Assembly: GCA_031266015.1 (NCBI GenBank)
Contig: JAISBU010000033.1
Location: 62,001-126,000 of the forward strand
DNA from: Prevotellaceae bacterium
GTDB lineage: Bacteria > Bacteroidota > Bacteroidia > Bacteroidales > UBA932
Direction: 5' to 3'
DNA: 64,000 nt
Each line of letters begins with the position of its first letter. Position 1 is the first letter of the stretch. Of the stretch, positions 1 through 64,000 are shown in pieces. The translations under genes were made by a program, and so were the position numbers. Below the pieces are notes generated by a model that had not been told where the DNA came from, made no database searches, and saw nothing but the letters and a program-made list of their open reading frames with translations.

Positions 1-483
1 ACGCTGTATACGTCCAACATTGCTACTCAAAACCGTAGCATAACCAGCGAACGCCCTCCCTTGCAAAAGCAGCTCGCTATGGTTGAAAATAGTATTGACA
101 AAGGAAAAATTGAGAATCCTTTAGCTGGAACTGTACTTACAAAATACGCTATGGAGGGTGAGGTGGTAACTTTTGGTAAGGCGTTATACAAAATTGCTCA
201 TGTGGATACGCTTACGCTACGCGCATATGTTACCGGAAATCAGCTACCACAGCTGAAGTTGGGCGATGAGGTGCAGGTATTTGTAGACAAAAACAGGAAA
301 GAGTATAATCAGTACAGCGGCATAATTACCTGGATTTCAGACAAAGCGGAGTTTACTCCAAAAACCATTCAGACCAAAGACGAGCGGGCCGGTTTGGTTT
401 ACGCTATAAAAGTACGGGTAAAAAACGATGGATTGCTTAAAATAGGAATGTACGGCGAGGTAAAATTTATCGAAGAAAAGTAG
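1..483 (+). CDS. HlyD/EmrA-type membrane fusion protein, C-terminal part (5' truncated by window)
   Basis: The frame is open to the first base of the window, so the true start lies outside it. The visible 160 residues read from a coiled-coil end into the second half of a lipoyl-like domain (motif IENPLAGTVLTKYAMEGEVV) and then a beta-barrel domain, as in periplasmic adaptors that link an inner-membrane pump to an outer-membrane channel. Two ATPase genes and two ABC-2 permease genes follow on the same strand, so this is probably the YbhG/YhiI-like adaptor of that exporter. The substrate cannot be read from the sequence. The family call is secure. Confidence 0.85.
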   Translation, partial: TLYTSNIATQNRSITSERPPLQKQLAMVENSIDKGKIENPLAGTVLTKYAMEGEVVTFGKALYKIAHVDTLTLRAYVTGNQLPQLKLGDEVQVFVDKNRKEYNQYSGIITWISDKAEFTPKTIQTKDERAGLVYAIKVRVKNDGLLKIGMYGEVKFIEEK

Positions 484-534
484 CAGTGAGCAGTGAACTA
501 TGATATCATGCTGAGCACGTCTATTTATTTGTAA

Positions 535-1440
535 ATGATTGGGTTACGAAACATAACCAAAACCTATAGTAAGGGCAGTGTGTTGGCGGTAGACGATGTG
601 TCGTTTTTTGTTGACAAAGGAGAGCTGTTTGGCCTTATTGGTCCGGATGGAGCAGGGAAAACCAGCATATTCAGAATGCTGACAACCTTGCTGTTACCCA
701 CCTCCGGCAGTGCTATGGTTGATGGCTATGATGTAGCTAATGATTATAAGGAAATTCGTCGTACAGTTGGCTATATGCCCGGAAAATTCTCACTATATCA
801 GGATTTGTCGGTGGAGGAAAACCTGCACTTTTTTGCTACGATGTTCAATACCAGCATAGCGGAAAACTACGCTATGGTAAAGGATATCTACGAGCAGCTG
901 GCGCCATTTAAAAAGCGCCGGGCCGGAGCCCTGTCCGGAGGTATGAAGCAAAAGCTGGCCTTGTGTTGCGCTCTTATACATAAGCCGACCGTTTTGTTCC
1001 TGGATGAGCCCACTACCGGTGTTGATGTAGTTTCACGTCGTGAGTTCTGGGACATGTTGAGGCGGCTTAAGTCACAGGGTATTACCATTTTAGTGTCCAC
1101 GCCATACATGGATGAGGCGGTTTTGTGTGAGCGCATCGCTCTTATTCAGAAAGGGCGGATTCTATCTATTGATACGCCACAAAATATTGTGGATAGCTTT
1201 CCGGTAGCGCTTTACGCTGCAAAGTCCGACGGTATGAATGCTTTGCTGAGCGACGCCCGTGCATATCCTCACATGGGCAGCTGCTATGCTTTTGGCGAGT
1301 ACTTGCACTTGACGCTTAAAGAGGGGAGCGTTGAGGATTTTTCTCGTTACCTTGGAACGAAAAAGCATTCTAATATAGAGGTAAAATCCATTAAACCGGG
1401 GATTGAAGATTGCTTTATTGAACGAATGACAGGCAATTAA
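535..1440 (+). CDS. ABC exporter ATPase subunit 1 (YbhF N-terminal-half-like, degenerate H-loop)
   Basis: A 301-residue ATP-binding subunit. Visible motifs are Walker A GPDGAGKT, signature LSGGMKQKL and Walker B VLFLDEPTTGVD. The position of the switch (H-loop) histidine carries proline (STPYMDEA), which should weaken hydrolysis at its own Walker site. The signature is intact and can complete the ATP site of the partner encoded at 1535. E. coli YbhF carries both halves in one chain; here they are separate genes 94 bp apart. The ATG at 535 gives a normal ABC N-terminus (MIGLRNITKTYS). Its role is to energise the two permeases at 2283 and 3452. Confidence 0.9.
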   Translation: MIGLRNITKTYSKGSVLAVDDVSFFVDKGELFGLIGPDGAGKTSIFRMLTTLLLPTSGSAMVDGYDVANDYKEIRRTVGYMPGKFSLYQDLSVEENLHFFATMFNTSIAENYAMVKDIYEQLAPFKKRRAGALSGGMKQKLALCCALIHKPTVLFLDEPTTGVDVVSRREFWDMLRRLKSQGITILVSTPYMDEAVLCERIALIQKGRILSIDTPQNIVDSFPVALYAAKSDGMNALLSDARAYPHMGSCYAFGEYLHLTLKEGSVEDFSRYLGTKKHSNIEVKSIKPGIEDCFIERMTGN

Positions 1441-1534
1441 ATTGTAAATATAAAGTATAATACACGCTTTACATTGCACAGTTTATTTGAACATTTAGGC
1501 TGGTCTGAAGTTTGGAATTTTAAATTAAAAAACC

Positions 1535-2269
1535 TTGAAAGTCATTTCCGTAGATAAGCTGACTAAAACCTTCGGGAGTTTTACCGCGGTGGATCATATT
1601 TCATTTGATGTGAATCAGGGTGAAATATTCGGATTTTTAGGCGCTAATGGCGCCGGTAAAACTACCGCCATGAAGGTGCTGTGCGGGTTACTTTCGCCTA
1701 CAAGCGGTAGCGCTACCGTTGCCGGGTATGATGTGTACAGGCAGCCCAATAAAATTAAGCAGAACATAGGCTACATGAGCCAAAAGTTTTCCCTGTATGA
1801 GGATTTGACAGTACTTGAGAATATGAACTTCTATGGCGGAGTGTATAACCTTAATAATGAGCAACTTAACACACAGCGTGAGCAGCTGATTAACCGTCTG
1901 GATTTGCATAATGAGGCTAAGAAGCGAGTGTCCGAGCTGCCTTTGGGGTGGAAGCAGAAGGTGGCATTTCTGGTGGCTATAATGCATCATCCAAAAATTG
2001 TGTTCTTGGATGAGCCCACCGGAGGCGTAGACCCTATTACTCGCCGGCAGTTTTGGGATTTAATTTATGAAGCGGCAGCCAACGATATAACCGTATTCGT
2101 AACTACACACTACATGGACGAGGCGGAGTACTGCAACCGGGTTTCGATAATGGTAGACGGGCGGATAGATGCGCTGGATGCTCCGGCCAGCCTGAAGACA
2201 AAATTCTCTGCCGATACTATGGATGAGGTTTTTTACAGGTTAGCCAGGGGCGCTAAACGGGGAGAATAG
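1535..2269 (+). CDS. ABC exporter ATPase subunit 2 (YbhF C-terminal-half-like, degenerate signature)
   Basis: A 244-residue ATP-binding subunit with Walker A GANGAGKT, Walker B IVFLDEPTGGVD and a normal H-loop histidine (TTHYMDEAEYC). The ABC signature is degenerate: LPLGWKQK instead of LSGGQ. Its defects are thus the mirror image of the preceding ATPase, so a heterodimer would have one canonical and one degenerate ATP site. The likely start is TTG at 1535 (MKVISVDKLTKTFG); no ATG lies near the expected N-terminus. It is followed by the permease gene after 13 bp. Confidence 0.9.
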   Translation: MKVISVDKLTKTFGSFTAVDHISFDVNQGEIFGFLGANGAGKTTAMKVLCGLLSPTSGSATVAGYDVYRQPNKIKQNIGYMSQKFSLYEDLTVLENMNFYGGVYNLNNEQLNTQREQLINRLDLHNEAKKRVSELPLGWKQKVAFLVAIMHHPKIVFLDEPTGGVDPITRRQFWDLIYEAAANDITVFVTTHYMDEAEYCNRVSIMVDGRIDALDAPASLKTKFSADTMDEVFYRLARGAKRGE

Positions 2270-2282
2270 GATAATTTCGAAG

Positions 2283-3413
2283 ATGGCGAAAGGTCAAAAA
2301 ATGCTGCGAATACAATTCCTGTCCTTTGTACGAAAGGAGTTCTACCATGTGCTGCGTGATAAGCGTACGCTAATGGTTTTGCTCGGACTGCCCATTGTAC
2401 AGATTCTGCTGTTTGGTTTTGCCCTTACCAGTGAAGTGAAGCATGCTAAAATCTTGCTATTGGACAATGCCAAAGATGTTGCTTCGCAAAGCCTGGTTAC
2501 AAAAATTTCTGCCAGCTCATATTTTGATATTCAGCAAAGCGTACAATCTTACGATGAGCTGGAGGAGGCGTTTAAAAAGGGGAAAGGCGCCTGCGCGCTG
2601 ATCATTCCGTACAATTTTGCCTCGGATATTCAGCACGGTGGCGGTGTCCGGCTTCAGCTTATTGCAGACGGTTCGGACGTAAACGTATCAAAGACGGTGG
2701 TTAACTACCTTACGGCCATTACCGGAGATTTTGTGGCAGCGCAACATCCAACGGCAAATCTCCCCATGCATATAAGCTTGAATCAGCACATGCTCTATAA
2801 CCCCGAAATGAGCGGCTCTATGAGCTTCATTCCCGGAGTTATGGCGCTTATTTTGCTCATACTTTGTACCACGCTTACGGCCGTATCTATCGTGCGGGAG
2901 AAGGAGCTGGGAACTATGGAGCTGCTGTTGGTATCGCCCTTCAAGCCTATACTGGTGATTCTTGCAAAAGCCATTCCCTATTTGACAGTTTCTATCGTAA
3001 ACTTTACGGTAATTCTGCTGCTCAGTTTCTTTGTGCTTGATATGCCCATACGTGGAAATTTGCTGCTACTTTACGCCGAGGCCGTGCTTTTTATCATTGC
3101 CTGCCTTTCTATAGGCTTGCTGATTTCTAATCTGGTAAAGACACAACTCGCTGCCATGCTCATTTCTATGATGGGAACCATGCTGCCCACTATGATTTTT
3201 TCGGGCATATTTTTTCCTGTAGAAAATATGCCGATATTGCTACAAGCCTTTGCCAATCTGATTCCCGCCCGTTGGTTTTATGTGGTTGTTAAAGCGGTGA
3301 TGCTGAAAGGGCTAGGATTTTCAGTAGTATGGAAAGAAGCTTTGGTTATGCTTGGTATGACGGTTGGCCTGCTGGCCTTGAGCTTGAAAACATTTAAGGT
3401 GCGCTTGGAGTAG
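2283..3413 (+). CDS. ABC-2 type permease, YbhS/YhhJ-like
   Basis: A 376-residue inner-membrane subunit with ABC-2 layout: an N-terminal cytoplasmic stretch (RKEFYHVLRDKRTLM), one membrane helix (LMVLLGLPIVQILLFGFAL), a soluble domain of roughly 150 residues, then five hydrophobic segments. The motif VREKELGTMELLLVSPFKP is the conserved ABC-2 stretch between the second and third helices. It lies 13 bp after the second ATPase gene and 38 bp before a second, homologous permease, so the two probably form a heterodimeric pore. The ATG at 2283 is used. Confidence 0.88.
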   Translation: MAKGQKMLRIQFLSFVRKEFYHVLRDKRTLMVLLGLPIVQILLFGFALTSEVKHAKILLLDNAKDVASQSLVTKISASSYFDIQQSVQSYDELEEAFKKGKGACALIIPYNFASDIQHGGGVRLQLIADGSDVNVSKTVVNYLTAITGDFVAAQHPTANLPMHISLNQHMLYNPEMSGSMSFIPGVMALILLILCTTLTAVSIVREKELGTMELLLVSPFKPILVILAKAIPYLTVSIVNFTVILLLSFFVLDMPIRGNLLLLYAEAVLFIIACLSIGLLISNLVKTQLAAMLISMMGTMLPTMIFSGIFFPVENMPILLQAFANLIPARWFYVVVKAVMLKGLGFSVVWKEALVMLGMTVGLLALSLKTFKVRLE

Positions 3414-3451
3414 CTTGGGCAAGGAGTATTGAGATATTAAATCTGAATGTT

Positions 3452-4564
3452 TTGAGAGTTTTACGCTTCATACTACAAAAGGAATTTCGGCAAATCCTGC
3501 GCGACAAGACCATGCTGCCCATCATTTTCCTTATGCCCATTATACAGCTGCTGCTGCTGCCGCTGGCGGCCGATTTCGATATTAAAAACATCAACCTTGT
3601 AGTGGTTGATAATGACCATTCCTCGTACTCCCGGCAGCTGACAGAGAAAATATTCTCTTCCGGTTATTTTCGTTTTGCAGGATACAAATCCACCTATAGC
3701 GATGCGCTTGCTTTGGTTGAAAACGGAAAAGCGGATATTGTCCTTGAAATTCCTGCCAGCTTTGAGAGCGCGCTCATTCGTGAGGGACGCCAACAGCTGC
3801 TAGTTGCGGCAGATGCTATTAATGGAACAAAGGCCGGCCTGGGAAGCGCGTATTTACAGGCAACCGTTGCCGCTTACAATCAGGAGCTGCTGCTGCGATG
3901 GTATCCGGCCGCGCAGCAACCTGCGGGAGTTGAGGTGCTGAGCGCTTACTGGTTCAACCCACATTTTAAGTATACCTACTACATGGTACCGGGTATTTTG
4001 GTGATGCTTATTACCATTGTCGGAGGCTTTTTATCTGCGCTTAATATTGTGAGAGAGAAAGAGTTGGGAACTATTGAGCAGATCAACGTAACGCCCATAC
4101 AAAAGTGGCAGTTTGTGCTGGGAAAAATGATTCCGTTCCTGGTAATAGGGCTGGTAGTATTCTCCATTGGGCTGCTGGTGGGGTTGGTGGTATACGGAAT
4201 TGTTCCCGAGGGAAACGTTTTGGTGCTTTACCTTTTTGCCACCATATACCTGATAGCTTTGCTTAATGTGGGGCTGCTGATATCAAACAAAAACAGCAAT
4301 CAGGTACAGGCCATGTTTGTTGCCTTTTTTTTCATCATGATTTTTATCCTGATGAGCGGACTGTTTACTCCGCTGGACAGCATGCCGGGCTGGGCAAAGG
4401 TCATATCCTACTGCACCCCCATTACCCACTTTATTCAGGTAACGCGTATGGTAATCCTTAAGGGTAGCGGACTGGTTGATTTGCTTCCGCAGCTGGGGAT
4501 TTTGTGCGCCTTTGCCGTAGCGCTGAATGCGTGGGCAATCTGGAGCTACAGCAAAACAAGCTAG
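3452..4564 (+). CDS. ABC-2 type permease, YbhR-like
   Basis: A 370-residue homologue of the preceding permease with the same plan: N-terminal QKEFRQILRDKTMLP, a first helix, an exported domain, then five helices with VREKELGTIEQINVTPIQKW. The start is TTG at 3452; the ATG a few bases upstream runs directly into a stop. It is the last gene of the exporter cluster and converges with the minus-strand gene that ends at 4581, leaving only 16 bp between them. It is expected to pair with the 2283 product. Confidence 0.87.
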   Translation: MRVLRFILQKEFRQILRDKTMLPIIFLMPIIQLLLLPLAADFDIKNINLVVVDNDHSSYSRQLTEKIFSSGYFRFAGYKSTYSDALALVENGKADIVLEIPASFESALIREGRQQLLVAADAINGTKAGLGSAYLQATVAAYNQELLLRWYPAAQQPAGVEVLSAYWFNPHFKYTYYMVPGILVMLITIVGGFLSALNIVREKELGTIEQINVTPIQKWQFVLGKMIPFLVIGLVVFSIGLLVGLVVYGIVPEGNVLVLYLFATIYLIALLNVGLLISNKNSNQVQAMFVAFFFIMIFILMSGLFTPLDSMPGWAKVISYCTPITHFIQVTRMVILKGSGLVDLLPQLGILCAFAVALNAWAIWSYSKTS

Positions 4565-4580
4565 CACGGCGTCAGCAATC

Positions 4581-5918
4581 TTACGAATGTCTTATCCACC
4601 TCCAGATTTCTTTGAAAGAAGGTCTTTTACCATACATGAGCACTCCGGTGTGGTAGATTTTTCCGGCAACCCAAACAACCCCGACAAAGGTCAGCGCCAG
4701 CAACCCCAAAGATAACGCCAGCTGCCATAAGGGAACTCCGAATGGCACACGTGCCATCATTACCATTGGGGATGTAAACGGAATTATTGAACCCCAAAAT
4801 GATAGCGCACTGTTCGGATAGTTGAAGGTGTGCATCGTTATGAAGATGCCGAGTATGATTGGGACGGTTATCGGCAATACCAATTGCTGAGTATCTGTTT
4901 CATTTTCCACAGCAGATCCTACTGCAGCAAACAGGGAAGCGTACAGCAAATATCCAAGTAAAAAGTAAAGCAGAAATGATGTTAGAATAGCGGTGAAATT
5001 TATGCTGTTCAATATATCCGCTACATTGCTCGGTAGCAAATGTGATGTCATTTGTGCGGGATCACCTCCTGCTGCCATCATGCTTACGCTATCGGCAATT
5101 GCAGGTTTTGCTGCCATTATTTCAGCCGGATTGACAAGAAGTAGTTGTGCTATAGCGACAATTCCTAAAGTTAGCAATATCCAAAGAGCGAATTGCAGCA
5201 AACCTACGGCTGCAATGCCCAGTATCTTACCCATCATAAGCTCAAATGGCTTTACAGAAGATACCAGCACTTCCATAATTCGGTTGGATTTTTCTTCAAT
5301 TACTCCACGCATTACCATATTACCGAACATGAAAATAAAAAAGTAAATCAACATTCCGGATGCTATCGCAATGCCCATGTACACGCCGGTGTAGCTGCGT
5401 TTCTCCTTGCCGTATTCATCCCACATAATGGTGGATACGTTTACATTGGATTTGATGGATGTTAGAATTGTATCTAGTCCTGCAATGTTGTATTGCTCCA
5501 ACTTATGACGCTCTACCTCGTTGCGTAAAGCTTGCTCAATAGAGTGCTGAACGTCAAGGTTTGTTTGAGTTTGTGCGTATAAATTTACTGAGGTTAATTC
5601 ATTGTTTTGTAGTTGACCGATTTCAAGTACGGCGTATAAGTTTTGCTGCTTGAAGTTTTTTTTCAGAGAATCAAGACTTTTAGCTGGCTCAAAAGTATAG
5701 GTTGTGTACTCGGAATTTTCAAGCGCAGAGGAGGCTAACCCGGAGTGGTCTATCACAGCGATTTCTTTATGCTCATTATCCTTTAGCGTTGCAATGTAAG
5801 TTGGTATTAACATTAATGCAGCTAAGGCTATAGGGGTAAGAAAAGTAGTTAGCAGGAAAGATTTTTTTCTTACTCGTGTAAGAAACTCTCGCTCTATTAT
5901 GATGAACGTTTTATTCAT
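4581..5918 (-). CDS. ABC-2 type permease, NatB-like
   Basis: A 445-residue permease beginning MNKTFIIIEREFLTRVRKKS, typical of NatB/YhaP proteins. It has an N-terminal helix, a long extracytoplasmic domain (DHSGLASSALENSEY onward), and then about five helices including FFIFMFGNMVMRGVIEEKSNRIMEVLVSS, where the EEKSNRIMEVL stretch is the family hallmark. The partner ATPase lies 57 bp upstream on the same strand (5976-6887). NatAB exports sodium in Bacillus, but substrates vary in Bacteroidota, so no substrate is assigned. Confidence 0.85.
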   Translation of the reverse strand: MNKTFIIIEREFLTRVRKKSFLLTTFLTPIALAALMLIPTYIATLKDNEHKEIAVIDHSGLASSALENSEYTTYTFEPAKSLDSLKKNFKQQNLYAVLEIGQLQNNELTSVNLYAQTQTNLDVQHSIEQALRNEVERHKLEQYNIAGLDTILTSIKSNVNVSTIMWDEYGKEKRSYTGVYMGIAIASGMLIYFFIFMFGNMVMRGVIEEKSNRIMEVLVSSVKPFELMMGKILGIAAVGLLQFALWILLTLGIVAIAQLLLVNPAEIMAAKPAIADSVSMMAAGGDPAQMTSHLLPSNVADILNSINFTAILTSFLLYFLLGYLLYASLFAAVGSAVENETDTQQLVLPITVPIILGIFITMHTFNYPNSALSFWGSIIPFTSPMVMMARVPFGVPLWQLALSLGLLALTFVGVVWVAGKIYHTGVLMYGKRPSFKEIWRWIRHS

Positions 5919-5975
5919 AACTTTTAGGTTGCCTGTCTGCCATATTTTATTCGTAATTGTTTAATAATCAATCGT

Positions 5976-6887
5976 TTATGAAACCATCTTAATGAAGATG
6001 TCATTCATGCTCGGGATAATTTCGTTGTAGCTTTTCACTTCTACTTGAGACATTATTTTTTGTAGAAGCACGTTGCAATCCGAACTGCTTGAACAAGCTA
6101 CTTTTGCCAAACGGATACCACCTTTCTGCTCTTCCGAAACAAATGTGTATCCTTCAGGCAGCAACGGTTGTAACTCAATACTTTTATTGGTATATCCGAT
6201 CTCTACAACGTTGCTGCCATGCTTGCGACGCACCTCATCTGTGGCGCCGCTAAGTATATTTTTTGATTTGTTTATCAACGTAATATAATCACACAACTCT
6301 TCTACCGAAGCCATGTTGTGTGTGGAAAAGATAATGGTACTGCCTTGATCTTTCAGCGCTAAAATCTCCTGCTTAAGCAAGTTGGCATTTACTGGATCGA
6401 AGCCGCTGAAAGGCTCATCAAATATCAGTAGTTTTGGGCGATGTAGTATGGTTACAATGAACTGTACTTTTTGCGCCATACCTTTTGAGAGTTCTTCAAC
6501 CTTCCTATTCCACCACGAACCTATACCGAACTTGTCAAACCAAATTTTGAGTTGCGCTACTGCATCATGATGACTTAATCCTTTGAGGCGTGCAAGGTAA
6601 ACAGCCTGTTCACCCACCTGCATTTTTTTATACAGACCTCGCTCCTCCGGAAGGTATCCGATTTTTTGCACATCCTTTGGTTGTATTGGCCTGCCGTCAA
6701 ACCAAACCTGTCCGCTATCAAGCGCAGTAATTTGATTTATGATGCGAATGAGTGTAGTTTTTCCCGCACCGTTGGGCCCGAGCAATCCGTGTATGCAACC
6801 TTGCTCTACACTTACGCTTACGTTGTCAAGCGCAAGGTGGTTGGCGTATTTTTTTACAATATTTTCAGCAGAAAGAAGTGCGGACAT
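5976..6887 (-). CDS. ABC transporter ATPase, NatA-like with C-terminal DUF4162-type domain
   Basis: A 303-residue ATPase with Walker A GPNGAGKTT, signature LSKGMAQKV, Walker B LLIFDEPFSGFDPVN and H-loop STHNMASVEELC. After about residue 215 a small alpha/beta domain of DUF4162 type follows (VVEIGYTNKSIELQPLLPEG). It is the first gene of a two-gene unit with the permease at 4581-5918. A possible promoter lies about 256 nt upstream (7143-7172), which would put repeat-derived sequence in its leader. Confidence 0.88.
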   Translation of the reverse strand: MSALLSAENIVKKYANHLALDNVSVSVEQGCIHGLLGPNGAGKTTLIRIINQITALDSGQVWFDGRPIQPKDVQKIGYLPEERGLYKKMQVGEQAVYLARLKGLSHHDAVAQLKIWFDKFGIGSWWNRKVEELSKGMAQKVQFIVTILHRPKLLIFDEPFSGFDPVNANLLKQEILALKDQGSTIIFSTHNMASVEELCDYITLINKSKNILSGATDEVRRKHGSNVVEIGYTNKSIELQPLLPEGYTFVSEEQKGGIRLAKVACSSSSDCNVLLQKIMSQVEVKSYNEIIPSMNDIFIKMVS

Positions 6888-7253
6888 TGGTGTGCAATTT
6901 ATGATTTACAATTTACGACTGAAGCTCATGTCAGCCCGCGTATATCATTGCTTCGTTGTCCCTCTTTCCCTATCCAAAAGGCGCCGTCATTCCGACCAAG
7001 CGCACGAGGAACGAGGGAGCGCGTGGAGGAATCTGCTGTCATGCTGAGCAAGGCGAAGCAACTCATGTCATCGTAGTGTGTCATCATGGTGCCAGCTTGA
7101 GGCGGCTTTTCCGCGCTAAAGCAGCGTTTTACATAACGAAAGCAAAGATATCTATAATTTGCAAAAAACAAGGGACACTCCATAAATTTAATGTAGAGGT
7201 ATTACTAATAGCTGAAAGTTGAAAACTACGAATGGTGAATTATCAACTATGAA
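6888..7253. repeat. Intergenic filler with dispersed repeat sequences
   Basis: No gene is supported here. Positions 6987-7080 hold a CGTCATTCCGACC...GAGGAATCT segment and then CTGTCATGCTGAGC...AACTCATGTCA. This is the same core (TCATGCTGAGC or its complement) seen at 10906, 15888 and 58943. Flanking AT-rich stretches such as TGAAAGTTGAAAAC and GAATTATCAACTATGAATT resemble the filler at 483, 15930 and 24661. Short open frames here are by-products of the repeat. Confidence 0.6.
7143..7172 (-). promoter_or_regulatory. Possible promoter for the NatA-like gene
   Basis: On the minus strand TATCTTTG (7143-7150) matches TAnnTTTG. A weak -33-like CTTG lies 18 bp further upstream. The distance to the start codon is long (about 256 nt), so this is tentative. 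Confidence 0.35.
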
Positions 7254-8417
7254 TTACGGTTGTACGGCTTGCTTCAGCTGCCCTAAAGCCTGCTTAATAA
7301 CGCTTTGCGGACGGGCCAGGTTCATTCGCATGAAGCCCTCGCCTCCGGGGCCAAAGGTGGCGCCATCGTTTAGCGCCAGTTTTGCCTTGCCTGCCAAGAG
7401 GTCGCGAATTGCTGCCTGCGGTAGGTTAAGCGCCCTGAAGTCAAGCCAAATCAGGTAGGTGGCCTGGGGTTTTACGGCTTTTACCTGAGGGATGTTTTTC
7501 TGCAAATAGCCTGTAACAAAATCAACGTTGCCCTGAATGTATGGCAGCAACTGGTTTAGCCACTGCTCTCCGCTCTCGAAAGCGGCTTGAGTGGCGGTGT
7601 AGGCGAAAATATTGGGCGGCGCACACTCGTTGTTGCAAAGGTACGCCTGGAATTTGTTGCGCAGCTCCTTGCTGGGAATTACGTAAAATGCGCTTGCCAG
7701 CCCTGCCATGTTGAACGTCTTGGTGGAGGACATAAAGGTAATGCTGTTGTTGCGCGCCCATTCGGAAACGTTGGCGAATGGCGCGTGCGTGTACCCTTGG
7801 AGCGTGAGGTCGCAGTGAATTTCATCGGAAATTACCAGCACGTTATGCCGTTGACAAATGGCGGCCATTTGTTCCAGCTCCTGACGAGTCCACACTCTTC
7901 CGCCGGGGTTGTGTGGATTGCAAAGGATAAACATGGAGGCTTTGCTCACGCATGCTTCAAAATCCTTTAAATCCAGCTCAAAGTGGTTGCCTCCCAGCGC
8001 TAGCCGGTTGTAAATTATTTTACGCCGGTTGTTGTTAATCGTTGCTGAGAATGGGGTGTATATGGGGGGTTGAATAACAATGCCGGCGCCTTTTTGCGTA
8101 TAGCAGTTGATGGCATAGGCAATGCCCGGAACTATGCCCGGCAGGTAGCCGACATCTTCTTTGTTTACGGAGAGGCGGTGTCGTTTTTTTAGCCAGGAAA
8201 TAATGGCCTCATAGTAGCCTTCGGGGGCTACAGGGTAGCCCAAAATTTCATGCTCGCAGCGCTTGCGTATGGCGTTCATGATGAAATCAGGTGTGCGAAA
8301 ATTCATATCGGCCACCCAGAGCGAGGTAAGCTTGGCGCTGCCGAAACGCTCCTCCAGCGCGTCGACGCTAAGACATGCGGTGTTTTGCCGGTTGATTACT
8401 TCATCAAAGTTGTACAT
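7254..8417 (-). CDS. MalY/PatB-type pyridoxal-phosphate C-S lyase or aminotransferase
   Basis: A 387-residue fold-type I PLP enzyme. The N-terminus (ALEERFGS...LWVADMNFRTP) and SSTKTFNMAGL, containing the PLP-binding lysine, are typical of the MalY/PatB cystathionine beta-lyase group. CNPHNPGGRVWTRQEL and SDEIHCDL are the usual substrate and cofactor-contact motifs. The likely reaction is cleavage of cystathionine or cysteine to pyruvate, ammonia and a thiol in the cytoplasm; a plain aminotransferase role is possible. It starts 6 bp after the stop of the TldD-like gene, so the two are probably co-transcribed. Confidence 0.85.
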   Translation of the reverse strand: MYNFDEVINRQNTACLSVDALEERFGSAKLTSLWVADMNFRTPDFIMNAIRKRCEHEILGYPVAPEGYYEAIISWLKKRHRLSVNKEDVGYLPGIVPGIAYAINCYTQKGAGIVIQPPIYTPFSATINNNRRKIIYNRLALGGNHFELDLKDFEACVSKASMFILCNPHNPGGRVWTRQELEQMAAICQRHNVLVISDEIHCDLTLQGYTHAPFANVSEWARNNSITFMSSTKTFNMAGLASAFYVIPSKELRNKFQAYLCNNECAPPNIFAYTATQAAFESGEQWLNQLLPYIQGNVDFVTGYLQKNIPQVKAVKPQATYLIWLDFRALNLPQAAIRDLLAGKAKLALNDGATFGPGGEGFMRMNLARPQSVIKQALGQLKQAVQP

Positions 8418-8423
8418 AGGTGA

Positions 8424-10109
8424 TTATTTTTTCTTTTTCGAAGTGGTTTTTTCCTCTTTCTTTACCTTTAGCGGGTTCTCTACAACCGGCGCTTTAACCG
8501 TGCTTTTGTCACGTTCCCTATCAATGTCTACGTCCTCAACTATCATGCCGTTCGGGTAAATGGCCGATACCAATGCGTTTGAGAAGGATATGTTGTCCAC
8601 CCATTCCGTATTGGAAATAGCGGGGATGCGCTTTAGCTTGCTTAACCCTACATGTCCCAGCTCCGCTCCCTGCATCAGCTCCTCTTCACCGGTGGCTACA
8701 TTTACACGGTAGATTAAAAACGGATGCGTGAGCGTGCTGAGCTCTCGAATGATGTAGGTGTAGTCAAAGCCCTCATCCTTGGCCATGCCGATGAGCTTCT
8801 GCTTTAGCTCTGCGCTTGAAACTCCGCCTGTTCCTTCGATTTTTGCAACGCTTGGAGCGGGCGCTGTAGTCAGCTGATGGCCGACAACATTCAACTGCGT
8901 GTTGCCCGTAGAGCGAGGGGCAACTTTTGTAGGAATTCTATCGTTGAGAAATCTGCGAAGCATGCCATTTTCGACCAGCGTAGTAGTGGGCTGCGGAATA
9001 ACGCCTTCAAGGTCTACCGTGTAGCTGCCCACTAGCGCTTTGTTGTTGTAAGTGCAAAGTGATGGAACGTCTTTTACCGTAAGGCTGTTGGCAATTATTT
9101 TTTTGTTGAGTTTATCCGAAAGCGTTTTTGGACGGGTTCCGGTAACGCTACCCCTGTACGAAAATAAGGAGTATGTTCCGGAATACAGGTTATCCAGCAA
9201 GATGCTTCCAAGCGCCTTACCCTCAAATAAAACGGGACCTGAATACGACTCGCTGAACTTTGGCGCATGGTTGATTTGGAGCAGCTGATTGGCTGCAAGG
9301 TGAGCCATTTGCTTCAGGCTGTCGAGCTTCGGCAAGCTATCTGCGTCACGCTCCAGTACGCTTATTTTTTGCTGTATACGTTTCCCATCTGCCTGTATGA
9401 GCGTTGCGTAAATGATCAGCTCTGCATGGTTGTGAGGCTGCTTTACTTGCGTCCCTTCGGTATTTACAAAGTACAGGTTGCTGTTACTTACGTAAAGTGA
9501 AACGGATGAGGAGCTGATATCCGGATAGCTTTGAAAAACGGCAGAAATTTCACGAAGATTTTGCTCCCACTCCGCTTGTTTTGGCAGCTGCGCTATGTTG
9601 CTTATCTCCAGGCGCACCTCGGGTTCATGTGAAAAATCAAGTAAGCCCTTTTCATCTTCCGGAAAATTACTCTGCTTTATGGCCGACAACTTCTGCGCCA
9701 TTTGCTCGGCGGCGTGCTTGTATAGCGCGTCATTGGCCAGCCATAATGCCTGACGAATATCTGAGCAGCTGTTGTCTATGCTTAAACTTCCGGATATCTC
9801 CGCATTACCTCTGAATAGCTCATTTGTCTGCTCATAGCTGCCCACCATTAATCGCGCTCCGTAGCTGCGGCCGGGTTGTACGCGGCTGTACAGCAATCCG
9901 CCCAGCGTTGCAGACATGCTCATCGTTTGCTCATCCTGCACCAGATAGCTGGTAAAGAATGGCTTGCTCAACTCTGGAAGCGACAGCTGCCGGCTACGCT
10001 GCAGCTCCTGTCGCATGGAGTTAAATATGAGGCTGTCTAGTTCGATGTTTTGTGCTGTAGCTGTAAAGTGTAGCGCAGCTATAAGCGCTGCAATGAACAA
10101 TTGTTTCAT
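8424..10109 (-). CDS. Exported TldD/PmbA-like protein lacking the zinc motif
   Basis: A 561-residue protein with a clear signal peptide (MKQLFIAALIAALHFTATAQ). The C-terminal half aligns by eye with TldD/PmbA proteases: GPVLFEGKALGSILLDNLY near residue 287, then GSYTVDLEGVIPQPTT, LVENGMLRRFLNDR and RSTGNTQLN. In active TldD the segment after GPV...A.. holds the zinc motif HExxxH; here it reads LLDNLYSG, without histidine or glutamate. TldD is normally cytoplasmic, so an exported version is also unusual. The C-terminus is lysine-rich. It may be a pseudoenzyme or scaffold; the function is unknown. Confidence 0.7.
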   Translation of the reverse strand: MKQLFIAALIAALHFTATAQNIELDSLIFNSMRQELQRSRQLSLPELSKPFFTSYLVQDEQTMSMSATLGGLLYSRVQPGRSYGARLMVGSYEQTNELFRGNAEISGSLSIDNSCSDIRQALWLANDALYKHAAEQMAQKLSAIKQSNFPEDEKGLLDFSHEPEVRLEISNIAQLPKQAEWEQNLREISAVFQSYPDISSSSVSLYVSNSNLYFVNTEGTQVKQPHNHAELIIYATLIQADGKRIQQKISVLERDADSLPKLDSLKQMAHLAANQLLQINHAPKFSESYSGPVLFEGKALGSILLDNLYSGTYSLFSYRGSVTGTRPKTLSDKLNKKIIANSLTVKDVPSLCTYNNKALVGSYTVDLEGVIPQPTTTLVENGMLRRFLNDRIPTKVAPRSTGNTQLNVVGHQLTTAPAPSVAKIEGTGGVSSAELKQKLIGMAKDEGFDYTYIIRELSTLTHPFLIYRVNVATGEEELMQGAELGHVGLSKLKRIPAISNTEWVDNISFSNALVSAIYPNGMIVEDVDIDRERDKSTVKAPVVENPLKVKKEEKTTSKKKK

Positions 10110-10316
10110 GTAAAAAAATTATTGGTTAAGCTCTTTTTGTAATTTGGCAGTCACTGACTACCAAATTTGAGGATATGTAGTGTAAATTTTCTGCAAACTC
10201 ATAGTGTTCTGGAATTTAACTTTTATTCCTTTCTCTTTAATTTTTTTGCCAACGGCATAGCGGCTATTTTTCGGATTACACAATAAGCCGTAAAGTTACA
10301 ATAAACATCTGATAAT

Positions 10317-10346
10317 GGAAAAAGCCGAATTTTGTAGATTCGGCTT
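10317..10346 (-). terminator. Rho-independent terminator after the propeller-like gene
   Basis: A perfect 9-bp stem (AAGCCGAAT / ATTCGGCTT, loop 10331-10337) is followed by a T run when read on the minus strand. It lies about 60 bp past the stop at 10404. Confidence 0.7.
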
Positions 10347-10403
10347 AACGACATTGCTGCTGCCATTATGCAGTATAAGCAGTTCGAATAAAATCGGAGC
10401 TGT

Positions 10404-10856
10404 TTATTGAACTTTCAGCTTCAAAAGAAGTTCTTTTTCAAAGGTGTAAAAACGAGGGCTATAGGCTACCTTGATTTCATCAATCGTATTGATTTGCGGC
10501 TCCGTTGTAAGACTAGACTCTGCCGACACCCTTAACTCATCATCGGCAAGCACGGCTGTTCTGAGGTACAGCTGGTTTATGGGAGAATTATCCTTATCCA
10601 ACTTTTTATAAACGCCATCCTGTTGCCTACAGTGAATATTTGAGCTCGTTACTATCCACACGTTGCCTTTTGCATCGGCAAAAAGTCCCCTGTCAATAAT
10701 GCTTGGGTCTAGCATTTTGGGAGCAAAGGTTTCTACCTTCACTGTGCCGTTCTCTACCACATTCAAATCATTTGAGGTGGCAGCATACACCACCGTACCA
10801 TGACTTGTTAGCCCTTTAATTTTATTGGCGCTTAGCCCTGATGTTTTCTTGGTCAT
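10404..10856 (-). pseudogene. Probable remnant of a two-component-type beta-propeller protein
   Basis: From the ATG at 10856 the frame gives 150 residues starting MTKKTSGLSANKIKGLTSHG. Short strands of the type GTVVYAATSNDLNVV and ADAKGNVWIVTSS resemble Reg_prop blades found in sensor proteins. No signal peptide, no complete propeller and no kinase are present. The frame continues a few codons upstream into the dispersed repeat at 10884-10935, which suggests that repeat insertion or deletion removed the 5' part. The 3' end keeps a good terminator. It could also be an intact small protein of unknown role. Confidence 0.45.
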
Positions 10857-11225
10857 CACGCTCAGAGTGGCAACGCACACACACAACGGCGGCATGGTGC
10901 AAACATGTCATGCTTCAGCTTTGCTCAGCATGACAACACGCTCACGCACTGTTGACTTGTGACTATTGTCTATTGACAGTTTAATTATGTAACGAATTAT
11001 TTGGCTTTTACATACAGTTGGGATTTGTTTACGGTTCAGCCTCTTTCTTTAAGAGTCTGGAATACAGTGATATTCACGACAAAATTAATTTTAATGTGAG
11101 CATTATTGCCGGATCCAAGTAAAGTTTCTAATTTTGCTACTGCAATTCGATACGCTCTCGTTGGCAGTATCTGGCCGTTGCGGGACAAGTTCGCGATGAA
11201 GCTTATTTCATTTTTGCTTTCTCAT
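10857..11225. repeat. Intergenic region with dispersed repeat and amgK-like promoter
   Basis: Positions 10906-10935 contain the palindrome TGTCATGCT...AGCATGACA of the dispersed family. The rest is AT-rich and holds the promoter described at 11107-11136. No gene is seen. Confidence 0.55.
11107..11136 (+). promoter_or_regulatory. Bacteroidota-type promoter for the kinase-RapZ/murU operon
   Basis: TAATTTTG (11129-11136) fits TAnnTTTG, with TTG at 11107 about 19 bp upstream. Transcription would start near 11143, which rules out translation starts upstream of that point and supports the ATG at 11226 (or 11196). Confidence 0.5.
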
Positions 11226-12674
11226 ATGTTGAAAAAATTAGTTGAACTATTTGAGCAGTGGAGTGGAGAAAAGTTGACTTCCTCTGAGGAGTTGACACAA
11301 GCCGGTTCTAATCGAAGATATTTTCGATTACGCTCAAATAATCATGTGGCGGTTGGATGCCACGGAGAGAATGTGAAGGAAAATCGTACCTTTATATACT
11401 TATCACAAATATTTAAAAATCAGAACATTAATACTCCTGCTGTGCTTGCGGTTTCCTCCTGTGAAGGCTACTACTTGCAGGAGGATTTAGGCAGCACATC
11501 ACTTTTTCAGCTGATTGAAAACGGACGTAGCACAGGCGTATTTTCCGATGTGGAAAAGTTTGCGTTGCGTGCTGCAATTTCTGCACTACCGCAGCTGCAG
11601 TTTGAGGGTGTTAAAGCAGTAGATTTCTCAAAGTGCTATCCGCAGGCTGAGCTTGATAGGCGCACCGTAATGTGGGATCTGAGCTACTTCAAGTATTACT
11701 TCTTAAAACCTCAAATTCAGGACGTTGATGAGCTTAAGCTGGAGGTTGATTTTGAAACTTTTGCTGGTTCTATTTGTGCGGAAAAAAACAGCTGCTTTCT
11801 GTTGCGTGATTTTCAATCACGCAACGTAATGTGGCATAACGATCAACCCTGGTTTATTGATTTTCAAGGAGGTCGTAAAGGAATGCCGCACTACGATGTT
11901 GCTTCATTTTTATATCAAGCCAAAGCAAATTTTCCGGATGAATTACGCACGAAATTGCTGGAGGCTTACCTGCAAGCTGCCGCTAAATATGTAAGCATAA
12001 ATGCTGCCGGTTTTGCTAAAAGGTTACCGATTTTTGTTTTGCTGAGAACCTTGCAGGTGCTGGGTGCATACGGATTCAGAGGTTACTTTGAACGTAAGGC
12101 GCATTTTTTGCAAAGCGTTCCGTTTGCCATAGAAAATTTAAAGTTGCTGCTTTTGAAGAGCGAAGTGGAGGAGTTGAATATTCCGTATTTGCGTGAGTTG
12201 TTGGTACAACTTACCAAGAAAAAATACGCAACAGCTCATAAGTCAGGTAGGCTGTGCGTTACAGTTACCAGCTTCTCTTTTCTTAAAGGAATTCCGGAGG
12301 ATGTTTCCGGAAATGGCGGTGGATTTGTGTTTGACTGCCGCGGCATTGTAAATCCGGGGCGTACGGAAGAGTACAAATTTTTGACCGGTTTAGATGAGCC
12401 TGTTATAAAATTTATTGAGAGCAATAACCAGATGGCCGATTTCTTGACCAACGCTTATTCACTTGTGGATAATGCGGTTGAGCGCTATACTGCTCGTGGA
12501 TTCAGCAACCTGATGGTAAGCTTTGGTTGTACCGGCGGTCAACACCGATCGGTATATTCGGCGCAGCATCTGGCGGAACATTTACATGCGAAGTTTCCCA
12601 GTATCGAAGTGGAGTTATGCCATCGTGAACAAAAGATTTCTTCGAATTTTTCCTGGAATTTGTCAGATTACTAA
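11226..12674 (+). CDS. AmgK-like sugar kinase fused to a RapZ C-terminal domain
   Basis: 482 residues. Residues 1 to about 330 form an aminoglycoside-phosphotransferase-type kinase: AGSNRRYFRL, catalytic LLRDFQSRNVMW and metal-binding FIDFQGGRKG. AmgK of Pseudomonas has this fold and phosphorylates MurNAc/GlcNAc at C1. Residues from about 339 form a RapZ C-terminal domain with VSFGCTGGQHRSVY near residue 434; in E. coli RapZ this domain senses glucosamine-6-phosphate. The stop abuts the ATG of a MurU-like gene, so the pair fits a MurNAc recycling route to UDP-MurNAc. The ATG at 11226 is chosen because the promoter overlaps more upstream starts; ATG 11196 remains possible. Confidence 0.82.
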   Translation: MLKKLVELFEQWSGEKLTSSEELTQAGSNRRYFRLRSNNHVAVGCHGENVKENRTFIYLSQIFKNQNINTPAVLAVSSCEGYYLQEDLGSTSLFQLIENGRSTGVFSDVEKFALRAAISALPQLQFEGVKAVDFSKCYPQAELDRRTVMWDLSYFKYYFLKPQIQDVDELKLEVDFETFAGSICAEKNSCFLLRDFQSRNVMWHNDQPWFIDFQGGRKGMPHYDVASFLYQAKANFPDELRTKLLEAYLQAAAKYVSINAAGFAKRLPIFVLLRTLQVLGAYGFRGYFERKAHFLQSVPFAIENLKLLLLKSEVEELNIPYLRELLVQLTKKKYATAHKSGRLCVTVTSFSFLKGIPEDVSGNGGGFVFDCRGIVNPGRTEEYKFLTGLDEPVIKFIESNNQMADFLTNAYSLVDNAVERYTARGFSNLMVSFGCTGGQHRSVYSAQHLAEHLHAKFPSIEVELCHREQKISSNFSWNLSDY

Positions 12675-13397
12675 ATGAAAGCATTTATTCTGGCAGCAGG
12701 TTTAGGCACTCGTCTAAAACCATATACAGACAGCGTTCCTAAAGCGCTTGTTCCTGTAAATGGCATGCCATTGCTGGAGCGCAATTTGAAATACTTGGCG
12801 GCGCAAGGTATTACAGAATTTGTGGTAAACGTGCATCATTTTGCCGATAAGGTTGTTGATTTTTTACGGCAAAATAATAATTTAGGGCTGCAAATTTCTA
12901 TTTCTGATGAGCGTGACTTACTCTTGGAAACCGGAGGAGGATTGCGAAAAGCGGCTCTATTGCTGAATAATGGAAAACCTTTTTTGATTTACAACGTTGA
13001 TATTATTTCAAGCGTCAACGTGCAAGAGTTGTACAAGTTCCATGTGGCGAATAATGCGCTGGCAACGCTTGCCGTAAATAACCGCACCTCTTCACGCTAC
13101 TTTTTATTCGACTCAGAGAATAGGTTGTGTGGCTGGAAAAACACAAAAACAGGTGAGATAAAGCAGCCTGTGCAGACCACGGAGGTTCTTACTCCGCTTG
13201 CCTTTGGTGGTATTCATGTGGTGAGTCCGGAGATTTTTCCTGCTCTTGAAATTTTCGGAGAAAAATTCCCCATTGCGGATGTCTACCTTTCACTGGCAAA
13301 CACCCAACGGATATTTGCCTACGACATTAAGGATGCTATGCTGCTTGATGTTGGCAAGCCTGAGGCGTTGATGCAGGCAGAAAAACTTTTATCGTAG
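12675..13397 (+). CDS. murU: MurU-like sugar-1-phosphate nucleotidyltransferase
   Basis: A 240-residue nucleotidyltransferase starting MKAFILAAGLGTRLKPYT, with the signature GxGTRLxPxT-x-PKALVPV. The size matches MurU (N-acetylmuramate-1-phosphate uridylyltransferase), shorter than GlmU or RmlA. ETGGGLRKAA and YNVDII are the nucleotide and metal-site regions. The ATG follows the kinase stop codon with no gap, suggesting translational coupling. Together they would convert MurNAc to UDP-MurNAc and bypass de novo synthesis. Mannose-1-phosphate guanylyltransferase is the main alternative; the neighbour favours MurU. Confidence 0.75.
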   Translation: MKAFILAAGLGTRLKPYTDSVPKALVPVNGMPLLERNLKYLAAQGITEFVVNVHHFADKVVDFLRQNNNLGLQISISDERDLLLETGGGLRKAALLLNNGKPFLIYNVDIISSVNVQELYKFHVANNALATLAVNNRTSSRYFLFDSENRLCGWKNTKTGEIKQPVQTTEVLTPLAFGGIHVVSPEIFPALEIFGEKFPIADVYLSLANTQRIFAYDIKDAMLLDVGKPEALMQAEKLLS

Positions 13398-13431
13398 GCA
13401 GGTAAATCTGCTGGGGTGGCGTAACGAAAAA

Positions 13432-14385
13432 TCATTTATAGAAATTCAACGGGGTGGGTTTTTCCTGCTGCAGCGGAATTTCAAAAACTTTTCCTTCTTC
13501 AGCCAAATGGCTATTAGAAAATACGCTTTGCGCTTCAATTAGAAACTGATCCAACTCTTTATAACGGCTGGAGTAGTGGCCTATAACCAGCTGCCTGGCA
13601 TTGGCCTCACGGGCAATTTGTGCAGCTTGCATGGCGGTGGAGTGTCCACGCTCAAGCGCAAGTTGGTGTCTGTCTTCGCAAAAAGTTGCCTCATGGTAGA
13701 GCAAATCTACCTCCGAAATTATGGGAATAATATATCGAGACATTATGGTGTCGGAGCAGTAGGCAAATGAGCGCGGGGCATAGGGGAGATAGGTGAACTT
13801 TTCGTTGGGAATAACCTCACCGGATTCCAGCGTATGGTGTGCTCCGTTTTTTATGCGCACAATATCGCGTAGAGAGAGGTTATATTTTTCTATCAGCTCT
13901 TTCCTTATGTTAAGTCCCGGAGTTTTTTCCTTGAATAAAAAACCACATGTCGGAACTCTGTGGCGTAGCGGTAGTGATTTGATTATGAGGTGTTTATTCT
14001 CATAGATAGTCTCGCTTTGCGTGGTGTTTAAGGCATGAACAACCGGCTTGTAGGTCATACCTTCACCAAAATATTTCAGATGATCGGCAAGAATAGCATC
14101 CAGCTCTTTAGGTGCGTAAATGTTCAAGTCTCTAGTACGGCCCAACATATTCATGGTGGATATGAGGCCGTAAATGCCAAACATGTGGTCGCCGTGCAGG
14201 TGAGTAATAAGAATGTGGTTGATCTTGGCTATGTTGATGCCGTACTTGCGCAGCTGTGTTTGCGTACCCTCTCCGCAATCCACCAGGTAGGGGCGCTCAT
14301 GCACGCTTACCAGCTGCGCCGACGGAAAGCGGTTAGAGGTGGGAAAGGCAGAGCTGCTGCCCAGTATGGTGACGGAAAAGGTCAT
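13432..14385 (-). CDS. rnz: Ribonuclease Z
   Basis: A 317-residue metallo-beta-lactamase-fold nuclease that matures tRNA 3' ends. Visible are TILGSSSAFPTSNRFPSA, the metal-binding HLHGDHMFG, the exosite-type region in the middle, SDTI and the C-terminal ERGHSTAMQAA and VIGHYSSRY histidine motifs. I start at ATG 14385 (MTFSVTILGSSSA). The frame extends upstream to a TTG at 14406, but a promoter -7 box (TATCTTTG, 14404-14411) overlaps it. It converges with murU (34-bp gap). Confidence 0.9.
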   Translation of the reverse strand: MTFSVTILGSSSAFPTSNRFPSAQLVSVHERPYLVDCGEGTQTQLRKYGINIAKINHILITHLHGDHMFGIYGLISTMNMLGRTRDLNIYAPKELDAILADHLKYFGEGMTYKPVVHALNTTQSETIYENKHLIIKSLPLRHRVPTCGFLFKEKTPGLNIRKELIEKYNLSLRDIVRIKNGAHHTLESGEVIPNEKFTYLPYAPRSFAYCSDTIMSRYIIPIISEVDLLYHEATFCEDRHQLALERGHSTAMQAAQIAREANARQLVIGHYSSRYKELDQFLIEAQSVFSNSHLAEEGKVFEIPLQQEKPTPLNFYK

Positions 14386-14403
14386 TCCGGTAAACTTTAT
14401 CGA

Positions 14404-14411
14404 CAAAGATA
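14404..14411 (-). promoter_or_regulatory. Promoter -7 element of rnz
   Basis: TATCTTTG on the minus strand, about 19 bases before the chosen ATG, implying a very short leader. No good -33 TTTG is seen upstream. Confidence 0.45.
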
Positions 14412-14600
14412 CAAATATTTGACATACGTCGTGCGAGCGGAACGAAGCAACCGGAACGAAGCGCAGCTGATCTCATTCCGGATATAAGAACAAAGACTAC
14501 AAGAACAAATATTATGTCACTACAAGCAAGTGTTTACATATTATATTTATACAACACCCAAGTTCTTCCTATGCGCTGATAAATCATAAGACTTCTGTCT
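14412..14600. repeat. Intergenic filler with GGAACGAAGC repeat
   Basis: Contains GCGGAACGAAGCAACCGG and then CGGAACGAAGCGCAGC in tandem (about 14436-14466), related to the dispersed CATTCCG/GAAG repeat family at 6980. The remainder is AT-rich with no gene. Confidence 0.45.
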
Positions 14601-14602
14601 AT

Positions 14603-14635
14603 AAAAAACGAGCCTCAGATTCAATCTGAGGCTCG
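14603..14635 (-). terminator. Terminator of tonB
   Basis: A 13-bp perfect stem (CGAGCCTCAGATT / AATCTGAGGCTCG arrangement, 2-nt centre) at 14609-14635, followed on the minus strand by TTTTTT (14603-14608). Strong rho-independent terminator just past the gene ending at 14658. Confidence 0.85.
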
Positions 14636-14657
14636 CAACATTCTATGACTCTGGTTA

Positions 14658-15356
14658 TTACTGCAACTGGAATATTACCGGTAGCGTATACAAAATACGA
14701 ACAGGTTTATTACGCTGCTTACCGGGTGTCCATCGGGGAGATGATTCAATTACGCGGATGGCCTCTTTATCCAACGCAGGGTCAACACCACGGAGTACCT
14801 TCACATTGACGACTCGCCCCTCGGTGTTTACTGTAAATTGAACAATTACACGGCCTTGTATACCATTTTCTGTAGCCACTTCCGGATACTTCATGTTGTC
14901 GCCAATCCACATACGGAAAGCGTCAACGCCATCTCTACCGTTATACTTAAATGAAGCCGGTTCCTCTACGGCAGTAAAAGGAATATCTTCCTCCAAAGCC
15001 TCTTCTTCTCCGGCATCGACATACTCCATCGGGCTAACAATAGTTCTATCATCAGCTTCATTTTCGAACAAACTCAAGTCGGTGGTCAACTTCACGTTGT
15101 CATCTACCACCAGCATGATATCTGCCAATGCGGGAGGCGCCGGTTGCTCCTGTGGCTTTTCCTCCTCGTGCTTAGTGTTTTCAATGTCGTCTTCAATCAA
15201 AACGTCCTCTTGAAATTCTATTTTTTGCACGGCAATCTCTTCACTGCCCCACTCAAAAGCCGCTAAAACAAGCGCCATTACCAACGTAAGTCCAATAAGA
15301 TTAAACGTTGTTTTTTGCTTTTCCAAATTTGCCTTATCTGATTTTTTTAGCTCCAT
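14658..15356 (-). CDS. tonB: Energy transducer TonB family protein
   Basis: 232 residues: a short cytoplasmic N-terminus, one membrane anchor (about residues 18-36, FNLIGLTLVMALVLAAF), an acidic, proline-containing periplasmic linker (EEEKPQEQPAPPA) and a C-terminal TonB domain with YPEVATENGIQGRVIVQFTV and SSPRWTPGKQRNKPVRI. It couples the proton gradient to outer-membrane TonB-dependent receptors. The unusually acidic linker is common in Bacteroidota. No ExbBD genes are nearby, so this is a standalone copy, one of probably several in the genome. It has its own promoter and terminator. Confidence 0.9.
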   Translation of the reverse strand: MELKKSDKANLEKQKTTFNLIGLTLVMALVLAAFEWGSEEIAVQKIEFQEDVLIEDDIENTKHEEEKPQEQPAPPALADIMLVVDDNVKLTTDLSLFENEADDRTIVSPMEYVDAGEEEALEEDIPFTAVEEPASFKYNGRDGVDAFRMWIGDNMKYPEVATENGIQGRVIVQFTVNTEGRVVNVKVLRGVDPALDKEAIRVIESSPRWTPGKQRNKPVRILYTLPVIFQLQ

Positions 15357-15381
15357 GACTTGTGTACGTTATATTACTTTT

Positions 15382-15414
15382 CAAAGATAGCTATTATTTT
15401 TTTACAATAGCCAA
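15382..15414 (-). promoter_or_regulatory. Promoter of tonB
   Basis: TATCTTTG (minus strand, 15382-15389) with a TTG 22 bp upstream (15412-15414). It sits 26 bp before the tonB start codon. Confidence 0.5.
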
Positions 15415-15495
15415 GTTTTTTGCCACATTCTCAACATGTAAATTTCCTGTAAAATACGTATTTTTTTATATGTCAATTACTTATCACAAAAAATG

Positions 15496-15527
15496 TTGCC
15501 AATTTTTAGCTTAAAAAGATACTTTTG
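15496..15527 (+). promoter_or_regulatory. Upstream tandem promoter of tRNA-Ala (P1)
   Basis: TTG at 15496-15498, 21 bp spacer, TACTTTTG at 15520-15527. Its -7 box doubles as the -33 element of the next promoter. Confidence 0.5.
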
Positions 15528-15554
15528 CGGTTGTAAAAATAATAGCTACCTTTG
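15524..15554 (+). promoter_or_regulatory. Promoter of tRNA-Ala (P2)
   Basis: TTTG at 15524-15527, 19 bp spacer, TACCTTTG at 15547-15554; an exact match to the Bacteroides consensus, 17 bp before the tRNA 5' end. Confidence 0.75.
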
Positions 15555-15571
15555 AAACCGTAATTTAGCGC

Positions 15572-15645
<74 letters not shown>

Positions 15646-15652
15646 CTCCCGC

Positions 15653-15687
15653 AGCCGCTAGGAATTTTCCCTTAGCGGCTCTTTTAT
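15653..15687 (+). terminator. Terminator of tRNA-Ala
   Basis: An 8-bp stem AGCCGCTA/TAGCGGCT (15653-15660 with 15673-15680) followed by CTTTTATT. Confidence 0.75.
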
Positions 15688-15996
15688 TCATTGTATGTTG
15701 TCTTGCAGCGAGTCGCCTACGTTGATGGCCGCAACGAAAGAAGGTTTTCCAACATTCTGATTATCAGGTTTCCCAATGCACTTACGCCCGATAGAGTTTG
15801 CTGGGCAGGTCTGATGCGTATGAGAGCACGAAATTCTACCAGTGGAACAGGGGCAACAAGGCCTGCCCCATCACTGGCGCTATTACAATGCTTCGCTTTG
15901 CTCAACATGACGACACACACGCACTAGTAAATGGTAAATAATCAATGGTAAATCGTAAAGCATGTCCGCAATTCGTTCGCTGCAATCGTTTGTTTA
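15688..15996. repeat. Intergenic filler with dispersed repeat
   Basis: Holds the repeat core CAATGCTTCGCTTTGCTCAACATGACG (about 15889-15913, a variant of the 10906 and 58943 palindromes) and the direct repeat AATGGTAAA...AATGGTAAA near 15930-15950. The 67-codon frame on the minus strand (15717-15920) runs through this repeat and matches nothing I recognise. Confidence 0.5.
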
Positions 15997-17250
15997 TCAC
16001 AATTCCACGACAGACAGCTCTGCCGCTGCCAGCTCATAGTCTCGTTCGGCTTCCAACATCTTGTTTATGGCATCGTAGTAATATTCGATTTCCAACAGGT
16101 AGCTGAGCAACGAAATTTCGCCTGCGTCCAACGCTTTTTTCAACAACGGTTCGTTGCTGTAGGCGGAAAGCGACTGCCGTACCTTTTGTACGCTCTGCTG
16201 CATGGCCAATGCTTTCAGGTGAAGGCTTTGCAGGCGGTTATAGAATTGCACTTTGCTGTCTTCTAACGCCGATTCTGCCGCCCGCACCTGTGCTTTGGCT
16301 TCCTTTATGCGGTTTTTATTTTCCCAGAGCGGAACAGATACGCCGACTGTAACGCCCTGGAAGTGTTCACCAACGAGTTTTTCACTCATATAGCCTGCCG
16401 AAAATTTGGGTAAACCCAACGCACGGTTCAGCTTCACCTGCTGATTGCCGATTTCGATTTGCCCGCTTACGTATTGCAGTGTGGGACTTTTGGTTTCGGC
16501 AGTGGCGTACCAATCGTCAAAATTGGCCGGAAAAACGCTAGCAGGATATACATTGTCGGGAAAGGCGATGTCTTTGTCGCCGTTCAGGCTTTTAAGCTGC
16601 GTAAGCAACGCCGACCGTTCGGATTCAATACGCGCCGCTTCGGTTTGTACGGTTATCAGACTCAACTGTAACTTGTTGTTTTCCAATATATTGGCGTCAC
16701 CTTTGTCTAGCCTGGCTTTGTAAGTGGCGGCAATGCGTTCGGCATTTTGCAGCCTTACGGCATATTCTCCGGCAAGGGCATTGTAATACACCAAGTTGAT
16801 GCAAGCCCGCTTGGTCGACAGCAGCACATTTATACGTTCGGCTTTGAAAGCCAGCTCTGCATTGGCGTTCTGCAAACCGGCAATCTTGCCGCGATGCCCG
16901 TAAGCCGTCGGGAAGTCGAAAGATTGCTTGAAGGAAATATCAGTACGGTTGTCTATAAGGTTGGGATTTCCCCACAGGTAGTGAAATTCCACTTCGGGAT
17001 TGGCCAGGTAAATACCTGTGCGGTTGCCGAGTTTTTGCGCCTCCATTTGCTTACGCAGCGCATCGAGCGTGGTACTATTTGCTTCTATCTGCTGCAAAAC
17101 AGCTTCATATCCGCTTTGTGCCGTTGCCGTAAGTCCTGCGGATAGGAGTAGTAGGCTAGCTATTAACTTATTCGCTACGCGCAAAATACTTGCGTTCGAC
17201 AAAGTCCCAAGCGAGTTTGGCCTTTGCTCTCTCTTAATCGTATTTTTCAT
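15997..17250 (-). CDS. TolC-family outer-membrane factor of the metal RND pump (CusC/CzcC-like)
   Basis: 417 residues. A hydrophobic signal segment lies at about residues 28-45 (KLIASLLLLSAGLTATAQ), after a rather long polar N-terminus. The body shows the long helical repeats of outer-membrane efflux channels (YEAVLQQIEANSTTLDALRK, RAAESALEDSKVQFYNRL, and the C-terminal EISLLSYLLEIEYYYDAINKMLEAERDYELAAAEL). Its start overlaps the 3' end of the RND gene by 17 bp, so translation is probably coupled. It forms the outer-membrane exit duct for the complex with the 17234 and 20645 products. Confidence 0.88.
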   Translation of the reverse strand: MKNTIKREQRPNSLGTLSNASILRVANKLIASLLLLSAGLTATAQSGYEAVLQQIEANSTTLDALRKQMEAQKLGNRTGIYLANPEVEFHYLWGNPNLIDNRTDISFKQSFDFPTAYGHRGKIAGLQNANAELAFKAERINVLLSTKRACINLVYYNALAGEYAVRLQNAERIAATYKARLDKGDANILENNKLQLSLITVQTEAARIESERSALLTQLKSLNGDKDIAFPDNVYPASVFPANFDDWYATAETKSPTLQYVSGQIEIGNQQVKLNRALGLPKFSAGYMSEKLVGEHFQGVTVGVSVPLWENKNRIKEAKAQVRAAESALEDSKVQFYNRLQSLHLKALAMQQSVQKVRQSLSAYSNEPLLKKALDAGEISLLSYLLEIEYYYDAINKMLEAERDYELAAAELSVVEL

Positions 17251-20200
17251 GTTTCTGCTTTCTTTTTTGGATTAACTCATATGCGATAGGCACGATGTAG
17301 ATGTTCAACAGGGTTGATGTGAGCAGCCCGCCCAATACCACCACAGCCATCGGGCTTTGTATTTCATTTCCCGGTTTGTCGCCCTGCAGCACGAGCGGAA
17401 TAAGCGCCAACGCCGCCGTGAGGGCTGTCATCAGGATAGGGTTCAAACGGTCAATAGAGCCGTGCATCACCGTTTCGTGCAGCGATTCGCCATCCCGCTG
17501 CATGTGCTGGTAGCGCGATATGAGCAAAATGCCGTTTCGTGTGGCGATACCGAACAGCGTTATAAACCCGATGATAGACGGGATGCTGACAATATTGGAC
17601 GTAAAGAACACGGCTAACACGCCGCCGATAAGCGCCAACGGCAGGTTGAGCAAAACAATAGCCGAAAGCGTCAGGTTTTTGAACTCGCCATAAAGTAATA
17701 GGAAGATAACGCAGACAACTAATAGCGAAGCAGTAAGCAACGTGCGCGAAGCATTTGCAGCGCTCTCGAACTGTCCGCCGTACTCAATGCGGTAGCCTTC
17801 GGGAAGTTTGATATTTTGGTTGATGTTCTTTTGAATATCGTCTACCACGCTTTTCAGGTCGCGCCCCGACACGTTGGCCGATACTACGATTTTACGCTGT
17901 ACATTTTCGCGGCTGATAGCATTGGGCCCACCGACGGAAACGATGTCGGCAATTTCTTCCAACGGAACTTTGCGCCCGCTACCGATGTCAATCAAAGCGG
18001 ACTTCACCTGGTCAATGTTTTCGGTATAGTTTTTATTCAGCCGCAGCACGAGGTCAAAGCTGCGTTGCCCCTCATAAATATCGGTCAGCTTTTCACCTGC
18101 AAATGCCAGCTCAATAAACCTGTTGAAGCCTCCTATCGTGACACCGTATTTGGCCAACATGCCACGGTTGGCGCGTACCTGCAGCTGCGGCGTTTCGATT
18201 TGCTGCTCTACCGCCACATCTACCAATCCGTCAATCCCTGTAATGGAATTTTGAATTTGGTTGCCTGCCATAAACAGGTTGCTCAAATCGGTTCCGAACA
18301 ATTTAATGGCAATGTTTGCCCGCGTTCCCGACAGCATGTGGTCAATGCGATGGCCGAGCGGTTGTCCTACAGTGGTCGCTATGCCCGGAACGCCTGCAAG
18401 CGTCTTCCGCACATCGGACATAAATGCTTCGCGGCTTCTTTTATCCAGCTTGAAGTTAACGTCAATTTCGGCGCTATTGGTCGCTTGCGAGTGCTCGTCC
18501 AACTCGCCGCGTCCCGTCCGTCTTGCCGTTCCTGTAACTTCCTGAATTTTAAGTAGTTCTACTTCCATCAGGTTGCCCAAACGGTTGCTTTCTTCCAACG
18601 ACACGCCGGGCTTGGTTACGGCCGAAATGGTCAGCGAGCCTTCGTTAAATTCGGGCAAGAAACTTTGTCCCATCGTAAAAAACAAAACAACCGACAGGAT
18701 GAATACGGCAATAGTAGGGTACAACACTTTTTTCTTGTTATTCAATACCCACGCCAGCGAAGCGCTGTAAGCCGCCGTGAGCTTGCGGGTAAGCCAGCTG
18801 TCTTTCTCATTTTTGTCCAGGTACTTTCCGTCCGACAGCATGAGCTTACACATCAGCGGCGTTACGGTCATGGCTACAATCAACGACATAAACAACGACA
18901 CGATAAAGGCTACGCCAAGCGGTTTCAACATGCGGCCTTCCATCCCCGAAAGGAAAAACAGGGGGATAAACGCTACAATGATGATAAACGTGGCGTTCAG
19001 GATAGACGCACGGATTTCGCGCGAAGCGTCGAATACTACACTAAAAACAGGTTGGCGGTGTCCTTTGGGTTGGCGATGGTTTTGCCGCAGGCGTTTGTAC
19101 ACGTTTTCTACGTCGATAATGGCATCATCCACCAGCGCGCCAATAGCGATACACATACCACCGAGCGTCATGGTGTTGATGTTCATTCCCAATAATTTCA
19201 GGATGATAACCGTTCCGAGCAACGAAAGCGGAATGGCGACAATGGAAATAACGGTAGTGCGGAAGCTTGCCAAAAAGAGGAGCAGGATAATGATAACAAA
19301 CAAGGCCCCTTCCATCAATGCGCGCCCCACATTGTTGACGGACGCTTCTATAAAGTCGGCCTGCCGGAAAATCTTCGTGTCCATTTTCACATCCGCAGGC
19401 AATGACTTTTGAAGCTCCGCCAGATTCTGTTCAATGTTTCCGGTAACGTTGAGCGTATTGATGTTCGGTTGCTTGGATATAGACAGGATAACGGCAGGCT
19501 TTCCATTTTGCGAAGCGTACCCCATTTTTACGGCGCTTCCAATTGCCACTTCGGCAATGTCAGAGACAACGACGGGTTTGCCTTTTACGGTTTTAATAAA
19601 GGTTGCGCCCAATTCGTCGAGGTCGTTGGTACGCGCCATTCCGCGCAGGGCGTATTCGTTGCCGTAATCGCGGATAACACCACCTGCCGAGTTGGCGCTC
19701 AAGGTGCGGCCTGCCTGCGCCAGCTCATCCATTGTAATGCCGTACACGTCCATTTTCTGCGGGTCGGCAAGTAGCTGGTATTGCTTGTAATCGCCGCCGA
19801 TAATAGTTACCTGCGACACGCCGCCTGTGGCTAATACGGCAGGTTTCACTATCCATTCGGCCAGCGTGCGCAAGTCCATAAGCGAGGTGGAATCGGCCTG
19901 CAAGCCAACAAAAAGAATTTCGCCCATAACGCTCGATTGCGGGGCTAACACGGGAACCACTTCGGCGGGCAGGGTGTTGGTGAGTGTTACCATTTTTTCG
20001 CTAACAATCTGACGGGCTCTGAAAATATCCGTACCCCAATCAAATTCTACCCATACGAAAGAATATCCCTGCATGGACGCAGAGCGTACGCGGCGGACAT
20101 CGGTGGCACCGTTTACCGCCGTTTCAATTTGGAAAGTTACCAGGCGCTCCACCTCTTCGGCGGACATGCCGTGCGCGTCGGTCATTACCACTACTGTCGG

Positions 20201-20332
20201 GGCTGTGAGGTCGGGGAATACGTCCACGTCCATTTTTTGCGCGGTGTATAATCCGCCTGCCATCAGCAGCGCCGCCCCCAACAATACGAATAGCTTATTG
20301 TTGAGAGAGAATTTTATGATTTTATTCAGCAT
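17234..20332 (-). CDS. Heavy-metal efflux RND pump, CusA/CzcA family
   Basis: A 1032-residue inner-membrane proton antiporter of the HME-RND family: N-terminal helix, two large periplasmic loops and twelve expected helices in two repeats. Diagnostic stretches are VDVFPDLTAPTVVVMTDAHG, SFVWVEFDWGTDI, NKLD-type GSGRKVPLEEIADI and the TM4 motif AIGALVDDAIIDVENVYKRL. The TM4 acids (D...D...E) carry the protons. This motif matches neither the classical CzcA (DFG..VDGA...VEN) nor the E. coli CusA (GAMVDAAIVMIEN) form, so the metal is left open. Operon with the TolC partner and, after a 312-bp gap, the adaptor. Confidence 0.92.
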   Translation of the reverse strand: MLNKIIKFSLNNKLFVLLGAALLMAGGLYTAQKMDVDVFPDLTAPTVVVMTDAHGMSAEEVERLVTFQIETAVNGATDVRRVRSASMQGYSFVWVEFDWGTDIFRARQIVSEKMVTLTNTLPAEVVPVLAPQSSVMGEILFVGLQADSTSLMDLRTLAEWIVKPAVLATGGVSQVTIIGGDYKQYQLLADPQKMDVYGITMDELAQAGRTLSANSAGGVIRDYGNEYALRGMARTNDLDELGATFIKTVKGKPVVVSDIAEVAIGSAVKMGYASQNGKPAVILSISKQPNINTLNVTGNIEQNLAELQKSLPADVKMDTKIFRQADFIEASVNNVGRALMEGALFVIIILLLFLASFRTTVISIVAIPLSLLGTVIILKLLGMNINTMTLGGMCIAIGALVDDAIIDVENVYKRLRQNHRQPKGHRQPVFSVVFDASREIRASILNATFIIIVAFIPLFFLSGMEGRMLKPLGVAFIVSLFMSLIVAMTVTPLMCKLMLSDGKYLDKNEKDSWLTRKLTAAYSASLAWVLNNKKKVLYPTIAVFILSVVLFFTMGQSFLPEFNEGSLTISAVTKPGVSLEESNRLGNLMEVELLKIQEVTGTARRTGRGELDEHSQATNSAEIDVNFKLDKRSREAFMSDVRKTLAGVPGIATTVGQPLGHRIDHMLSGTRANIAIKLFGTDLSNLFMAGNQIQNSITGIDGLVDVAVEQQIETPQLQVRANRGMLAKYGVTIGGFNRFIELAFAGEKLTDIYEGQRSFDLVLRLNKNYTENIDQVKSALIDIGSGRKVPLEEIADIVSVGGPNAISRENVQRKIVVSANVSGRDLKSVVDDIQKNINQNIKLPEGYRIEYGGQFESAANASRTLLTASLLVVCVIFLLLYGEFKNLTLSAIVLLNLPLALIGGVLAVFFTSNIVSIPSIIGFITLFGIATRNGILLISRYQHMQRDGESLHETVMHGSIDRLNPILMTALTAALALIPLVLQGDKPGNEIQSPMAVVVLGGLLTSTLLNIYIVPIAYELIQKRKQKHEKYD

Positions 20333-20644
20333 ACTTTTTCAGCTATGAATTGGGAATAATGATTTTTTTTGTTATGATACCATCTTGCTTCATGACATTT
20401 ATTTTTATTCAACTACGAACTATGGCTTACCGGTGCGGGTGCATTTCCGAAACTTTCGAGGACTCCCCCAAGACCCCAATATTACACTACAATTTAACCA
20501 CTAAGCCTCGCAAAGGTTGTCACAAAAGTAGCATGCAGCATTTCTTTGTGAAACTTTGCGACGTACTTTGCCAAACTTTGTGACATGGGCTTTTAAAAAT
20601 GTAAGTGTAAACAGGTATACCGTTACCATTTTTAATTCGTAATT
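20333..20644. repeat. 312-bp gap inside the efflux operon with an imperfect inverted repeat
   Basis: No gene. Positions 20508-20562 contain TCGCAAAG...TCACAAA facing TTTGTGA...TTTGCGA (imperfect inverted repeat), followed by further copies of ACTTTGCGAC/AACTTTGTGACA. This resembles the dispersed filler elsewhere and separates the adaptor gene from the pump gene. Confidence 0.5.
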
Positions 20645-22150
20645 CTAATGCACGTGGCCTGAATGGGCGTCCAACGTGCCCGAAGCCTGTGCCAACTTTA
20701 CCAGTATTGCCCCCTTGCTCACCACGCGGTCGCCTTCCGAAACGCCTTTCGTGATTTCGGTGCGGATGCCGTCGGTTACGCCTTTCTTAACCGCCCGCTT
20801 CTCGAAAAATTCAGGCGTGAGCTGTACAAACACGAAATAGCTCCCCATTTCCTCCACTATGGATTCGTTGGGAACGGTAACGGCTTGTGCGCTGGTTTGG
20901 GTCTTGATATACAGCTCCACAAAGCTGCCCGAAAGAAACCCCGCTTTGTTATTGACCTGAAATACAACAGGAACGAGTGGGTTGCTGATGTCTGTCGATT
21001 TGCCATAAGAAACCATATGCCCGCCCAATTCTTCGAGCGTATAGGTGCGGTTGTTGTCCAATGTACGAAAGTTGGCCGAGGTAACGCCGCCGAGTATATC
21101 GAAATACCTGGGTTGCAGCTCCGCTTTGATAAACAGGTCGCGGTTTTGCGATACCACCAGCACGGGCTGCCCTGCTTCGGCATACTCCCCATTGCGTACT
21201 AATACGCGGGTGACAAATCCGCCAATGGGCGAAGAAGCCGATTGTTTTCCTGCCGAGAAGTTACGTTTTAAGTTGTTGTAGTTGGCTTCGGCGTTGGCAA
21301 AATCCGTTTTGGCCTTCAGCAAATCGCTTTGCGAAACAATGTTTTCTCTGGCCAATTCGGTTTTGCGGTCGCACTCAACTTTTGCGCGGTTGTACTCGCT
21401 TTCGGCTTCGGCATAACGCACGGAAAGGTTGTTGTCGGCCATGCCGCTGCCGTCGATGCTGAACAGGGTTTGCCCTGCGCTGACAGCTTTCCCGTCTACT
21501 ACATTATCGCCCGGGAAAAGCACTATACCGCCCGTTTTGGCGGTAATAATCCGTTCGTCGCCCTGCGAAGGCTGGATTTGTGCCGTAGCACGGATTATCT
21601 GTCCAAACGGTTCGCGACGGACTTCATCGGTAGCGAAATCCACCTTCCAGCTCTGCTCTTTGGTAAATACCACGCCGTTGCTGCTTGTAGCTGCTGCTGC
21701 GGCTGCTTCGTGCTGCGCATCGTGAACGTCGGTATATACTTTGATGTTGGGAATGGTGATTTGCGAAATTCCTCCGGGCGTTTTAATGTCGAATACCAGC
21801 TTGCCCGTTCCTGCAACGGCAGGTTGCAACGAGAATTTATAAATTCCCGGACGCGTTGGCTGTTCAAGCGTTTGGCGAATGCCGTCCGTACCGATAATCA
21901 GGCTTGCTGTTACGCTGCCTCCGGTAAGGGGTTTGAAATTTTTCAGGAAGGAAAAATGCGCCGAAATATCGCCTGGCTGTCCAACGACAAAGGGCACGGC
22001 TTCTACAAACACCTCAAAATCAACGCTATAATTCGTCAGCTGAAGGTTTTCATCGTGGGCGTGCTCATCCTTTGCCGCCTTATTATTGCGGGCACAACCC
22101 GCTAAGGCTGCTGCTACAAGCAGCGCCATAGCTATTCTACGTGTTCTCAT
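20645..22150 (-). CDS. RND periplasmic adaptor lipoprotein (CusB/CzcB family)
   Basis: 501 residues with a lipoprotein signal (MALLVAAALAGC, lipobox LAGC). An N-terminal domain of about 130 residues precedes the adaptor core. The core has a barrel-sandwich hybrid half (ITAKTGGIVLFPGDNVVDGKAV), a coiled-coil hairpin (EAESEYNRAKVECDRKTELA), the second lipoyl half (SPIGGFVTRVLVRNGEYAEA) and a membrane-proximal domain. The C-terminus ends in a His-containing tail (HSGHVH). It bridges the RND pump and the TolC channel. The small His-rich lipoprotein gene lies 12 bp upstream. Confidence 0.9.
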   Translation of the reverse strand: MRTRRIAMALLVAAALAGCARNNKAAKDEHAHDENLQLTNYSVDFEVFVEAVPFVVGQPGDISAHFSFLKNFKPLTGGSVTASLIIGTDGIRQTLEQPTRPGIYKFSLQPAVAGTGKLVFDIKTPGGISQITIPNIKVYTDVHDAQHEAAAAAATSSNGVVFTKEQSWKVDFATDEVRREPFGQIIRATAQIQPSQGDERIITAKTGGIVLFPGDNVVDGKAVSAGQTLFSIDGSGMADNNLSVRYAEAESEYNRAKVECDRKTELARENIVSQSDLLKAKTDFANAEANYNNLKRNFSAGKQSASSPIGGFVTRVLVRNGEYAEAGQPVLVVSQNRDLFIKAELQPRYFDILGGVTSANFRTLDNNRTYTLEELGGHMVSYGKSTDISNPLVPVVFQVNNKAGFLSGSFVELYIKTQTSAQAVTVPNESIVEEMGSYFVFVQLTPEFFEKRAVKKGVTDGIRTEITKGVSEGDRVVSKGAILVKLAQASGTLDAHSGHVH

Positions 22151-22162
22151 TTCTCTTACGGT

Positions 22163-22393
22163 TTAATGGTTGTGGCTGTGATCATGCTTAACTGAATTGG
22201 CTTTGACCGCAGTGGTATCGGCTTCCACTTTGAAGTTTTCCTGCTTGGGGGCTACCTGCCCTGTAGCATGGTCGCCATGTACCGAACTATCTTCGTGGGT
22301 ATGGATTCCTTTATGATTTGAACCTCTGCCGCCACAAGATGTTAAACCGAATAAGAGGGCTGAAAAAACTATGATGATGATGTTTGATTTCAT
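22163..22393 (-). CDS. Small histidine-rich lipoprotein
   Basis: 76 residues with a lipoprotein signal peptide (SALLFGLTSC followed by GG). The mature part has His clusters (KGIHTHEDSSVHGDHATG and C-terminal KHDHSHNH), typical of periplasmic metal buffers or chaperones. It lies 12 bp upstream of the adaptor gene on the same strand, so it probably hands a divalent or soft metal to the pump or holds it. Family not identified. Confidence 0.75.
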   Translation of the reverse strand: MKSNIIIIVFSALLFGLTSCGGRGSNHKGIHTHEDSSVHGDHATGQVAPKQENFKVEADTTAVKANSVKHDHSHNH

Positions 22394-22504
22394 TTTACTG
22401 ATTTTTTATTTTAACAAATAATGAGCTGTTAATCGAATACAAAAATGGTGCGCATGGATTTCCATGCACAGTAAAGCGTTTCGACTAAAGACAATTGGAA
22501 AAAA

Positions 22505-22951
22505 TCAGCAAACCGGAGGCGCTCTAAGCCCAAGGGATACCGAAACGTATTCGGTATGGTAGGATGGTAGATAGGGTTTTTGCCTGAAAGGCAATCCACC
22601 GTTATCCGTTATTTGAAGCATGGAATACCCCGCAGGAATGCAAGGCAGGGTTAACAGGTTAACGTTAACATCAAGCGATTGGAGTGCTGGCTTGTCAGCG
22701 CCTGACTTTACAAAGGCCTTTGCCAGAGAACACTCCTCAGTAGCCCCATCGCAGTGGCCATCCGGGTCTGCACATGGGCTAATGGAATACGTACCGCTGT
22801 GATGATGTTCAGGTGTAGTACCTTTGTGCTCATGGTGATTGCCACAAACAACAACGGGAATCTGGTTATGGTGGTGATGGGGAATAACCGCATGAGCCAA
22901 TACAGTAATACCGGCAAGTAACAAGAACGATAATGCTATGGCTTTTTTCAT
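22505..22951 (-). CDS. Exported His/Cys-rich protein (DUF6769-like), first gene of the metal-efflux operon
   Basis: 148 residues. A signal peptide (MKKAIALSFLLLAGITVLAHA) is followed directly by HHHH and further His pairs (GNHHEHKGTTPEHHHSG), several cysteines and a C-terminal beta-rich part ending LRAPPVC. The layout resembles DUF6769-type Bacteroidota proteins, from memory. It leads the metal-efflux operon and probably binds metal outside the cytoplasm. The gap of 111 bp to the next gene may hold regulatory sequence, but I see no clear operator. Confidence 0.7.
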   Translation of the reverse strand: MKKAIALSFLLLAGITVLAHAVIPHHHHNQIPVVVCGNHHEHKGTTPEHHHSGTYSISPCADPDGHCDGATEECSLAKAFVKSGADKPALQSLDVNVNLLTLPCIPAGYSMLQITDNGGLPFRQKPYLPSYHTEYVSVSLGLRAPPVC

Positions 22952-23223
22952 GCTAAATTAAACCTCAACCGGAGGTTGCACCTGCAAAGATAGAAATTTT
23001 TGTTTAACCTGAAAAATTGACGGGTGTATTTCTCTTTTTCAACTCTATACTTTAATGTACCCTGCACAAATTAATATGATTACCCACAGCTTTACCTAAA
23101 TTATCCGCAAACACACCACCAATAAGGGCATGAGGTTCAAGCCCTTTTACCCGCACCAAATCTACCTGTAATATCCTGTGTTACAGCTAGATTTCTTTTT
23201 AACATTACCCCCAATCCATACCC
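22952..23223. other. Divergent intergenic region, no gene supported
   Basis: Contains TATCTTTG on the minus strand at 22985-22992, a plausible -7 element for the efflux operon without a clear -33. A 42-codon open frame on the minus strand (23052-23180) encodes a protein-like string, VRVKGLEPHALIGGVFADN and onward, but has no start codon; it is treated as a possible remnant. Confidence 0.4.
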
Positions 23224-23254
23224 TTTGCCTGTTTCCCTAAAAATATTACCTTTG
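23224..23254 (+). promoter_or_regulatory. Promoter of tig
   Basis: TTTG (23224-23227), 19-bp spacer, TACCTTTG (23247-23254): a full consensus match 55 bp before the ATG. Confidence 0.75.
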
Positions 23255-23309
23255 TAATCCTCCGAACTAGGGAAAAATCACCAGGCAACAAAACTTTAAA
23301 AATCAGATA

Positions 23310-24650
23310 ATGAACGTTTCCAGAGAAAACATTGACGCGCTGAATGCACTGCTGACTATGAAGATTGAAAAGGCAGACTATGAAACCAACGTAAACAATA
23401 CGCTCAAGGATTACCGTCGCAAAGCTCAGGTTCCGGGATTCCGCCCGGGAATGGTACCTGCAGGTATGGTTCAAAAAATGTACGGTCGCTCCATTCTGGT
23501 AGATGAAGTATTTAAGCAAATGTCAGAGGGCATCAACAAGTACATTCAGGAAAATCAGCTGCGCACGCTTGGAGAGCCCATTCCCAGCGAAAAGTCAAAC
23601 CCAATTGATTTCGATACCCAAACCGAATTTGAATTCAAGTACGACCTGGCGCTTGCTCCCGAAGTTAAGCTGGAGCTGAACAACAAAATCAAGCTTCCAT
23701 ACTACCACATTGAAGTTACCGAAGAAGAAAAGCAAAAGCGTATTGACAGCCACCTTCGCTATTACGGTAAAATGGTTACCGCCGACAGCATTGGCCTTGA
23801 TGATTTGGTAATTGTAGATTTATCGCAAGACAAAGAAGGCGGACTTAACGTTGCCGACGCAACACTCGGCATGAAAGTTATTCCCGAGGCTAAGCAAAAA
23901 AAGTTGGAAGGTCTGAAAGTTGGTGACGCCATCGAACTTGATATTCGCAAAATGCTTACCAGCGATGCGGACTGCGCAGCATTCCTCAAAATAGCTAAAG
24001 AGGAGCTGGCTAAGGTTGATCCGCAGTTTAAGCTGGTCATAAAGGAGGTAAGACGTTTGGAGCCTGCGGCTATCGACCAAGCGCTATTCGACAAAGTTTA
24101 CGGGCCGGGATTGGTAACTTCCGAAACAGATTTCAAGGCTAGAGTTGAAGCAGATATACGCAAGCAGCTGTCAGACGAGAGCGACTACCGCTTCTTGTTG
24201 GATACCCGCAAAAAGTTAGTTGACTTGGCAAAGCTAGAGCTGCCCGAAGCATTCCTGAAGCGCTGGCTGCTTATGACCTCAGAAGGTAAGCTTAACACCG
24301 AGCAAATTGAAAAAGAGTTCCCGCTATTTGCCGAAGACCTGCGCTGGCAGCTCATAGAGGAGAGCATTATGAAAACGCAAAACTTGGAGGTCACAGACGA
24401 GGACCTTATTGCTTTTGCCAAGAAGATGGCACAACAACAGCTTGCCATGTATGGCCTGGCTAACATGCCGGACGATAACTGGACTACCTACGCTAAAAAT
24501 ATTTTGGAAAACAAAACAGAGCGCAAGCGTATTCACGAGCGTGCCGTAGAGGTAAAAGTTATTGACTACGTAAAAACTGCTGTTAAGCTGGACAACAAAG
24601 AAGTTAGCGGCGAACAGTTCAACAAATTATTTGAGAAGGAAGCGGAATAA
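23310..24650 (+). CDS. tig: Trigger factor
   Basis: A 446-residue ribosome-associated chaperone. The N-terminal ribosome-binding domain shows the signature stretch GFRPGMVPAGMVQKMYG (about residues 42-58). The peptidyl-prolyl isomerase region after about residue 150 is divergent, as is usual in Bacteroidota. The helical C-terminal substrate-binding domain follows (LPEAFLKRWLLMTSEGKL). It lies upstream of clpP-clpX, the classical tig-clpP-clpX order. ATG at 23310. Confidence 0.93.
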   Translation: MNVSRENIDALNALLTMKIEKADYETNVNNTLKDYRRKAQVPGFRPGMVPAGMVQKMYGRSILVDEVFKQMSEGINKYIQENQLRTLGEPIPSEKSNPIDFDTQTEFEFKYDLALAPEVKLELNNKIKLPYYHIEVTEEEKQKRIDSHLRYYGKMVTADSIGLDDLVIVDLSQDKEGGLNVADATLGMKVIPEAKQKKLEGLKVGDAIELDIRKMLTSDADCAAFLKIAKEELAKVDPQFKLVIKEVRRLEPAAIDQALFDKVYGPGLVTSETDFKARVEADIRKQLSDESDYRFLLDTRKKLVDLAKLELPEAFLKRWLLMTSEGKLNTEQIEKEFPLFAEDLRWQLIEESIMKTQNLEVTDEDLIAFAKKMAQQQLAMYGLANMPDDNWTTYAKNILENKTERKRIHERAVEVKVIDYVKTAVKLDNKEVSGEQFNKLFEKEAE

Positions 24651-24660
24651 TTAACAATGT

Positions 24661-24698
24661 ATAGTTGACAATTGATAATGAGTATCATTGTCAACTAT
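24661..24698. repeat. Palindromic repeat between tig and clpP
   Basis: ATAGTTGACAAT (24661-24672) faces ATTGTCAACTAT (24687-24698). Inner bases TGATA/TATC extend it to a 16-bp stem with one bulge. The flanking CAATTATCAATT continues a filler of the same word type seen near 7240 and 15940. It could act as an mRNA hairpin between the two cistrons. Confidence 0.6.
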
Positions 24699-24723
24699 CA
24701 ATCAGCAATTATCAATTAAATCA

Positions 24724-25398
24724 ATGAACGAATTTCAAAAATATGCTACCCGCCACATGGGTATCAACAGCACAACGCTGCACCGGTACAGCAGCATCTA
24801 CAGCGGTTACATCAATCCGACAATTATCGAAGAGCGCCAGCTAAACGTTGCCAGCATGGATGTTTTCTCTCGCCTTATGATGGAGCGCATCGTATTCCTG
24901 GGCGTTCCTATTGACGATGATGTTGCCAACATTATTCAGGCGCAATTGCTATTCTTGGATTCAAACAATGATTCGGGCAAAGATATCAGCATTTACCTTA
25001 ACTCGCCCGGCGGTTCAGTTTCCTCAGGTTTAGGCATTTACGATACCATGCAAATCATCAGCTCCGATGTTGCTACCATCTGCACCGGCATGGCTGCCTC
25101 TATGGCGTCTGTACTGCTATGTGCAGGTGCTGCAGGTAAGCGCACTGCACTGCCCCATTCACGTGTGATGATTCACCAGCCTATGGGTGGCGCAGAAGGT
25201 CAAGCTTCGGACATTGAAATTACCGCCCGTGAGATTGTAAAAATCAAGCACGAGCTGTACCAAATCATTGCTCAACACTCCGGAAAAGATGTTAACCAAA
25301 TAGAGAAAGACGGAGACCGCGACTTCTGGATGAACGCAGAAGAAGCCAAAGCTTATGGCATGATTGATGAGGTTGTAACGAAGAAAAAGAGATTGTAA
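24724..25398 (+). CDS. clpP: ATP-dependent Clp protease proteolytic subunit
   Basis: 224 residues. Serine protease of the ClpXP complex. The catalytic Ser lies in [10 protein letters not shown], His in HSRVMIHQP and Asp in [12 protein letters not shown]; the oligomer-gating N-terminus and [19 protein letters not shown] are normal. I start at ATG 24724 ([13 protein letters not shown]). An upstream ATG at 24688 lies inside the palindromic repeat and is not likely used. The gene is followed by clpX after 65 bp. Confidence 0.95.
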
Positions 25399-25463
25399 AT
25401 ACCTAGTAATCAGATTATTGTATACTTAATCTACAATCTCCCACAATTTTAGCTTTAACCCCA

Positions 25464-26711
25464 ATGGCAATTTATCACAACTGCTCCTTTTGCGGACGCC
25501 CAGAGCATCAGGTAAAGCACCTGTTTGGCAACAATACCTCAGCCATTTGCGATGACTGCATTGCGCAGGCCTACGAGGCGTTAGTCGATGGCGACAAAGA
25601 ATTTGCAGCGCGTTGCAAGCAAAAAGCAGCAGACATCAACCTGGATACACTGGAACTCCCTAAACCTCAGGATGTTAAAAAATTCTTGGACGAATACATT
25701 ATTGGCCAGGATGATGCCAAAAAGTATATAGCGGTAGCCGTGTACAACCACTACAAACGTGTTAGGCAAAACACAGCTGCGGATGAGGTAGAGCTGGAGA
25801 AATCCAACATTATAATGATCGGCGAAACCGGAACAGGAAAAACGCTGATTGCGCGCACCATTGCCCGTATGCTTCATGTGCCGTTTGCTATCGTTGACGC
25901 CACCGTACTTACCGAAGCCGGATACGTGGGAGAAGATATTGAAAGCATTCTTACCCGCCTGCTTCAAGCGGCGGATTATAACGTAAAAGCGGCCGAAAAA
26001 GGCATTGTATTTATTGATGAAATTGATAAAATCGCTCGCAAGGGCGACAATCCATCTATCACACGAGATGTATCGGGAGAAGGAGTTCAGCAAGGCTTGC
26101 TAAAGCTGCTCGAAGGCTCCATCATCAACGTCCCACCGCAAGGCGGACGCAAACACCCCGATCAGAAAATGATTTCGGTAAACACCAAAGACATTCTGTT
26201 CATTGCCGGAGGCGCTTTTGAAGGCATAGAAAAGATTATCGGACGCCGTGTCAACATCAACCTGATTGGCTTTGATGCTGACAAAAAGCGGGCAAAAGTA
26301 GATCGCAACAACCTGCTGCAGTACGTGGCTCCGGCCGACTTGCGCAGCTTCGGTTTGATTCCGGAAATCATCGGACGTCTTCCTGTAATTGCCCACCTGG
26401 AACCGCTAAACAAAAAAGCATTACGCCAAATTCTTACTGATCCGAAGAACGCCATCATAAAGCAGTTTACTAAGCTCATGGCGCTTGACGGTATCAAGCT
26501 GACTGTCGATAATGAGGTGCTGGATTACATTGTAGAAAAGGCTGTAGAGTTCAAATTGGGAGCACGCGGACTGCGCTCCATTTGCGAATCGCTCATGATG
26601 GATGCCATGTATGATTTACCATCCAGCAAAAAAACATCGCTACGCGTAACGTTGGAGTACGCCTACAGCAAGCTGGAGCAGGCTGTAGGCAGCAAGCTAA
26701 AAACCGCATAA
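25464..26711 (+). CDS. clpX: ATP-dependent Clp protease ATP-binding subunit ClpX
   Basis: A 415-residue AAA+ unfoldase that feeds ClpP. The N-terminal C4 zinc finger is complete ([11 protein letters not shown]...CDDC). Walker A reads GETGTGKT rather than the common GPTGSGKT, a conservative variant. Walker B is [10 protein letters not shown], the pore/arginine regions are normal and sensor 2 is GARGLRS. It lies in the tig-clpP-clpX group, 7 bp before the TIGR02757 gene. Confidence 0.95.
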
Positions 26712-26718
26712 ACCGAAC

Positions 26719-27492
26719 GTGCCTCAAAAAGAGATTACATCGCTTAAGCCATTTCTTGACAAGATGGCTGACAAGTATAACCAGATCGGGTTTATTGAGC
26801 ACGACCCGATCTGTATTCCTCATCGTTTTACAAAAAAACAGGATATTGAAATCGCGGGGCTCTTTGCCTCAGCGCTGGCTTGGGGGCAAAGAAAAATCAT
26901 TATCAACAAGTGCCGCACACTTATGGAAATCATGGACAGCTCTCCTCATGATTTCATTCTAAACTACACCAAGGCTGACCTAAAACAGGCAGAAGCATTC
27001 AAGCATAGAACCTTCAACGGCAGAGATCTGGTCTACTTCTTTGAGCTTCTAAGACACCATTACCAAAATCATAGCTCGCTTGAGGCTGCCTTTATCCCAA
27101 AGAGCTTCAGCGGCAATATTGAAGATGCTCTGAACTATTTCCGACAATATTTTTTCAGCTTACCGCATCCGGAGCGCACACGTAAGCACGTTGCCTCACC
27201 CGATAGGAAATCTGCCTGCAAAAGGTTGAACATGTACCTGCGCTGGATGGTCAGAAAGGATAACGCCGGAGTAGATTTTGGCTTATGGACAAAAATCAAA
27301 CCAGGCATGCTGGTTTGCCCGCTCGATGTACACGTAAACCGTGTAGCCCGCTACTTAGGACTCATTGAGCGTAGCCAAACAGACTGGCAAGCAGCAGTAG
27401 AGTTGACTTCCAGATTGAAGGAGTTTGATGCGAACGATCCGGTAAAGTATGATTTCGCACTGTTCGGATTGGGAGAAGAAGGCGTGATATAA
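26719..27492 (+). CDS. TIGR02757 (DUF2400) family protein
   Basis: 257 residues; GTG start at 26719 (M)PQKEITSLKPFLDKMADKYN, with an in-frame ATG at 26764 as the alternative. The family is recognised by FIEHDPICIPHRFTKKQDIE and ASALAWGQRKIII near the start. The C-terminal VCPLDVHVNRVARYLGL resembles the CPLDTHV region of HhH-type base-excision enzymes, so a DNA-related role is possible but unproven. Located 7 bp after clpX, probably co-transcribed. It converges with aroC (4-bp gap). Confidence 0.75.
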   Translation: MPQKEITSLKPFLDKMADKYNQIGFIEHDPICIPHRFTKKQDIEIAGLFASALAWGQRKIIINKCRTLMEIMDSSPHDFILNYTKADLKQAEAFKHRTFNGRDLVYFFELLRHHYQNHSSLEAAFIPKSFSGNIEDALNYFRQYFFSLPHPERTRKHVASPDRKSACKRLNMYLRWMVRKDNAGVDFGLWTKIKPGMLVCPLDVHVNRVARYLGLIERSQTDWQAAVELTSRLKEFDANDPVKYDFALFGLGEEGVI

Positions 27493-27496
27493 CCCG

Positions 27497-28471
27497 CTAG
27501 CGCAGCAGCAACAAGTCGGCTAACACCATAGCAGCCGCAGCTTCTACTACTACCGGCACACGCAGCACAATACAAGCATCGTGACGGCCTTTTACCTCCA
27601 ATATTTCCACCGTTTGCTTCTCAAAATGGTAAGTCTGTTGAGGAGCAGAAATACTTGAAGTGGGTTTAATCGCTACTCTAAAAACAACATCGTTACCATT
27701 GGTAATACCACCGTTGACGCCTCCCGCATTGTTAGTGGCGGTTTTTCCGGAAGCATCTGTAATAGCATCGTTATGCTCACTACCACGCATGGCAGCGGCA
27801 GCAAAGCCCTTTCCAAACTCAATGCCACGCACCGCCGGAATAGAAAAAATAGCGTGGCTGATGAGTGATTCTACAGAATCAAAAAACGGTTCACCTAAGC
27901 CCACAGGAATATTCTTGGCATGGCACTCCACTACACCTCCCAACGAGTCGCCTTTTGACATAGCCTCCTTCAAGAGCGCCTCATGCTCGCCAAACTTTTT
28001 ACCGCCAACTTCCAGAATTGAGGCTTCAATAGAGCTGCCTGTCAGCATCTTTTTTGCAACTACTCCCGCTGCCACCATTCCAAGAGTTACGCGTCCGGAG
28101 AAATGTCCGCCCCCCCTATAGTCTGCGTATCCGCCAAATTTCTGTGAGGCCACATAATCTGCATGACCGGGACGTGGCATGGCAACAAGATTGGCATAAT
28201 CGCCGGAGCGGGTATTTTCGTTCCTAAAAATAACAGTAATAGGCGCACCTGTCGTTTTACCATTGAATACTCCGGAAACAATTTCGGGCATATCAGCTTC
28301 AACCCTGGGCGTAGTTCCTTTAGCCCCGCTTTTACGACGTTGCAGATCTGCCAGAAAGTCTTCCTGCTGAAGGGCAATCCCGACCGGACAACCATCAATA
28401 CACACTCCCACTGCTACGCCATGCGACTCTCCAAAAATGCTCACTCTATATTTTCTTCCGAAGCTATTCAT
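27497..28471 (-). CDS. aroC: Chorismate synthase
   Basis: 324 residues from the ATG at 28471 (MNSFGRKYRVSIFGESHG); the frame continues 12 codons upstream but the family N-terminus begins here. It converts EPSP to chorismate using reduced FMN, the last common step of aromatic amino-acid synthesis. Signatures GESHG, RPGHADY, YADYRGGGHFSGR and RGSEHNDAI are present. It is somewhat shorter than E. coli AroC (361), as is usual in this phylum. It lies downstream of the SPOR gene, separated by that gene's terminator. Confidence 0.93.
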   Translation of the reverse strand: MNSFGRKYRVSIFGESHGVAVGVCIDGCPVGIALQQEDFLADLQRRKSGAKGTTPRVEADMPEIVSGVFNGKTTGAPITVIFRNENTRSGDYANLVAMPRPGHADYVASQKFGGYADYRGGGHFSGRVTLGMVAAGVVAKKMLTGSSIEASILEVGGKKFGEHEALLKEAMSKGDSLGGVVECHAKNIPVGLGEPFFDSVESLISHAIFSIPAVRGIEFGKGFAAAAMRGSEHNDAITDASGKTATNNAGGVNGGITNGNDVVFRVAIKPTSSISAPQQTYHFEKQTVEILEVKGRHDACIVLRVPVVVEAAAAMVLADLLLLR

Positions 28472-28500
28472 TTTATCTATAAAAAACAAGTACTCATATA

Positions 28501-28531
28501 AAAGCAAAACCCAAGCATTGGAGCTTGGGTT
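28501..28531 (-). terminator. Terminator of the SPOR-domain lipoprotein gene
   Basis: A 9-bp stem AACCCAAGC/GCTTGGGTT (28508-28516 with 28523-28531), followed on the minus strand by a T-rich tract (TTTGCTTTT). It separates the gene at 28570 from aroC. Confidence 0.7.
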
Positions 28532-28569
28532 CGCCTGATTGTTTCTACTTTAGGGTAGGGAGCAAATTA

Positions 28570-29178
28570 TTATAGCCTCAAAATCCAAGCCTGACCGCTA
28601 CCGCTACCACCTGATGGAGATTCGCTCTCTTCTTCCTCGCTGTACTCCTCTTCTTCACCACCTTCTTCCGTATCAGCGCTTTCATCACCACCTTCTTCAT
28701 CTTCGCTGAATTCCCCCTCATCTTCTTCACTGCCACCACCTCCTAGATTTGCCTTCACGTTAGGAAGGGTTCTATTCGCAGCAGCGAAAGAATTAAATTT
28801 ACCACCTACGCATACATAGTTCCACCTGCCACTACGAACAACTGCAACATCACTGAAATTGTTGCTTTGTGATTCTTTGAAGGAGGCAGCGTTAGACCTA
28901 TTCAAGAAGCTACCAATAACTACGTAAAATGCACCAACGCTGCTACGGGCTGCATGTTGCTGCAGGTTTGCCATAGCCATTGCAGCAGCAATAGAATCTT
29001 GACGCGCCTTCATTTGCAGCTCAGCCATCCTCTCTTCATCAGCACGGCGGGCGCTGTCTTGCTGCATTCTAATTCTTTCTATTTCAGCTTCCTTACGGAG
29101 AGCTTCTTTTTTGCTTGCACGGCCACACGAACTAGCGATAGCCACTACGCTCAAAAGGATGATTAGTAACTTTTTCAT
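28570..29178 (-). CDS. SPOR-domain-like lipoprotein with an acidic insertion
   Basis: 202 residues. Lipoprotein signal (LLSVVAIASSC). Residues 25-75 form a charged coiled coil (KKEALRKEAEIERIRMQQDS). A SPOR-type fold follows: FYVVIGSFLNRSNAASFKES, then RWNYVCVGGKFNSFAAANRTL. SPOR domains usually end with a short strand of the type AWIL; here that strand (QAWILRL) is the last seven residues, but about 55 residues of Glu, Asp, Ser and Gly separate it from the rest. Envelope or peptidoglycan binding is the expected role. The acidic part may be disordered or bind cations. Confidence 0.65.
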   Translation of the reverse strand: MKKLLIILLSVVAIASSCGRASKKEALRKEAEIERIRMQQDSARRADEERMAELQMKARQDSIAAAMAMANLQQHAARSSVGAFYVVIGSFLNRSNAASFKESQSNNFSDVAVVRSGRWNYVCVGGKFNSFAAANRTLPNVKANLGGGGSEEDEGEFSEDEEGGDESADTEEGGEEEEYSEEEESESPSGGSGSGQAWILRL

Positions 29179-29314
29179 GGTTAAAAATTAGTTTATTTTT
29201 TTGTTCGTTTACTCTATTTGGTTGTAAAAATAGTATATTTCCATATATCTACCAAAAATTGTGGCATTTTTTTTAGTTTATAGAGAATTTACCAAAAAAA
29301 ATCACCTTTGCCTG

Positions 29315-31770
<2,456 letters not shown>

Positions 31771-31806
31771 CTAAAAGAAAAGCGGAGCCGCTTCACAGCG
31801 CTCCGC
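31771..31806 (-). terminator. Terminator of the RRM protein gene
   Basis: A 7-bp GC-rich stem GCGGAGC/GCTCCGC (31782-31788 with 31800-31806), followed on the minus strand by CTTTTCTTTTAG. Confidence 0.7.
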
Positions 31807-31831
31807 CTTTGTTCTAAACTAAAAATATAGC

Positions 31832-32077
31832 TTATTCGCGAGGACGAGCAGCGTTGACTCTCATCTTGCGACCTGCAACTTCTTTGTCATTTAGCGCCTC
31901 AATAGCAGCATTAGCCTCGCTATCATTGTTCATTTCGACAAAACCGTAACCCTTTGAGCGACCGGTTTGCTTGTCGATGATAATTTTAGCGCTTACTACA
32001 TCGCCAAACTCCGAAAAAGTGTTCTTCATTTCTTCCTCTTTCATAGTGTAAGAAATGTTACCAACATAAATGGTCAT
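31832..32077 (-). CDS. Small RRM RNA-binding protein
   Basis: 81 residues forming a single RRM domain. RNP2 is IYVGNI and RNP1 is KGYGFVEM, and the basic tail is RKMRVNAARPRE. Such single-domain proteins are abundant in Bacteroidota and bind single-stranded RNA; roles in global post-transcriptional control are known for some. It has its own promoter and terminator. The start at 32077 gives the canonical MTIYVGN. Confidence 0.93.
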   Translation of the reverse strand: MTIYVGNISYTMKEEEMKNTFSEFGDVVSAKIIIDKQTGRSKGYGFVEMNNDSEANAAIEALNDKEVAGRKMRVNAARPRE

Positions 32078-32123
32078 AAAACAAAAAAATTAAATAAATG
32101 AAATTTGAAAAAAACTCACATTG

Positions 32124-32153
32124 CAAATGTAGCAACTTTTTCATTATTGCAAA
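32124..32153 (-). promoter_or_regulatory. Promoter of the RRM protein gene
   Basis: Minus-strand TACATTTG (32124-32131) with TTTG 18 bp upstream (32150-32153). The upstream TTTG is itself part of TAACTTTG (32150-32157), a possible second overlapping -7 box. Confidence 0.6.
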
Positions 32154-32200
32154 GTTAAATGTAAAAAAAAAGATAAGTTTTATAAAAACAGGCAAGTTTC

Positions 32201-32231
32201 TTTGGGGTCTGAATAACAATAATTACTTTTG
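32201..32231 (+). promoter_or_regulatory. Promoter of tRNA-Thr
   Basis: TTTG (32201-32204), 19-bp spacer, TACTTTTG (32224-32231): a full consensus match 47 bp before the tRNA. Confidence 0.75.
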
Positions 32232-32278
32232 CAGTCTGGCTTCACCAATCCAGATTGGAGGTCAAAACAGAAAGTAAT

Positions 32279-32352
32279 GCCCCTTTAGCTCAGCTGGTTA
32301 GAGCAGTTGTTTCGTAAACAACAGGTCGTCGGTTCAAATCCGATGAGGGGCT
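32279..32352 (+). tRNA. tRNA-Thr(CGT)
   Basis: A 74-nt cloverleaf. Acceptor GCCCCTT/GAGGGGC, D-arm GCTC...GAGC, anticodon stem GTTGT/ACAAC around TTCGTAA (anticodon CGT), T-arm GTCGG-TTCAAAT-CCGAT. CCA is not encoded. Reads ACG threonine codons. Confidence 0.95.
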
Positions 32353-32394
32353 CTCAAAAAAGTTAAGCGTCTAATTATCAGACACTTGGTCGTT

Positions 32395-33270
32395 TTATTT
32401 GGCTCCGGTTATTCGCCTGTTTTGCTCTATCCGTTGGTGTAGCATACGCTCGTAGTACTTGGCCATAGGGCTATTTTCCCGACTCCGGCTATAGGTAATC
32501 CACTCCTTAGCTAAATCGTACTGATCCATCATTTCGCAACCAATAGCCATATTATAGGCGGCTTGCGCGGAGCGTGTCGCATTCTTTGTATTTACCTCCG
32601 TGCTCCATAGCTGCATGGCCTCGCTCCACCTAAAGGATTGAGCCAACCTCCCGGCTTCCTGCATTATACCGGAGTTATCCACATAAATAGCCCTGGTTGT
32701 CCACACCCAGTACGGAGCAACATCCTGAGCAATCTGTGCTGCAACAACATCCGTGTACCGAGTGGCGCGGGGAGCCAGTACAACCGTAGAGTCACACGCC
32801 TCCTGCATGTGCTGACCTCGTGCTATCAAGTAGCAGTATACGCTATACATCATAAGGCCATAATCGGCGCCGGAGTATCCCTGCTGAGCCACATTGCCGT
32901 TAAGCCTGCTTATTACCAGCAAAGTCTCTCTGTTGTCTTGTAGCTGCTGCCGGATAGCTCTGTCAGCCAATGTATCATCTGACAAAGGCAGCGGACGAAG
33001 GTTTACAGGTGTGTTTTTCAGCGTTGGAGCTTCGACAAGGAGACGCTGCAACTCCATAAGCAGCTCCATAGTCAACAAGCTATCTCGACCATCAGAGTCA
33101 GGCTCAGCCCCGTACAACATTGCTATGGTAAGCCCCTGCTCCTGCCCCAAATGTACCTTGCTTTTTGCAGGGGTAAGCACCTGTACGTTAATTGTGTACA
33201 ATGATGCTCCACACGAAGAAAGCAGGGTAATGCCAAGCACCAAAAACAATATGCCGATTAATTTTTGCAT
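32395..33270 (-). CDS. DUF6340-like lipoprotein
   Basis: 291 residues with a lipoprotein signal (LGITLLSSC followed by G). The mature part begins TINVQVLTPAKSKVHLGQ and has a mixed alpha/beta first part and a helical TPR-like C-terminus (RSAQAAYNMAIGCEMMDQYDLAKEW). The layout resembles DUF6340 proteins of Bacteroidota, from memory. Anchored in the envelope; function unknown. It converges with tRNA-Thr (42 bp gap). Its likely promoter lies inside the ppk remnant at 33409-33440. Confidence 0.65.
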   Translation of the reverse strand: MQKLIGILFLVLGITLLSSCGASLYTINVQVLTPAKSKVHLGQEQGLTIAMLYGAEPDSDGRDSLLTMELLMELQRLLVEAPTLKNTPVNLRPLPLSDDTLADRAIRQQLQDNRETLLVISRLNGNVAQQGYSGADYGLMMYSVYCYLIARGQHMQEACDSTVVLAPRATRYTDVVAAQIAQDVAPYWVWTTRAIYVDNSGIMQEAGRLAQSFRWSEAMQLWSTEVNTKNATRSAQAAYNMAIGCEMMDQYDLAKEWITYSRSRENSPMAKYYERMLHQRIEQNRRITGAK

Positions 33271-33351
33271 CTAATGGCTATTTTTATCTACCGCTCTGGA
33301 ATGCAGCAGCTGGTGCGGCTCCATTTGCGAGCGGAATGGTTTTTCTTTATC

Positions 33352-33520
33352 CTATACAAATACGTTTTTCTGCTCCGCCTCTAAAATTCGGGCTTTCACA
33401 CTATCTTTCAAATGTAAACTCTACCATGCGGCACAGCAAATTCTGAATTTTCCCATCATAAACCGGAATGCCAACCTCTACCCTTTGATCCAACTTTCAA
33501 CGCATAAGGTCGGCCATCAT
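33352..33520 (-). pseudogene. Decayed 3' end of polyphosphate kinase (ppk1 remnant)
   Basis: Read on the minus strand, one frame gives ADLMR, a TGA stop (33497-33499), then KLDQRVEVGIPVYDGKIQ and about 12 more residues to a stop. A second frame then reads KDSVKARILEAEQKNVFV and a stop at 33352-33354. These two pieces match, in order and at the right spacing, the C-terminus of PPK1 (R-N-L-D-x-R-[VI]-E-V..P-[IV]-Y-D ... VKARIL). At least one nonsense codon and one frameshift (near 33409-33413) separate them. PPK1 is about 690 residues, so only the last 55 or so remain. Confidence 0.75.
33409..33440 (-). promoter_or_regulatory. Promoter of the DUF6340-like gene within the ppk1 remnant
   Basis: Minus strand: TTTG (33437-33440), 20-bp spacer, TACATTTG (33409-33416). 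The -7 box covers the frameshift site of the remnant. It lies 139 bp upstream of the start at 33270. Confidence 0.5.
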
Positions 33521-33588
33521 TTTAACTATAAATATAGCAATTTTTCATCAAAAAAAATGCAAATTGGTTTTATAAGCCATTGCGCCAT

Positions 33589-33617
33589 AAAAAAAGGAGC
33601 AAAAAATCGCTCCTTTT
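33589..33617 (-). terminator. Terminator of fabG (bidirectional shape)
   Basis: A 9-bp stem AAAAGGAGC/GCTCCTTTT (33592-33600 with 33609-33617) with a T run on the minus strand. It ends the sugar-nucleotide/fabG transcript. Confidence 0.8.
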
Positions 33618-33637
33618 CACAAAATCAGTAAAATTGA

Positions 33638-34384
33638 TTACATATTCATACCACCACACACTGTAATAACCTGGCCGCTTACATAGCTGGACAAGTCTGA
33701 TGCCAAGAATAGCGCAACGTTGGCTACATCCTCAGGGGTACCGCCACGCTTTAAAGGAATTGTTTCGGCCCACTTGGCCTTAACCTCATCGCTCAGCTGA
33801 TTGGTCATTTCGGTAATAATGAAACCCGGAGCAATAGCGTTAGCACGAATACCACGGGAACCCAGCTCCTTTGCCAATGATTTAGCCAGGCCAATCAAAC
33901 CTGCCTTAGAGGCTGCATAGTTAGCCTGCGCTGCGTTTCCGCTTACGCCAACTACGGAGCTCATGTTGATAATGCTACCTGACTTCTGACGCATCATAAC
34001 CGGCGTAACAGCATGAGAGAAGTTGAATGCTGACTTCAGGTTTACATTAACTACAGCGTCCCATTGCGCTTCGGTCATACGCATGAGCAAACCGTCCTTT
34101 GTAATACCGGCGTTGTTTACCAAAACGTCAATACGGCCAAAATCTTTTACGATTTCATCCACTACGCTGTGCGTTTCTTCGTACAGCGCAGCGTTTGAGG
34201 CATATCCTTTTGCTTTTACACCCCAAGTGGCGATTTCCGCTTCGGTCTTTTTGCCATTCCCGTCAATTGTCAAATCGGTAAATGCGATGGCGGCTCCTTC
34301 CGACGCCAGCTTGAGCGCTATAGCTTTTCCAATACCACGAGCGGCGCCCGTTACAATGGCAACTTTACCTTCCAATAGCTTCAT
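33638..34384 (-). CDS. fabG: 3-oxoacyl-[ACP] reductase
   Basis: A 248-residue short-chain dehydrogenase. The NADP motif is TGAARGIGKA, NNAG is at NVNNAGITKD-type position VLVNNAGI, the catalytic Ser lies in NMSSVVG and the catalytic Tyr/Lys in YAASKAG. The end SGQVITVCGGMNM is characteristic of FabG in type II fatty-acid synthesis. It follows the phosphohexomutase gene after 129 bp and is closed by the terminator at 33589. Confidence 0.9.
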   Translation of the reverse strand: MKLLEGKVAIVTGAARGIGKAIALKLASEGAAIAFTDLTIDGNGKKTEAEIATWGVKAKGYASNAALYEETHSVVDEIVKDFGRIDVLVNNAGITKDGLLMRMTEAQWDAVVNVNLKSAFNFSHAVTPVMMRQKSGSIINMSSVVGVSGNAAQANYAASKAGLIGLAKSLAKELGSRGIRANAIAPGFIITEMTNQLSDEVKAKWAETIPLKRGGTPEDVANVALFLASDLSSYVSGQVITVCGGMNM

Positions 34385-34513
34385 TTGTTTTTATAGTTTT
34401 AGTTGAATAATTTTCGAAATTATCCGCTACAATTTACGCTCACGGATGTGCTCTTTTGAAACAGCACGCGTGCTACTCCGAATGAGCAGAATGACACATG
34501 TGTTGCTTTTTCA

Positions 34514-36262
34514 TTATACCAGTTTCAGCTCTTTGGCAATGGTATTCATCTTGCTATCCAGCGCTCCGGTAGCTTTATCAAAGTCAGCCAATGATTTCAA
34601 ATCCTCACGTACACCAAAGTAGAATTTAATCTTTGGCTCGGTTCCCGATGGGCGCACCGACACAATGGTGCCGTCTTCTGTCAACCACTGTAGCACATTT
34701 GAGGTTGTTTTCAGACTAATCTTGCGCTTAGCGCCTGTTGCTACCGCTAAAATTTCAAGGGTTTGATAGTCATATATTTCTTTGACTGTTGAACCTGCCA
34801 ATGACTTCGGTGGGTTGCTGCGGAAATCCTTCATCATCTGCTGAATCAACTCCAAGCCTTCCTTGCCCTTTTTAACTACAGATATTTGCGACTCTTTGTA
34901 GTAACCGTACTTAAGATAAATGCTGTGAAGCAAATCTAACATGCTCATGCCTCGCTCCTTAGCCCATGCTGAAATTTCAGCAGCCAAACCACAGCAAACA
35001 ATTGAGTCCTTGTCACGAACCAGCGCACCAACGTTGAAGCCAAAACTCTCTTCGCCTCCACCAACGTAGGTTTTCTTGCCTTCCATTTCACGAACCACCT
35101 CGGCAATATACTTAAAGCCGGTGTAGCAGTTAAACCATTCTACTCCAAAACTTTCTGCCATGCGGCCAATAAGCTCCGTAGACACAATGGTCTTTACTGT
35201 AAACTCATTGCCGGTTAACTTGCCCAGCTCTTGCCAACGAGTAAGCAGGTAGTAAGTAAATATTGAGTTGGTTTGATTACCATTAAGCAGCTGGAATTGT
35301 CCTTTCTTATCACGCACTGCAAGGGCAATACGGTCGGCATCGGGGTCAGTAGCCATTACCATTTCAGCTCCGGTTTCCAGCGCTTTATCTACCGCCATTT
35401 TAAGAGCGGTGGGCTCTTCCGGATTTGGTGAGTATACAGTTGGGAAGTTACCATCGTTCACATCTTGCTCTGGCACGTGAATGAGGTTGGTAAAGCCCAT
35501 GCGCTTCAGCATTTCAGGCACCATACGCACACCGCAACCGTGCAGCGGAGTGTAAACAATCTTAACGTCGTTATGCTTTTTAATTGCCTCAGGTGACAAA
35601 CCAATCAGGCCTTGAATAGCCTTGAGATAGATCTCGTCAACCTCAAGGCCGATTTTTTCAATCTTTCCGGCATTGCCCGTAAACATTACCTGCGAGGGGT
35701 CTGTAATTTTACTAACCTCGGCAATAATGTTCTTATCGTGTGGAGCATTTACCTGTGCTCCATCCTCCCAGTATGCCTTGTAGCCGTTGTACTCTTTTGG
35801 GTTGTGCGATGCTGTAAGCATTACACCGCCCTGGCACTTGAAGTGACGCACGGCAAAACTAAGCTCCGGCGTCGGGCGTAGTCCATCGAAGAAGTAAACA
35901 TGAAAACCGTTGGCGGCAAAAATCTCGGCAACTGTTTTTGCAAAGAACGGGCTGTTATTACGGCAATCATGAGCAATAGCCACCTTAATTTGTGACAGCG
36001 AAGCAAAGTTTTTCTTCAGGTAGTTGGCCAAGCCTTGCGTTGCCATCCCCACGGTGTACTTGTTCATGCGGTTAGTTCCCACGCCCATAATACCACGCAA
36101 GCCGCCGGTACCGAACTCCAAGTTTTGGTAAAAACTTTCTACCAGCTCTTTCTCGTTATTTTGCATCAAATCACGCACCTGCGCCTTTGTTTCCTCATCA
36201 TAATTTCCGGTTAGCCAAGCGTTGGCTCTCTCCTTTACTTGTTGGTTTACATCTGTGCTCAT
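34514..36262 (-). CDS. Phospho-sugar mutase (phosphoglucomutase/phosphomannomutase)
   Basis: A 582-residue alpha-D-phosphohexomutase. The phosphoserine loop is TASHNPKEYNGYKAYW, the metal loop DPDADR, the sugar-binding loop GGGEESFGF and the phosphate loop RPSGTEPKIKFYFG. Its length and N-terminal extension match the PgcA/PGM2-like group that interconverts glucose-6-phosphate and glucose-1-phosphate. This would supply UDP-glucose for ugd in the same gene run. rfbD lies 38 bp upstream. Confidence 0.88.
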   Translation of the reverse strand: MSTDVNQQVKERANAWLTGNYDEETKAQVRDLMQNNEKELVESFYQNLEFGTGGLRGIMGVGTNRMNKYTVGMATQGLANYLKKNFASLSQIKVAIAHDCRNNSPFFAKTVAEIFAANGFHVYFFDGLRPTPELSFAVRHFKCQGGVMLTASHNPKEYNGYKAYWEDGAQVNAPHDKNIIAEVSKITDPSQVMFTGNAGKIEKIGLEVDEIYLKAIQGLIGLSPEAIKKHNDVKIVYTPLHGCGVRMVPEMLKRMGFTNLIHVPEQDVNDGNFPTVYSPNPEEPTALKMAVDKALETGAEMVMATDPDADRIALAVRDKKGQFQLLNGNQTNSIFTYYLLTRWQELGKLTGNEFTVKTIVSTELIGRMAESFGVEWFNCYTGFKYIAEVVREMEGKKTYVGGGEESFGFNVGALVRDKDSIVCCGLAAEISAWAKERGMSMLDLLHSIYLKYGYYKESQISVVKKGKEGLELIQQMMKDFRSNPPKSLAGSTVKEIYDYQTLEILAVATGAKRKISLKTTSNVLQWLTEDGTIVSVRPSGTEPKIKFYFGVREDLKSLADFDKATGALDSKMNTIAKELKLV

Positions 36263-36300
36263 AGCTTTTTTGGTTTATAGGTTTATAAAATCTTTTTCTT

Positions 36301-37170
36301 TTACATTAACAATGTTGACACGCATAGCTCCAAACTACTGCGCCAATGAGGAATTTCAATCCCATACGTACTCTTTATTTTTGTCTTGTTCAACACGCTA
36401 TAGTATGGACGCTTTGCGGGTGTTGGATAGTCCCTGCTCTCTATTGGAACAACTTTACACGGGCGTTTTCCAAACTTCATAATTTCGCAGGCAAAATCGT
36501 ACCAGCTGCATACACCTTCATTGCTATAGTGGTAAACGCCACTAATAAACTCGCTCTTGCCACTATACACCTTTGCAATAATGCTCACAATGCACGCTGC
36601 CAAATCAGCTGCATTGGTGGGCGTTCCTACTTGATCAAATACAACGTTGAGTGTTGGTTTTTCAGCGCCCAAGCGCAGCATTGTTTTTACAAAGTTGTTA
36701 CCAAAAGTAGAGTACAGCCATGATGTGCGTATTACCATACTTTTGTCGTACGCCAAAGCTTGTTTTTCACCCAACCACTTCGATATTCCATACTTCGTCT
36801 GTGGATTTGTTACATCTCCCTCTTTATAAGGGAGATAGTTTTTCCCATCAAAAACGTAATCCGTCGAAATATGAATGAAATATGCTTGTATTCTTTCCGC
36901 TGTTTCCGCTAAATCTTTCACAGCGGAAGTATTGAGTCCTAATGCGGAAGCATATTCCGTTTCGATTTTATCCACAGCTGTGTTAGCAGCGCAGTTGATA
37001 ATAAAATTCGGCTTGTGCTGTTCACAAAAAGCCTTTACCTGCGTGATATTGGTAATATCCAACTCCGCCACATCGGCAAACAAAAATTTAAAACCCACCG
37101 TGCTTTTTGCGCACTCTTTTATTTCACTGCCGAGCTGCCCGTTGGCTCCCGTAACAAGGATTTTTTGCAT
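36301..37170 (-). CDS. rfbD: dTDP-4-dehydrorhamnose reductase
   Basis: A 289-residue NAD(P)-dependent reductase. Motifs are GANGQLGSEIKE, STDYVFDG and catalytic YGISKWLGEK. It makes dTDP-L-rhamnose from the 4-keto intermediate. The partner genes rfbA, rfbB and rfbC are not in this window. It lies between the frameshifted BRO gene (16-bp gap) and the phosphohexomutase. Confidence 0.88.
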   Translation of the reverse strand: MQKILVTGANGQLGSEIKECAKSTVGFKFLFADVAELDITNITQVKAFCEQHKPNFIINCAANTAVDKIETEYASALGLNTSAVKDLAETAERIQAYFIHISTDYVFDGKNYLPYKEGDVTNPQTKYGISKWLGEKQALAYDKSMVIRTSWLYSTFGNNFVKTMLRLGAEKPTLNVVFDQVGTPTNAADLAACIVSIIAKVYSGKSEFISGVYHYSNEGVCSWYDFACEIMKFGKRPCKVVPIESRDYPTPAKRPYYSVLNKTKIKSTYGIEIPHWRSSLELCVSTLLM

Positions 37171-37187
37171 CTGTTTTTTCTTCTAGT

Positions 37188-38010
37188 TTACTCCTTTGGC
37201 AACTCTCGAATTTCTTTTGCATTTAGCGAAGAAACAACTCGCCTGCCAATGCTGACCTCAATTTCCTTACGCGTGTTGCCCACAATAGTACCGCCGCGAG
37301 CAGCAACCTTGCGATTTTGTCGCAGCGTTTGTGGCTTATTTACCTTCGATATTTCAGTCGTTGTAGCCTCTGCAAGCGTGTTGAGCGCCAACTCCAAGTT
37401 AGTCATGTGGTCACGCAAGCCTTCCGTCTTCAAACCTTTGTAATTCTTATATTCTTTGGTGGTCATACCCGACCATCCCTGCGTTATAATATCGGTAAGC
37501 ATGACGTACTCCTGCCCCTTTTTTTACGCCGCGCCTCTCCCACTCATCAGTCAACTCCTTGCGCACCTCAATACTTTTAAGGCGTTGGCTAATCCACTTT
37601 TCAGAGTAGCCTTTGCGGTAGTAGTACTCCATCAATCGGTCAATACCCTTCTCCGGGGCGTCCATTTCCTCCAAACGTTCCTCTGCTACCTCAGCCAACC
37701 ACAACTTAAAAGGCTCTGCCTTTGGTGAAGGAATGGACTGTATCAACCTGAAAAGTTGCTTAACATCAGCGACGTCGGTTTTATAAAGTTTACCGTCCGA
37801 AGACTGCATTTTCAGTTGTACGATTTTTTCGTACAACTGACTGCCTTCTTTCGTCAACTTAATCTTCAAATCGCTCCAATACCTTCGAGGATTAGCGCTT
37901 TCTGTCAGTATTCCAATAACATCAATTACTGAAATATACCACTTTTCTTGCTCGCTATCCCATAAGGTACGAACTTTTTTATCTTCAAATAATTTTAACT
38001 CATTTTTCAT
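37188..38010 (-). pseudogene. BRO-family (Bro-N) protein gene, frameshifted
   Basis: Two adjoining frames encode parts of one protein. 38010-37447 begins MKNELKLFEDKKVRTLWD and contains the Bro-N fold (RRYWSDLKIKLTKEG...IPSPKAEPFKLWLA...RLKSIEVRKELTDEW). 37502-37188 continues with MLTDIITQGWSGMTTKEYKN. The natural junction (GVKKG-QEYV-MLTD) is lost to a one-base insertion in an A7G4 tract near 37515-37525. Bro-N proteins are phage-type antirepressor domains, also common as standalone chromosomal genes in this phylum. The insert sits inside the nucleotide-sugar run. A sequencing error or phase-variable tract is possible. Confidence 0.8.
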
Positions 38011-38035
38011 TCAAACAACTTACACACAACTAATC

Positions 38036-38971
38036 CTAAACCTTTTCTCTAAAATAATCTATCGTTTTTGCTAGGCCGTCATTCAGCTGCACGGTTGGCT
38101 GCCAGCCGTTGAGCAGCTGGTATGCTTTTTCAATTTTAGGCTGGCGCTGCTTCGGGTCATCCGAGGGTAGCGGACGGAAAACAATTTTCGATTTTGAACC
38201 TGTTTGAGCAATGACTTTTTCGGCCAGCTCCAACATGGTAAACTCGTTGGGGTTACCAATATTTACAGGGCCGGTAACGTCATCGCCTGTATTCATCATA
38301 CGCATGAAGCCTTCCACCAAATCATCTACGTACTGAAAGCTGCGCGTTTGTTTTCCATCTCCATAAATGGTAATGTCTTCTCCACGCAACGCCTGTACTA
38401 CGAAGTTTGAAACTACACGACCATCATCAGGATTCATACGTGGGCCGTACGTATTGAATATGCGAACGATTTTTACACGTACTTTATTCTGCCTGTGATA
38501 ATCCATGAACAGTGTTTCGGCACAGCGTTTACCTTCGTCATAGCATGAGCGAATACCGATGGGATTCACATTTCCCCAATACTCCTCAGGCTGCGGATGC
38601 ACAGTGGGGTCTCCGTATACTTCGCTGGTAGAGGCTTGCAAAATTTTTGCCTTAATGCGCTTTGCCAAACCCAGCATGTTGATGGCTCCCATTACAGAGG
38701 TTTTCACCGTTTTGATGGGGTTGTACTGGTAGTGTACGGGTGACGCGGGACACGCCAGGTTGTATATTTCATCAACCTCGGCATAGTATGGCGAGGTAAC
38801 ATCGTGGCGCACCAGCTCAAAGTAGGGGTTCTTCAAAAGGTGTGCAATGTTTTCTTTACTACCAGTGAAATAGTTATCCATACAAATTACATCGTTGCCC
38901 TCATTGAGCAGCCTCTCGCACAAGTGCGACCCTATAAATCCGGCTCCTCCGGTAACTAGTATTCTCTTCAT
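38036..38971 (-). CDS. UDP-glucuronate decarboxylase (UDP-xylose synthase)
   Basis: A 311-residue extended SDR protein. The NAD motif is [10 protein letters not shown], the substrate loop is [12 protein letters not shown], the catalytic YxxxK is [10 protein letters not shown], and [15 protein letters not shown] is typical of the UXS branch. It converts UDP-glucuronate, made by the neighbouring ugd, into UDP-xylose. It lies 48 bp after ugd on the same strand. Confidence 0.9.
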
Positions 38972-39019
38972 ATTGTGAAATGGTTAAACCTAAAGTGTCT
39001 TCAACGCTCAAGCTCCTCA

Positions 39020-40342
39020 CTAAACTTTTTTACGTCCGATACCGTAGTAGGTAAATCCATTTTCCTTCATTTCCGATGGATCGTAAATGTTACGGCCATC
39101 GAATACGACCGGTTGCTTCAATAGTGATTTCACCTTGACATAGTCAATGGTGCGGAACTCCGACCATTCCGTCAAAAGCGCCAAAGCATCGGCGCCTTGC
39201 AAAGCCTCATAGGCAGATTTCGCATAGGTAATGGCGTTGCCAAGATAGCGTTGCGCCTCATGCATAGCCACAGGGTCGTAGGCAACGGCTATGGCGCCAT
39301 GCTCCAACAGGCGACGAATAACGGTAAGCGCCGGCGCTTCACGCATATCATCGGTGTTAGGTTTAAATGAAAGTCCCCACAACGCGATAGCCCTGCCCTT
39401 TAGGTTTCCGCCAAAGTGTGCACGTAACTTATTGAATATCAAGTCTTTCTGACGTTCATTCACTACCTCTACAGATTTTAGTATCTCAAGTGAATGTCCG
39501 TATTCATCAGCAACTTTAATAATCGCCCTTACATCTTTTGGGAAACAGCTGCCTCCGTAACCCACGCCGGGATACAGGAATTGGTTGCCAATACGGGGAT
39601 CGCTTCCGATACCTTTGCGCACCAGCGTAGCATCGGCTCCTACCAGCTCGCACAGGTTGGCAATATCATTCATGAAGCTGATTTTGGTTGCCAGCATTGC
39701 GTTAGCGGCATACTTGGTAAGCTCCGCTGAGGCAATATCCATGAAAATAATCGGGTGTCCGTTTAATAGAAATGGCTTGTACAAGCGCTCCATGGTTTGC
39801 TTTGCCTGCTCAGCCTCAACTCCCACCACAATACGATCCGGTTTCAGAAAATCATCAATAGCGTTACCTTCTTTCAAGAATTCCGGATTTGAGGCAACGT
39901 CAAACGCAACCTTTACGCCTCGCTTATCTAGCTCGGCCTGTACGGCAGCCCGTACTTTTATTGAGGTTCCAACGGGCACCGTGCTCTTGGTAACCACCAC
40001 CATGTATTTTGAAATATGTTGTCCGATTTGTTTTGCAACGTTGAGCACGTGTGAAAGATCTGCGCTGCCATCTTCTCCGGAGGGTGTTCCCACGGCAATA
40101 AGTACAACATCTGCCTCCTTAATGCTATCGGCCAGCGAGGTGGTAAAATGCAACCGCTGTTTTTCAACGTTGCGCTTTACCAAGTCCTCCAACCCCGGCT
40201 CCCAGATAGGAATTTGGCCATGCTTTAGCCCCTCAATTTTTTTCTGGTTCACATCAACACAGCTCACATCAACTCCTGTTTCTGCAAAGCACGTGCCGCT
40301 CACCAAACCCACATAGCCCGTTCCTACAATTGATATTTTCAT
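39020..40342 (-). CDS. ugd: UDP-glucose 6-dehydrogenase
   Basis: 440 residues. N-terminal NAD motif GTGYVGLVSGTCFAETG; catalytic cysteine in GYGGSCFPKDV; C-terminal UDP-binding domain with FKPNTDDMREAPAL. It oxidises UDP-glucose to UDP-glucuronate, feeding the decarboxylase next door for capsule or exopolysaccharide synthesis. First gene of the run that continues through uxs, bro, rfbD and the mutase. Confidence 0.93.
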   Translation of the reverse strand: MKISIVGTGYVGLVSGTCFAETGVDVSCVDVNQKKIEGLKHGQIPIWEPGLEDLVKRNVEKQRLHFTTSLADSIKEADVVLIAVGTPSGEDGSADLSHVLNVAKQIGQHISKYMVVVTKSTVPVGTSIKVRAAVQAELDKRGVKVAFDVASNPEFLKEGNAIDDFLKPDRIVVGVEAEQAKQTMERLYKPFLLNGHPIIFMDIASAELTKYAANAMLATKISFMNDIANLCELVGADATLVRKGIGSDPRIGNQFLYPGVGYGGSCFPKDVRAIIKVADEYGHSLEILKSVEVVNERQKDLIFNKLRAHFGGNLKGRAIALWGLSFKPNTDDMREAPALTVIRRLLEHGAIAVAYDPVAMHEAQRYLGNAITYAKSAYEALQGADALALLTEWSEFRTIDYVKVKSLLKQPVVFDGRNIYDPSEMKENGFTYYGIGRKKV

Positions 40343-40421
40343 CCGTATATGATTTTAATATTTATTTGCAATTGTACTAAATCACCTCTTATCAATACAC
40401 TTTTGACATAAACGTAATTGA

Positions 40422-40453
40422 CAAAGGTAGCAAATCTTATGGTGCCAAGCCAA
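40422..40453 (-). promoter_or_regulatory. Promoter of the ugd run
   Basis: Minus-strand TACCTTTG (40422-40429) with TTG 21 bp upstream (40451-40453). Located 80 bp before the ugd start. Confidence 0.55.
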
Positions 40454-40541
40454 TTTTTTGAAAGAAAAAAGCAGCTACAAAAGTGCATTTTTATCGTTTT
40501 TATAATTACAATTTCGAAGTAATATCATCGATAATAGTTAC

Positions 40542-40549
40542 TAACTTTG
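40542..40549 (+). promoter_or_regulatory. Promoter -7 element of aspA
   Basis: TAACTTTG 53 bp before the ATG. The -33 region is not convincing. Confidence 0.45.
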
Positions 40550-40602
40550 TTGCTAAATGTTAATATCATTCCCAAGAAACATTTACTTAAAAACCTATAG
40601 CT

Positions 40603-42012
40603 ATGGCTGCAAAAACAAGACTTGAGCATGATTTGTTAGGCGAACGAGAGCTGCCTAACGACGTGATGTATGGCGTACAAACGCTACGTGCCATTGAAAA
40701 TTTCAAAATAACTAACGTCAAGCTAAGCTTTTTTCCCACTCTTATAGAGGGGCTGGCTATAGTAAAGCAAGGCGCTGCTGTGGCAAACCATGAGCTGGGT
40801 TTGCTGGACGAAAATATTGCCGAGGCCATTCAAAAGGCCTGTCAGGAAATACGTAACGGAGCTTACCATGAGCACTTTGTGGTGGACATGGTACAAGGCG
40901 GTGCAGGAACTTCAACCAATATGAATGCCAATGAGGTTATTGCCAACCGGGCGCTGGAGCTGCTCGGCAAGCAGCGTGGCGATTACAAATATTGCCACCC
41001 GAACAACCATGTGAACCTTTCTCAATCTACCAACGACGCCTACCCCACGGCTGTAAAGCTTGCCATAGTTTTTAGCAACAGAAAGCTGCTGGAGGTGCTT
41101 AAGAATTTAATTGCAGCTTTTAGAGCAAAGGCTGTTGAATTTTCTGATGTAATAAAAATGGGACGCACCCAGCTGCAAGACGCTGTACCCATGACGCTTG
41201 GACAAGAGTTTGAGGCATACGCCGTTACGCTTTCCGAGGAGGTAAGAAGGTTGGAGCAGAACGCTCAGCTGTTTCACGCCATCAACATGGGCGCTACGGC
41301 TATTGGTACAGGTATAAACTCAGAGCCGGAGTACGCTTCACTTGTTACAAGACGATTGGCAGAGATAGCTGACCTGCCATTGGCGCTGGCAGAGAACTTG
41401 ATAGAGGCTACGCAAGATACAGGTGCATTTGTAATGTATTCTTCAGCGCTGAAAAGATTGGCTATCAAGCTGTCAAAAATTTGCAGCGACCTGAGGTTGA
41501 TGTCATCCGGACCGCGTACGGGATTAGGTGAAATTAATTTGCCCGCACGTCAACCGGGCTCATCTATTATGCCGGGTAAAGTAAATCCGGTTATTCCTGA
41601 GGTGGTAAACCAAATCGCCTTCCGCGTAATTGGCTCTGACCTAACCGTAACAATGGGCGCCGAGGCCGGACAGCTGGAGCTGAATGTGATGGAACCCATC
41701 ATTGTTTACAGCATTTTGGATTCTATCCAGATATTGACCAACGGTATGATTTGCTTGCGCGATGAATGTGTTACGGGTATCACTGCCAACGTCGAACAAT
41801 GTAAATATCTGGTTTACAACTCAATAGGATTGGTAACTGCGCTTAACCCATTTATTGGTTACGAGGCTTCGAGCATGGTGGCCAAGGAGGCCTTGAAAAC
41901 AGGACGTAGCGTATACGAGCTGGTAATGGAGAAAAAGCTGCTTACTCAAGCGGAGCTGGATGATATTTTGAAACCGGAAAATATGGTTAAGCCTAGAAAA
42001 ATGAAAAAGTAA
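40603..42012 (+). CDS. aspA: Aspartate ammonia-lyase
   Basis: 469 residues of the aspartase/fumarase superfamily. The N-terminus (RLEHDLLGERELPNDVMYGVQTLRA), GAGTSTNMNANEVIANRA, and the mobile loop GSSIMPGKVNPVIPE with the catalytic serine are all present. The RLE.D..G...P....YG.QT pattern fits aspartase more than fumarase C. It reversibly deaminates aspartate to fumarate. Monocistronic. Confidence 0.92.
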   Translation: MAAKTRLEHDLLGERELPNDVMYGVQTLRAIENFKITNVKLSFFPTLIEGLAIVKQGAAVANHELGLLDENIAEAIQKACQEIRNGAYHEHFVVDMVQGGAGTSTNMNANEVIANRALELLGKQRGDYKYCHPNNHVNLSQSTNDAYPTAVKLAIVFSNRKLLEVLKNLIAAFRAKAVEFSDVIKMGRTQLQDAVPMTLGQEFEAYAVTLSEEVRRLEQNAQLFHAINMGATAIGTGINSEPEYASLVTRRLAEIADLPLALAENLIEATQDTGAFVMYSSALKRLAIKLSKICSDLRLMSSGPRTGLGEINLPARQPGSSIMPGKVNPVIPEVVNQIAFRVIGSDLTVTMGAEAGQLELNVMEPIIVYSILDSIQILTNGMICLRDECVTGITANVEQCKYLVYNSIGLVTALNPFIGYEASSMVAKEALKTGRSVYELVMEKKLLTQAELDDILKPENMVKPRKMKK

Positions 42013-42213
42013 CCTAACACGTAGCCGCTAGGGAAGGCGTGGGTAATTTAAGTCTACTTACGCTTTTTCGTTATAAGCTACTGTATTTAAAATATTTAAT
42101 CAAATATTTACAGATCTAAAAACACATCAGTTAAATTATCATAATAACATATATTATCTGACATACAGCCTGTTGTAAATCCATTATGTAGCACCAGATC
42201 CCTATATTTTTTG

Positions 42214-42221
42214 TACCTTTG
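42214..42221 (+). promoter_or_regulatory. Promoter -7 element of rpsA
   Basis: TACCTTTG 67 bp before the ATG at 42288; no clear -33 TTTG at normal spacing. Confidence 0.5.
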
Positions 42222-42287
42222 CACCTCTCTTTACAAAAAAAAGAGAGTAAGTAAAAATTATTGTTTAACCCTTTAAATCTTCATTGT

Positions 42288-44192
42288 ATGAAGGAAAAGT
42301 TAGACGAATCACAAGAAGTGGAAGTAACGCCAAAGGCTCCGAAAGAGTCGGCACAAGATTTCTTGGATTCAAACGAGGAGATTCTCCCAAAAGCAAAAGT
42401 AAAAAATGCATCTGTAGCTATCGATAAGTTCGACTGGGGCTCATTTGAAAGCGAAGACAACATTTATGGCGCCGATAAGAAGACCATTACCAACCAATAC
42501 TCAGACACCTTGTCAAAGGTTGCAGCGGGTGAAATTGTTGAAGGTACTATTATCTCATTAGATAAGCGCGAAGCGGTTATAAACATTGGCTACAAGAGCG
42601 AGGGCGTTATCAACATCAGCGAGTTCCGCTACAATCCGGATTTGAAGGTTGGCGACAAGGTTGAAGTTTACGTAGAAACTACCGAGGACAAGAAAGGTCA
42701 GCTGCTGCTTTCTCATAAGCAGGCACACTCATTGCGTTCATGGGATCGCGTAAACGAAGCTTTGGAAAAGGACGAGATCATCAAAGGATACATCAAGTGC
42801 CGCACGAAGGGTGGTATGATTGTAGACATATTTGGTATTGAGGCATTCCTACCCGGCTCGCAAATTGACGTTAAGCCTATCCGCGACTACGACGTATACG
42901 TTGGCAAGAACATGGAGTTCAAGGTGGTTAAGATCAACGCAGAGTTCCGCAACGTGGTGGTATCGCACAAGGTTCTTATTGAGGCTGAGCTTGAAGCTCA
43001 AAAGAAAGATATCATCGCTAAGCTTGAAAAAGGTCAAGTACTTGAAGGTTCCGTTAAAAACATTACCTCATACGGTGTGTTCATTGACCTTGGCGGCGTA
43101 GACGGTCTTATCCACATTACCGACCTTTCCTGGGGCCGCGTAGCTCATCCTGAGGAAATCTTGAAGCTGGATGAGAAGATTAACGTCGTAATTCTTGACT
43201 TCGACGATGCTAAGAAGCGTATTGCCCTTGGCTTGAAACAGCTTACTCCTCACCCATGGGAGTCGCTTGATCCGAACCTGAAGGTTGGCGACAAGGTTAA
43301 GGGTAAGGTGGTGGTTATGGCCGACTACGGTGCGTTTGTAGAAATTGCTCCGGGTGTTGAAGGCTTGATCCACGTTTCAGAAATGTCATGGAGCCAGCAT
43401 TTGCGCAGCGCTCAAGACTTTCTAAAGGTGGGCGATACCGTTGAGGCGGTTATCTTGACTTTGGACAAGGAGGAGCGTAAAATGTCGCTTGGTATTAAAC
43501 AGTTGAAGCCGGATCCATGGGAGAATATCGAGCAAAAGTACCCTGTTGGTTCTAAGCACCAAGCTAAGGTTCGCAACTTCACCAATTTTGGGGTATTTGT
43601 AGAAATTGAAGAAGGTGTAGACGGGCTGGTACACATCAGCGATTTAAGCTGGACCAAGAAGATTAAGCACCCAAGCGAATTTACTCAAATTGGCGCTGCC
43701 CTTGAGGTTGTAGTTCTTGAAATTGATAAGGAAAACCGTCGCTTGAGCCTGGGACATAAGCAGCTGGAGGAAAATCCTTGGGATGTATTCGAAACTATCT
43801 TTACGGTAGACAGCGTACACGAAGGAACCATTATCGAAGTTATGGAAAAGGGCGCTATCGTTGCATTGCAGTACGGCGTAGAGGGTTTTATAACTCCCAA
43901 GCACCTTGTAAAGCAGGATGGCGCCACCGCTAAGGTTGAAGAAAAGTTGCCCTTCAAGGTTATTGAATTCAACAAGGCTGCAAAGCGTATTATTCTTTCG
44001 CACACGCTTACCTTCGAAGAAGGCAAGAGCGAGCCTGTAGACACCGAAAAGTCAAAGAAGAAGGAGGAGACAGATAGTACACAAAAGACCATAAAGAAAG
44101 TAAAGGCTTCTCTTGAAAAGACCACGCTGGGCGATGTTTCAGGCCTTGCCGCTTTGAAGAGCGAAATGGAAAACAACGAGAAGAAATCGTAA
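42288..44192 (+). CDS. rpsA: Ribosomal protein S1
   Basis: 634 residues from the ATG at 42288 (MKEKLDESQEVEV); the frame continues a few codons upstream, but this is the natural start. Six S1 motifs can be counted (for example IVEGTIISLDKREAVINIGY, VLEGSVKNITSYGVFIDLGG and KVKGKVVVMADYGAFVEI), preceded by an acidic N-terminal extension of about 80 residues and followed by a Lys/Glu-rich tail. It recruits mRNA to the 30S subunit. In Bacteroidota, where Shine-Dalgarno sites are rare, S1 is considered important for initiation. Confidence 0.93.
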   Translation: MKEKLDESQEVEVTPKAPKESAQDFLDSNEEILPKAKVKNASVAIDKFDWGSFESEDNIYGADKKTITNQYSDTLSKVAAGEIVEGTIISLDKREAVINIGYKSEGVINISEFRYNPDLKVGDKVEVYVETTEDKKGQLLLSHKQAHSLRSWDRVNEALEKDEIIKGYIKCRTKGGMIVDIFGIEAFLPGSQIDVKPIRDYDVYVGKNMEFKVVKINAEFRNVVVSHKVLIEAELEAQKKDIIAKLEKGQVLEGSVKNITSYGVFIDLGGVDGLIHITDLSWGRVAHPEEILKLDEKINVVILDFDDAKKRIALGLKQLTPHPWESLDPNLKVGDKVKGKVVVMADYGAFVEIAPGVEGLIHVSEMSWSQHLRSAQDFLKVGDTVEAVILTLDKEERKMSLGIKQLKPDPWENIEQKYPVGSKHQAKVRNFTNFGVFVEIEEGVDGLVHISDLSWTKKIKHPSEFTQIGAALEVVVLEIDKENRRLSLGHKQLEENPWDVFETIFTVDSVHEGTIIEVMEKGAIVALQYGVEGFITPKHLVKQDGATAKVEEKLPFKVIEFNKAAKRIILSHTLTFEEGKSEPVDTEKSKKKEETDSTQKTIKKVKASLEKTTLGDVSGLAALKSEMENNEKKS

Positions 44193-44216
44193 TTTTACGC
44201 TGGCGAATAAATCCGG

Positions 44217-44251
44217 AAAACCGCTTGTCAGATGAATGACAAGCGGTTTTT
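44217..44251 (+). terminator. Terminator of rpsA
   Basis: A 10-bp perfect stem CCGCTTGTCA/TGACAAGCGG (44221-44230 with 44237-44246), 6-nt loop, followed by TTTTTG. Confidence 0.9.
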
Positions 44252-44504
44252 GTATAAGTATACTAAGCTTATATATACACTGCTGAAAAGTTCGGCTGGC
44301 AAGGTTCAGAGGGGGGTACATAAGCACATGTCCTACTTGCATATCAAAGAGTGTGAATTTAGGTACAGCTACAGAAACAAAAATTTATACATAACTTTAC
44401 TCAAAATTTTTAGAAAAAACCCTCTAAAGTTGTCTTGAACCTTTTTTTCTTAGTACGCCGTAATTACTTGCCTTGTACTTTATGTTGATTTTTTGAAAAA
44501 TAAA
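44252..44504. other. Intergenic region before ilvD
   Basis: About 250 bp, AT-rich. I see no clear TAnnTTTG promoter, T-box or leader peptide rich in Ile/Leu/Val codons. The short frame 44328-44438 has only scattered Ile/Leu codons. Confidence 0.4.
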
Positions 44505-46334
44505 ATGAAAATAACATTACGCAGCGCGACCTCTACGCAGGGCCGTAGAATGGCAGGAGCTCGCAGCCTTTGGCGTGCCAACGGAATGACTGAAGAGCAA
44601 ATGGGGAAACCCATTATTGCTGTTGTAAACTCATTTACGCAGCTTGTTCCCGGACATGTGCATTTGCATGAGGTTGGGCAAAAGGTAAAGGCCGAAATTG
44701 AGAAGCTCGAATGTTTTGCTGCGGAGTTTGACACCATTGCCATTGACGATGGTATTGCTATGGGACATAATGGGATGCTATACTCCCTGCCCTCTCGCGA
44801 TTTAATTGCCGATAGTGTGGAGTACATGTGCAACGCTCACTGTGTAGACGCTATGGTGTGCATTAGCAATTGCGACAAAATTACGCCGGGCATGCTTATG
44901 GCCGCAATGCGGCTTAATATTCCCACCGTTTTTGTGTCGGGAGGACCAATGGAAGCCGGAGTGGTAGATGGTCGAAAATATGACCTGATTGACGCCATAG
45001 TTATGGCTGCTGGTGATAGCGTATCGGAAGACACCTTGCGCAAGGTAGAGCTGGGAGCATGTCCCACTTGTGGCTCGTGCTCCGGCATGTTTACGGCTAA
45101 TTCCATGAACTGTCTGAATGAGGCGATCGGACTTGCTCTTCCGGGTAATGGTACGGTGGTGGCTACACATGAAAATCGCATGAAACTTTTTGAGAAAGCG
45201 GCAGCTCGTATTGTTGAAATGACCTACGATTACTATCGGAATGGTAACTCAGATGTGCTGCCTCGCAATATTGCCTCGCGCGAAGCAATACTCAATGCAA
45301 TGACGCTGGATATTGCTATGGGAGGCTCCACCAATACGGTGTTACACCTGTTGGCCATTGCGCAAGAGGCAGGTGTAAGTTTTACCATGGCAGATATTGA
45401 TGTGCTGTCGCGTAAGACGCCATGCTTATGCAAAGTTGCACCCAATACCAACAAGTACCATATGCAAGATGTGAATAGAGCTGGGGGAATCATGGGTATT
45501 ATGGGAGAGTTGTTGAGGGCAAATTTGGTTGATGGAAATGTGGTGCGTGCGGACGGACTAACGCTGAAGCAGGCCGTAGAAAAATACGATATTACCCAAC
45601 AGAGCGTGAGCGATGAGGCAAAAAAACTTTACGCTAGCGCACCGGGCGGAGGCCGCAATTTGATACTTGGCTCACAATCAAACTATTACGATGATTTAGA
45701 CGCCGATAGGAAAGAAGGTTGCATAAGAAATATAGAAAATTGCTACACCAAAGATGGTGGCCTTGCTGTACTTTTTGGCAACATTGCTACAGGAGGATGT
45801 ATTGTAAAAACAGCGGGAGTGAGTGAGAAAATTTATAAGCTTAAGGGCGCTGCTAAAGTTTTTGAATCGCAAGAAGATGCCTGCGATGGAATACTTGGAG
45901 GTAAAGTTCAGGCGGGCGATGTCGTCATTGTTCGCTACGAAGGGCCACGCGGCGGACCCGGAATGCAGGAAATGCTTTACCCCACATCTTACATAAAAAG
46001 CAGGCGCTTGGGAGAGGCTTGCGCGCTACTTACCGATGGCAGATTTTCCGGAGGAACATCCGGCTTGTCAATCGGGCACGTATCACCGGAAGCTGCTGCC
46101 GGAGGTGAAATTGCGTTGCTTCGAGATGGGGATATTATTGAAATTGATATTGCTACGCGCAGCATAAATGTAAAGCTATCTACCGAAGATTTGGAAAGAC
46201 GTAGAGCTCAGGAAACGGCTCGTGGAAAACAAGCCTACACACCCATGTCACGCAAAAGAGAAATCAGCAAAGCGCTAAAAGCCTATGCCGGCATGGTAAG
46301 TTCGGCAGATAAAGGAGCTGTGAGGGAGATTTGA
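44505..46334 (+). CDS. ilvD: Dihydroxy-acid dehydratase
   Basis: 609 residues from ATG 44505 ([20 protein letters not shown]); a TTG four codons upstream is possible. A cluster-binding dehydratase of valine/isoleucine synthesis. Cysteines are visible in [12 protein letters not shown] and [18 protein letters not shown], with [12 protein letters not shown] and DGRFSGG near the end. It heads ilvD-ilvB-ilvN; ilvC is not in the window. Confidence 0.94.
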
Positions 46335-46484
46335 GGGAGATTTGATTTAATGAAGAAAGGTTGAGTCATTGTGCGTTGTCCTACAGAGCTTGTCGAAGTA
46401 TGCAGCTTGCTAAGCTGAAATTTGAATTGAGCAAAGCGAGTTGATGAGCGGCGCCGCTCAAATAAACATTGGAATTTTAATAAC
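46335..46484. repeat. ilvD-ilvB spacer with filler repeats
   Basis: Direct repeat GAGGGAGATTTGAGGGAGATTTGA at the 5' end and a fragment AGAGCTTGTCGAAGTATGCAG near 46385 that matches the arm of the 58943 palindrome. No gene. Confidence 0.5.
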
Positions 46485-48179
46485 ATGAGCAAAACAGGAA
46501 CAGGAGCAGAGTCGTTGATGCTATCGCTGATGGCGGAAAGGGTTGATACAATTTTTGGTTACCCCGGTGGAGCCATTATGCCCGTTTTCGATAGCATGTA
46601 CGACTATTTAGGCAAGTTGAACTATATACTTACTCGTCATGAGCAAGGTGCAGTGCATGCTGCGCAAGGTTATGCTCGAGTGAGCGGAAAGGTTGGCGTG
46701 TGCATCGCAACCTCCGGTCCGGGCGCTACTAACCTTATTACCGGCGTTGCAGATGCAATGATAGACTCCACTCCTCTAGTATGCATTGTAGGTCAGGTTG
46801 GCGCACAGCTCTTGGGTACTGATGCGTTTCAGGAGGCAGACGTTGTTGGCATATCCATGCCTGTTACCAAGTGGAACTATCAAATTACAGAGGCCGATGA
46901 AGTGGCGGAAGTTATTGCAAAAGCTTTTTATGTAGCATCATCCGGCCGGCCGGGGCCTGTGGTGCTTGACTTTACCAAGAATGCACAGATAGGAAAAACA
47001 GCGTTGAAAGAGTACAAGCGGTGTAGTTTTTTCCGCAGCTATATTCCCGCTCCTATTCCTAAAAGTGAAGAAGTTAGTGCGGCAGCAGATTTAATTAATG
47101 CGGCTAAAAAGCCGTTTGCCTTAATTGGACAAGGTGTAACCATTGCCAACGCAGAAAAAGAGGTTGTAGAATTATTGGAAAAAGCAGATATCCCTTTTGG
47201 ATGGACTTTGTTGGGTAAATCCGCTGTGCCAGGCAGCCATCCGCTTAACATGGGAATGTTGGGCATGCACGGAGGCTACGCGCCAAACGCCAAAACCAAC
47301 GAGTGCGATGTGCTTATTGCTATTGGAATGCGTTTTGACGATCGTGTTACCAGCGATGTAAAAATGTATGCTCCGCAGGCAAAAGTGGTTCATATGGAAA
47401 TTGATAAGGCCGAGATAAGCAAGAATATAAAGGCGCATGCTCCGGTATTGGGCAATATAAAAGAAACCGTACCAATGCTTGTAGCCAAGGTGCACGGCGC
47501 GAAACATGCTGAGTGGATTGCCTCTTTTGCTCCGCTTTATAAAGAAGAAAAAGAAAAGGTAATAGATAAGCAGCTTCATCCTAAAGGTAATGACATTACA
47601 ATGGGTGAGGCTATCAATCTTTTCAGCGAAAAAACGGCAGGCGAGGCTATTTTGGTAACCGATGTGGGACAACAACAAATGTTTGCCGCTCGCTACTTTA
47701 ATGTAAACAAACCCCGCTCTGTAGTAACCTCCGGAGGATTGGGAACTATGGGATTTGGCCTGCCTTCGGCCATAGGTGCAAAAGTTGCTGCGCCGGATCG
47801 TGAGGTTATCCTATTTGCCGGAGATGGTGGTATTCAAATGACCATACAAGAGCTGGGTACCATTATGCAAAGCGATATTGGAGTAAAGATTGTAATTCTG
47901 AACAACGGATATTTAGGCATGGTACGTCAGTGGCAGGAACTTTTCCATCAAAAACGTTACTCTTCTACACCACTTGCCAACCCTGATTTTGTTATGGTTG
48001 CAAAGGCGTATAGTATTGCGGCAAAAAAGGTAGCTAAGCGGGACGAACTGGCAAGCACAATAGATGAAATGCTGAATCACAAAGGTGCGTATTTGTTAGA
48101 GATAGCGGTAGAGGCGGAAGACAACGTATTCCCTATGGTTCCCGCAGGTGCGCCGTTAAGCAGTATTAGGTTTGAATAA
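46485..48179 (+). CDS. ilvB: Acetolactate synthase large subunit
   Basis: A 564-residue ThDP enzyme. FGYPGGAIMPVFD, the catalytic glutamate in RHEQGAVHAA, ATSGPGATNLITG, FAD-domain features and the ThDP/metal motif GDGGIQMTIQEL...NNGYLGMVRQW are present. It condenses pyruvate (or pyruvate with 2-ketobutyrate) in branched-chain amino-acid synthesis. The regulatory subunit gene follows 47 bp downstream. Confidence 0.94.
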   Translation: MSKTGTGAESLMLSLMAERVDTIFGYPGGAIMPVFDSMYDYLGKLNYILTRHEQGAVHAAQGYARVSGKVGVCIATSGPGATNLITGVADAMIDSTPLVCIVGQVGAQLLGTDAFQEADVVGISMPVTKWNYQITEADEVAEVIAKAFYVASSGRPGPVVLDFTKNAQIGKTALKEYKRCSFFRSYIPAPIPKSEEVSAAADLINAAKKPFALIGQGVTIANAEKEVVELLEKADIPFGWTLLGKSAVPGSHPLNMGMLGMHGGYAPNAKTNECDVLIAIGMRFDDRVTSDVKMYAPQAKVVHMEIDKAEISKNIKAHAPVLGNIKETVPMLVAKVHGAKHAEWIASFAPLYKEEKEKVIDKQLHPKGNDITMGEAINLFSEKTAGEAILVTDVGQQQMFAARYFNVNKPRSVVTSGGLGTMGFGLPSAIGAKVAAPDREVILFAGDGGIQMTIQELGTIMQSDIGVKIVILNNGYLGMVRQWQELFHQKRYSSTPLANPDFVMVAKAYSIAAKKVAKRDELASTIDEMLNHKGAYLLEIAVEAEDNVFPMVPAGAPLSSIRFE

Positions 48180-48226
48180 ATAGCGAATACAGCGGGCAAA
48201 ACAGAGACTTAAAAAGCTGAAATTTC

Positions 48227-48817
48227 ATGGAGCAAAAACAAGAATATACAATTACGGCGTTCACCGAAAATGCAGTAGGTTTGCTTAATCGCATTACCAT
48301 AATTTTTACGAGAAGGCATATCAATATTGAAAGCCTTACCGTTTCGGCATCGGCGCTGCAAGGGATACATAAGTTTACCATTGTAGTGAATACCACGGAA
48401 GATCAAGTACAAAAGGTGGTGAATCAAATAGAGAAGCTGGTTGAGGTACTTAAATCTTTTTACCATACCAATGATGAAATTGTACATCAAGAGCTGGCGC
48501 TATACAAGCTTCCTACCAAGGGATTACTGGAGGGCAATCAGGTTGAACAAATTGTGCGAGAGCATGCGGCGCGTATTCTTGAAGTTACGCCGAGCTTTAC
48601 TACCATTGAGCTCACGGGGTACAAGCATGAGCTGGTGCTGCTGTTTGAAAGGCTGGACAAAGCTTGCGGTGTACTGCAATATACCAGCTCCGGTCGTATA
48701 GCGGTACATAGGGCAAAGCAAGAAGTTCTTACAGATCATGTTGAGGCCTTGGCAAAACTTAAGGGCGAAAATAAAATTGACAAGGTGTCCGGGAAAACCT
48801 GGGATTGGCTCACGTAG
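48227..48817 (+). CDS. ilvN: Acetolactate synthase small (regulatory) subunit
   Basis: 196 residues. An N-terminal ACT domain (YTITAFTENAVGLLNRITIIFTRR) binds feedback valine and activates the large subunit; a C-terminal IlvH-type domain follows (VEQIVREHAARILEVTPSF). Last gene of the ilv cluster; no clear hairpin terminator is visible after it before the promoter at 48931. Confidence 0.9.
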   Translation: MEQKQEYTITAFTENAVGLLNRITIIFTRRHINIESLTVSASALQGIHKFTIVVNTTEDQVQKVVNQIEKLVEVLKSFYHTNDEIVHQELALYKLPTKGLLEGNQVEQIVREHAARILEVTPSFTTIELTGYKHELVLLFERLDKACGVLQYTSSGRIAVHRAKQEVLTDHVEALAKLKGENKIDKVSGKTWDWLT

Positions 48818-48930
48818 TCTTCGATGTGTACAGTTGCAGGTAAGAAAAAATTAGCCTTTGCGCTCATGCAGTTTTACATACCGTACAATAAAAAAAAGAT
48901 TCTGCCGTTATAAAGATTGTAGAGGTGTAT

Positions 48931-48962
48931 TTTGTAAAAAGCAAAAAATTGCATTACCTTTG
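48931..48962 (+). promoter_or_regulatory. Promoter of the giant FISUMP gene
   Basis: TTTG (48931-48934), 20-bp spacer, TACCTTTG (48955-48962): a full consensus match. Transcription would begin near 48969, giving a leader of about 345 nt before the ATG at 49314. Confidence 0.75.
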
Positions 48963-48990
48963 CCTCAATAAGTATTTGAAAATCAAAAGC

Positions 48991-49025
48991 AATCATCTGC
49001 ATATCGCCTTGATATACAGATGATT
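48991..49025 (+). promoter_or_regulatory. Leader hairpin 1 of the FISUMP gene
   Basis: AATCATCTG (48991-48999) pairs with CAGATGATT (49017-49025). After one C-A mismatch, ATATC pairs with GATAT, with loop GCCTT. This gives 14 base pairs close to the expected 5' end of the transcript. Confidence 0.7.
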
Positions 49026-49099
49026 ATAGATAAATCAGGGTGGTAATTATTATAGCGAAAAACAGGAAAAAACCAGTATAGAAATATAGCGTAAGCGTA

Positions 49100-49163
49100 C
49101 TTCTTATCGTCTTGTGCCGGAAAATCTGCAAAATTTTACTTAAGCGAACAAGATAAGACGAAG
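49100..49163 (+). promoter_or_regulatory. Leader hairpin 2 of the FISUMP gene (possible antiterminator strand)
   Basis: CTTCTTATCGTCTTGT (49100-49115) can pair with ACAAGATAAGACGAAG (49148-49163) at 13 of 16 positions. The 3' arm can instead pair with 49209-49217 in the terminator stem (9 bp with one bulged G). Confidence 0.55.
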
Positions 49164-49195
49164 CTCTTTCGATACACTGCATTTGATTGCGGAGT

Positions 49196-49273
49196 AGCGT
49201 GGGTTGACCTTATTTGTCCTTAGAGAAATCACAGAATTTCAGTTGACAAATAAGATCAGCCCACGCTCTTTTT
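49196..49273 (+). terminator. Terminator-like hairpin in the FISUMP leader (candidate attenuator)
   Basis: Left arm 49196-49218 (AGCGTGGGTTGACC...) pairs with right arm 49245-49267 (...CAGCCCACGCT) over 23 positions with one G-T and one C-A. It is followed by CTTTTT (49268-49273). It lies 40 nt before the start codon and downstream of the promoter at 48931, so it could stop transcription before the gene. Confidence 0.7.
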
Positions 49274-49313
49274 GCATATGCTAAAGAAAATAAATCTGCA
49301 ATCATATTATTTC

Positions 49314-52300
49314 ATGAGACGTAAACTATTCATACTGATCGGTATACTACTATCGACGGTAGTTGTTCGGGCAAGCGAGGTAGCCTACTTGACTCGTACC
49401 AATGTAGATCTGAAAAATCGCCTGATCTATGGGGAGCTGGTATACGACGCTCCTGACCAGTGCGGGCGGTACGAGCTTCGGTTTCGTACCGAAGTTCATA
49501 GAGGTGGAACCATTGTGTCTACCCGGCGCGTCAGTCCGATCGGCTCTGCCATTGTAAGTAATACCGATCGGTATACTTTGGCGGGCGACAGCGCTATAAC
49601 CTCTCTTACGGCCAGCGGCTACAAGATCAAGGCTAATCTTCCTGCAAACGTGCAACCTTCGGATAGCGTAGCCTTGGCCGTTGAGGTGTATAAGAAAGCA
49701 GACGAGTGCTCTAGCTGTGGTGTAGGAGGTACCAGGTTGACCTTCACCGAGCATGACATAGCCCCGGATTGCCCGTATTCCAACCTGAACGACCCCCAGC
49801 TGCTAGCCTGTAACCTGGCTAGCAGCGGAGCCGGACGGCGATGGGAGCTTTACTATAAAGATGTTCGTGATTGCAAAATATACCGTACGGTACATCAGGT
49901 TGGCAGCACAAAATTTTGGATGGCGCAAAACCTTAGCTGGGACGGCGCCGGTAAGAGCTACCCCACTGCCACCAGTAGCGACACCATCGGTAAGCTATAC
50001 ACCTGGTACGAAGCCGTTACCGGACAGAAAGACGGCACTCTCCAAGCTGATAGCTATGTTCCTGTCAATCAAAATATTGGTCCTCAAGGTGTATGTCCCT
50101 CCGGCTGGCATGTGCCCACCACTAAAGAGTGGCACGATCTTGGGCTAGCCTTTGGTAGTGGCGTTACCGCTCAGGGTGATGACTGGAACAGCCGGGTGCT
50201 GTCCGAAATGGCTGCTTTTGGCGATGATCCCAACAGCTTCAAGACCAAAGCACACTTGAATAACCAGAACGACCGCTACGGATTCAGCTGGAAGGCTAGC
50301 CCCTTTGACGGAGTTCAGCCCGTGGGTGGCGGCAACGTTCGCTACGGCGCTCTTTGGACTGTTCCCCTTACGTGGAGTAATGACCTGTCTGTGAGCCGTA
50401 TAGTGGCCAGCCCCCGCAGCGGTGTGTGGGCCAACAACCCTATTACCGCCGACAATAGCCAGGGTCAAAAGAGCGACTACTTGCCCGTGCGCTGCGTGAG
50501 CGGCCAGGGCGAAGAGGTGCTCGCCGGCGCCCCAAAAGTTCTCCAAAAGCTCAACGTCACCAGCCTCACCGCTTATCCGGTCGATATTGCCGACCGTGGC
50601 AGCACCCTTAAGCTTGCGGTGCAGAGCGCCGTGCAGCCTGCCGGTACCATGTATTCCTGGAAGGCTACGCCCCTTGACGGCGGCGATGCGTGGGATATGG
50701 GCGCCTCTACCGGCGCCACTAGCCTGACTACCACCACACCGGCAGTTAACTTTGATGCACAGTACGAAATTAGCGTGGTGATGAGCGCCCCCGGGTACAT
50801 ATCGGGGACTAAGAGCCTGACTTACGCCATTAGGGGCTGCGACCCCGTGGTGCAGGGCGCCATGCCGAACAACCTGACCGCCTGCCCCGGCGCCACCCTT
50901 CCCGCGCTGAACCCAACGGCCATTGGCGGCGTTGCGCCGTTGAACTACCAGTGGCAGATGCGTATAGGCTCGGGCAGCTGGGCGTCTATTGCGACCAACG
51001 GTACAAGCCAGAGCTACACGCCCACGGCGCCTAGCGGGGTAAGCCAGACGGCGTACTACCGGAGGGCTGTAACCAGCTGTGGTCAAACAACATACAGCGA
51101 CGAGTGGAAGGTAACCACCTACGATAAAATTACGCAGCCTGCCGTGCTTGCGCTTATAACGCTTTGCACAAACTCCACTGCAACCCGCAGCTATGGGGTG
51201 GCTACCGGTGGAACCAGCGCGTATACCTACCTATGGCAGAGCAGCACGGATAATGTGGCGTGGTCTGACGGCGCGGGAGCTAACAACGCACAGAACTACA
51301 CCTTTACCACCGGCGCTACCGATAACTCTTACCTTTACCACCGGCGTATTGCCACCAGCAGCACTTGTCCGACCATTAAGGATACAAGCGTGGTGCACCC
51401 AACGCGCGTATATAGCTCCGGTCCCGCATTTACTATCGTCACGCCTGCAAATACTAATGTTTCCGTATGCCCGGATCAAACGGGAGTGCCGGTATCTAAC
51501 GTTACGGTAACGGCTCCGGCAGGATCCACCGTTACCACCGTACAGTGGCAGAAGATGACCACCATAGCAAAAGCAAATTCAGCATGGGCGAATGAGGGTA
51601 CCGCCGCCACGCCAAATACGGCGACCGCTACTGCTACCCATACCGCCGTAACCGCATTGACCGGAAATAATGATGTGCTGTACTATAGAGTTAGAGCGGT
51701 AGCTTGCGGCGTTGAGGCATTTTCTGCAAACGTGCTTGTAGCCACCACTCAGGGCATGCGTACAAACCCGAGCCTGGGCGCACAAAAAGCATGTCCGGGA
51801 GCAAGCGTAACCTTAGCTCCTGCCGTTGCTACTGCAGGGCAGGGAACCATCACCTACAAGTGGCAGTGGAGCGATAATGGTGACAATACCTCCTTTACAG
51901 ATGTTACTACGCCCGTTGCTGCCGGTACTTGGTCTACTGCTAACGTTAGCATAACAACACAAGCGCCTGCTACAGAGGAAGTTACTAAATATTACCGGCG
52001 TGTAGCCCGTAGTAGCTGCAGCGTAGCGGAAAACTACGGAACCCCTATATCGTTAACGGCAATTTCTACTGTTACGCAGCCTGCGCTGGCCGATGTACAG
52101 GCCTGTGTGGGCGGCGACGTAATACTTACGCTGGCCGCAGCCACCGGCGCTTCCGGTATAACCTACCAGTGGCAGCAGCTGAATGTGGGCGACAACGAGT
52201 GGGAAAATATTGCCGCACCCAATGGTACCGCGCTGAACTGTACTGTACCTTCGCCAACAGCGGGGAGCCAAAACTACTACCGGCGTCTGGCCACAGCGCC

Positions 52301-55300
52301 CGGCTGCGGTAGCGTAGCGAGCAACAGCACAACGGTTACTGCCATGCAGTCCTACGTTACCGTAAAGAACTTGCAGGCTCTTTACGAGGCTCCTGCAGGC
52401 ATAACCGTTTCGCTAGCCCCGGTGGTGGCCTCGCAGGGCGCCGTTACCTACCAATGGCTAAGCAGCCCCGACGGAGCTGTCTACACCCCTGTAGTCGGAA
52501 CCGTCGGTACGCAACCGGCGATGGCCGTAACGCTTACCGGCGACGGCGAGTATAGCCCCTACTACAGGCTGGTGTATAGCGCCGCCTGTAACGCCACCCC
52601 CGACACTACCGCCCCCACGCGAGTATTTGCCTCGCTGGGATGCCCCTACAAAGGCCTGGATATGATACCCAACTCCTGCGCCCGCCGTACAGCAGGCGAG
52701 CAAAACTGGGAAGCCTACATTGTAGACAAACGCAACAGCAAAGAGTACCGCATTGTGCAGATGCCCGGCGGCGACTGGTGGTTTGCCGAAAACCTGGCCT
52801 TCAAAAAAGGCGAGGAGCAGAAAGACTGGCAGTACTCTTTTGATAACGACCCCAGCTACTTTGACAAGCTGGGCCTGCAGTACCCCTACTTTAACCAGCC
52901 CTGTCCGGCAGGCTGGAAAGCGCCGGAGCCAACCGACTGGAGCAAAATGCTAAACTGCGCTAACGGAAATTGCGCCGCAACAACCTTCAACCTCAACTTT
53001 GAGACAGACGCATTTTTTACCGGCGGCGGATACACATTGCCTATAGGACAGTTGGTTGCCAAGCTGCGCGTAACGGAGATGCCCTGGAGGGCAAACTCCA
53101 TCGGTAGTCTGACGAACCCAACCATTGTCGGAACAGACGACTGGGGTTTCTCCATGAGAAGCAGCGGTTACGGCTCATCCAGTACAGACGGCGTTAACTA
53201 TGGTGCGTTCAGGGCCTCTACGGCTAACGCTTGGAATGTGTTTCTTGGCTACTACAGCTGTGTAAATTGCGGCATAGTTAGGCAGTATACTTCGGGAACA
53301 ATCAACGATATGAAGACCTGCTGCGGCTCGGCAGGAGCCTACGTGCGCTGCGTTTTCGACAGCGTACAGGCCACCGCCACCGCCCCCGAAAAGATAGAGG
53401 CAACCTACATTGCCCTGGCCAACGACGGCACGTCGGGTACCACCACCCTTACCGCAAGCGGTGGCGTGGAAGCTATGGGCGGCGAGTACCGCTGGGGAAC
53501 CGGCGCTATAGGAACCAACGTAATACCAAACCAGAATACCTCCACGCTTGAAAACGTAAACCCTTCAGTAACAACCACGTATTGGGTACAGCGCAGCAAC
53601 GCTGACGGCACGTGGGCTTCCGGAGCAGCAACCATGGAAATTGTGCTGCAGCCCTGCCCCTACGCCGAATCCGACAGGGTGCAGCTCGAGCTGTGCCGTC
53701 GGCGTGGTGCAGGCGAAAAAAACTGGGAAGCCTACGTGCGCGACAGCCGCGACAGCAAAACCTACCGCATAGTGCGCCTGCCCGACGGCCAGTGGTGGAT
53801 GGCGCAAAACCTCAACTACACCAGCGGGCTTACCTACCAGGAGCAGGCCGCCTCTCCCACAATTGCTACCGATGCCGCCGCTATTACTGCCGTAACGGGC
53901 AGCTACTGGTGCCCGCAGGGCGTATACGTGGGCGATGCCGCCACGGTAGTGCCCGGCGGCGCGGCAGCCTGCAACCTGTGGGGAGCCTTTTACTCATGGC
54001 CAACCGCCATGAGCCTCAACGGTAATGGAACGCTTAGCGCAAGCAGCTCAAGCGCCCCAAGCGGCGTGCAGGGCGTATGTCCTGGCGGCTGGCACCTGCC
54101 CTCGCACCCCGAGTGGGCCACCATGCTGGCCTGCGTTACTCTGGGCAACTGCAGCGACGGAACCTACCTTAGCGCTTACGACCAGTGGCTGGGCGACAAC
54201 ATTCGCTACCTTAAGGGAAAAGAAGTACGCAACCCGGTGCTGCCAACCCTGATGACCTGGATTAACGGCCCCGTGGCAACGAACGGTACTGACGATTGGG
54301 GCTTCTCTCTTTACCCTGCGGGCTACCGCCACGAGAACGGCAACTACTACGTTATGGGCATATACGGCTTGTTTGAATCGGCAACGGAAAATCCGGTTAA
54401 TAGTCTTTACCGGCGTGCAGTGGCGTTATACTATGGCAGAAGAGAGCCATACATGGCAACCTCGTACCTGAAGGTGCGCTCCTTCTCTGTACGCTGTGCG
54501 CGCGCCGCCGCCGCCACAGGCTTAACCTCCGCACCGCCCGAGTACCTCAATGCCAGCTACACCGCCATAGGTACGCCAACCTCTGTTACGCTGACCGCCG
54601 TAGGGGCGCAAACCGTAACAGGAACGCAGTATGAGTGGGGGCGCGGAACGGTGGTAGGACAAAACCCAATTATCCGCATTACCGAAAACATTTTCACCCT
54701 TACCCCCGACAACGCGGCGGATACCGCCTTTTGGGTACGGCTGGTGGAATCCGATGGCATCACCTTTAGCGCAGGCGTTACCATTACCGTAAAAATACAG
54801 CCCGAAACCTGCCCCTACAAGGGAGGAGACCTTATTACCGGAACCTGCAAGTTGCGTACCGGAAAAGCCCGAAACTGGACCGCGCAAATTAAAGACCCGC
54901 GCGACGGCAAAACCTACCCCATAGTGCTGCTGCCCGACGGCAGGTGGTGGATGGCAGAAAACCTCCGCTACACTAAAGGTCTTACAGACGCCGTAATGGG
55001 AAACCTGCCAAGCACCGCCACCACCATGGCCGCCGGAGCGGTCTTCAAAGGCTACTACTGGTGTCCCTCAGCGGCAAACCTGGTCGATACCGAGACAAAA
55101 GGGTTGGCCTCGCAGTGCGAAAAGTACGGCGCACTTTACCCCTGGCTAACGGCTATGAGTCAGGACGGTAAGGGCAACACCGAGGCCATCACCGACGCCG
55201 TGCCAAGTACCGCCCGCGGGGTATGCCCGCTGGGCTGGCACTTGCCCTCAGTGCCGGAAACGCAGGCCATGCTCGATTGCGTGGAGGGTAACTGCGACCG

Positions 55301-57698
55301 CAGCTACTTTGCCGGAGGCGTTGGCAACTGGCGCGGAGCCTACGCAGGCATACACCTCAAGGGCGTAAACACCTTTTTTGTATCCTCCAGAGGAACCGAG
55401 GGGCAAGACACCTACGGCCTTAACTTGCAGCCGGCGGGCTACAGGCACTATGATGGTATGATGTACCGTACACAATACTACGGCGGCATATGGCTGTCGT
55501 CCGCAAAAAATGTCGACGGCGCCGGGCGTATGTGGTGGGATCAGGCGTATAGCGGAATTTACCACGAGTACCAGTGGAACAGGTTTAGAGCATTATCCGT
55601 TCGCTGCGTATGGAATGGGCAGGACGCCACCCCTACCGTAACCACCGCCCCCGACAGCCTGATGGCCAACGCCTCGGCGGCGCCAACAGGTACCGTGGTC
55701 AAGTTTAGCGTTATTGGCGGCAAAATGACCCCCGCCGCCGCCTACCAGTGGGGCTACGGTGTAACGCCGGGCAGCAACGTTATAGCCGGGCAAACCGGCG
55801 ATACGCTGGATTACGCCATTGCCGCCGCACCTGCCAATACCGTATGGGTACGCCGTTTGGATGGTGCAACCACCACCGATGCACTGACGCTCACCATTGC
55901 CATAGAAACCTGTGCTGACCAGCTACCGGCCGGCTACATTACCGGTACTTGCAAGCGCAGACCCGACGGCGCCAAAAACTGGACGGCGCGCATGCGCGAC
56001 CCGCGTGATGGTAAGGAGTATGGCATAGTAATGCTTAACAAGTGGTACATGGCAGACTACCTGCAGTATACCGACGGACTGCGCGAAAACATAGAGTGGC
56101 GACCGGCCGCTATGGGCGTAGACTACCAGTTCCCCACCTACCTCAAGTACGACGGCAAGCCGCTGGGCAATACGCCCCCTCAAGATGGCTGGATTAGCGA
56201 CCGTAATGCTTCTACGCGAGGCGTATGCCCCGCGGGTTGGCACGTGCAAAGCGCTGCCGAGGCAAACGCCTTTGCCATGAAGGTGCTGGAATGCGACAGT
56301 TGGCTCGATTTTACCACTGATGCGGCGTGGCTTTGCAAAACAGGCCCCAACGACGCTGCCACCATACATAAGTACTGGGGGCTAAACTGGCTTAACCCAA
56401 CGGGTACATGGAATAGCACCAACTCTTTGGCCTTCCAAAACGGCGTGGGAGCTACCTCCGCAAATGGTATTGACTGGAATTTTCCTTCAAGAGTCGGCAA
56501 TAACAATCAATGGGGATCCAACTCAGCGGACAGGGCGTATAGCTTCCCGAACTACGGAAACCACTACGTGTCATGCATAAGTGACGTAGGGTATAGCGCG
56601 CCAAGCGCCATTACCTCAAGCGTAGGCGCCACCGCCGTAAGCGGTACCGCCAACGTGGTACTTACGGCAGTAGGTCCGGCGCTTAACGCCAGCGAAAGCT
56701 ACCGGTGGAGCGTGGGCGCCACGGCTGGCGCCACGGTGTTGCAAACCAGCTCCGCTGCCACCTATACCATTGCTTCGCTAACCAACACCGCCACCTACTG
56801 GCTGCAGGTAGGGAACGGTAGCACTTGGAGCAGTCCCGTAGCCATTACCATTACTGTACTATCCTCAGGAACAGGCAACTACGTGCTGAACTACACGGGA
56901 GCGGTACAAACCGTAAGCCTGTCGGCGGGTACCTACCGGGTAGAAGCCTGGGGAGCAAAGGGAGGAGATGGCCGCCAAGTAAATGCTGCATTAATACGTT
57001 ATCACGGAGGTAAGGGCGCCTACGTTGCAGGAACTATTACGCTGGCCGGCGCCACCACGCTGTACGCCTACGTGGGCAAGCAGGGAGGCAATACCCCCAG
57101 AGAGAAGTTAAGCTTTGGTGCAGGAGGCTGGAATGGCGGCGGAGATGGCGGCACCGATCCCGACCCCTCTGACCCTGAGAATGGCGGCGGTGGCGGCGGC
57201 GCCTCAGACTTGCGCCTCGCCAGCGGTGCCTGGGACGATACCACCAGCCTTAAGAGCCGGATTATAGTAGCCGGTGGCGGTGGCGGCGCCACCAGCAATG
57301 ACTATCAGTTAATTAATTGGGGCTCTGACGGAGGAGGTCTTGTCGGCCTGTCGCAGCCGCCGTATACCTACGGCGGCACCCAAACCTCGGGCTTCGATTT
57401 TGGCAAGGGAGGCAAGGGCACCCAGAACCTGACGGGCATAAACTATGGCGGCGGCGGCGGCCATGGCGGCGGTTATTGGGGAGGTATCACCGGTAGCACA
57501 GATATTGTCAACGGAGTTGGCGGCGCAGGAGGCTCGTCGTACATTTCCGGCCACCCGGGCTGCAACGCGGTAAATCAAACCAACTCCAAAAAACCGTTGA
57601 ATAGCCCTGACCACTACTCGGGCAACGTATTTACCAACACGGTTATGCAGGATGGCGTAAACTGGGGAGATGGAAGAATAGTAATAACGAGGCAGTAA
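49314..57698 (+). CDS. Giant exported modular protein: five FISUMP modules, Ig-like repeats, glycine-rich ALK/LTK-like tail
   Basis: 2794 residues from ATG 49314, which gives a clean signal peptide (MRRKLFILIGILLSTVVVRA); upstream starts overlap the leader hairpin. Order: FISUMP module 1 (residues about 151-399, KFWMAQNLSW, GVCPSGWHVPT); a beta-domain; about six Ig-like repeats (510-1109, each ending in a YYRR-like strand); FISUMP 2 (1110-1350); then FISUMP 3 (1448-1734), 4 (1833-2104) and 5 (2200-2429), each followed by a beta linker; and a glycine-rich domain (2520-2794) with YRVEAWGAKGGDG, GGGGGGASDLRL and VNGVGGAGGSSY. Module 5 is degenerate (MLNKWYMADYL in place of LPDGRWWMAENL). No type IX sorting domain is evident. 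Likely a surface or secreted binding protein. Confidence 0.85.
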   Translation: MRRKLFILIGILLSTVVVRASEVAYLTRTNVDLKNRLIYGELVYDAPDQCGRYELRFRTEVHRGGTIVSTRRVSPIGSAIVSNTDRYTLAGDSAITSLTASGYKIKANLPANVQPSDSVALAVEVYKKADECSSCGVGGTRLTFTEHDIAPDCPYSNLNDPQLLACNLASSGAGRRWELYYKDVRDCKIYRTVHQVGSTKFWMAQNLSWDGAGKSYPTATSSDTIGKLYTWYEAVTGQKDGTLQADSYVPVNQNIGPQGVCPSGWHVPTTKEWHDLGLAFGSGVTAQGDDWNSRVLSEMAAFGDDPNSFKTKAHLNNQNDRYGFSWKASPFDGVQPVGGGNVRYGALWTVPLTWSNDLSVSRIVASPRSGVWANNPITADNSQGQKSDYLPVRCVSGQGEEVLAGAPKVLQKLNVTSLTAYPVDIADRGSTLKLAVQSAVQPAGTMYSWKATPLDGGDAWDMGASTGATSLTTTTPAVNFDAQYEISVVMSAPGYISGTKSLTYAIRGCDPVVQGAMPNNLTACPGATLPALNPTAIGGVAPLNYQWQMRIGSGSWASIATNGTSQSYTPTAPSGVSQTAYYRRAVTSCGQTTYSDEWKVTTYDKITQPAVLALITLCTNSTATRSYGVATGGTSAYTYLWQSSTDNVAWSDGAGANNAQNYTFTTGATDNSYLYHRRIATSSTCPTIKDTSVVHPTRVYSSGPAFTIVTPANTNVSVCPDQTGVPVSNVTVTAPAGSTVTTVQWQKMTTIAKANSAWANEGTAATPNTATATATHTAVTALTGNNDVLYYRVRAVACGVEAFSANVLVATTQGMRTNPSLGAQKACPGASVTLAPAVATAGQGTITYKWQWSDNGDNTSFTDVTTPVAAGTWSTANVSITTQAPATEEVTKYYRRVARSSCSVAENYGTPISLTAISTVTQPALADVQACVGGDVILTLAAATGASGITYQWQQLNVGDNEWENIAAPNGTALNCTVPSPTAGSQNYYRRLATAPGCGSVASNSTTVTAMQSYVTVKNLQALYEAPAGITVSLAPVVASQGAVTYQWLSSPDGAVYTPVVGTVGTQPAMAVTLTGDGEYSPYYRLVYSAACNATPDTTAPTRVFASLGCPYKGLDMIPNSCARRTAGEQNWEAYIVDKRNSKEYRIVQMPGGDWWFAENLAFKKGEEQKDWQYSFDNDPSYFDKLGLQYPYFNQPCPAGWKAPEPTDWSKMLNCANGNCAATTFNLNFETDAFFTGGGYTLPIGQLVAKLRVTEMPWRANSIGSLTNPTIVGTDDWGFSMRSSGYGSSSTDGVNYGAFRASTANAWNVFLGYYSCVNCGIVRQYTSGTINDMKTCCGSAGAYVRCVFDSVQATATAPEKIEATYIALANDGTSGTTTLTASGGVEAMGGEYRWGTGAIGTNVIPNQNTSTLENVNPSVTTTYWVQRSNADGTWASGAATMEIVLQPCPYAESDRVQLELCRRRGAGEKNWEAYVRDSRDSKTYRIVRLPDGQWWMAQNLNYTSGLTYQEQAASPTIATDAAAITAVTGSYWCPQGVYVGDAATVVPGGAAACNLWGAFYSWPTAMSLNGNGTLSASSSSAPSGVQGVCPGGWHLPSHPEWATMLACVTLGNCSDGTYLSAYDQWLGDNIRYLKGKEVRNPVLPTLMTWINGPVATNGTDDWGFSLYPAGYRHENGNYYVMGIYGLFESATENPVNSLYRRAVALYYGRREPYMATSYLKVRSFSVRCARAAAATGLTSAPPEYLNASYTAIGTPTSVTLTAVGAQTVTGTQYEWGRGTVVGQNPIIRITENIFTLTPDNAADTAFWVRLVESDGITFSAGVTITVKIQPETCPYKGGDLITGTCKLRTGKARNWTAQIKDPRDGKTYPIVLLPDGRWWMAENLRYTKGLTDAVMGNLPSTATTMAAGAVFKGYYWCPSAANLVDTETKGLASQCEKYGALYPWLTAMSQDGKGNTEAITDAVPSTARGVCPLGWHLPSVPETQAMLDCVEGNCDRSYFAGGVGNWRGAYAGIHLKGVNTFFVSSRGTEGQDTYGLNLQPAGYRHYDGMMYRTQYYGGIWLSSAKNVDGAGRMWWDQAYSGIYHEYQWNRFRALSVRCVWNGQDATPTVTTAPDSLMANASAAPTGTVVKFSVIGGKMTPAAAYQWGYGVTPGSNVIAGQTGDTLDYAIAAAPANTVWVRRLDGATTTDALTLTIAIETCADQLPAGYITGTCKRRPDGAKNWTARMRDPRDGKEYGIVMLNKWYMADYLQYTDGLRENIEWRPAAMGVDYQFPTYLKYDGKPLGNTPPQDGWISDRNASTRGVCPAGWHVQSAAEANAFAMKVLECDSWLDFTTDAAWLCKTGPNDAATIHKYWGLNWLNPTGTWNSTNSLAFQNGVGATSANGIDWNFPSRVGNNNQWGSNSADRAYSFPNYGNHYVSCISDVGYSAPSAITSSVGATAVSGTANVVLTAVGPALNASESYRWSVGATAGATVLQTSSAATYTIASLTNTATYWLQVGNGSTWSSPVAITITVLSSGTGNYVLNYTGAVQTVSLSAGTYRVEAWGAKGGDGRQVNAALIRYHGGKGAYVAGTITLAGATTLYAYVGKQGGNTPREKLSFGAGGWNGGGDGGTDPDPSDPENGGGGGGASDLRLASGAWDDTTSLKSRIIVAGGGGGATSNDYQLINWGSDGGGLVGLSQPPYTYGGTQTSGFDFGKGGKGTQNLTGINYGGGGGHGGGYWGGITGSTDIVNGVGGAGGSSYISGHPGCNAVNQTNSKKPLNSPDHYSGNVFTNTVMQDGVNWGDGRIVITRQ

Positions 57699-57837
57699 AA
57701 ACGGCGAGCTGCCTGCATGAAAAATTTTGTAGAAATAGAAATGTAGCGCTCAAGCCTTCATTTTATAATGAGGTAGTAAGACCAGCAAACCGCTATTGTT
57801 ATTGTAAAAAAAGGAGGCTTGTAATTGTTAGGAGCAG

Positions 57838-57873
57838 GGCGTGAAACTAAACGTTGGTTTCGCGCCTTGTTTT
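57838..57873 (+). terminator. Terminator of the giant gene
   Basis: Stem GGCGTGAAAC/GTTTCGCGCC (57838-57847 with 57857-57866, one T-G pair) followed by TTGTTTT. It lies between convergent genes. Confidence 0.65.
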
Positions 57874-58909
57874 ACGCTACGGTTATTTCTCCGCAGAGAG
57901 ATTTTACCATTTGCGCCTTGACCTCTTCAGCGCTTAACCCCTTCCCGAACAAAAACATTAGCTTTGTCAGCGCGGCTTCGGCGGTGCAATCGTAGCCGCT
58001 GAGTACGCCGGCCGCAATGAGCTGCTGTCCGGTTTCGTAGCGCTGCATGTTTACGCTGCCCGCAAGGCATTGAGATATGTTTACTACTACAATGCCTCTG
58101 CCTGTGGCTTGTTTAAGAAGCTGCCGCAACCACTCTTTGCGGGGCGCATTGCCCGATCCAAAAGTCTTCAAAACCAGACCTTTAAGGTTGGACGTTGATA
58201 AAACGGTAGCGACAACCTGCTCGGTTATTCCCGGAAAAATTTGCAGCGCGGTTACGTTACTATCCATACAAAAATGAGGAGTTAACCGGCTACCACCGTT
58301 GTGATGAATATGCTGCTCATTATACCTTATGCTCACTCCGGCTGTGGCAAGGGGAGGGTAGTTGTACGAACGGAATGCGTTGAAGTTTTCAGCATTTACT
58401 TTAGTCGTGCGGTTACCGCGTATCAGATGATTTTCAAAAAATATGCAAACCTCCGGAACCAACGGCTCCCCCTTGCTATTTTTGGCCGCGGCAATCTCCA
58501 CCGCCGTAATCAAATTCTCTTTTCCATCGGTGCGAATCATGCCAATGGGCAGCTGTGATCCGGTAAGGATAACGGGCTTGCTCAACCCCTCGAGCATGAA
58601 GCTGAGCGCAGAGGCGGTGTACGACATGGTATCGGTGCCATGCAGTATCACAAAACCATCGTACTTGTCGTATCCCTCGCTGATTATTTTTACCAGCAGC
58701 TCCCAGTGGCTTGGGTCCATGTCCGATGAGTCAATGGGAGGCGAAAATTGCACCGTAGCAATATCAAATCCAAAGCGTTTCAGCTCCGGCAGGTTTTCCA
58801 TGAGCTGCTCAAACTTAAACGGCTCCAGCGCTCCGGTGGTTGGGTTTTGTACCATACCGATGGTTCCGCCGGTGTATATCATCAGTATAGAAGGCTTGTT
58901 GCTCATCAT
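57872..58909 (-). CDS. ansA: Type I L-asparaginase
   Basis: 345 residues. Catalytic threonines in TGGTIGM (near residue 14) and HGTDTMSYTA, with GSQLPIGMIRTDGKENL typical of the cytoplasmic type I enzymes (no signal peptide). It hydrolyses asparagine to aspartate and ammonia. MM at the start allows ATG 58909 or 58906. Faces the giant gene convergently. Confidence 0.9.
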   Translation of the reverse strand: MMSNKPSILMIYTGGTIGMVQNPTTGALEPFKFEQLMENLPELKRFGFDIATVQFSPPIDSSDMDPSHWELLVKIISEGYDKYDGFVILHGTDTMSYTASALSFMLEGLSKPVILTGSQLPIGMIRTDGKENLITAVEIAAAKNSKGEPLVPEVCIFFENHLIRGNRTTKVNAENFNAFRSYNYPPLATAGVSIRYNEQHIHHNGGSRLTPHFCMDSNVTALQIFPGITEQVVATVLSTSNLKGLVLKTFGSGNAPRKEWLRQLLKQATGRGIVVVNISQCLAGSVNMQRYETGQQLIAAGVLSGYDCTAEAALTKLMFLFGKGLSAEEVKAQMVKSLCGEITVA

Positions 58910-58942
58910 AATTTAACATTTACCATTTACCGGTGCGGGCGG

Positions 58943-59036
58943 GCTGTCATGCTGAGCTTGTCGAGGCATCTCATGTTGTACACAAGCAGCATCATCGTGC
59001 AAGCATGAGATGCTTCGACAAGCTCAGCATGACAGC
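58943..59036. repeat. Large palindromic dispersed repeat (33-bp arms)
   Basis: Left arm 58943-58975 (GCTGTCATGCTGAGCTTGTC...) and right arm 59004-59036 are inverted copies with one mismatch, around a 28-bp centre. This is the most complete member of the family whose fragments occur near 7037, 10906, 15889 and 46385. It lies between ansA and rbr, two genes on the same strand. Confidence 0.85.
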
Positions 59037-59096
59037 GCACCGTAACAGAAGACGAAAAACCAGGCATCAGGTAAAGTTACGGATAATTTATAAAAA

Positions 59097-59132
59097 GAAA
59101 AAAACCGTCCATCAAAGTATTGGCGGACGGTT
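59097..59132 (-). terminator. Terminator of rubrerythrin
   Basis: An 8-bp stem AACCGTCC/GGACGGTT (59103-59110 with 59125-59132), followed on the minus strand by TTTTTTTCTTTT-type sequence. Confidence 0.75.
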
Positions 59133-59165
59133 CTACAAGCATGTAATAGTTTGTTGTACAACAGG

Positions 59166-59738
59166 TTAGTAGTTTCTAGCCTCTACCTCAAAGTATGCTT
59201 GGGGATGCTTGCAAGCCGGGCAGGTTTGCGGAGCGGTAGCGCCCTCGTGTACATATCCGCAGTTGCGGCACTTCCATTCAATCTTTTCGTCCTTCTTGAA
59301 TACTTCGCTGTTTTTAAGATTAGCCAGCAGCTTGAGGTAGCGAGCCTCGTGCTCCATTTCTACTTTTGCAATCATTTTGAATGAAACGGCCACATCTTTA
59401 AGTCTCTCTTGTTCAGCAATTTCGGCAAAATTCTTGTACAGAATATCCCACTCCTCATGCTCACCCTCAGCAGCCGCCAGCAAATTCTGTGCTGTGGTAC
59501 CGATAATTCCGGCAGGGTAAGTCGCTGTAATTTCTAAAGGACCTCCTTCCAGATATTTGAAAAATACTTTGGCGTGCTGCTCCTCATTATAAGCGGTTTC
59601 TTCAAAAAGAGCTGCAATTTGCTCATAACCTTCTTTCTTAGCTACCTTGGCAAAGTAGGTATATCGCATGCGCGCTTGAGATTCGCCTGCAAATGCTTTT
59701 AGCAGGCTTTGTTCGGTTTTTGTTCCTTTTAAGTTCAT
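59166..59738 (-). CDS. rbr: Rubrerythrin
   Basis: 190 residues. An N-terminal four-helix ferritin-like domain with di-iron ligands (AGESQARMRYTYF, ETAYNEEQHAKVF, VEMEHEARYLKLL) and a C-terminal rubredoxin domain with two CxxC pairs (WKCRNCGYVHEG, CPACKHPQAYF). It reduces hydrogen peroxide in anaerobes, which fits an anaerobic or microaerophilic host. Own promoter (59784-59815) and terminator. Confidence 0.95.
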   Translation of the reverse strand: MNLKGTKTEQSLLKAFAGESQARMRYTYFAKVAKKEGYEQIAALFEETAYNEEQHAKVFFKYLEGGPLEITATYPAGIIGTTAQNLLAAAEGEHEEWDILYKNFAEIAEQERLKDVAVSFKMIAKVEMEHEARYLKLLANLKNSEVFKKDEKIEWKCRNCGYVHEGATAPQTCPACKHPQAYFEVEARNY

Positions 59739-59783
59739 GTCCGTTTAAATTTAGTTGTTATTCGTAATTACATAGTCGTAATA

Positions 59784-59815
59784 CAAATATACAAAACTTT
59801 CAGCGCGAATCCAAA
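59784..59815 (-). promoter_or_regulatory. Promoter of rubrerythrin
   Basis: Minus strand TTTG (59812-59815), 20-bp spacer, TATATTTG (59784-59791): a full consensus match 46 bp before the start. Confidence 0.7.
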
Positions 59816-60047
59816 TTTACGCTTCCTATCGTCTCCTGTTTAATTACTTAAACTTCTTATAATCAGATATTTAAACTGATATGCTTGCTGGCTGCCACAA
59901 GAATTGGGCGGGCATTCGGCTCGTACTTTTCCCTGTCAGCTGAAAATTTTTTAACGCCGTTAGCTTTGTTAGCTTTTTTTAGGCTGTTTTGAACCTACAA
60001 TAAAAGCTAAAACGAGTTTAAACCCGAAAAATAATCGGTTGTAGCTC
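59816..60047. other. Divergent intergenic region rbr-rpsL
   Basis: No gene. A direct repeat GTTAGCTTTGTTAGCTTTTTTT occurs near 59958-59980. The rpsL promoter follows. Confidence 0.4.
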
Positions 60048-60076
60048 TTGGATTCTAGAAATTTTTCCTACCTTTG
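60048..60076 (+). promoter_or_regulatory. Promoter of the str/S10 ribosomal operon
   Basis: TTG (60048-60050), 18-bp spacer, TACCTTTG (60069-60076). Transcription would start near 60083, giving a leader of about 100 nt. Confidence 0.6.
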
Positions 60077-60088
60077 CAGCCCAAAATG

Positions 60089-60120
60089 TGTATTTTCATA
60101 ACTTTATTTATGAAAATACA
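60089..60120 (+). promoter_or_regulatory. Leader hairpin of rpsL
   Basis: TGTATTTTCATA (60089-60100) and TATGAAAATACA (60109-60120) are perfect inverted copies; one further A-T pair closes a 6-nt loop. It would form at the extreme 5' end of the ribosomal mRNA. Confidence 0.65.
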
Positions 60121-60181
60121 GCACAAGTTAGCGGGTAAATATTTTGTAATCAAGCAGATAAGCGAAAAATCGTTTAAAACA

Positions 60182-60580
60182 ATGCCAACAATTCAACAGC
60201 TAGTAAGGAAAGGAAGAACAGAACTGGTGCAAAAGAGCAAGTCTCCGGCGCTAAATTCGTGCCCACAGCGCCGTGGCGTTTGTGTACGCGTTTACACAAC
60301 TACTCCTAAGAAGCCAAACTCGGCTATGCGTAAGGTAGCCCGTGTACGCTTAACCAACCAAAAGGAGGTGAATGCGTACATTCCGGGAGAGGGCCACAAC
60401 TTGCAGGAGCACTCCATTGTACTGGTGCGCGGCGGTCGTGTTAAGGACCTTCCCGGCGTGCGCTACCACCTGGTTCGTGGTACTCTTGATGCCTCAGGTG
60501 TTGAGGGCCGCAAGCAAAGCCGCTCTTGCTACGGAGCAAAGCGTCCAAAACCGGGAGCAGCAGCAGCTAAGAAGAAATAA
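60182..60580 (+). CDS. rpsL: 30S ribosomal protein S12
   Basis: 132 residues from ATG 60182 ([12 protein letters not shown]); the same frame runs upstream through the leader, but the family start is here. [15 protein letters not shown] and [17 protein letters not shown] are the decoding-centre segments where streptomycin-resistance changes occur; the residues look wild type. First gene of rpsL-rpsG-fusA-rpsJ-rplC. Confidence 0.97.
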
Positions 60581-60666
60581 GCAGCTACCGCAAGTAGTTG
60601 ATATTTAAAGTATTAATGATAATTACATAAGCACTTCACCCATAGTAATTTTTATAACTCTCGTAA

Positions 60667-61143
60667 ATGAGAAAAGCAAAGCCCAAAAAACGAATTCTAC
60701 TTCCCGATCCAAAGTTCGGCGATGTGTTGGTAACACGTTTCGTGAACGACCTTATGGTAGACGGTAAGAAGAGTATTGCCTACGCTATTTTTTATGATTC
60801 GATAGAAATAGTAGGCGAGAAGATGAAAGACGCAGGCAAGGCTCCGCTCGACATCTGGAAAAAAGCGTTGGAAAATATTACCCCTTCAGTAGAGGTAAAA
60901 AGCCGCCGTATCGGTGGCGCCAACTTCCAAGTACCAACCGAAGTGCGCCCAGAGCGCAAAACGGCAATCTGCGTTAAGAACATGATTAAGTATGCTCGCG
61001 TACGTGCCGGAAAATCAATGGCCGAAAAGCTGTCAGCGGAAATCATCGCTGCATATAACGAAGAAGGCGGTGCATTCAAGCGTAAAGAAGACATGCACAA
61101 GATGGCAGAAGCTAACAAGGCATTTGCCCACTTTAAATTTTAA
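60667..61143 (+). CDS. rpsG: 30S ribosomal protein S7
   Basis: 158 residues. [38 protein letters not shown] and the C-terminal [19 protein letters not shown] are typical S7. It organises the 3' major domain of 16S rRNA. 86 bp after rpsL and 18 bp before fusA. Confidence 0.97.
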
Positions 61144-61161
61144 TACATGGAGTACTGTTAG

Positions 61162-63285
61162 ATGGCAAGAGACTTAGCATATACACGTAATTTCGGGATT
61201 ATGGCTCACATTGACGCCGGTAAAACAACTACCAGTGAGCGAATCCTTTACTATACCGGAAAAACACACAAAATTGGCGAAGTACACGAAGGTAGCGCAA
61301 CCATGGACTGGATGGTGCAAGAGCAAGAGCGTGGTATTACCATTACCTCTGCTGCTACTACCACCTTTTGGAACTACCGGGGCAACACCTACCACCTCAA
61401 CCTTATCGATACTCCGGGGCACGTGGACTTTACCGTTGAGGTAGAGCGCTCGCTTCGCGTACTTGATGGTACTGTGGCAACATTCTGCGCCGTAGGTGGC
61501 GTAGAGCCTCAGTCTGAAACCGTATGGCGTCAGAGCGAAAAATACCATGTGCCAAAGGTAGCTTACGTGAACAAGATGGACCGCGTTGGCGCGGATTTCT
61601 TTAGCGTAGTCAAAGAAGTCAAAGAAAAGTTGGGTGCAAATCCGGTACCCATCGTTCTCCCCATTGGTTCAGAAGATAAGTTTGCTGGCATTGTTGACCT
61701 GATTACCCGCAAGGCAATCATGTTCAACGATAGCAAAGAACAGGTAAATTATACTATTGAAGAAGTTCCTGCAGAAATGGCCGCAGAAGTTGATGAGTGG
61801 CGCGGGAAAATGATTGAGGCAATTGCTGAGTACAACGACACGCTGCTCGAAAAATTCTTCGAAAACCCAGACTCCATTACAGAGGACGAAATTATCGAAA
61901 CCCTGCGTAAGGCAACAATCGGCATGTCAATTGTACCTATGATGTGTGGCGCTTCATTTAAGAACAAAGGCGTTCAGTACCTGCTGGACTCTATCGTTCG
62001 TTTCCTTCCCAGCCCGCTCGATAAAGGCGCGGTTGTAGGTCACAATCCCGAAAACCTGGAGGAAGAGATCTCTCGTAAGCCTGTTAGTACCGACCCGTTC
62101 TGCGGCTTGGCATTTAAGATTGCTACCGATCCGTTCGTAGGCCGTCTGGCATTCGTACGTGCATACTCAGGCCGTTTGGATGCAGGTTCGTACGTGTACA
62201 ACCCACGTTCAGAGAAGAAAGAGCGTATTTCACGCTTGTACCAAATGCACTCCAACAAGCAAAACCCAATTGATTTCTTGGAAGCAGGAGATATCGGCGC
62301 ATGTGTTGGGTTCAAGGATTTGCGTACCGGAGATACTGTTTGTGAAGAAAAAAATCCTATCGTACTTGAGTCAATGACCTTTCCCGATCCGGTTATTGGT
62401 TTGGCCGTTGAACCCAAGACACAAAAAGACCTTGATAAGCTGAGTATTGCACTTAGCAAGCTTGCCGAAGAAGACCCCACATTTACCGTGAAGTCTGACG
62501 AGGAAACCGGACAGACCGTTATTAGCGGCATGGGTGAGCTGCACCTCGAAATTATTGTTGACCGTTTGAAGCGCGAGTTTGGCGTAGAAATCAACCAGGG
62601 CGCTCCGCAAGTAAACTACAAAGAGGCTATCCGCGGCACAGTTGAGCACCGTGAAGTATTCAAAAAGCAAACCGGTGGTCGTGGTAAGTTTGCTGATATT
62701 ATCGTTGAAATTTCACCCGCAGATGAAAATGTAGTTGGCCTGCAATTCGTTGATGTGGTTAAGGGAGGCAACATTCCTCGTGAATTTATTCCTGCGGTAG
62801 AAAAAGGTTTCAAGTCGGCCATGGCAAATGGCGTACTTGCCGGCTATGAAATCCCTGCAATGAAAGTTACCTTGAAGGACGGCTCGTTCCACTCGGTTGA
62901 CTCGGACGCGTTGTCGTTTGAGATCTGTGCTCGCGCAGCATTCCGTCACGCCTGTCCTAAGGCAAATCCGGTAATTATGGAGCCTGTTATGTCATTGGAG
63001 GTTGTAACCCCGGAAGAGTACATGGGCGACATTATCGGAGATTTGAACAAGCGTCGTGGTCAAATTCAAAACATGGACTCTAAGGGTAATGCTCGTGTCG
63101 TAAAGGCGGCAGTGCCGCTTTCAGAGCAGTTTGGCTACGTAACCGTGTTGCGCACGCTCAGCTCAGGTCGTGCAACCTCTACCATGGAGTTCTCGCACTA
63201 CTCAGAAGTTCCTGCGGCCCTGTCTAAAGAAATCATTGAGAAATCACAAGGCCGTCGAAAGAAAGACACTGACTTGGACGAATAG
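61162..63285 (+). CDS. fusA: Elongation factor G
   Basis: A 707-residue translocation GTPase. G1 [10 protein letters not shown]2/switch [12 protein letters not shown]3 [10 protein letters not shown]4 NKMDR; domain IV and V motifs [10 protein letters not shown] and [15 protein letters not shown]. Standard str-operon position. tuf does not follow it. Confidence 0.97.
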
Positions 63286-63324
63286 TAAACAATAGTAATT
63301 TGCCCAACCATATAGCATAACAAC

Positions 63325-63630
63325 ATGAGCCAAAGAATTAGAATAAAGTTGAAATCCTACGACCACAACTTAGTTGACAAGTCATCGGAGAAAATCGTGA
63401 AAACGGTAAAAGCTACAGGCGCCTCAGTGAGCGGCCCTATTCCTTTGCCGACACAAAAGAAAATCTTTACCGTAAACCGCGCAACTTTCGTAAACAAAAA
63501 GGCACGCGAGCAGTTCCAGCTATGCACCTACAAGCGCCTGCTGGACATCTACAGCTCTACGCCAAAAACGGTAGACGCTTTGATGAAGCTTGAGCTGCCC
63601 AGTGGCGTTGAAGTTGAAATCAAGGTGTAA
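63325..63630 (+). CDS. rpsJ: 30S ribosomal protein S10
   Basis: 101 residues. [37 protein letters not shown] and the C-terminal [11 protein letters not shown] are typical. Also known as NusE in transcription antitermination. First gene of the S10 section, directly after fusA (39-bp gap). Confidence 0.97.
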
Positions 63631-63752
63631 TATATTGATACATAAATGGTTAAGGCAGAAAAATAAACCCCGCAAGTCTTTCATCTTTGCTCCGTGAAAA
63701 AGAAAAGTATTTTGGGTTGCTCCCAAGTTTTAAGCAAATATTATTAGTAAAC

Positions 63753-64000
63753 ATGGCAAAAATTATTGGCAAAAAAATCGGAATGACATCCGTTTTCGGT
63801 CCAGATGGGAAGAACATCCCATGTACCGTTATTGAAGCTGGTCCATGTGTTGTTACGCAAGTTCGCACCGTTGAGAACGACGGTTACGCGGCGCTGCAGC
63901 TTGCCTATGACGAAAAAAAGGAAAAAAGTACTACCAAAGGTTTGCTTGGTCACTTTAAGAAGGCCAACACCACCCCAAAGAGTAAGGTAGCGGAATTCCC
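63753..64000 (+). CDS. rplC: 50S ribosomal protein L3, N-terminal part (cut by window end)
   Basis: The visible 82 residues start [20 protein letters not shown], followed by [18 protein letters not shown], which is the L3 signature start. The frame is open to the last base. A 122-bp gap separates it from rpsJ. Confidence 0.95.

What the first reader, a model, noticed from the sequence alone, without database searches (positions are those of the whole stretch)
48931..49313. Candidate transcription attenuator in front of the giant FISUMP gene
A consensus promoter (48931-48962) is followed by about 345 nt of leader with three hairpins. The last (49196-49267, 23 positions, then CTTTTT) looks like a terminator yet lies inside the transcript, 40 nt before the start codon. 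The 3' arm of hairpin 2 (49148-49157, ACAAGATAAG) is nearly the same sequence as part of the terminator's right arm. It can pair with the terminator's left arm (49209-49217, CTTATTTGT), leaving one bulged G. This is the 1:2 / 2:3 / 3:4 layout of classical attenuators. I recognise no known riboswitch or T-box, and no leader peptide with an obvious amino-acid code, so the signal would be new to me.
Basis: partly seen in the sequence, partly recalled or inferred. Interest (0 to 1): 0.72.

Follow-up and report, generated by a model that had tools for sequence, protein, structure and literature searches.

The report
Self-pairing leader RNA, copied genome-wide
The hairpins in front of this giant surface-protein gene are one (worn) copy of an undescribed RNA switch-like leader that many Bacteroidota carry in up to 130 or more copies per genome, mostly ahead of exported proteins, each intact copy holding its own private self-matching sequence code.

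Summary
Promoter, long hairpin (-35.5 kcal/mol), U-run and the alternative 2:3 pairing are at the stated places. But it is not a one-off attenuator. It belongs to a structured RNA family absent from Rfam 15. About 23 good copies lie in this 2.5-Mb genome, and at least 132 in a relative of 2.3 Mb. The family was found in 57 of 395 Bacteroidota genomes sampled, plus Polaribacter, Sunxiuqinia and contigs labelled Chlorobiota. Copies share two conserved hairpins, P1 and P3. Their apical loops pair with each other through three short helices (a:a', m:m', b:b') that differ in every copy yet stay complementary: cis -27.5 against trans -11.2 kcal/mol; 22 G.U against 1 A.C in a:a', so the sense-strand RNA is selected. 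The element sits between a Bacteroidota promoter and, usually, an exported-protein gene; here and in at least eight other copies that gene is a FISUMP paralogue. A downstream hairpin loop can compete for the 3' arm of P3. Most likely it is a 5'-leader switch acting by conditional transcription termination; structure and context are shown, the switching and its signal are inferred. The window copy is a divergent member: it keeps promoter, P3 and U-run but has lost the loop-loop match.

The parts
48930..48962 (+). Bacteroidota-type promoter (TTTG 48931-48934, TACCTTTG 48955-48962); transcription start expected near 48968
   Evidence: Sequence; the same -7 box TAnnTTTG lies within 250 nt upstream of 21 of 23 copies in this genome, 4.0 expected.
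48991..49025 (+). Hairpin 1 between promoter and element (15-bp arms); peculiar to this copy, not part of the family
   Evidence: Inverted repeat I2, -15.0 kcal/mol; no counterpart seen in the upstream sequences of the other copies.
49090..49274 (+). Whole element: copy of the multicopy leader-RNA family (P1, linker, P3, U-run)
   Evidence: Found by R3, a model built without this copy and without its nearest paralogue (46.5 bits, E 3.8e-8, next best in the window 0.095); also R1 and R2; blastn to a second copy in the genome and to another family.
49090..49114 (+). s1, left strand of P1 (irregular in this copy)
   Evidence: Alignment A7.
49115..49147 (+). P1 loop: positions of a, h1 hairpin (AAAATCTGCAAAATTTT, 49121-49137) and b
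   Evidence: Alignment A7; in intact copies this loop pairs with the P3 loop; here the cis duplex is only -10.6 kcal/mol.
49148..49163 (+). s2, right strand of P1 (ACAAGATAAGACGAAG); can pair with s1 or with s3
   Evidence: Sequence; alignment A7.
49184..49193 (+). TGATTGCGGA, pairs over 10 bp with 49295-49304 (TCTGCAATCA), closing a helix around P3; seen only in this copy
   Evidence: Minimum-energy fold of the leader.
49196..49217 (+). s3, left strand of P3, the terminator-like hairpin
   Evidence: Inverted repeat I1; conserved in all aligned copies.
49218..49245 (+). P3 loop: positions of b', h2 hairpin and a' (complementarity to the P1 loop lost here)
   Evidence: Alignment A7.
49246..49267 (+). 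s4, right strand of P3
   Evidence: Inverted repeat I1.
49268..49273 (+). U-run (CTTTTT) after P3
   Evidence: At least 5 T in 8 in 175 of 179 copies.
49295..49304 (+). 3' partner of 49184-49193
   Evidence: Minimum-energy fold.
49314..57698 (+). Downstream gene: giant exported protein with four FISUMP (Fib_succ_major, PF09603) domains and a C-terminal glycine-rich domain (PF12810)
   Evidence: hmmscan; ORF.

Best explanation
The feature is a divergent copy of an undescribed family of cis-acting 5'-leader RNAs of Bacteroidota. SHOWN by sequence comparison: each leader lies between a Bacteroidota promoter and the start codon, in the sense orientation. It carries two conserved hairpins, P1 and P3, the second followed by a U-run. 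In intact copies the apical loops of P1 and P3 pair with each other through three short helices whose sequence is private to each copy. A further hairpin, P4, lies after the U-run in many copies, and its loop can pair with the 3' arm of P3 (s4). Genes behind it mostly encode exported or surface proteins. INFERRED: the leader is a conformational switch. P3 with its U-run acts as an intrinsic terminator that stops most transcripts unless it is prevented. The P1-P3 loop-loop contact controls whether P3 forms or persists, and in transcripts that read through, P4 captures s4 so that P3 cannot re-form near the start codon. The promoter-proximal part carries either a two-codon open reading frame (ATG-NNN-stop) or an rRNA-type boxA in part of the copies, which points to the ribosome or to Nus factors as the input that sets the switch. 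In the window copy, promoter, P3 and U-run remain but the loop-loop match and P4 are lost, so it is either a constitutive attenuator or a decaying copy.
For: Homology without circularity: blastn and model R3 built without the window copy. RNA structure: cis against trans loop pairing -23.4/-10.0 kcal/mol over 54 copies, -27.5/-11.2 over 178 copies, and in one genome 40 copies at -30.5/-10.7 with the own partner best in 39 of 40. Unsupervised covariation ranks a:a', m:m' and b:b' at the top of all column pairs; 613 doubly changed cells against 223 shuffled. Pairing is selected on the sense strand: 22 G.U against 1 A.C. Leader position: -7 box upstream in 21/23, 62/102, 10/11 and 33/41 copies against 4.0, 19.7, 2.9 and 7.3 expected, and 1/23, 3/102, 0/11 and 0/42 in the 70 nt after the element. 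U-run in 175 of 179. P4 loop to s4 with at least 6 Watson-Crick pairs: 45% cis, 20% trans. Exported-like downstream genes 79/122 against 88/274 background ORFs, p = 1.7e-9. Two-codon ORF in 65/177 against 25.5 expected, with out-of-frame controls at background. boxA-like motif in 22/40 leaders of one genome against 0.1 expected, like the rRNA-operon boxA of a relative.
Against: No transcript data, so neither termination nor read-through has been seen. The U-run can also pair with an A-run at the 5' end of the element (AAAAAGCG with CGCTTTTT), so it need not be a terminator tail; in 8 of the 23 copies of this genome it falls below 6 T in 8, and several Flavobacteria-like copies have CTTTCTG instead. 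P4 is transcribed after the U-run, so its pairing with s4 fits translational control or mRNA stability as well as termination. The window copy lacks the hallmark loop complementarity and P4. No ligand or protein partner is known, and the downstream genes are too varied to name a signal.
Confidence: 0.58

Rival explanations
1. The element is a 5' leader, but it acts after transcription: the compact P1-P3-P4 fold controls translation start or protects the mRNA from nucleases, and the U-run is only the 3' strand of an outer A:U helix.
For: The U-run is complementary to the conserved 5' A-run; an outer A/U or G/C helix around the whole element is seen in several copies (e.g. TACGCGCA with TGCGCGTA in L099). 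P4 lies shortly before the start codon and binds s4 only after read-through. U-runs are degenerate in some copies.
Against: A U-run directly after a strong GC-rich hairpin is kept in 175 of 179 copies; a boxA-like motif, a transcription-elongation signal, is kept in one lineage.
Confidence: 0.25
2. A stand-alone small RNA gene: promoter, RNA and terminator, with the downstream gene read from its own promoter.
For: Promoter before and terminator-like end after the element; multicopy with trans-pairing potential in principle.
Against: Almost no -7 boxes between element and start codon (1/23, 3/102, 0/11 and 0/42), and the spacer is often only 20-70 nt; fixed orientation and distance to exported-protein genes; loops pair in cis and hardly in trans.
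Confidence: 0.1
3. A mobile repeat (MITE- or REP-like) or DNA cruciform; complementarity is kept by DNA-level processes such as template switching, not by RNA function.
For: Dispersed, up to 132 copies per genome, frequent contig ends near copies, chimeric or truncated copies, overall inverted-repeat character.
Against: Mismatches in a:a' are 22 G.U against 1 A.C, which marks the sense-strand RNA; orientation, promoter and distance to the gene are fixed; copies differ most where they pair, the opposite of recent transposition.
Confidence: 0.05

Closest known systems
Classical transcription attenuators (trp/his-type leaders; Bacteroid-trp RF01692 in this phylum)
   Same: Leader of an mRNA with mutually exclusive hairpins and an internal terminator-like hairpin; short ORF near the 5' end in many copies.
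   Different: No amino-acid-coding leader peptide (the ORF has two codons), no biosynthetic target genes, and three private loop-loop helices not known from such leaders; no Rfam match.
Riboswitches with many copies per genome (e.g. c-di-GMP riboswitches)
   Same: Many copies per genome in front of surface and exported proteins; tertiary loop contacts; expression platform with terminator (from general knowledge).
   Different: Conserved bases lie in helices, not in a ligand pocket; the loops vary freely as long as they pair; no Rfam riboswitch family matches.
Processive antitermination leaders (boxA/nut sites, put RNAs, EAR, LoaP-dependent leaders)
   Same: RNA structures near the promoter of long transcripts; a boxA-like motif in one lineage.
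   Different: boxA-like motif missing from most copies including the window; a terminator-like hairpin is part of the element itself; not matched by any Rfam model.
Flavo-1 RNA motif (RF01705) and the 64 structured 5' regions reported in Flavobacterium psychrophilum (PMC9723704)
   Same: Structured RNA of Flavobacteriaceae of unknown function; some are 5' leaders.
   Different: Flavo-1 does not match any copy at its gathering score and occurs in both orientations (PMC9723704); whether one of the 64 regions is this element could not be checked, as supplements were not readable.

Membership tests
The new leader-RNA family (this work) | Sequence and structure match to a model built without the copy tested | tested here: met
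   Window copy 46.5 bits, E 3.8e-8 with R3.
The new leader-RNA family (this work) | Promoter upstream, element in sense, exported-protein gene downstream | tested here: met
   FISUMP gene at 49314.
The new leader-RNA family (this work) | P3 hairpin followed by U-run | tested here: met
The new leader-RNA family (this work) | Copy-specific complementarity between P1 and P3 loops (a:a', m:m', b:b') | tested here: not met
   In the window copy the cis duplex is -10.6 kcal/mol, no better than trans. The family as a whole meets it. The copy is therefore filed as a divergent or decayed homologue, not a typical member.
The new leader-RNA family (this work) | P4 hairpin whose loop pairs with s4 | tested here: not met
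   No P4-like hairpin between 49274 and 49313; the only run of 6 pairs with s4 lies inside the gene.
Transcription attenuator (works like) | Mutually exclusive hairpins, one a terminator, inside the transcript | tested here: inconclusive
   Layout present; exclusivity possible on paper (s2:s3 or s3:s4; s4 with s3 or with the P4 loop), not observed.
Transcription attenuator (works like) | Regulated premature 3' ends at the U-run | not testable with these tools
   Needs RNA data.
Leader-peptide attenuator (trp/his type) | Leader ORF with codons of the regulated amino acid | tested here: not met
   Only two-codon ORFs ATG-NNN-stop, in part of the copies.
Known riboswitch, T-box or other Rfam family | Score above the family's gathering threshold | tested here: not met
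   no hit on the element in the window, in 13 loci from relatives or in 11 Flavobacteria-like loci.
Mobile repeat / DNA cruciform | No strand preference in pairing; orientation random relative to genes | tested here: not met
   22 G.U against 1 A.C; fixed sense orientation and promoter position.
boxA-dependent antitermination leader | boxA-like sequence near the 5' end of the leader | tested here: inconclusive
   22/40 leaders in one genome, 6/102 and 4/42 elsewhere, 0/23 in this genome.

The most novel reading that the evidence does not exclude
A bacterial genome can carry over a hundred leader RNAs of one fold in which every copy is keyed only to itself: the loop-loop lock of each leader is complementary in cis and useless in trans. 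The orthogonal locks would let a cell control each member of a large family of paralogous surface proteins separately (for example, one or a few expressed at a time) with a shared RNA machine, a regulatory principle not known so far.
Probability: 0.15. Interest if true: 0.95.

Novelty: new variant of a known kind. Interest (0 to 1): 0.8.

Why it matters
A structured leader present in a sizeable share of Bacteroidota, in tens to more than a hundred copies in some genomes, is missing from Rfam 15 and was not found in the papers I could search. It would be one of the more abundant regulatory RNA folds in the phylum and sits on surface and exported proteins, the genes through which these bacteria meet hosts, phages and polysaccharides. 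Its copy-specific loop-loop pairing offers natural sets of orthogonal RNA locks and a direct test of how large paralogous surface-protein families are regulated.

Tried and rejected
Rfam at gathering and permissive thresholds for window and relatives: only tRNAs elsewhere in the window, one unrelated group II intron in L031 and chance hits. Sigma-70 promoter and short-loop terminator scans miss the features because the promoter type and loop length differ. An invertible promoter was looked for: no long inverted repeats flank the promoter. blastn for neighbour genomes found only 3 of 41 genomes; covariance models were needed. DNA cruciform or mobile element rejected by the G.U/A.C ratio and fixed context. 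A simple global G.U/A.C count over whole arms was uninformative because of conserved unpaired bases; restricting to helix a:a' was decisive. RNAduplex of s4 against the whole spacer separated cis from trans only weakly; a run-length test did better. Bulk Pfam annotation of downstream genes showed no single function (81 families, most in one or two proteins). Literature searches for FISUMP regulation, Bacteroidetes leader motifs and SusC leaders returned nothing on this element. IS110 bridge RNAs, retrons, diversity-generating retroelements and attC sites were considered from memory and not pursued: no transposase, reverse transcriptase or guide layout was noticed.

Full report
OBSERVATION. The promoter-leader-hairpin-U-run arrangement is in the sequence as described. 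The promoter is of the Bacteroidota type (TTTG, 20 nt, TACCTTTG), so the sigma-70 scan misses it. The leader folds better than shuffles (z = -4.1).

IT IS A FAMILY. blastn against related genomes found a second copy in the same genome, ahead of a paralogous FISUMP gene, and one in another family of the order (read). A pattern from the hairpin arm hit 17 of 393 genomes of the order, up to 14 times in one genome, and 41 named contigs including Polaribacter glomeratus, Sunxiuqinia indica, a Chryseobacterium MAG and MAGs labelled Chlorobiota. Covariance models R1-R3 gave 31 raw matches in this genome, 23 usable after removing reverse-strand and partial hits, 25 and 31 matches in two others, 57 of 395 genomes across the phylum, 35 of 60 relatives and 132 matches in G014, a 2.3-Mb genome of the same family. 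To avoid circularity R3 was built without the window copy and its nearest paralogue; it still finds the window copy at E 3.8e-8.

ANATOMY. 5' to 3': promoter; a short A-rich stretch with a two-codon ORF or a boxA-like motif in part of the copies; s1-[a-h1-b]-s2 (P1); a linker, in many copies a small hairpin P2; s3-[b'-h2-a']-s4 (P3); a U-run; in many copies P4; start codon. The four arms are conserved. The loops vary from copy to copy, yet a pairs with a', m (loop of h1) with m' (loop of h2), and b with b'. RNAduplex energies are -23.4 in cis and -10.0 in trans (54 copies) and -27.5 and -11.2 (178 copies). A search over all column pairs puts exactly these helices on top (z up to 27). In alignment A7, m:m' is 97% paired with changes on both sides at all six pairs, and doubly changed cells number 613 against 223 in shuffles. 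In helix a:a' there are 400 Watson-Crick, 22 G.U, 1 A.C and 13 other contacts; because G.U is tolerated and A.C is not, selection acts on the sense-strand RNA and not on a DNA cruciform. In G014, 40 sampled copies give -30.5 against -10.7, the own partner is best in 39 of 40, and none of 1560 cross pairs reaches the cis mean.

P4. After the U-run many copies have a hairpin with a variable stem and a loop near GGGAYUG. Its loop pairs with s4, with matching changes on both sides: CAACTCC with GGAGTTG, TTGTCC with GGACAA, TAGTCC with GGACTA, CAAACCC with GGGTTTG, TCAGACCC with GGGTCTGA. Runs of at least 6 Watson-Crick pairs occur in 45% of copies in cis and 20% in trans between copies with different s4. 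So s4 can pair with s3 or with the P4 loop.

CONTEXT. The -7 box lies upstream far more often than expected and is almost absent between element and gene, so the element is a 5' leader. Exported-like products follow in 79 of 122 cases against 88 of 274 background ORFs (odds ratio 3.9, p = 1.7e-9); the signal test is a crude hydrophobicity and lipobox rule applied equally to both sets, and neighbouring paralogues are not independent. In this genome at least nine copies precede FISUMP-type paralogues; in G014 most sampled copies precede one expanded family of exported proteins with a shared N-terminal motif; in Flavobacteria-like genomes several precede SusC-like receptors (judged by eye from the N-terminus). 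Two-codon ORFs (ATG-NNN-stop) occur in 65 of 177 leaders against 25.5 expected, with out-of-frame spacings at background. A boxA-like motif occurs in 22 of 40 G014 leaders against 0.1 expected and resembles the boxA of rRNA operons in a relative.

THE WINDOW COPY. It keeps promoter, P3, U-run and position, but its loop-loop duplex is -10.6 kcal/mol, no better than with foreign loops, and it has no P4. It has instead a 10-bp helix, 49184-49193 with 49295-49304, around P3. It is a divergent member, possibly decaying or turned into a plain attenuator. Conclusions about the loop-loop lock rest on the other copies.

MECHANISM. Shown: leader position, RNA-level selection on the pairings, conserved hairpin plus U-run, and competing partners for s4. 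Inferred: that P3 terminates transcription, that the P1-P3 lock and P4 decide the outcome, and that ribosomes or Nus factors provide the input. A post-transcriptional role is the main rival, because the U-run can pair with the 5' A-run and P4 acts after read-through.

STATUS. As a kind of thing it is a structured cis-regulatory mRNA leader, so I call it a new variant of a known kind. The unusual parts are the private self-complementary code in each copy and the copy number. I did not find it in Rfam 15 or in the searchable literature; unread supplementary lists of two large screens remain (PMC9723704, PMC8040213), so prior listing under a catalogue number cannot be excluded.

Noticed in passing
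G014 (same family, 2.3 Mb), e.g. L306-L345: At least 132 copies of the leader in one small genome, most sampled ones ahead of an expanded family of exported proteins sharing an N-terminal motif (VWVWVDY-like).
   Followed up: partly
L054:2352-2517 (-), L100: Chimeric copies whose P1 loop matches another copy's P3 loop better than their own, suggesting recombination between copies.
   Followed up: no
L157:1790-1882 and 2448-2540 (-): Truncated copies with P1 but without P3, in tandem ahead of near-identical genes.
   Followed up: no
Leaders of many copies, e.g. L099, L092, L102, L075: Two-codon open reading frame ATG-NNN-stop (ATGACATAA, ATGGTATAA and others) 20-35 nt after the -7 box; similar to the minigenes of phage lambda bar (from memory).
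   Followed up: yes
L212, L213, L211: Small Xre-like regulators encoded divergently about 120 nt upstream of copies ahead of SusC-like or other exported-protein genes.
   Followed up: no
window 59952-60059 (+): Very weak hit of model R3 (E 0.095) shortly upstream of rpsL; probably chance, but an S12 leader could be looked for.
   Followed up: no
L031:120-195: Group II intron domain near one copy.
   Followed up: no
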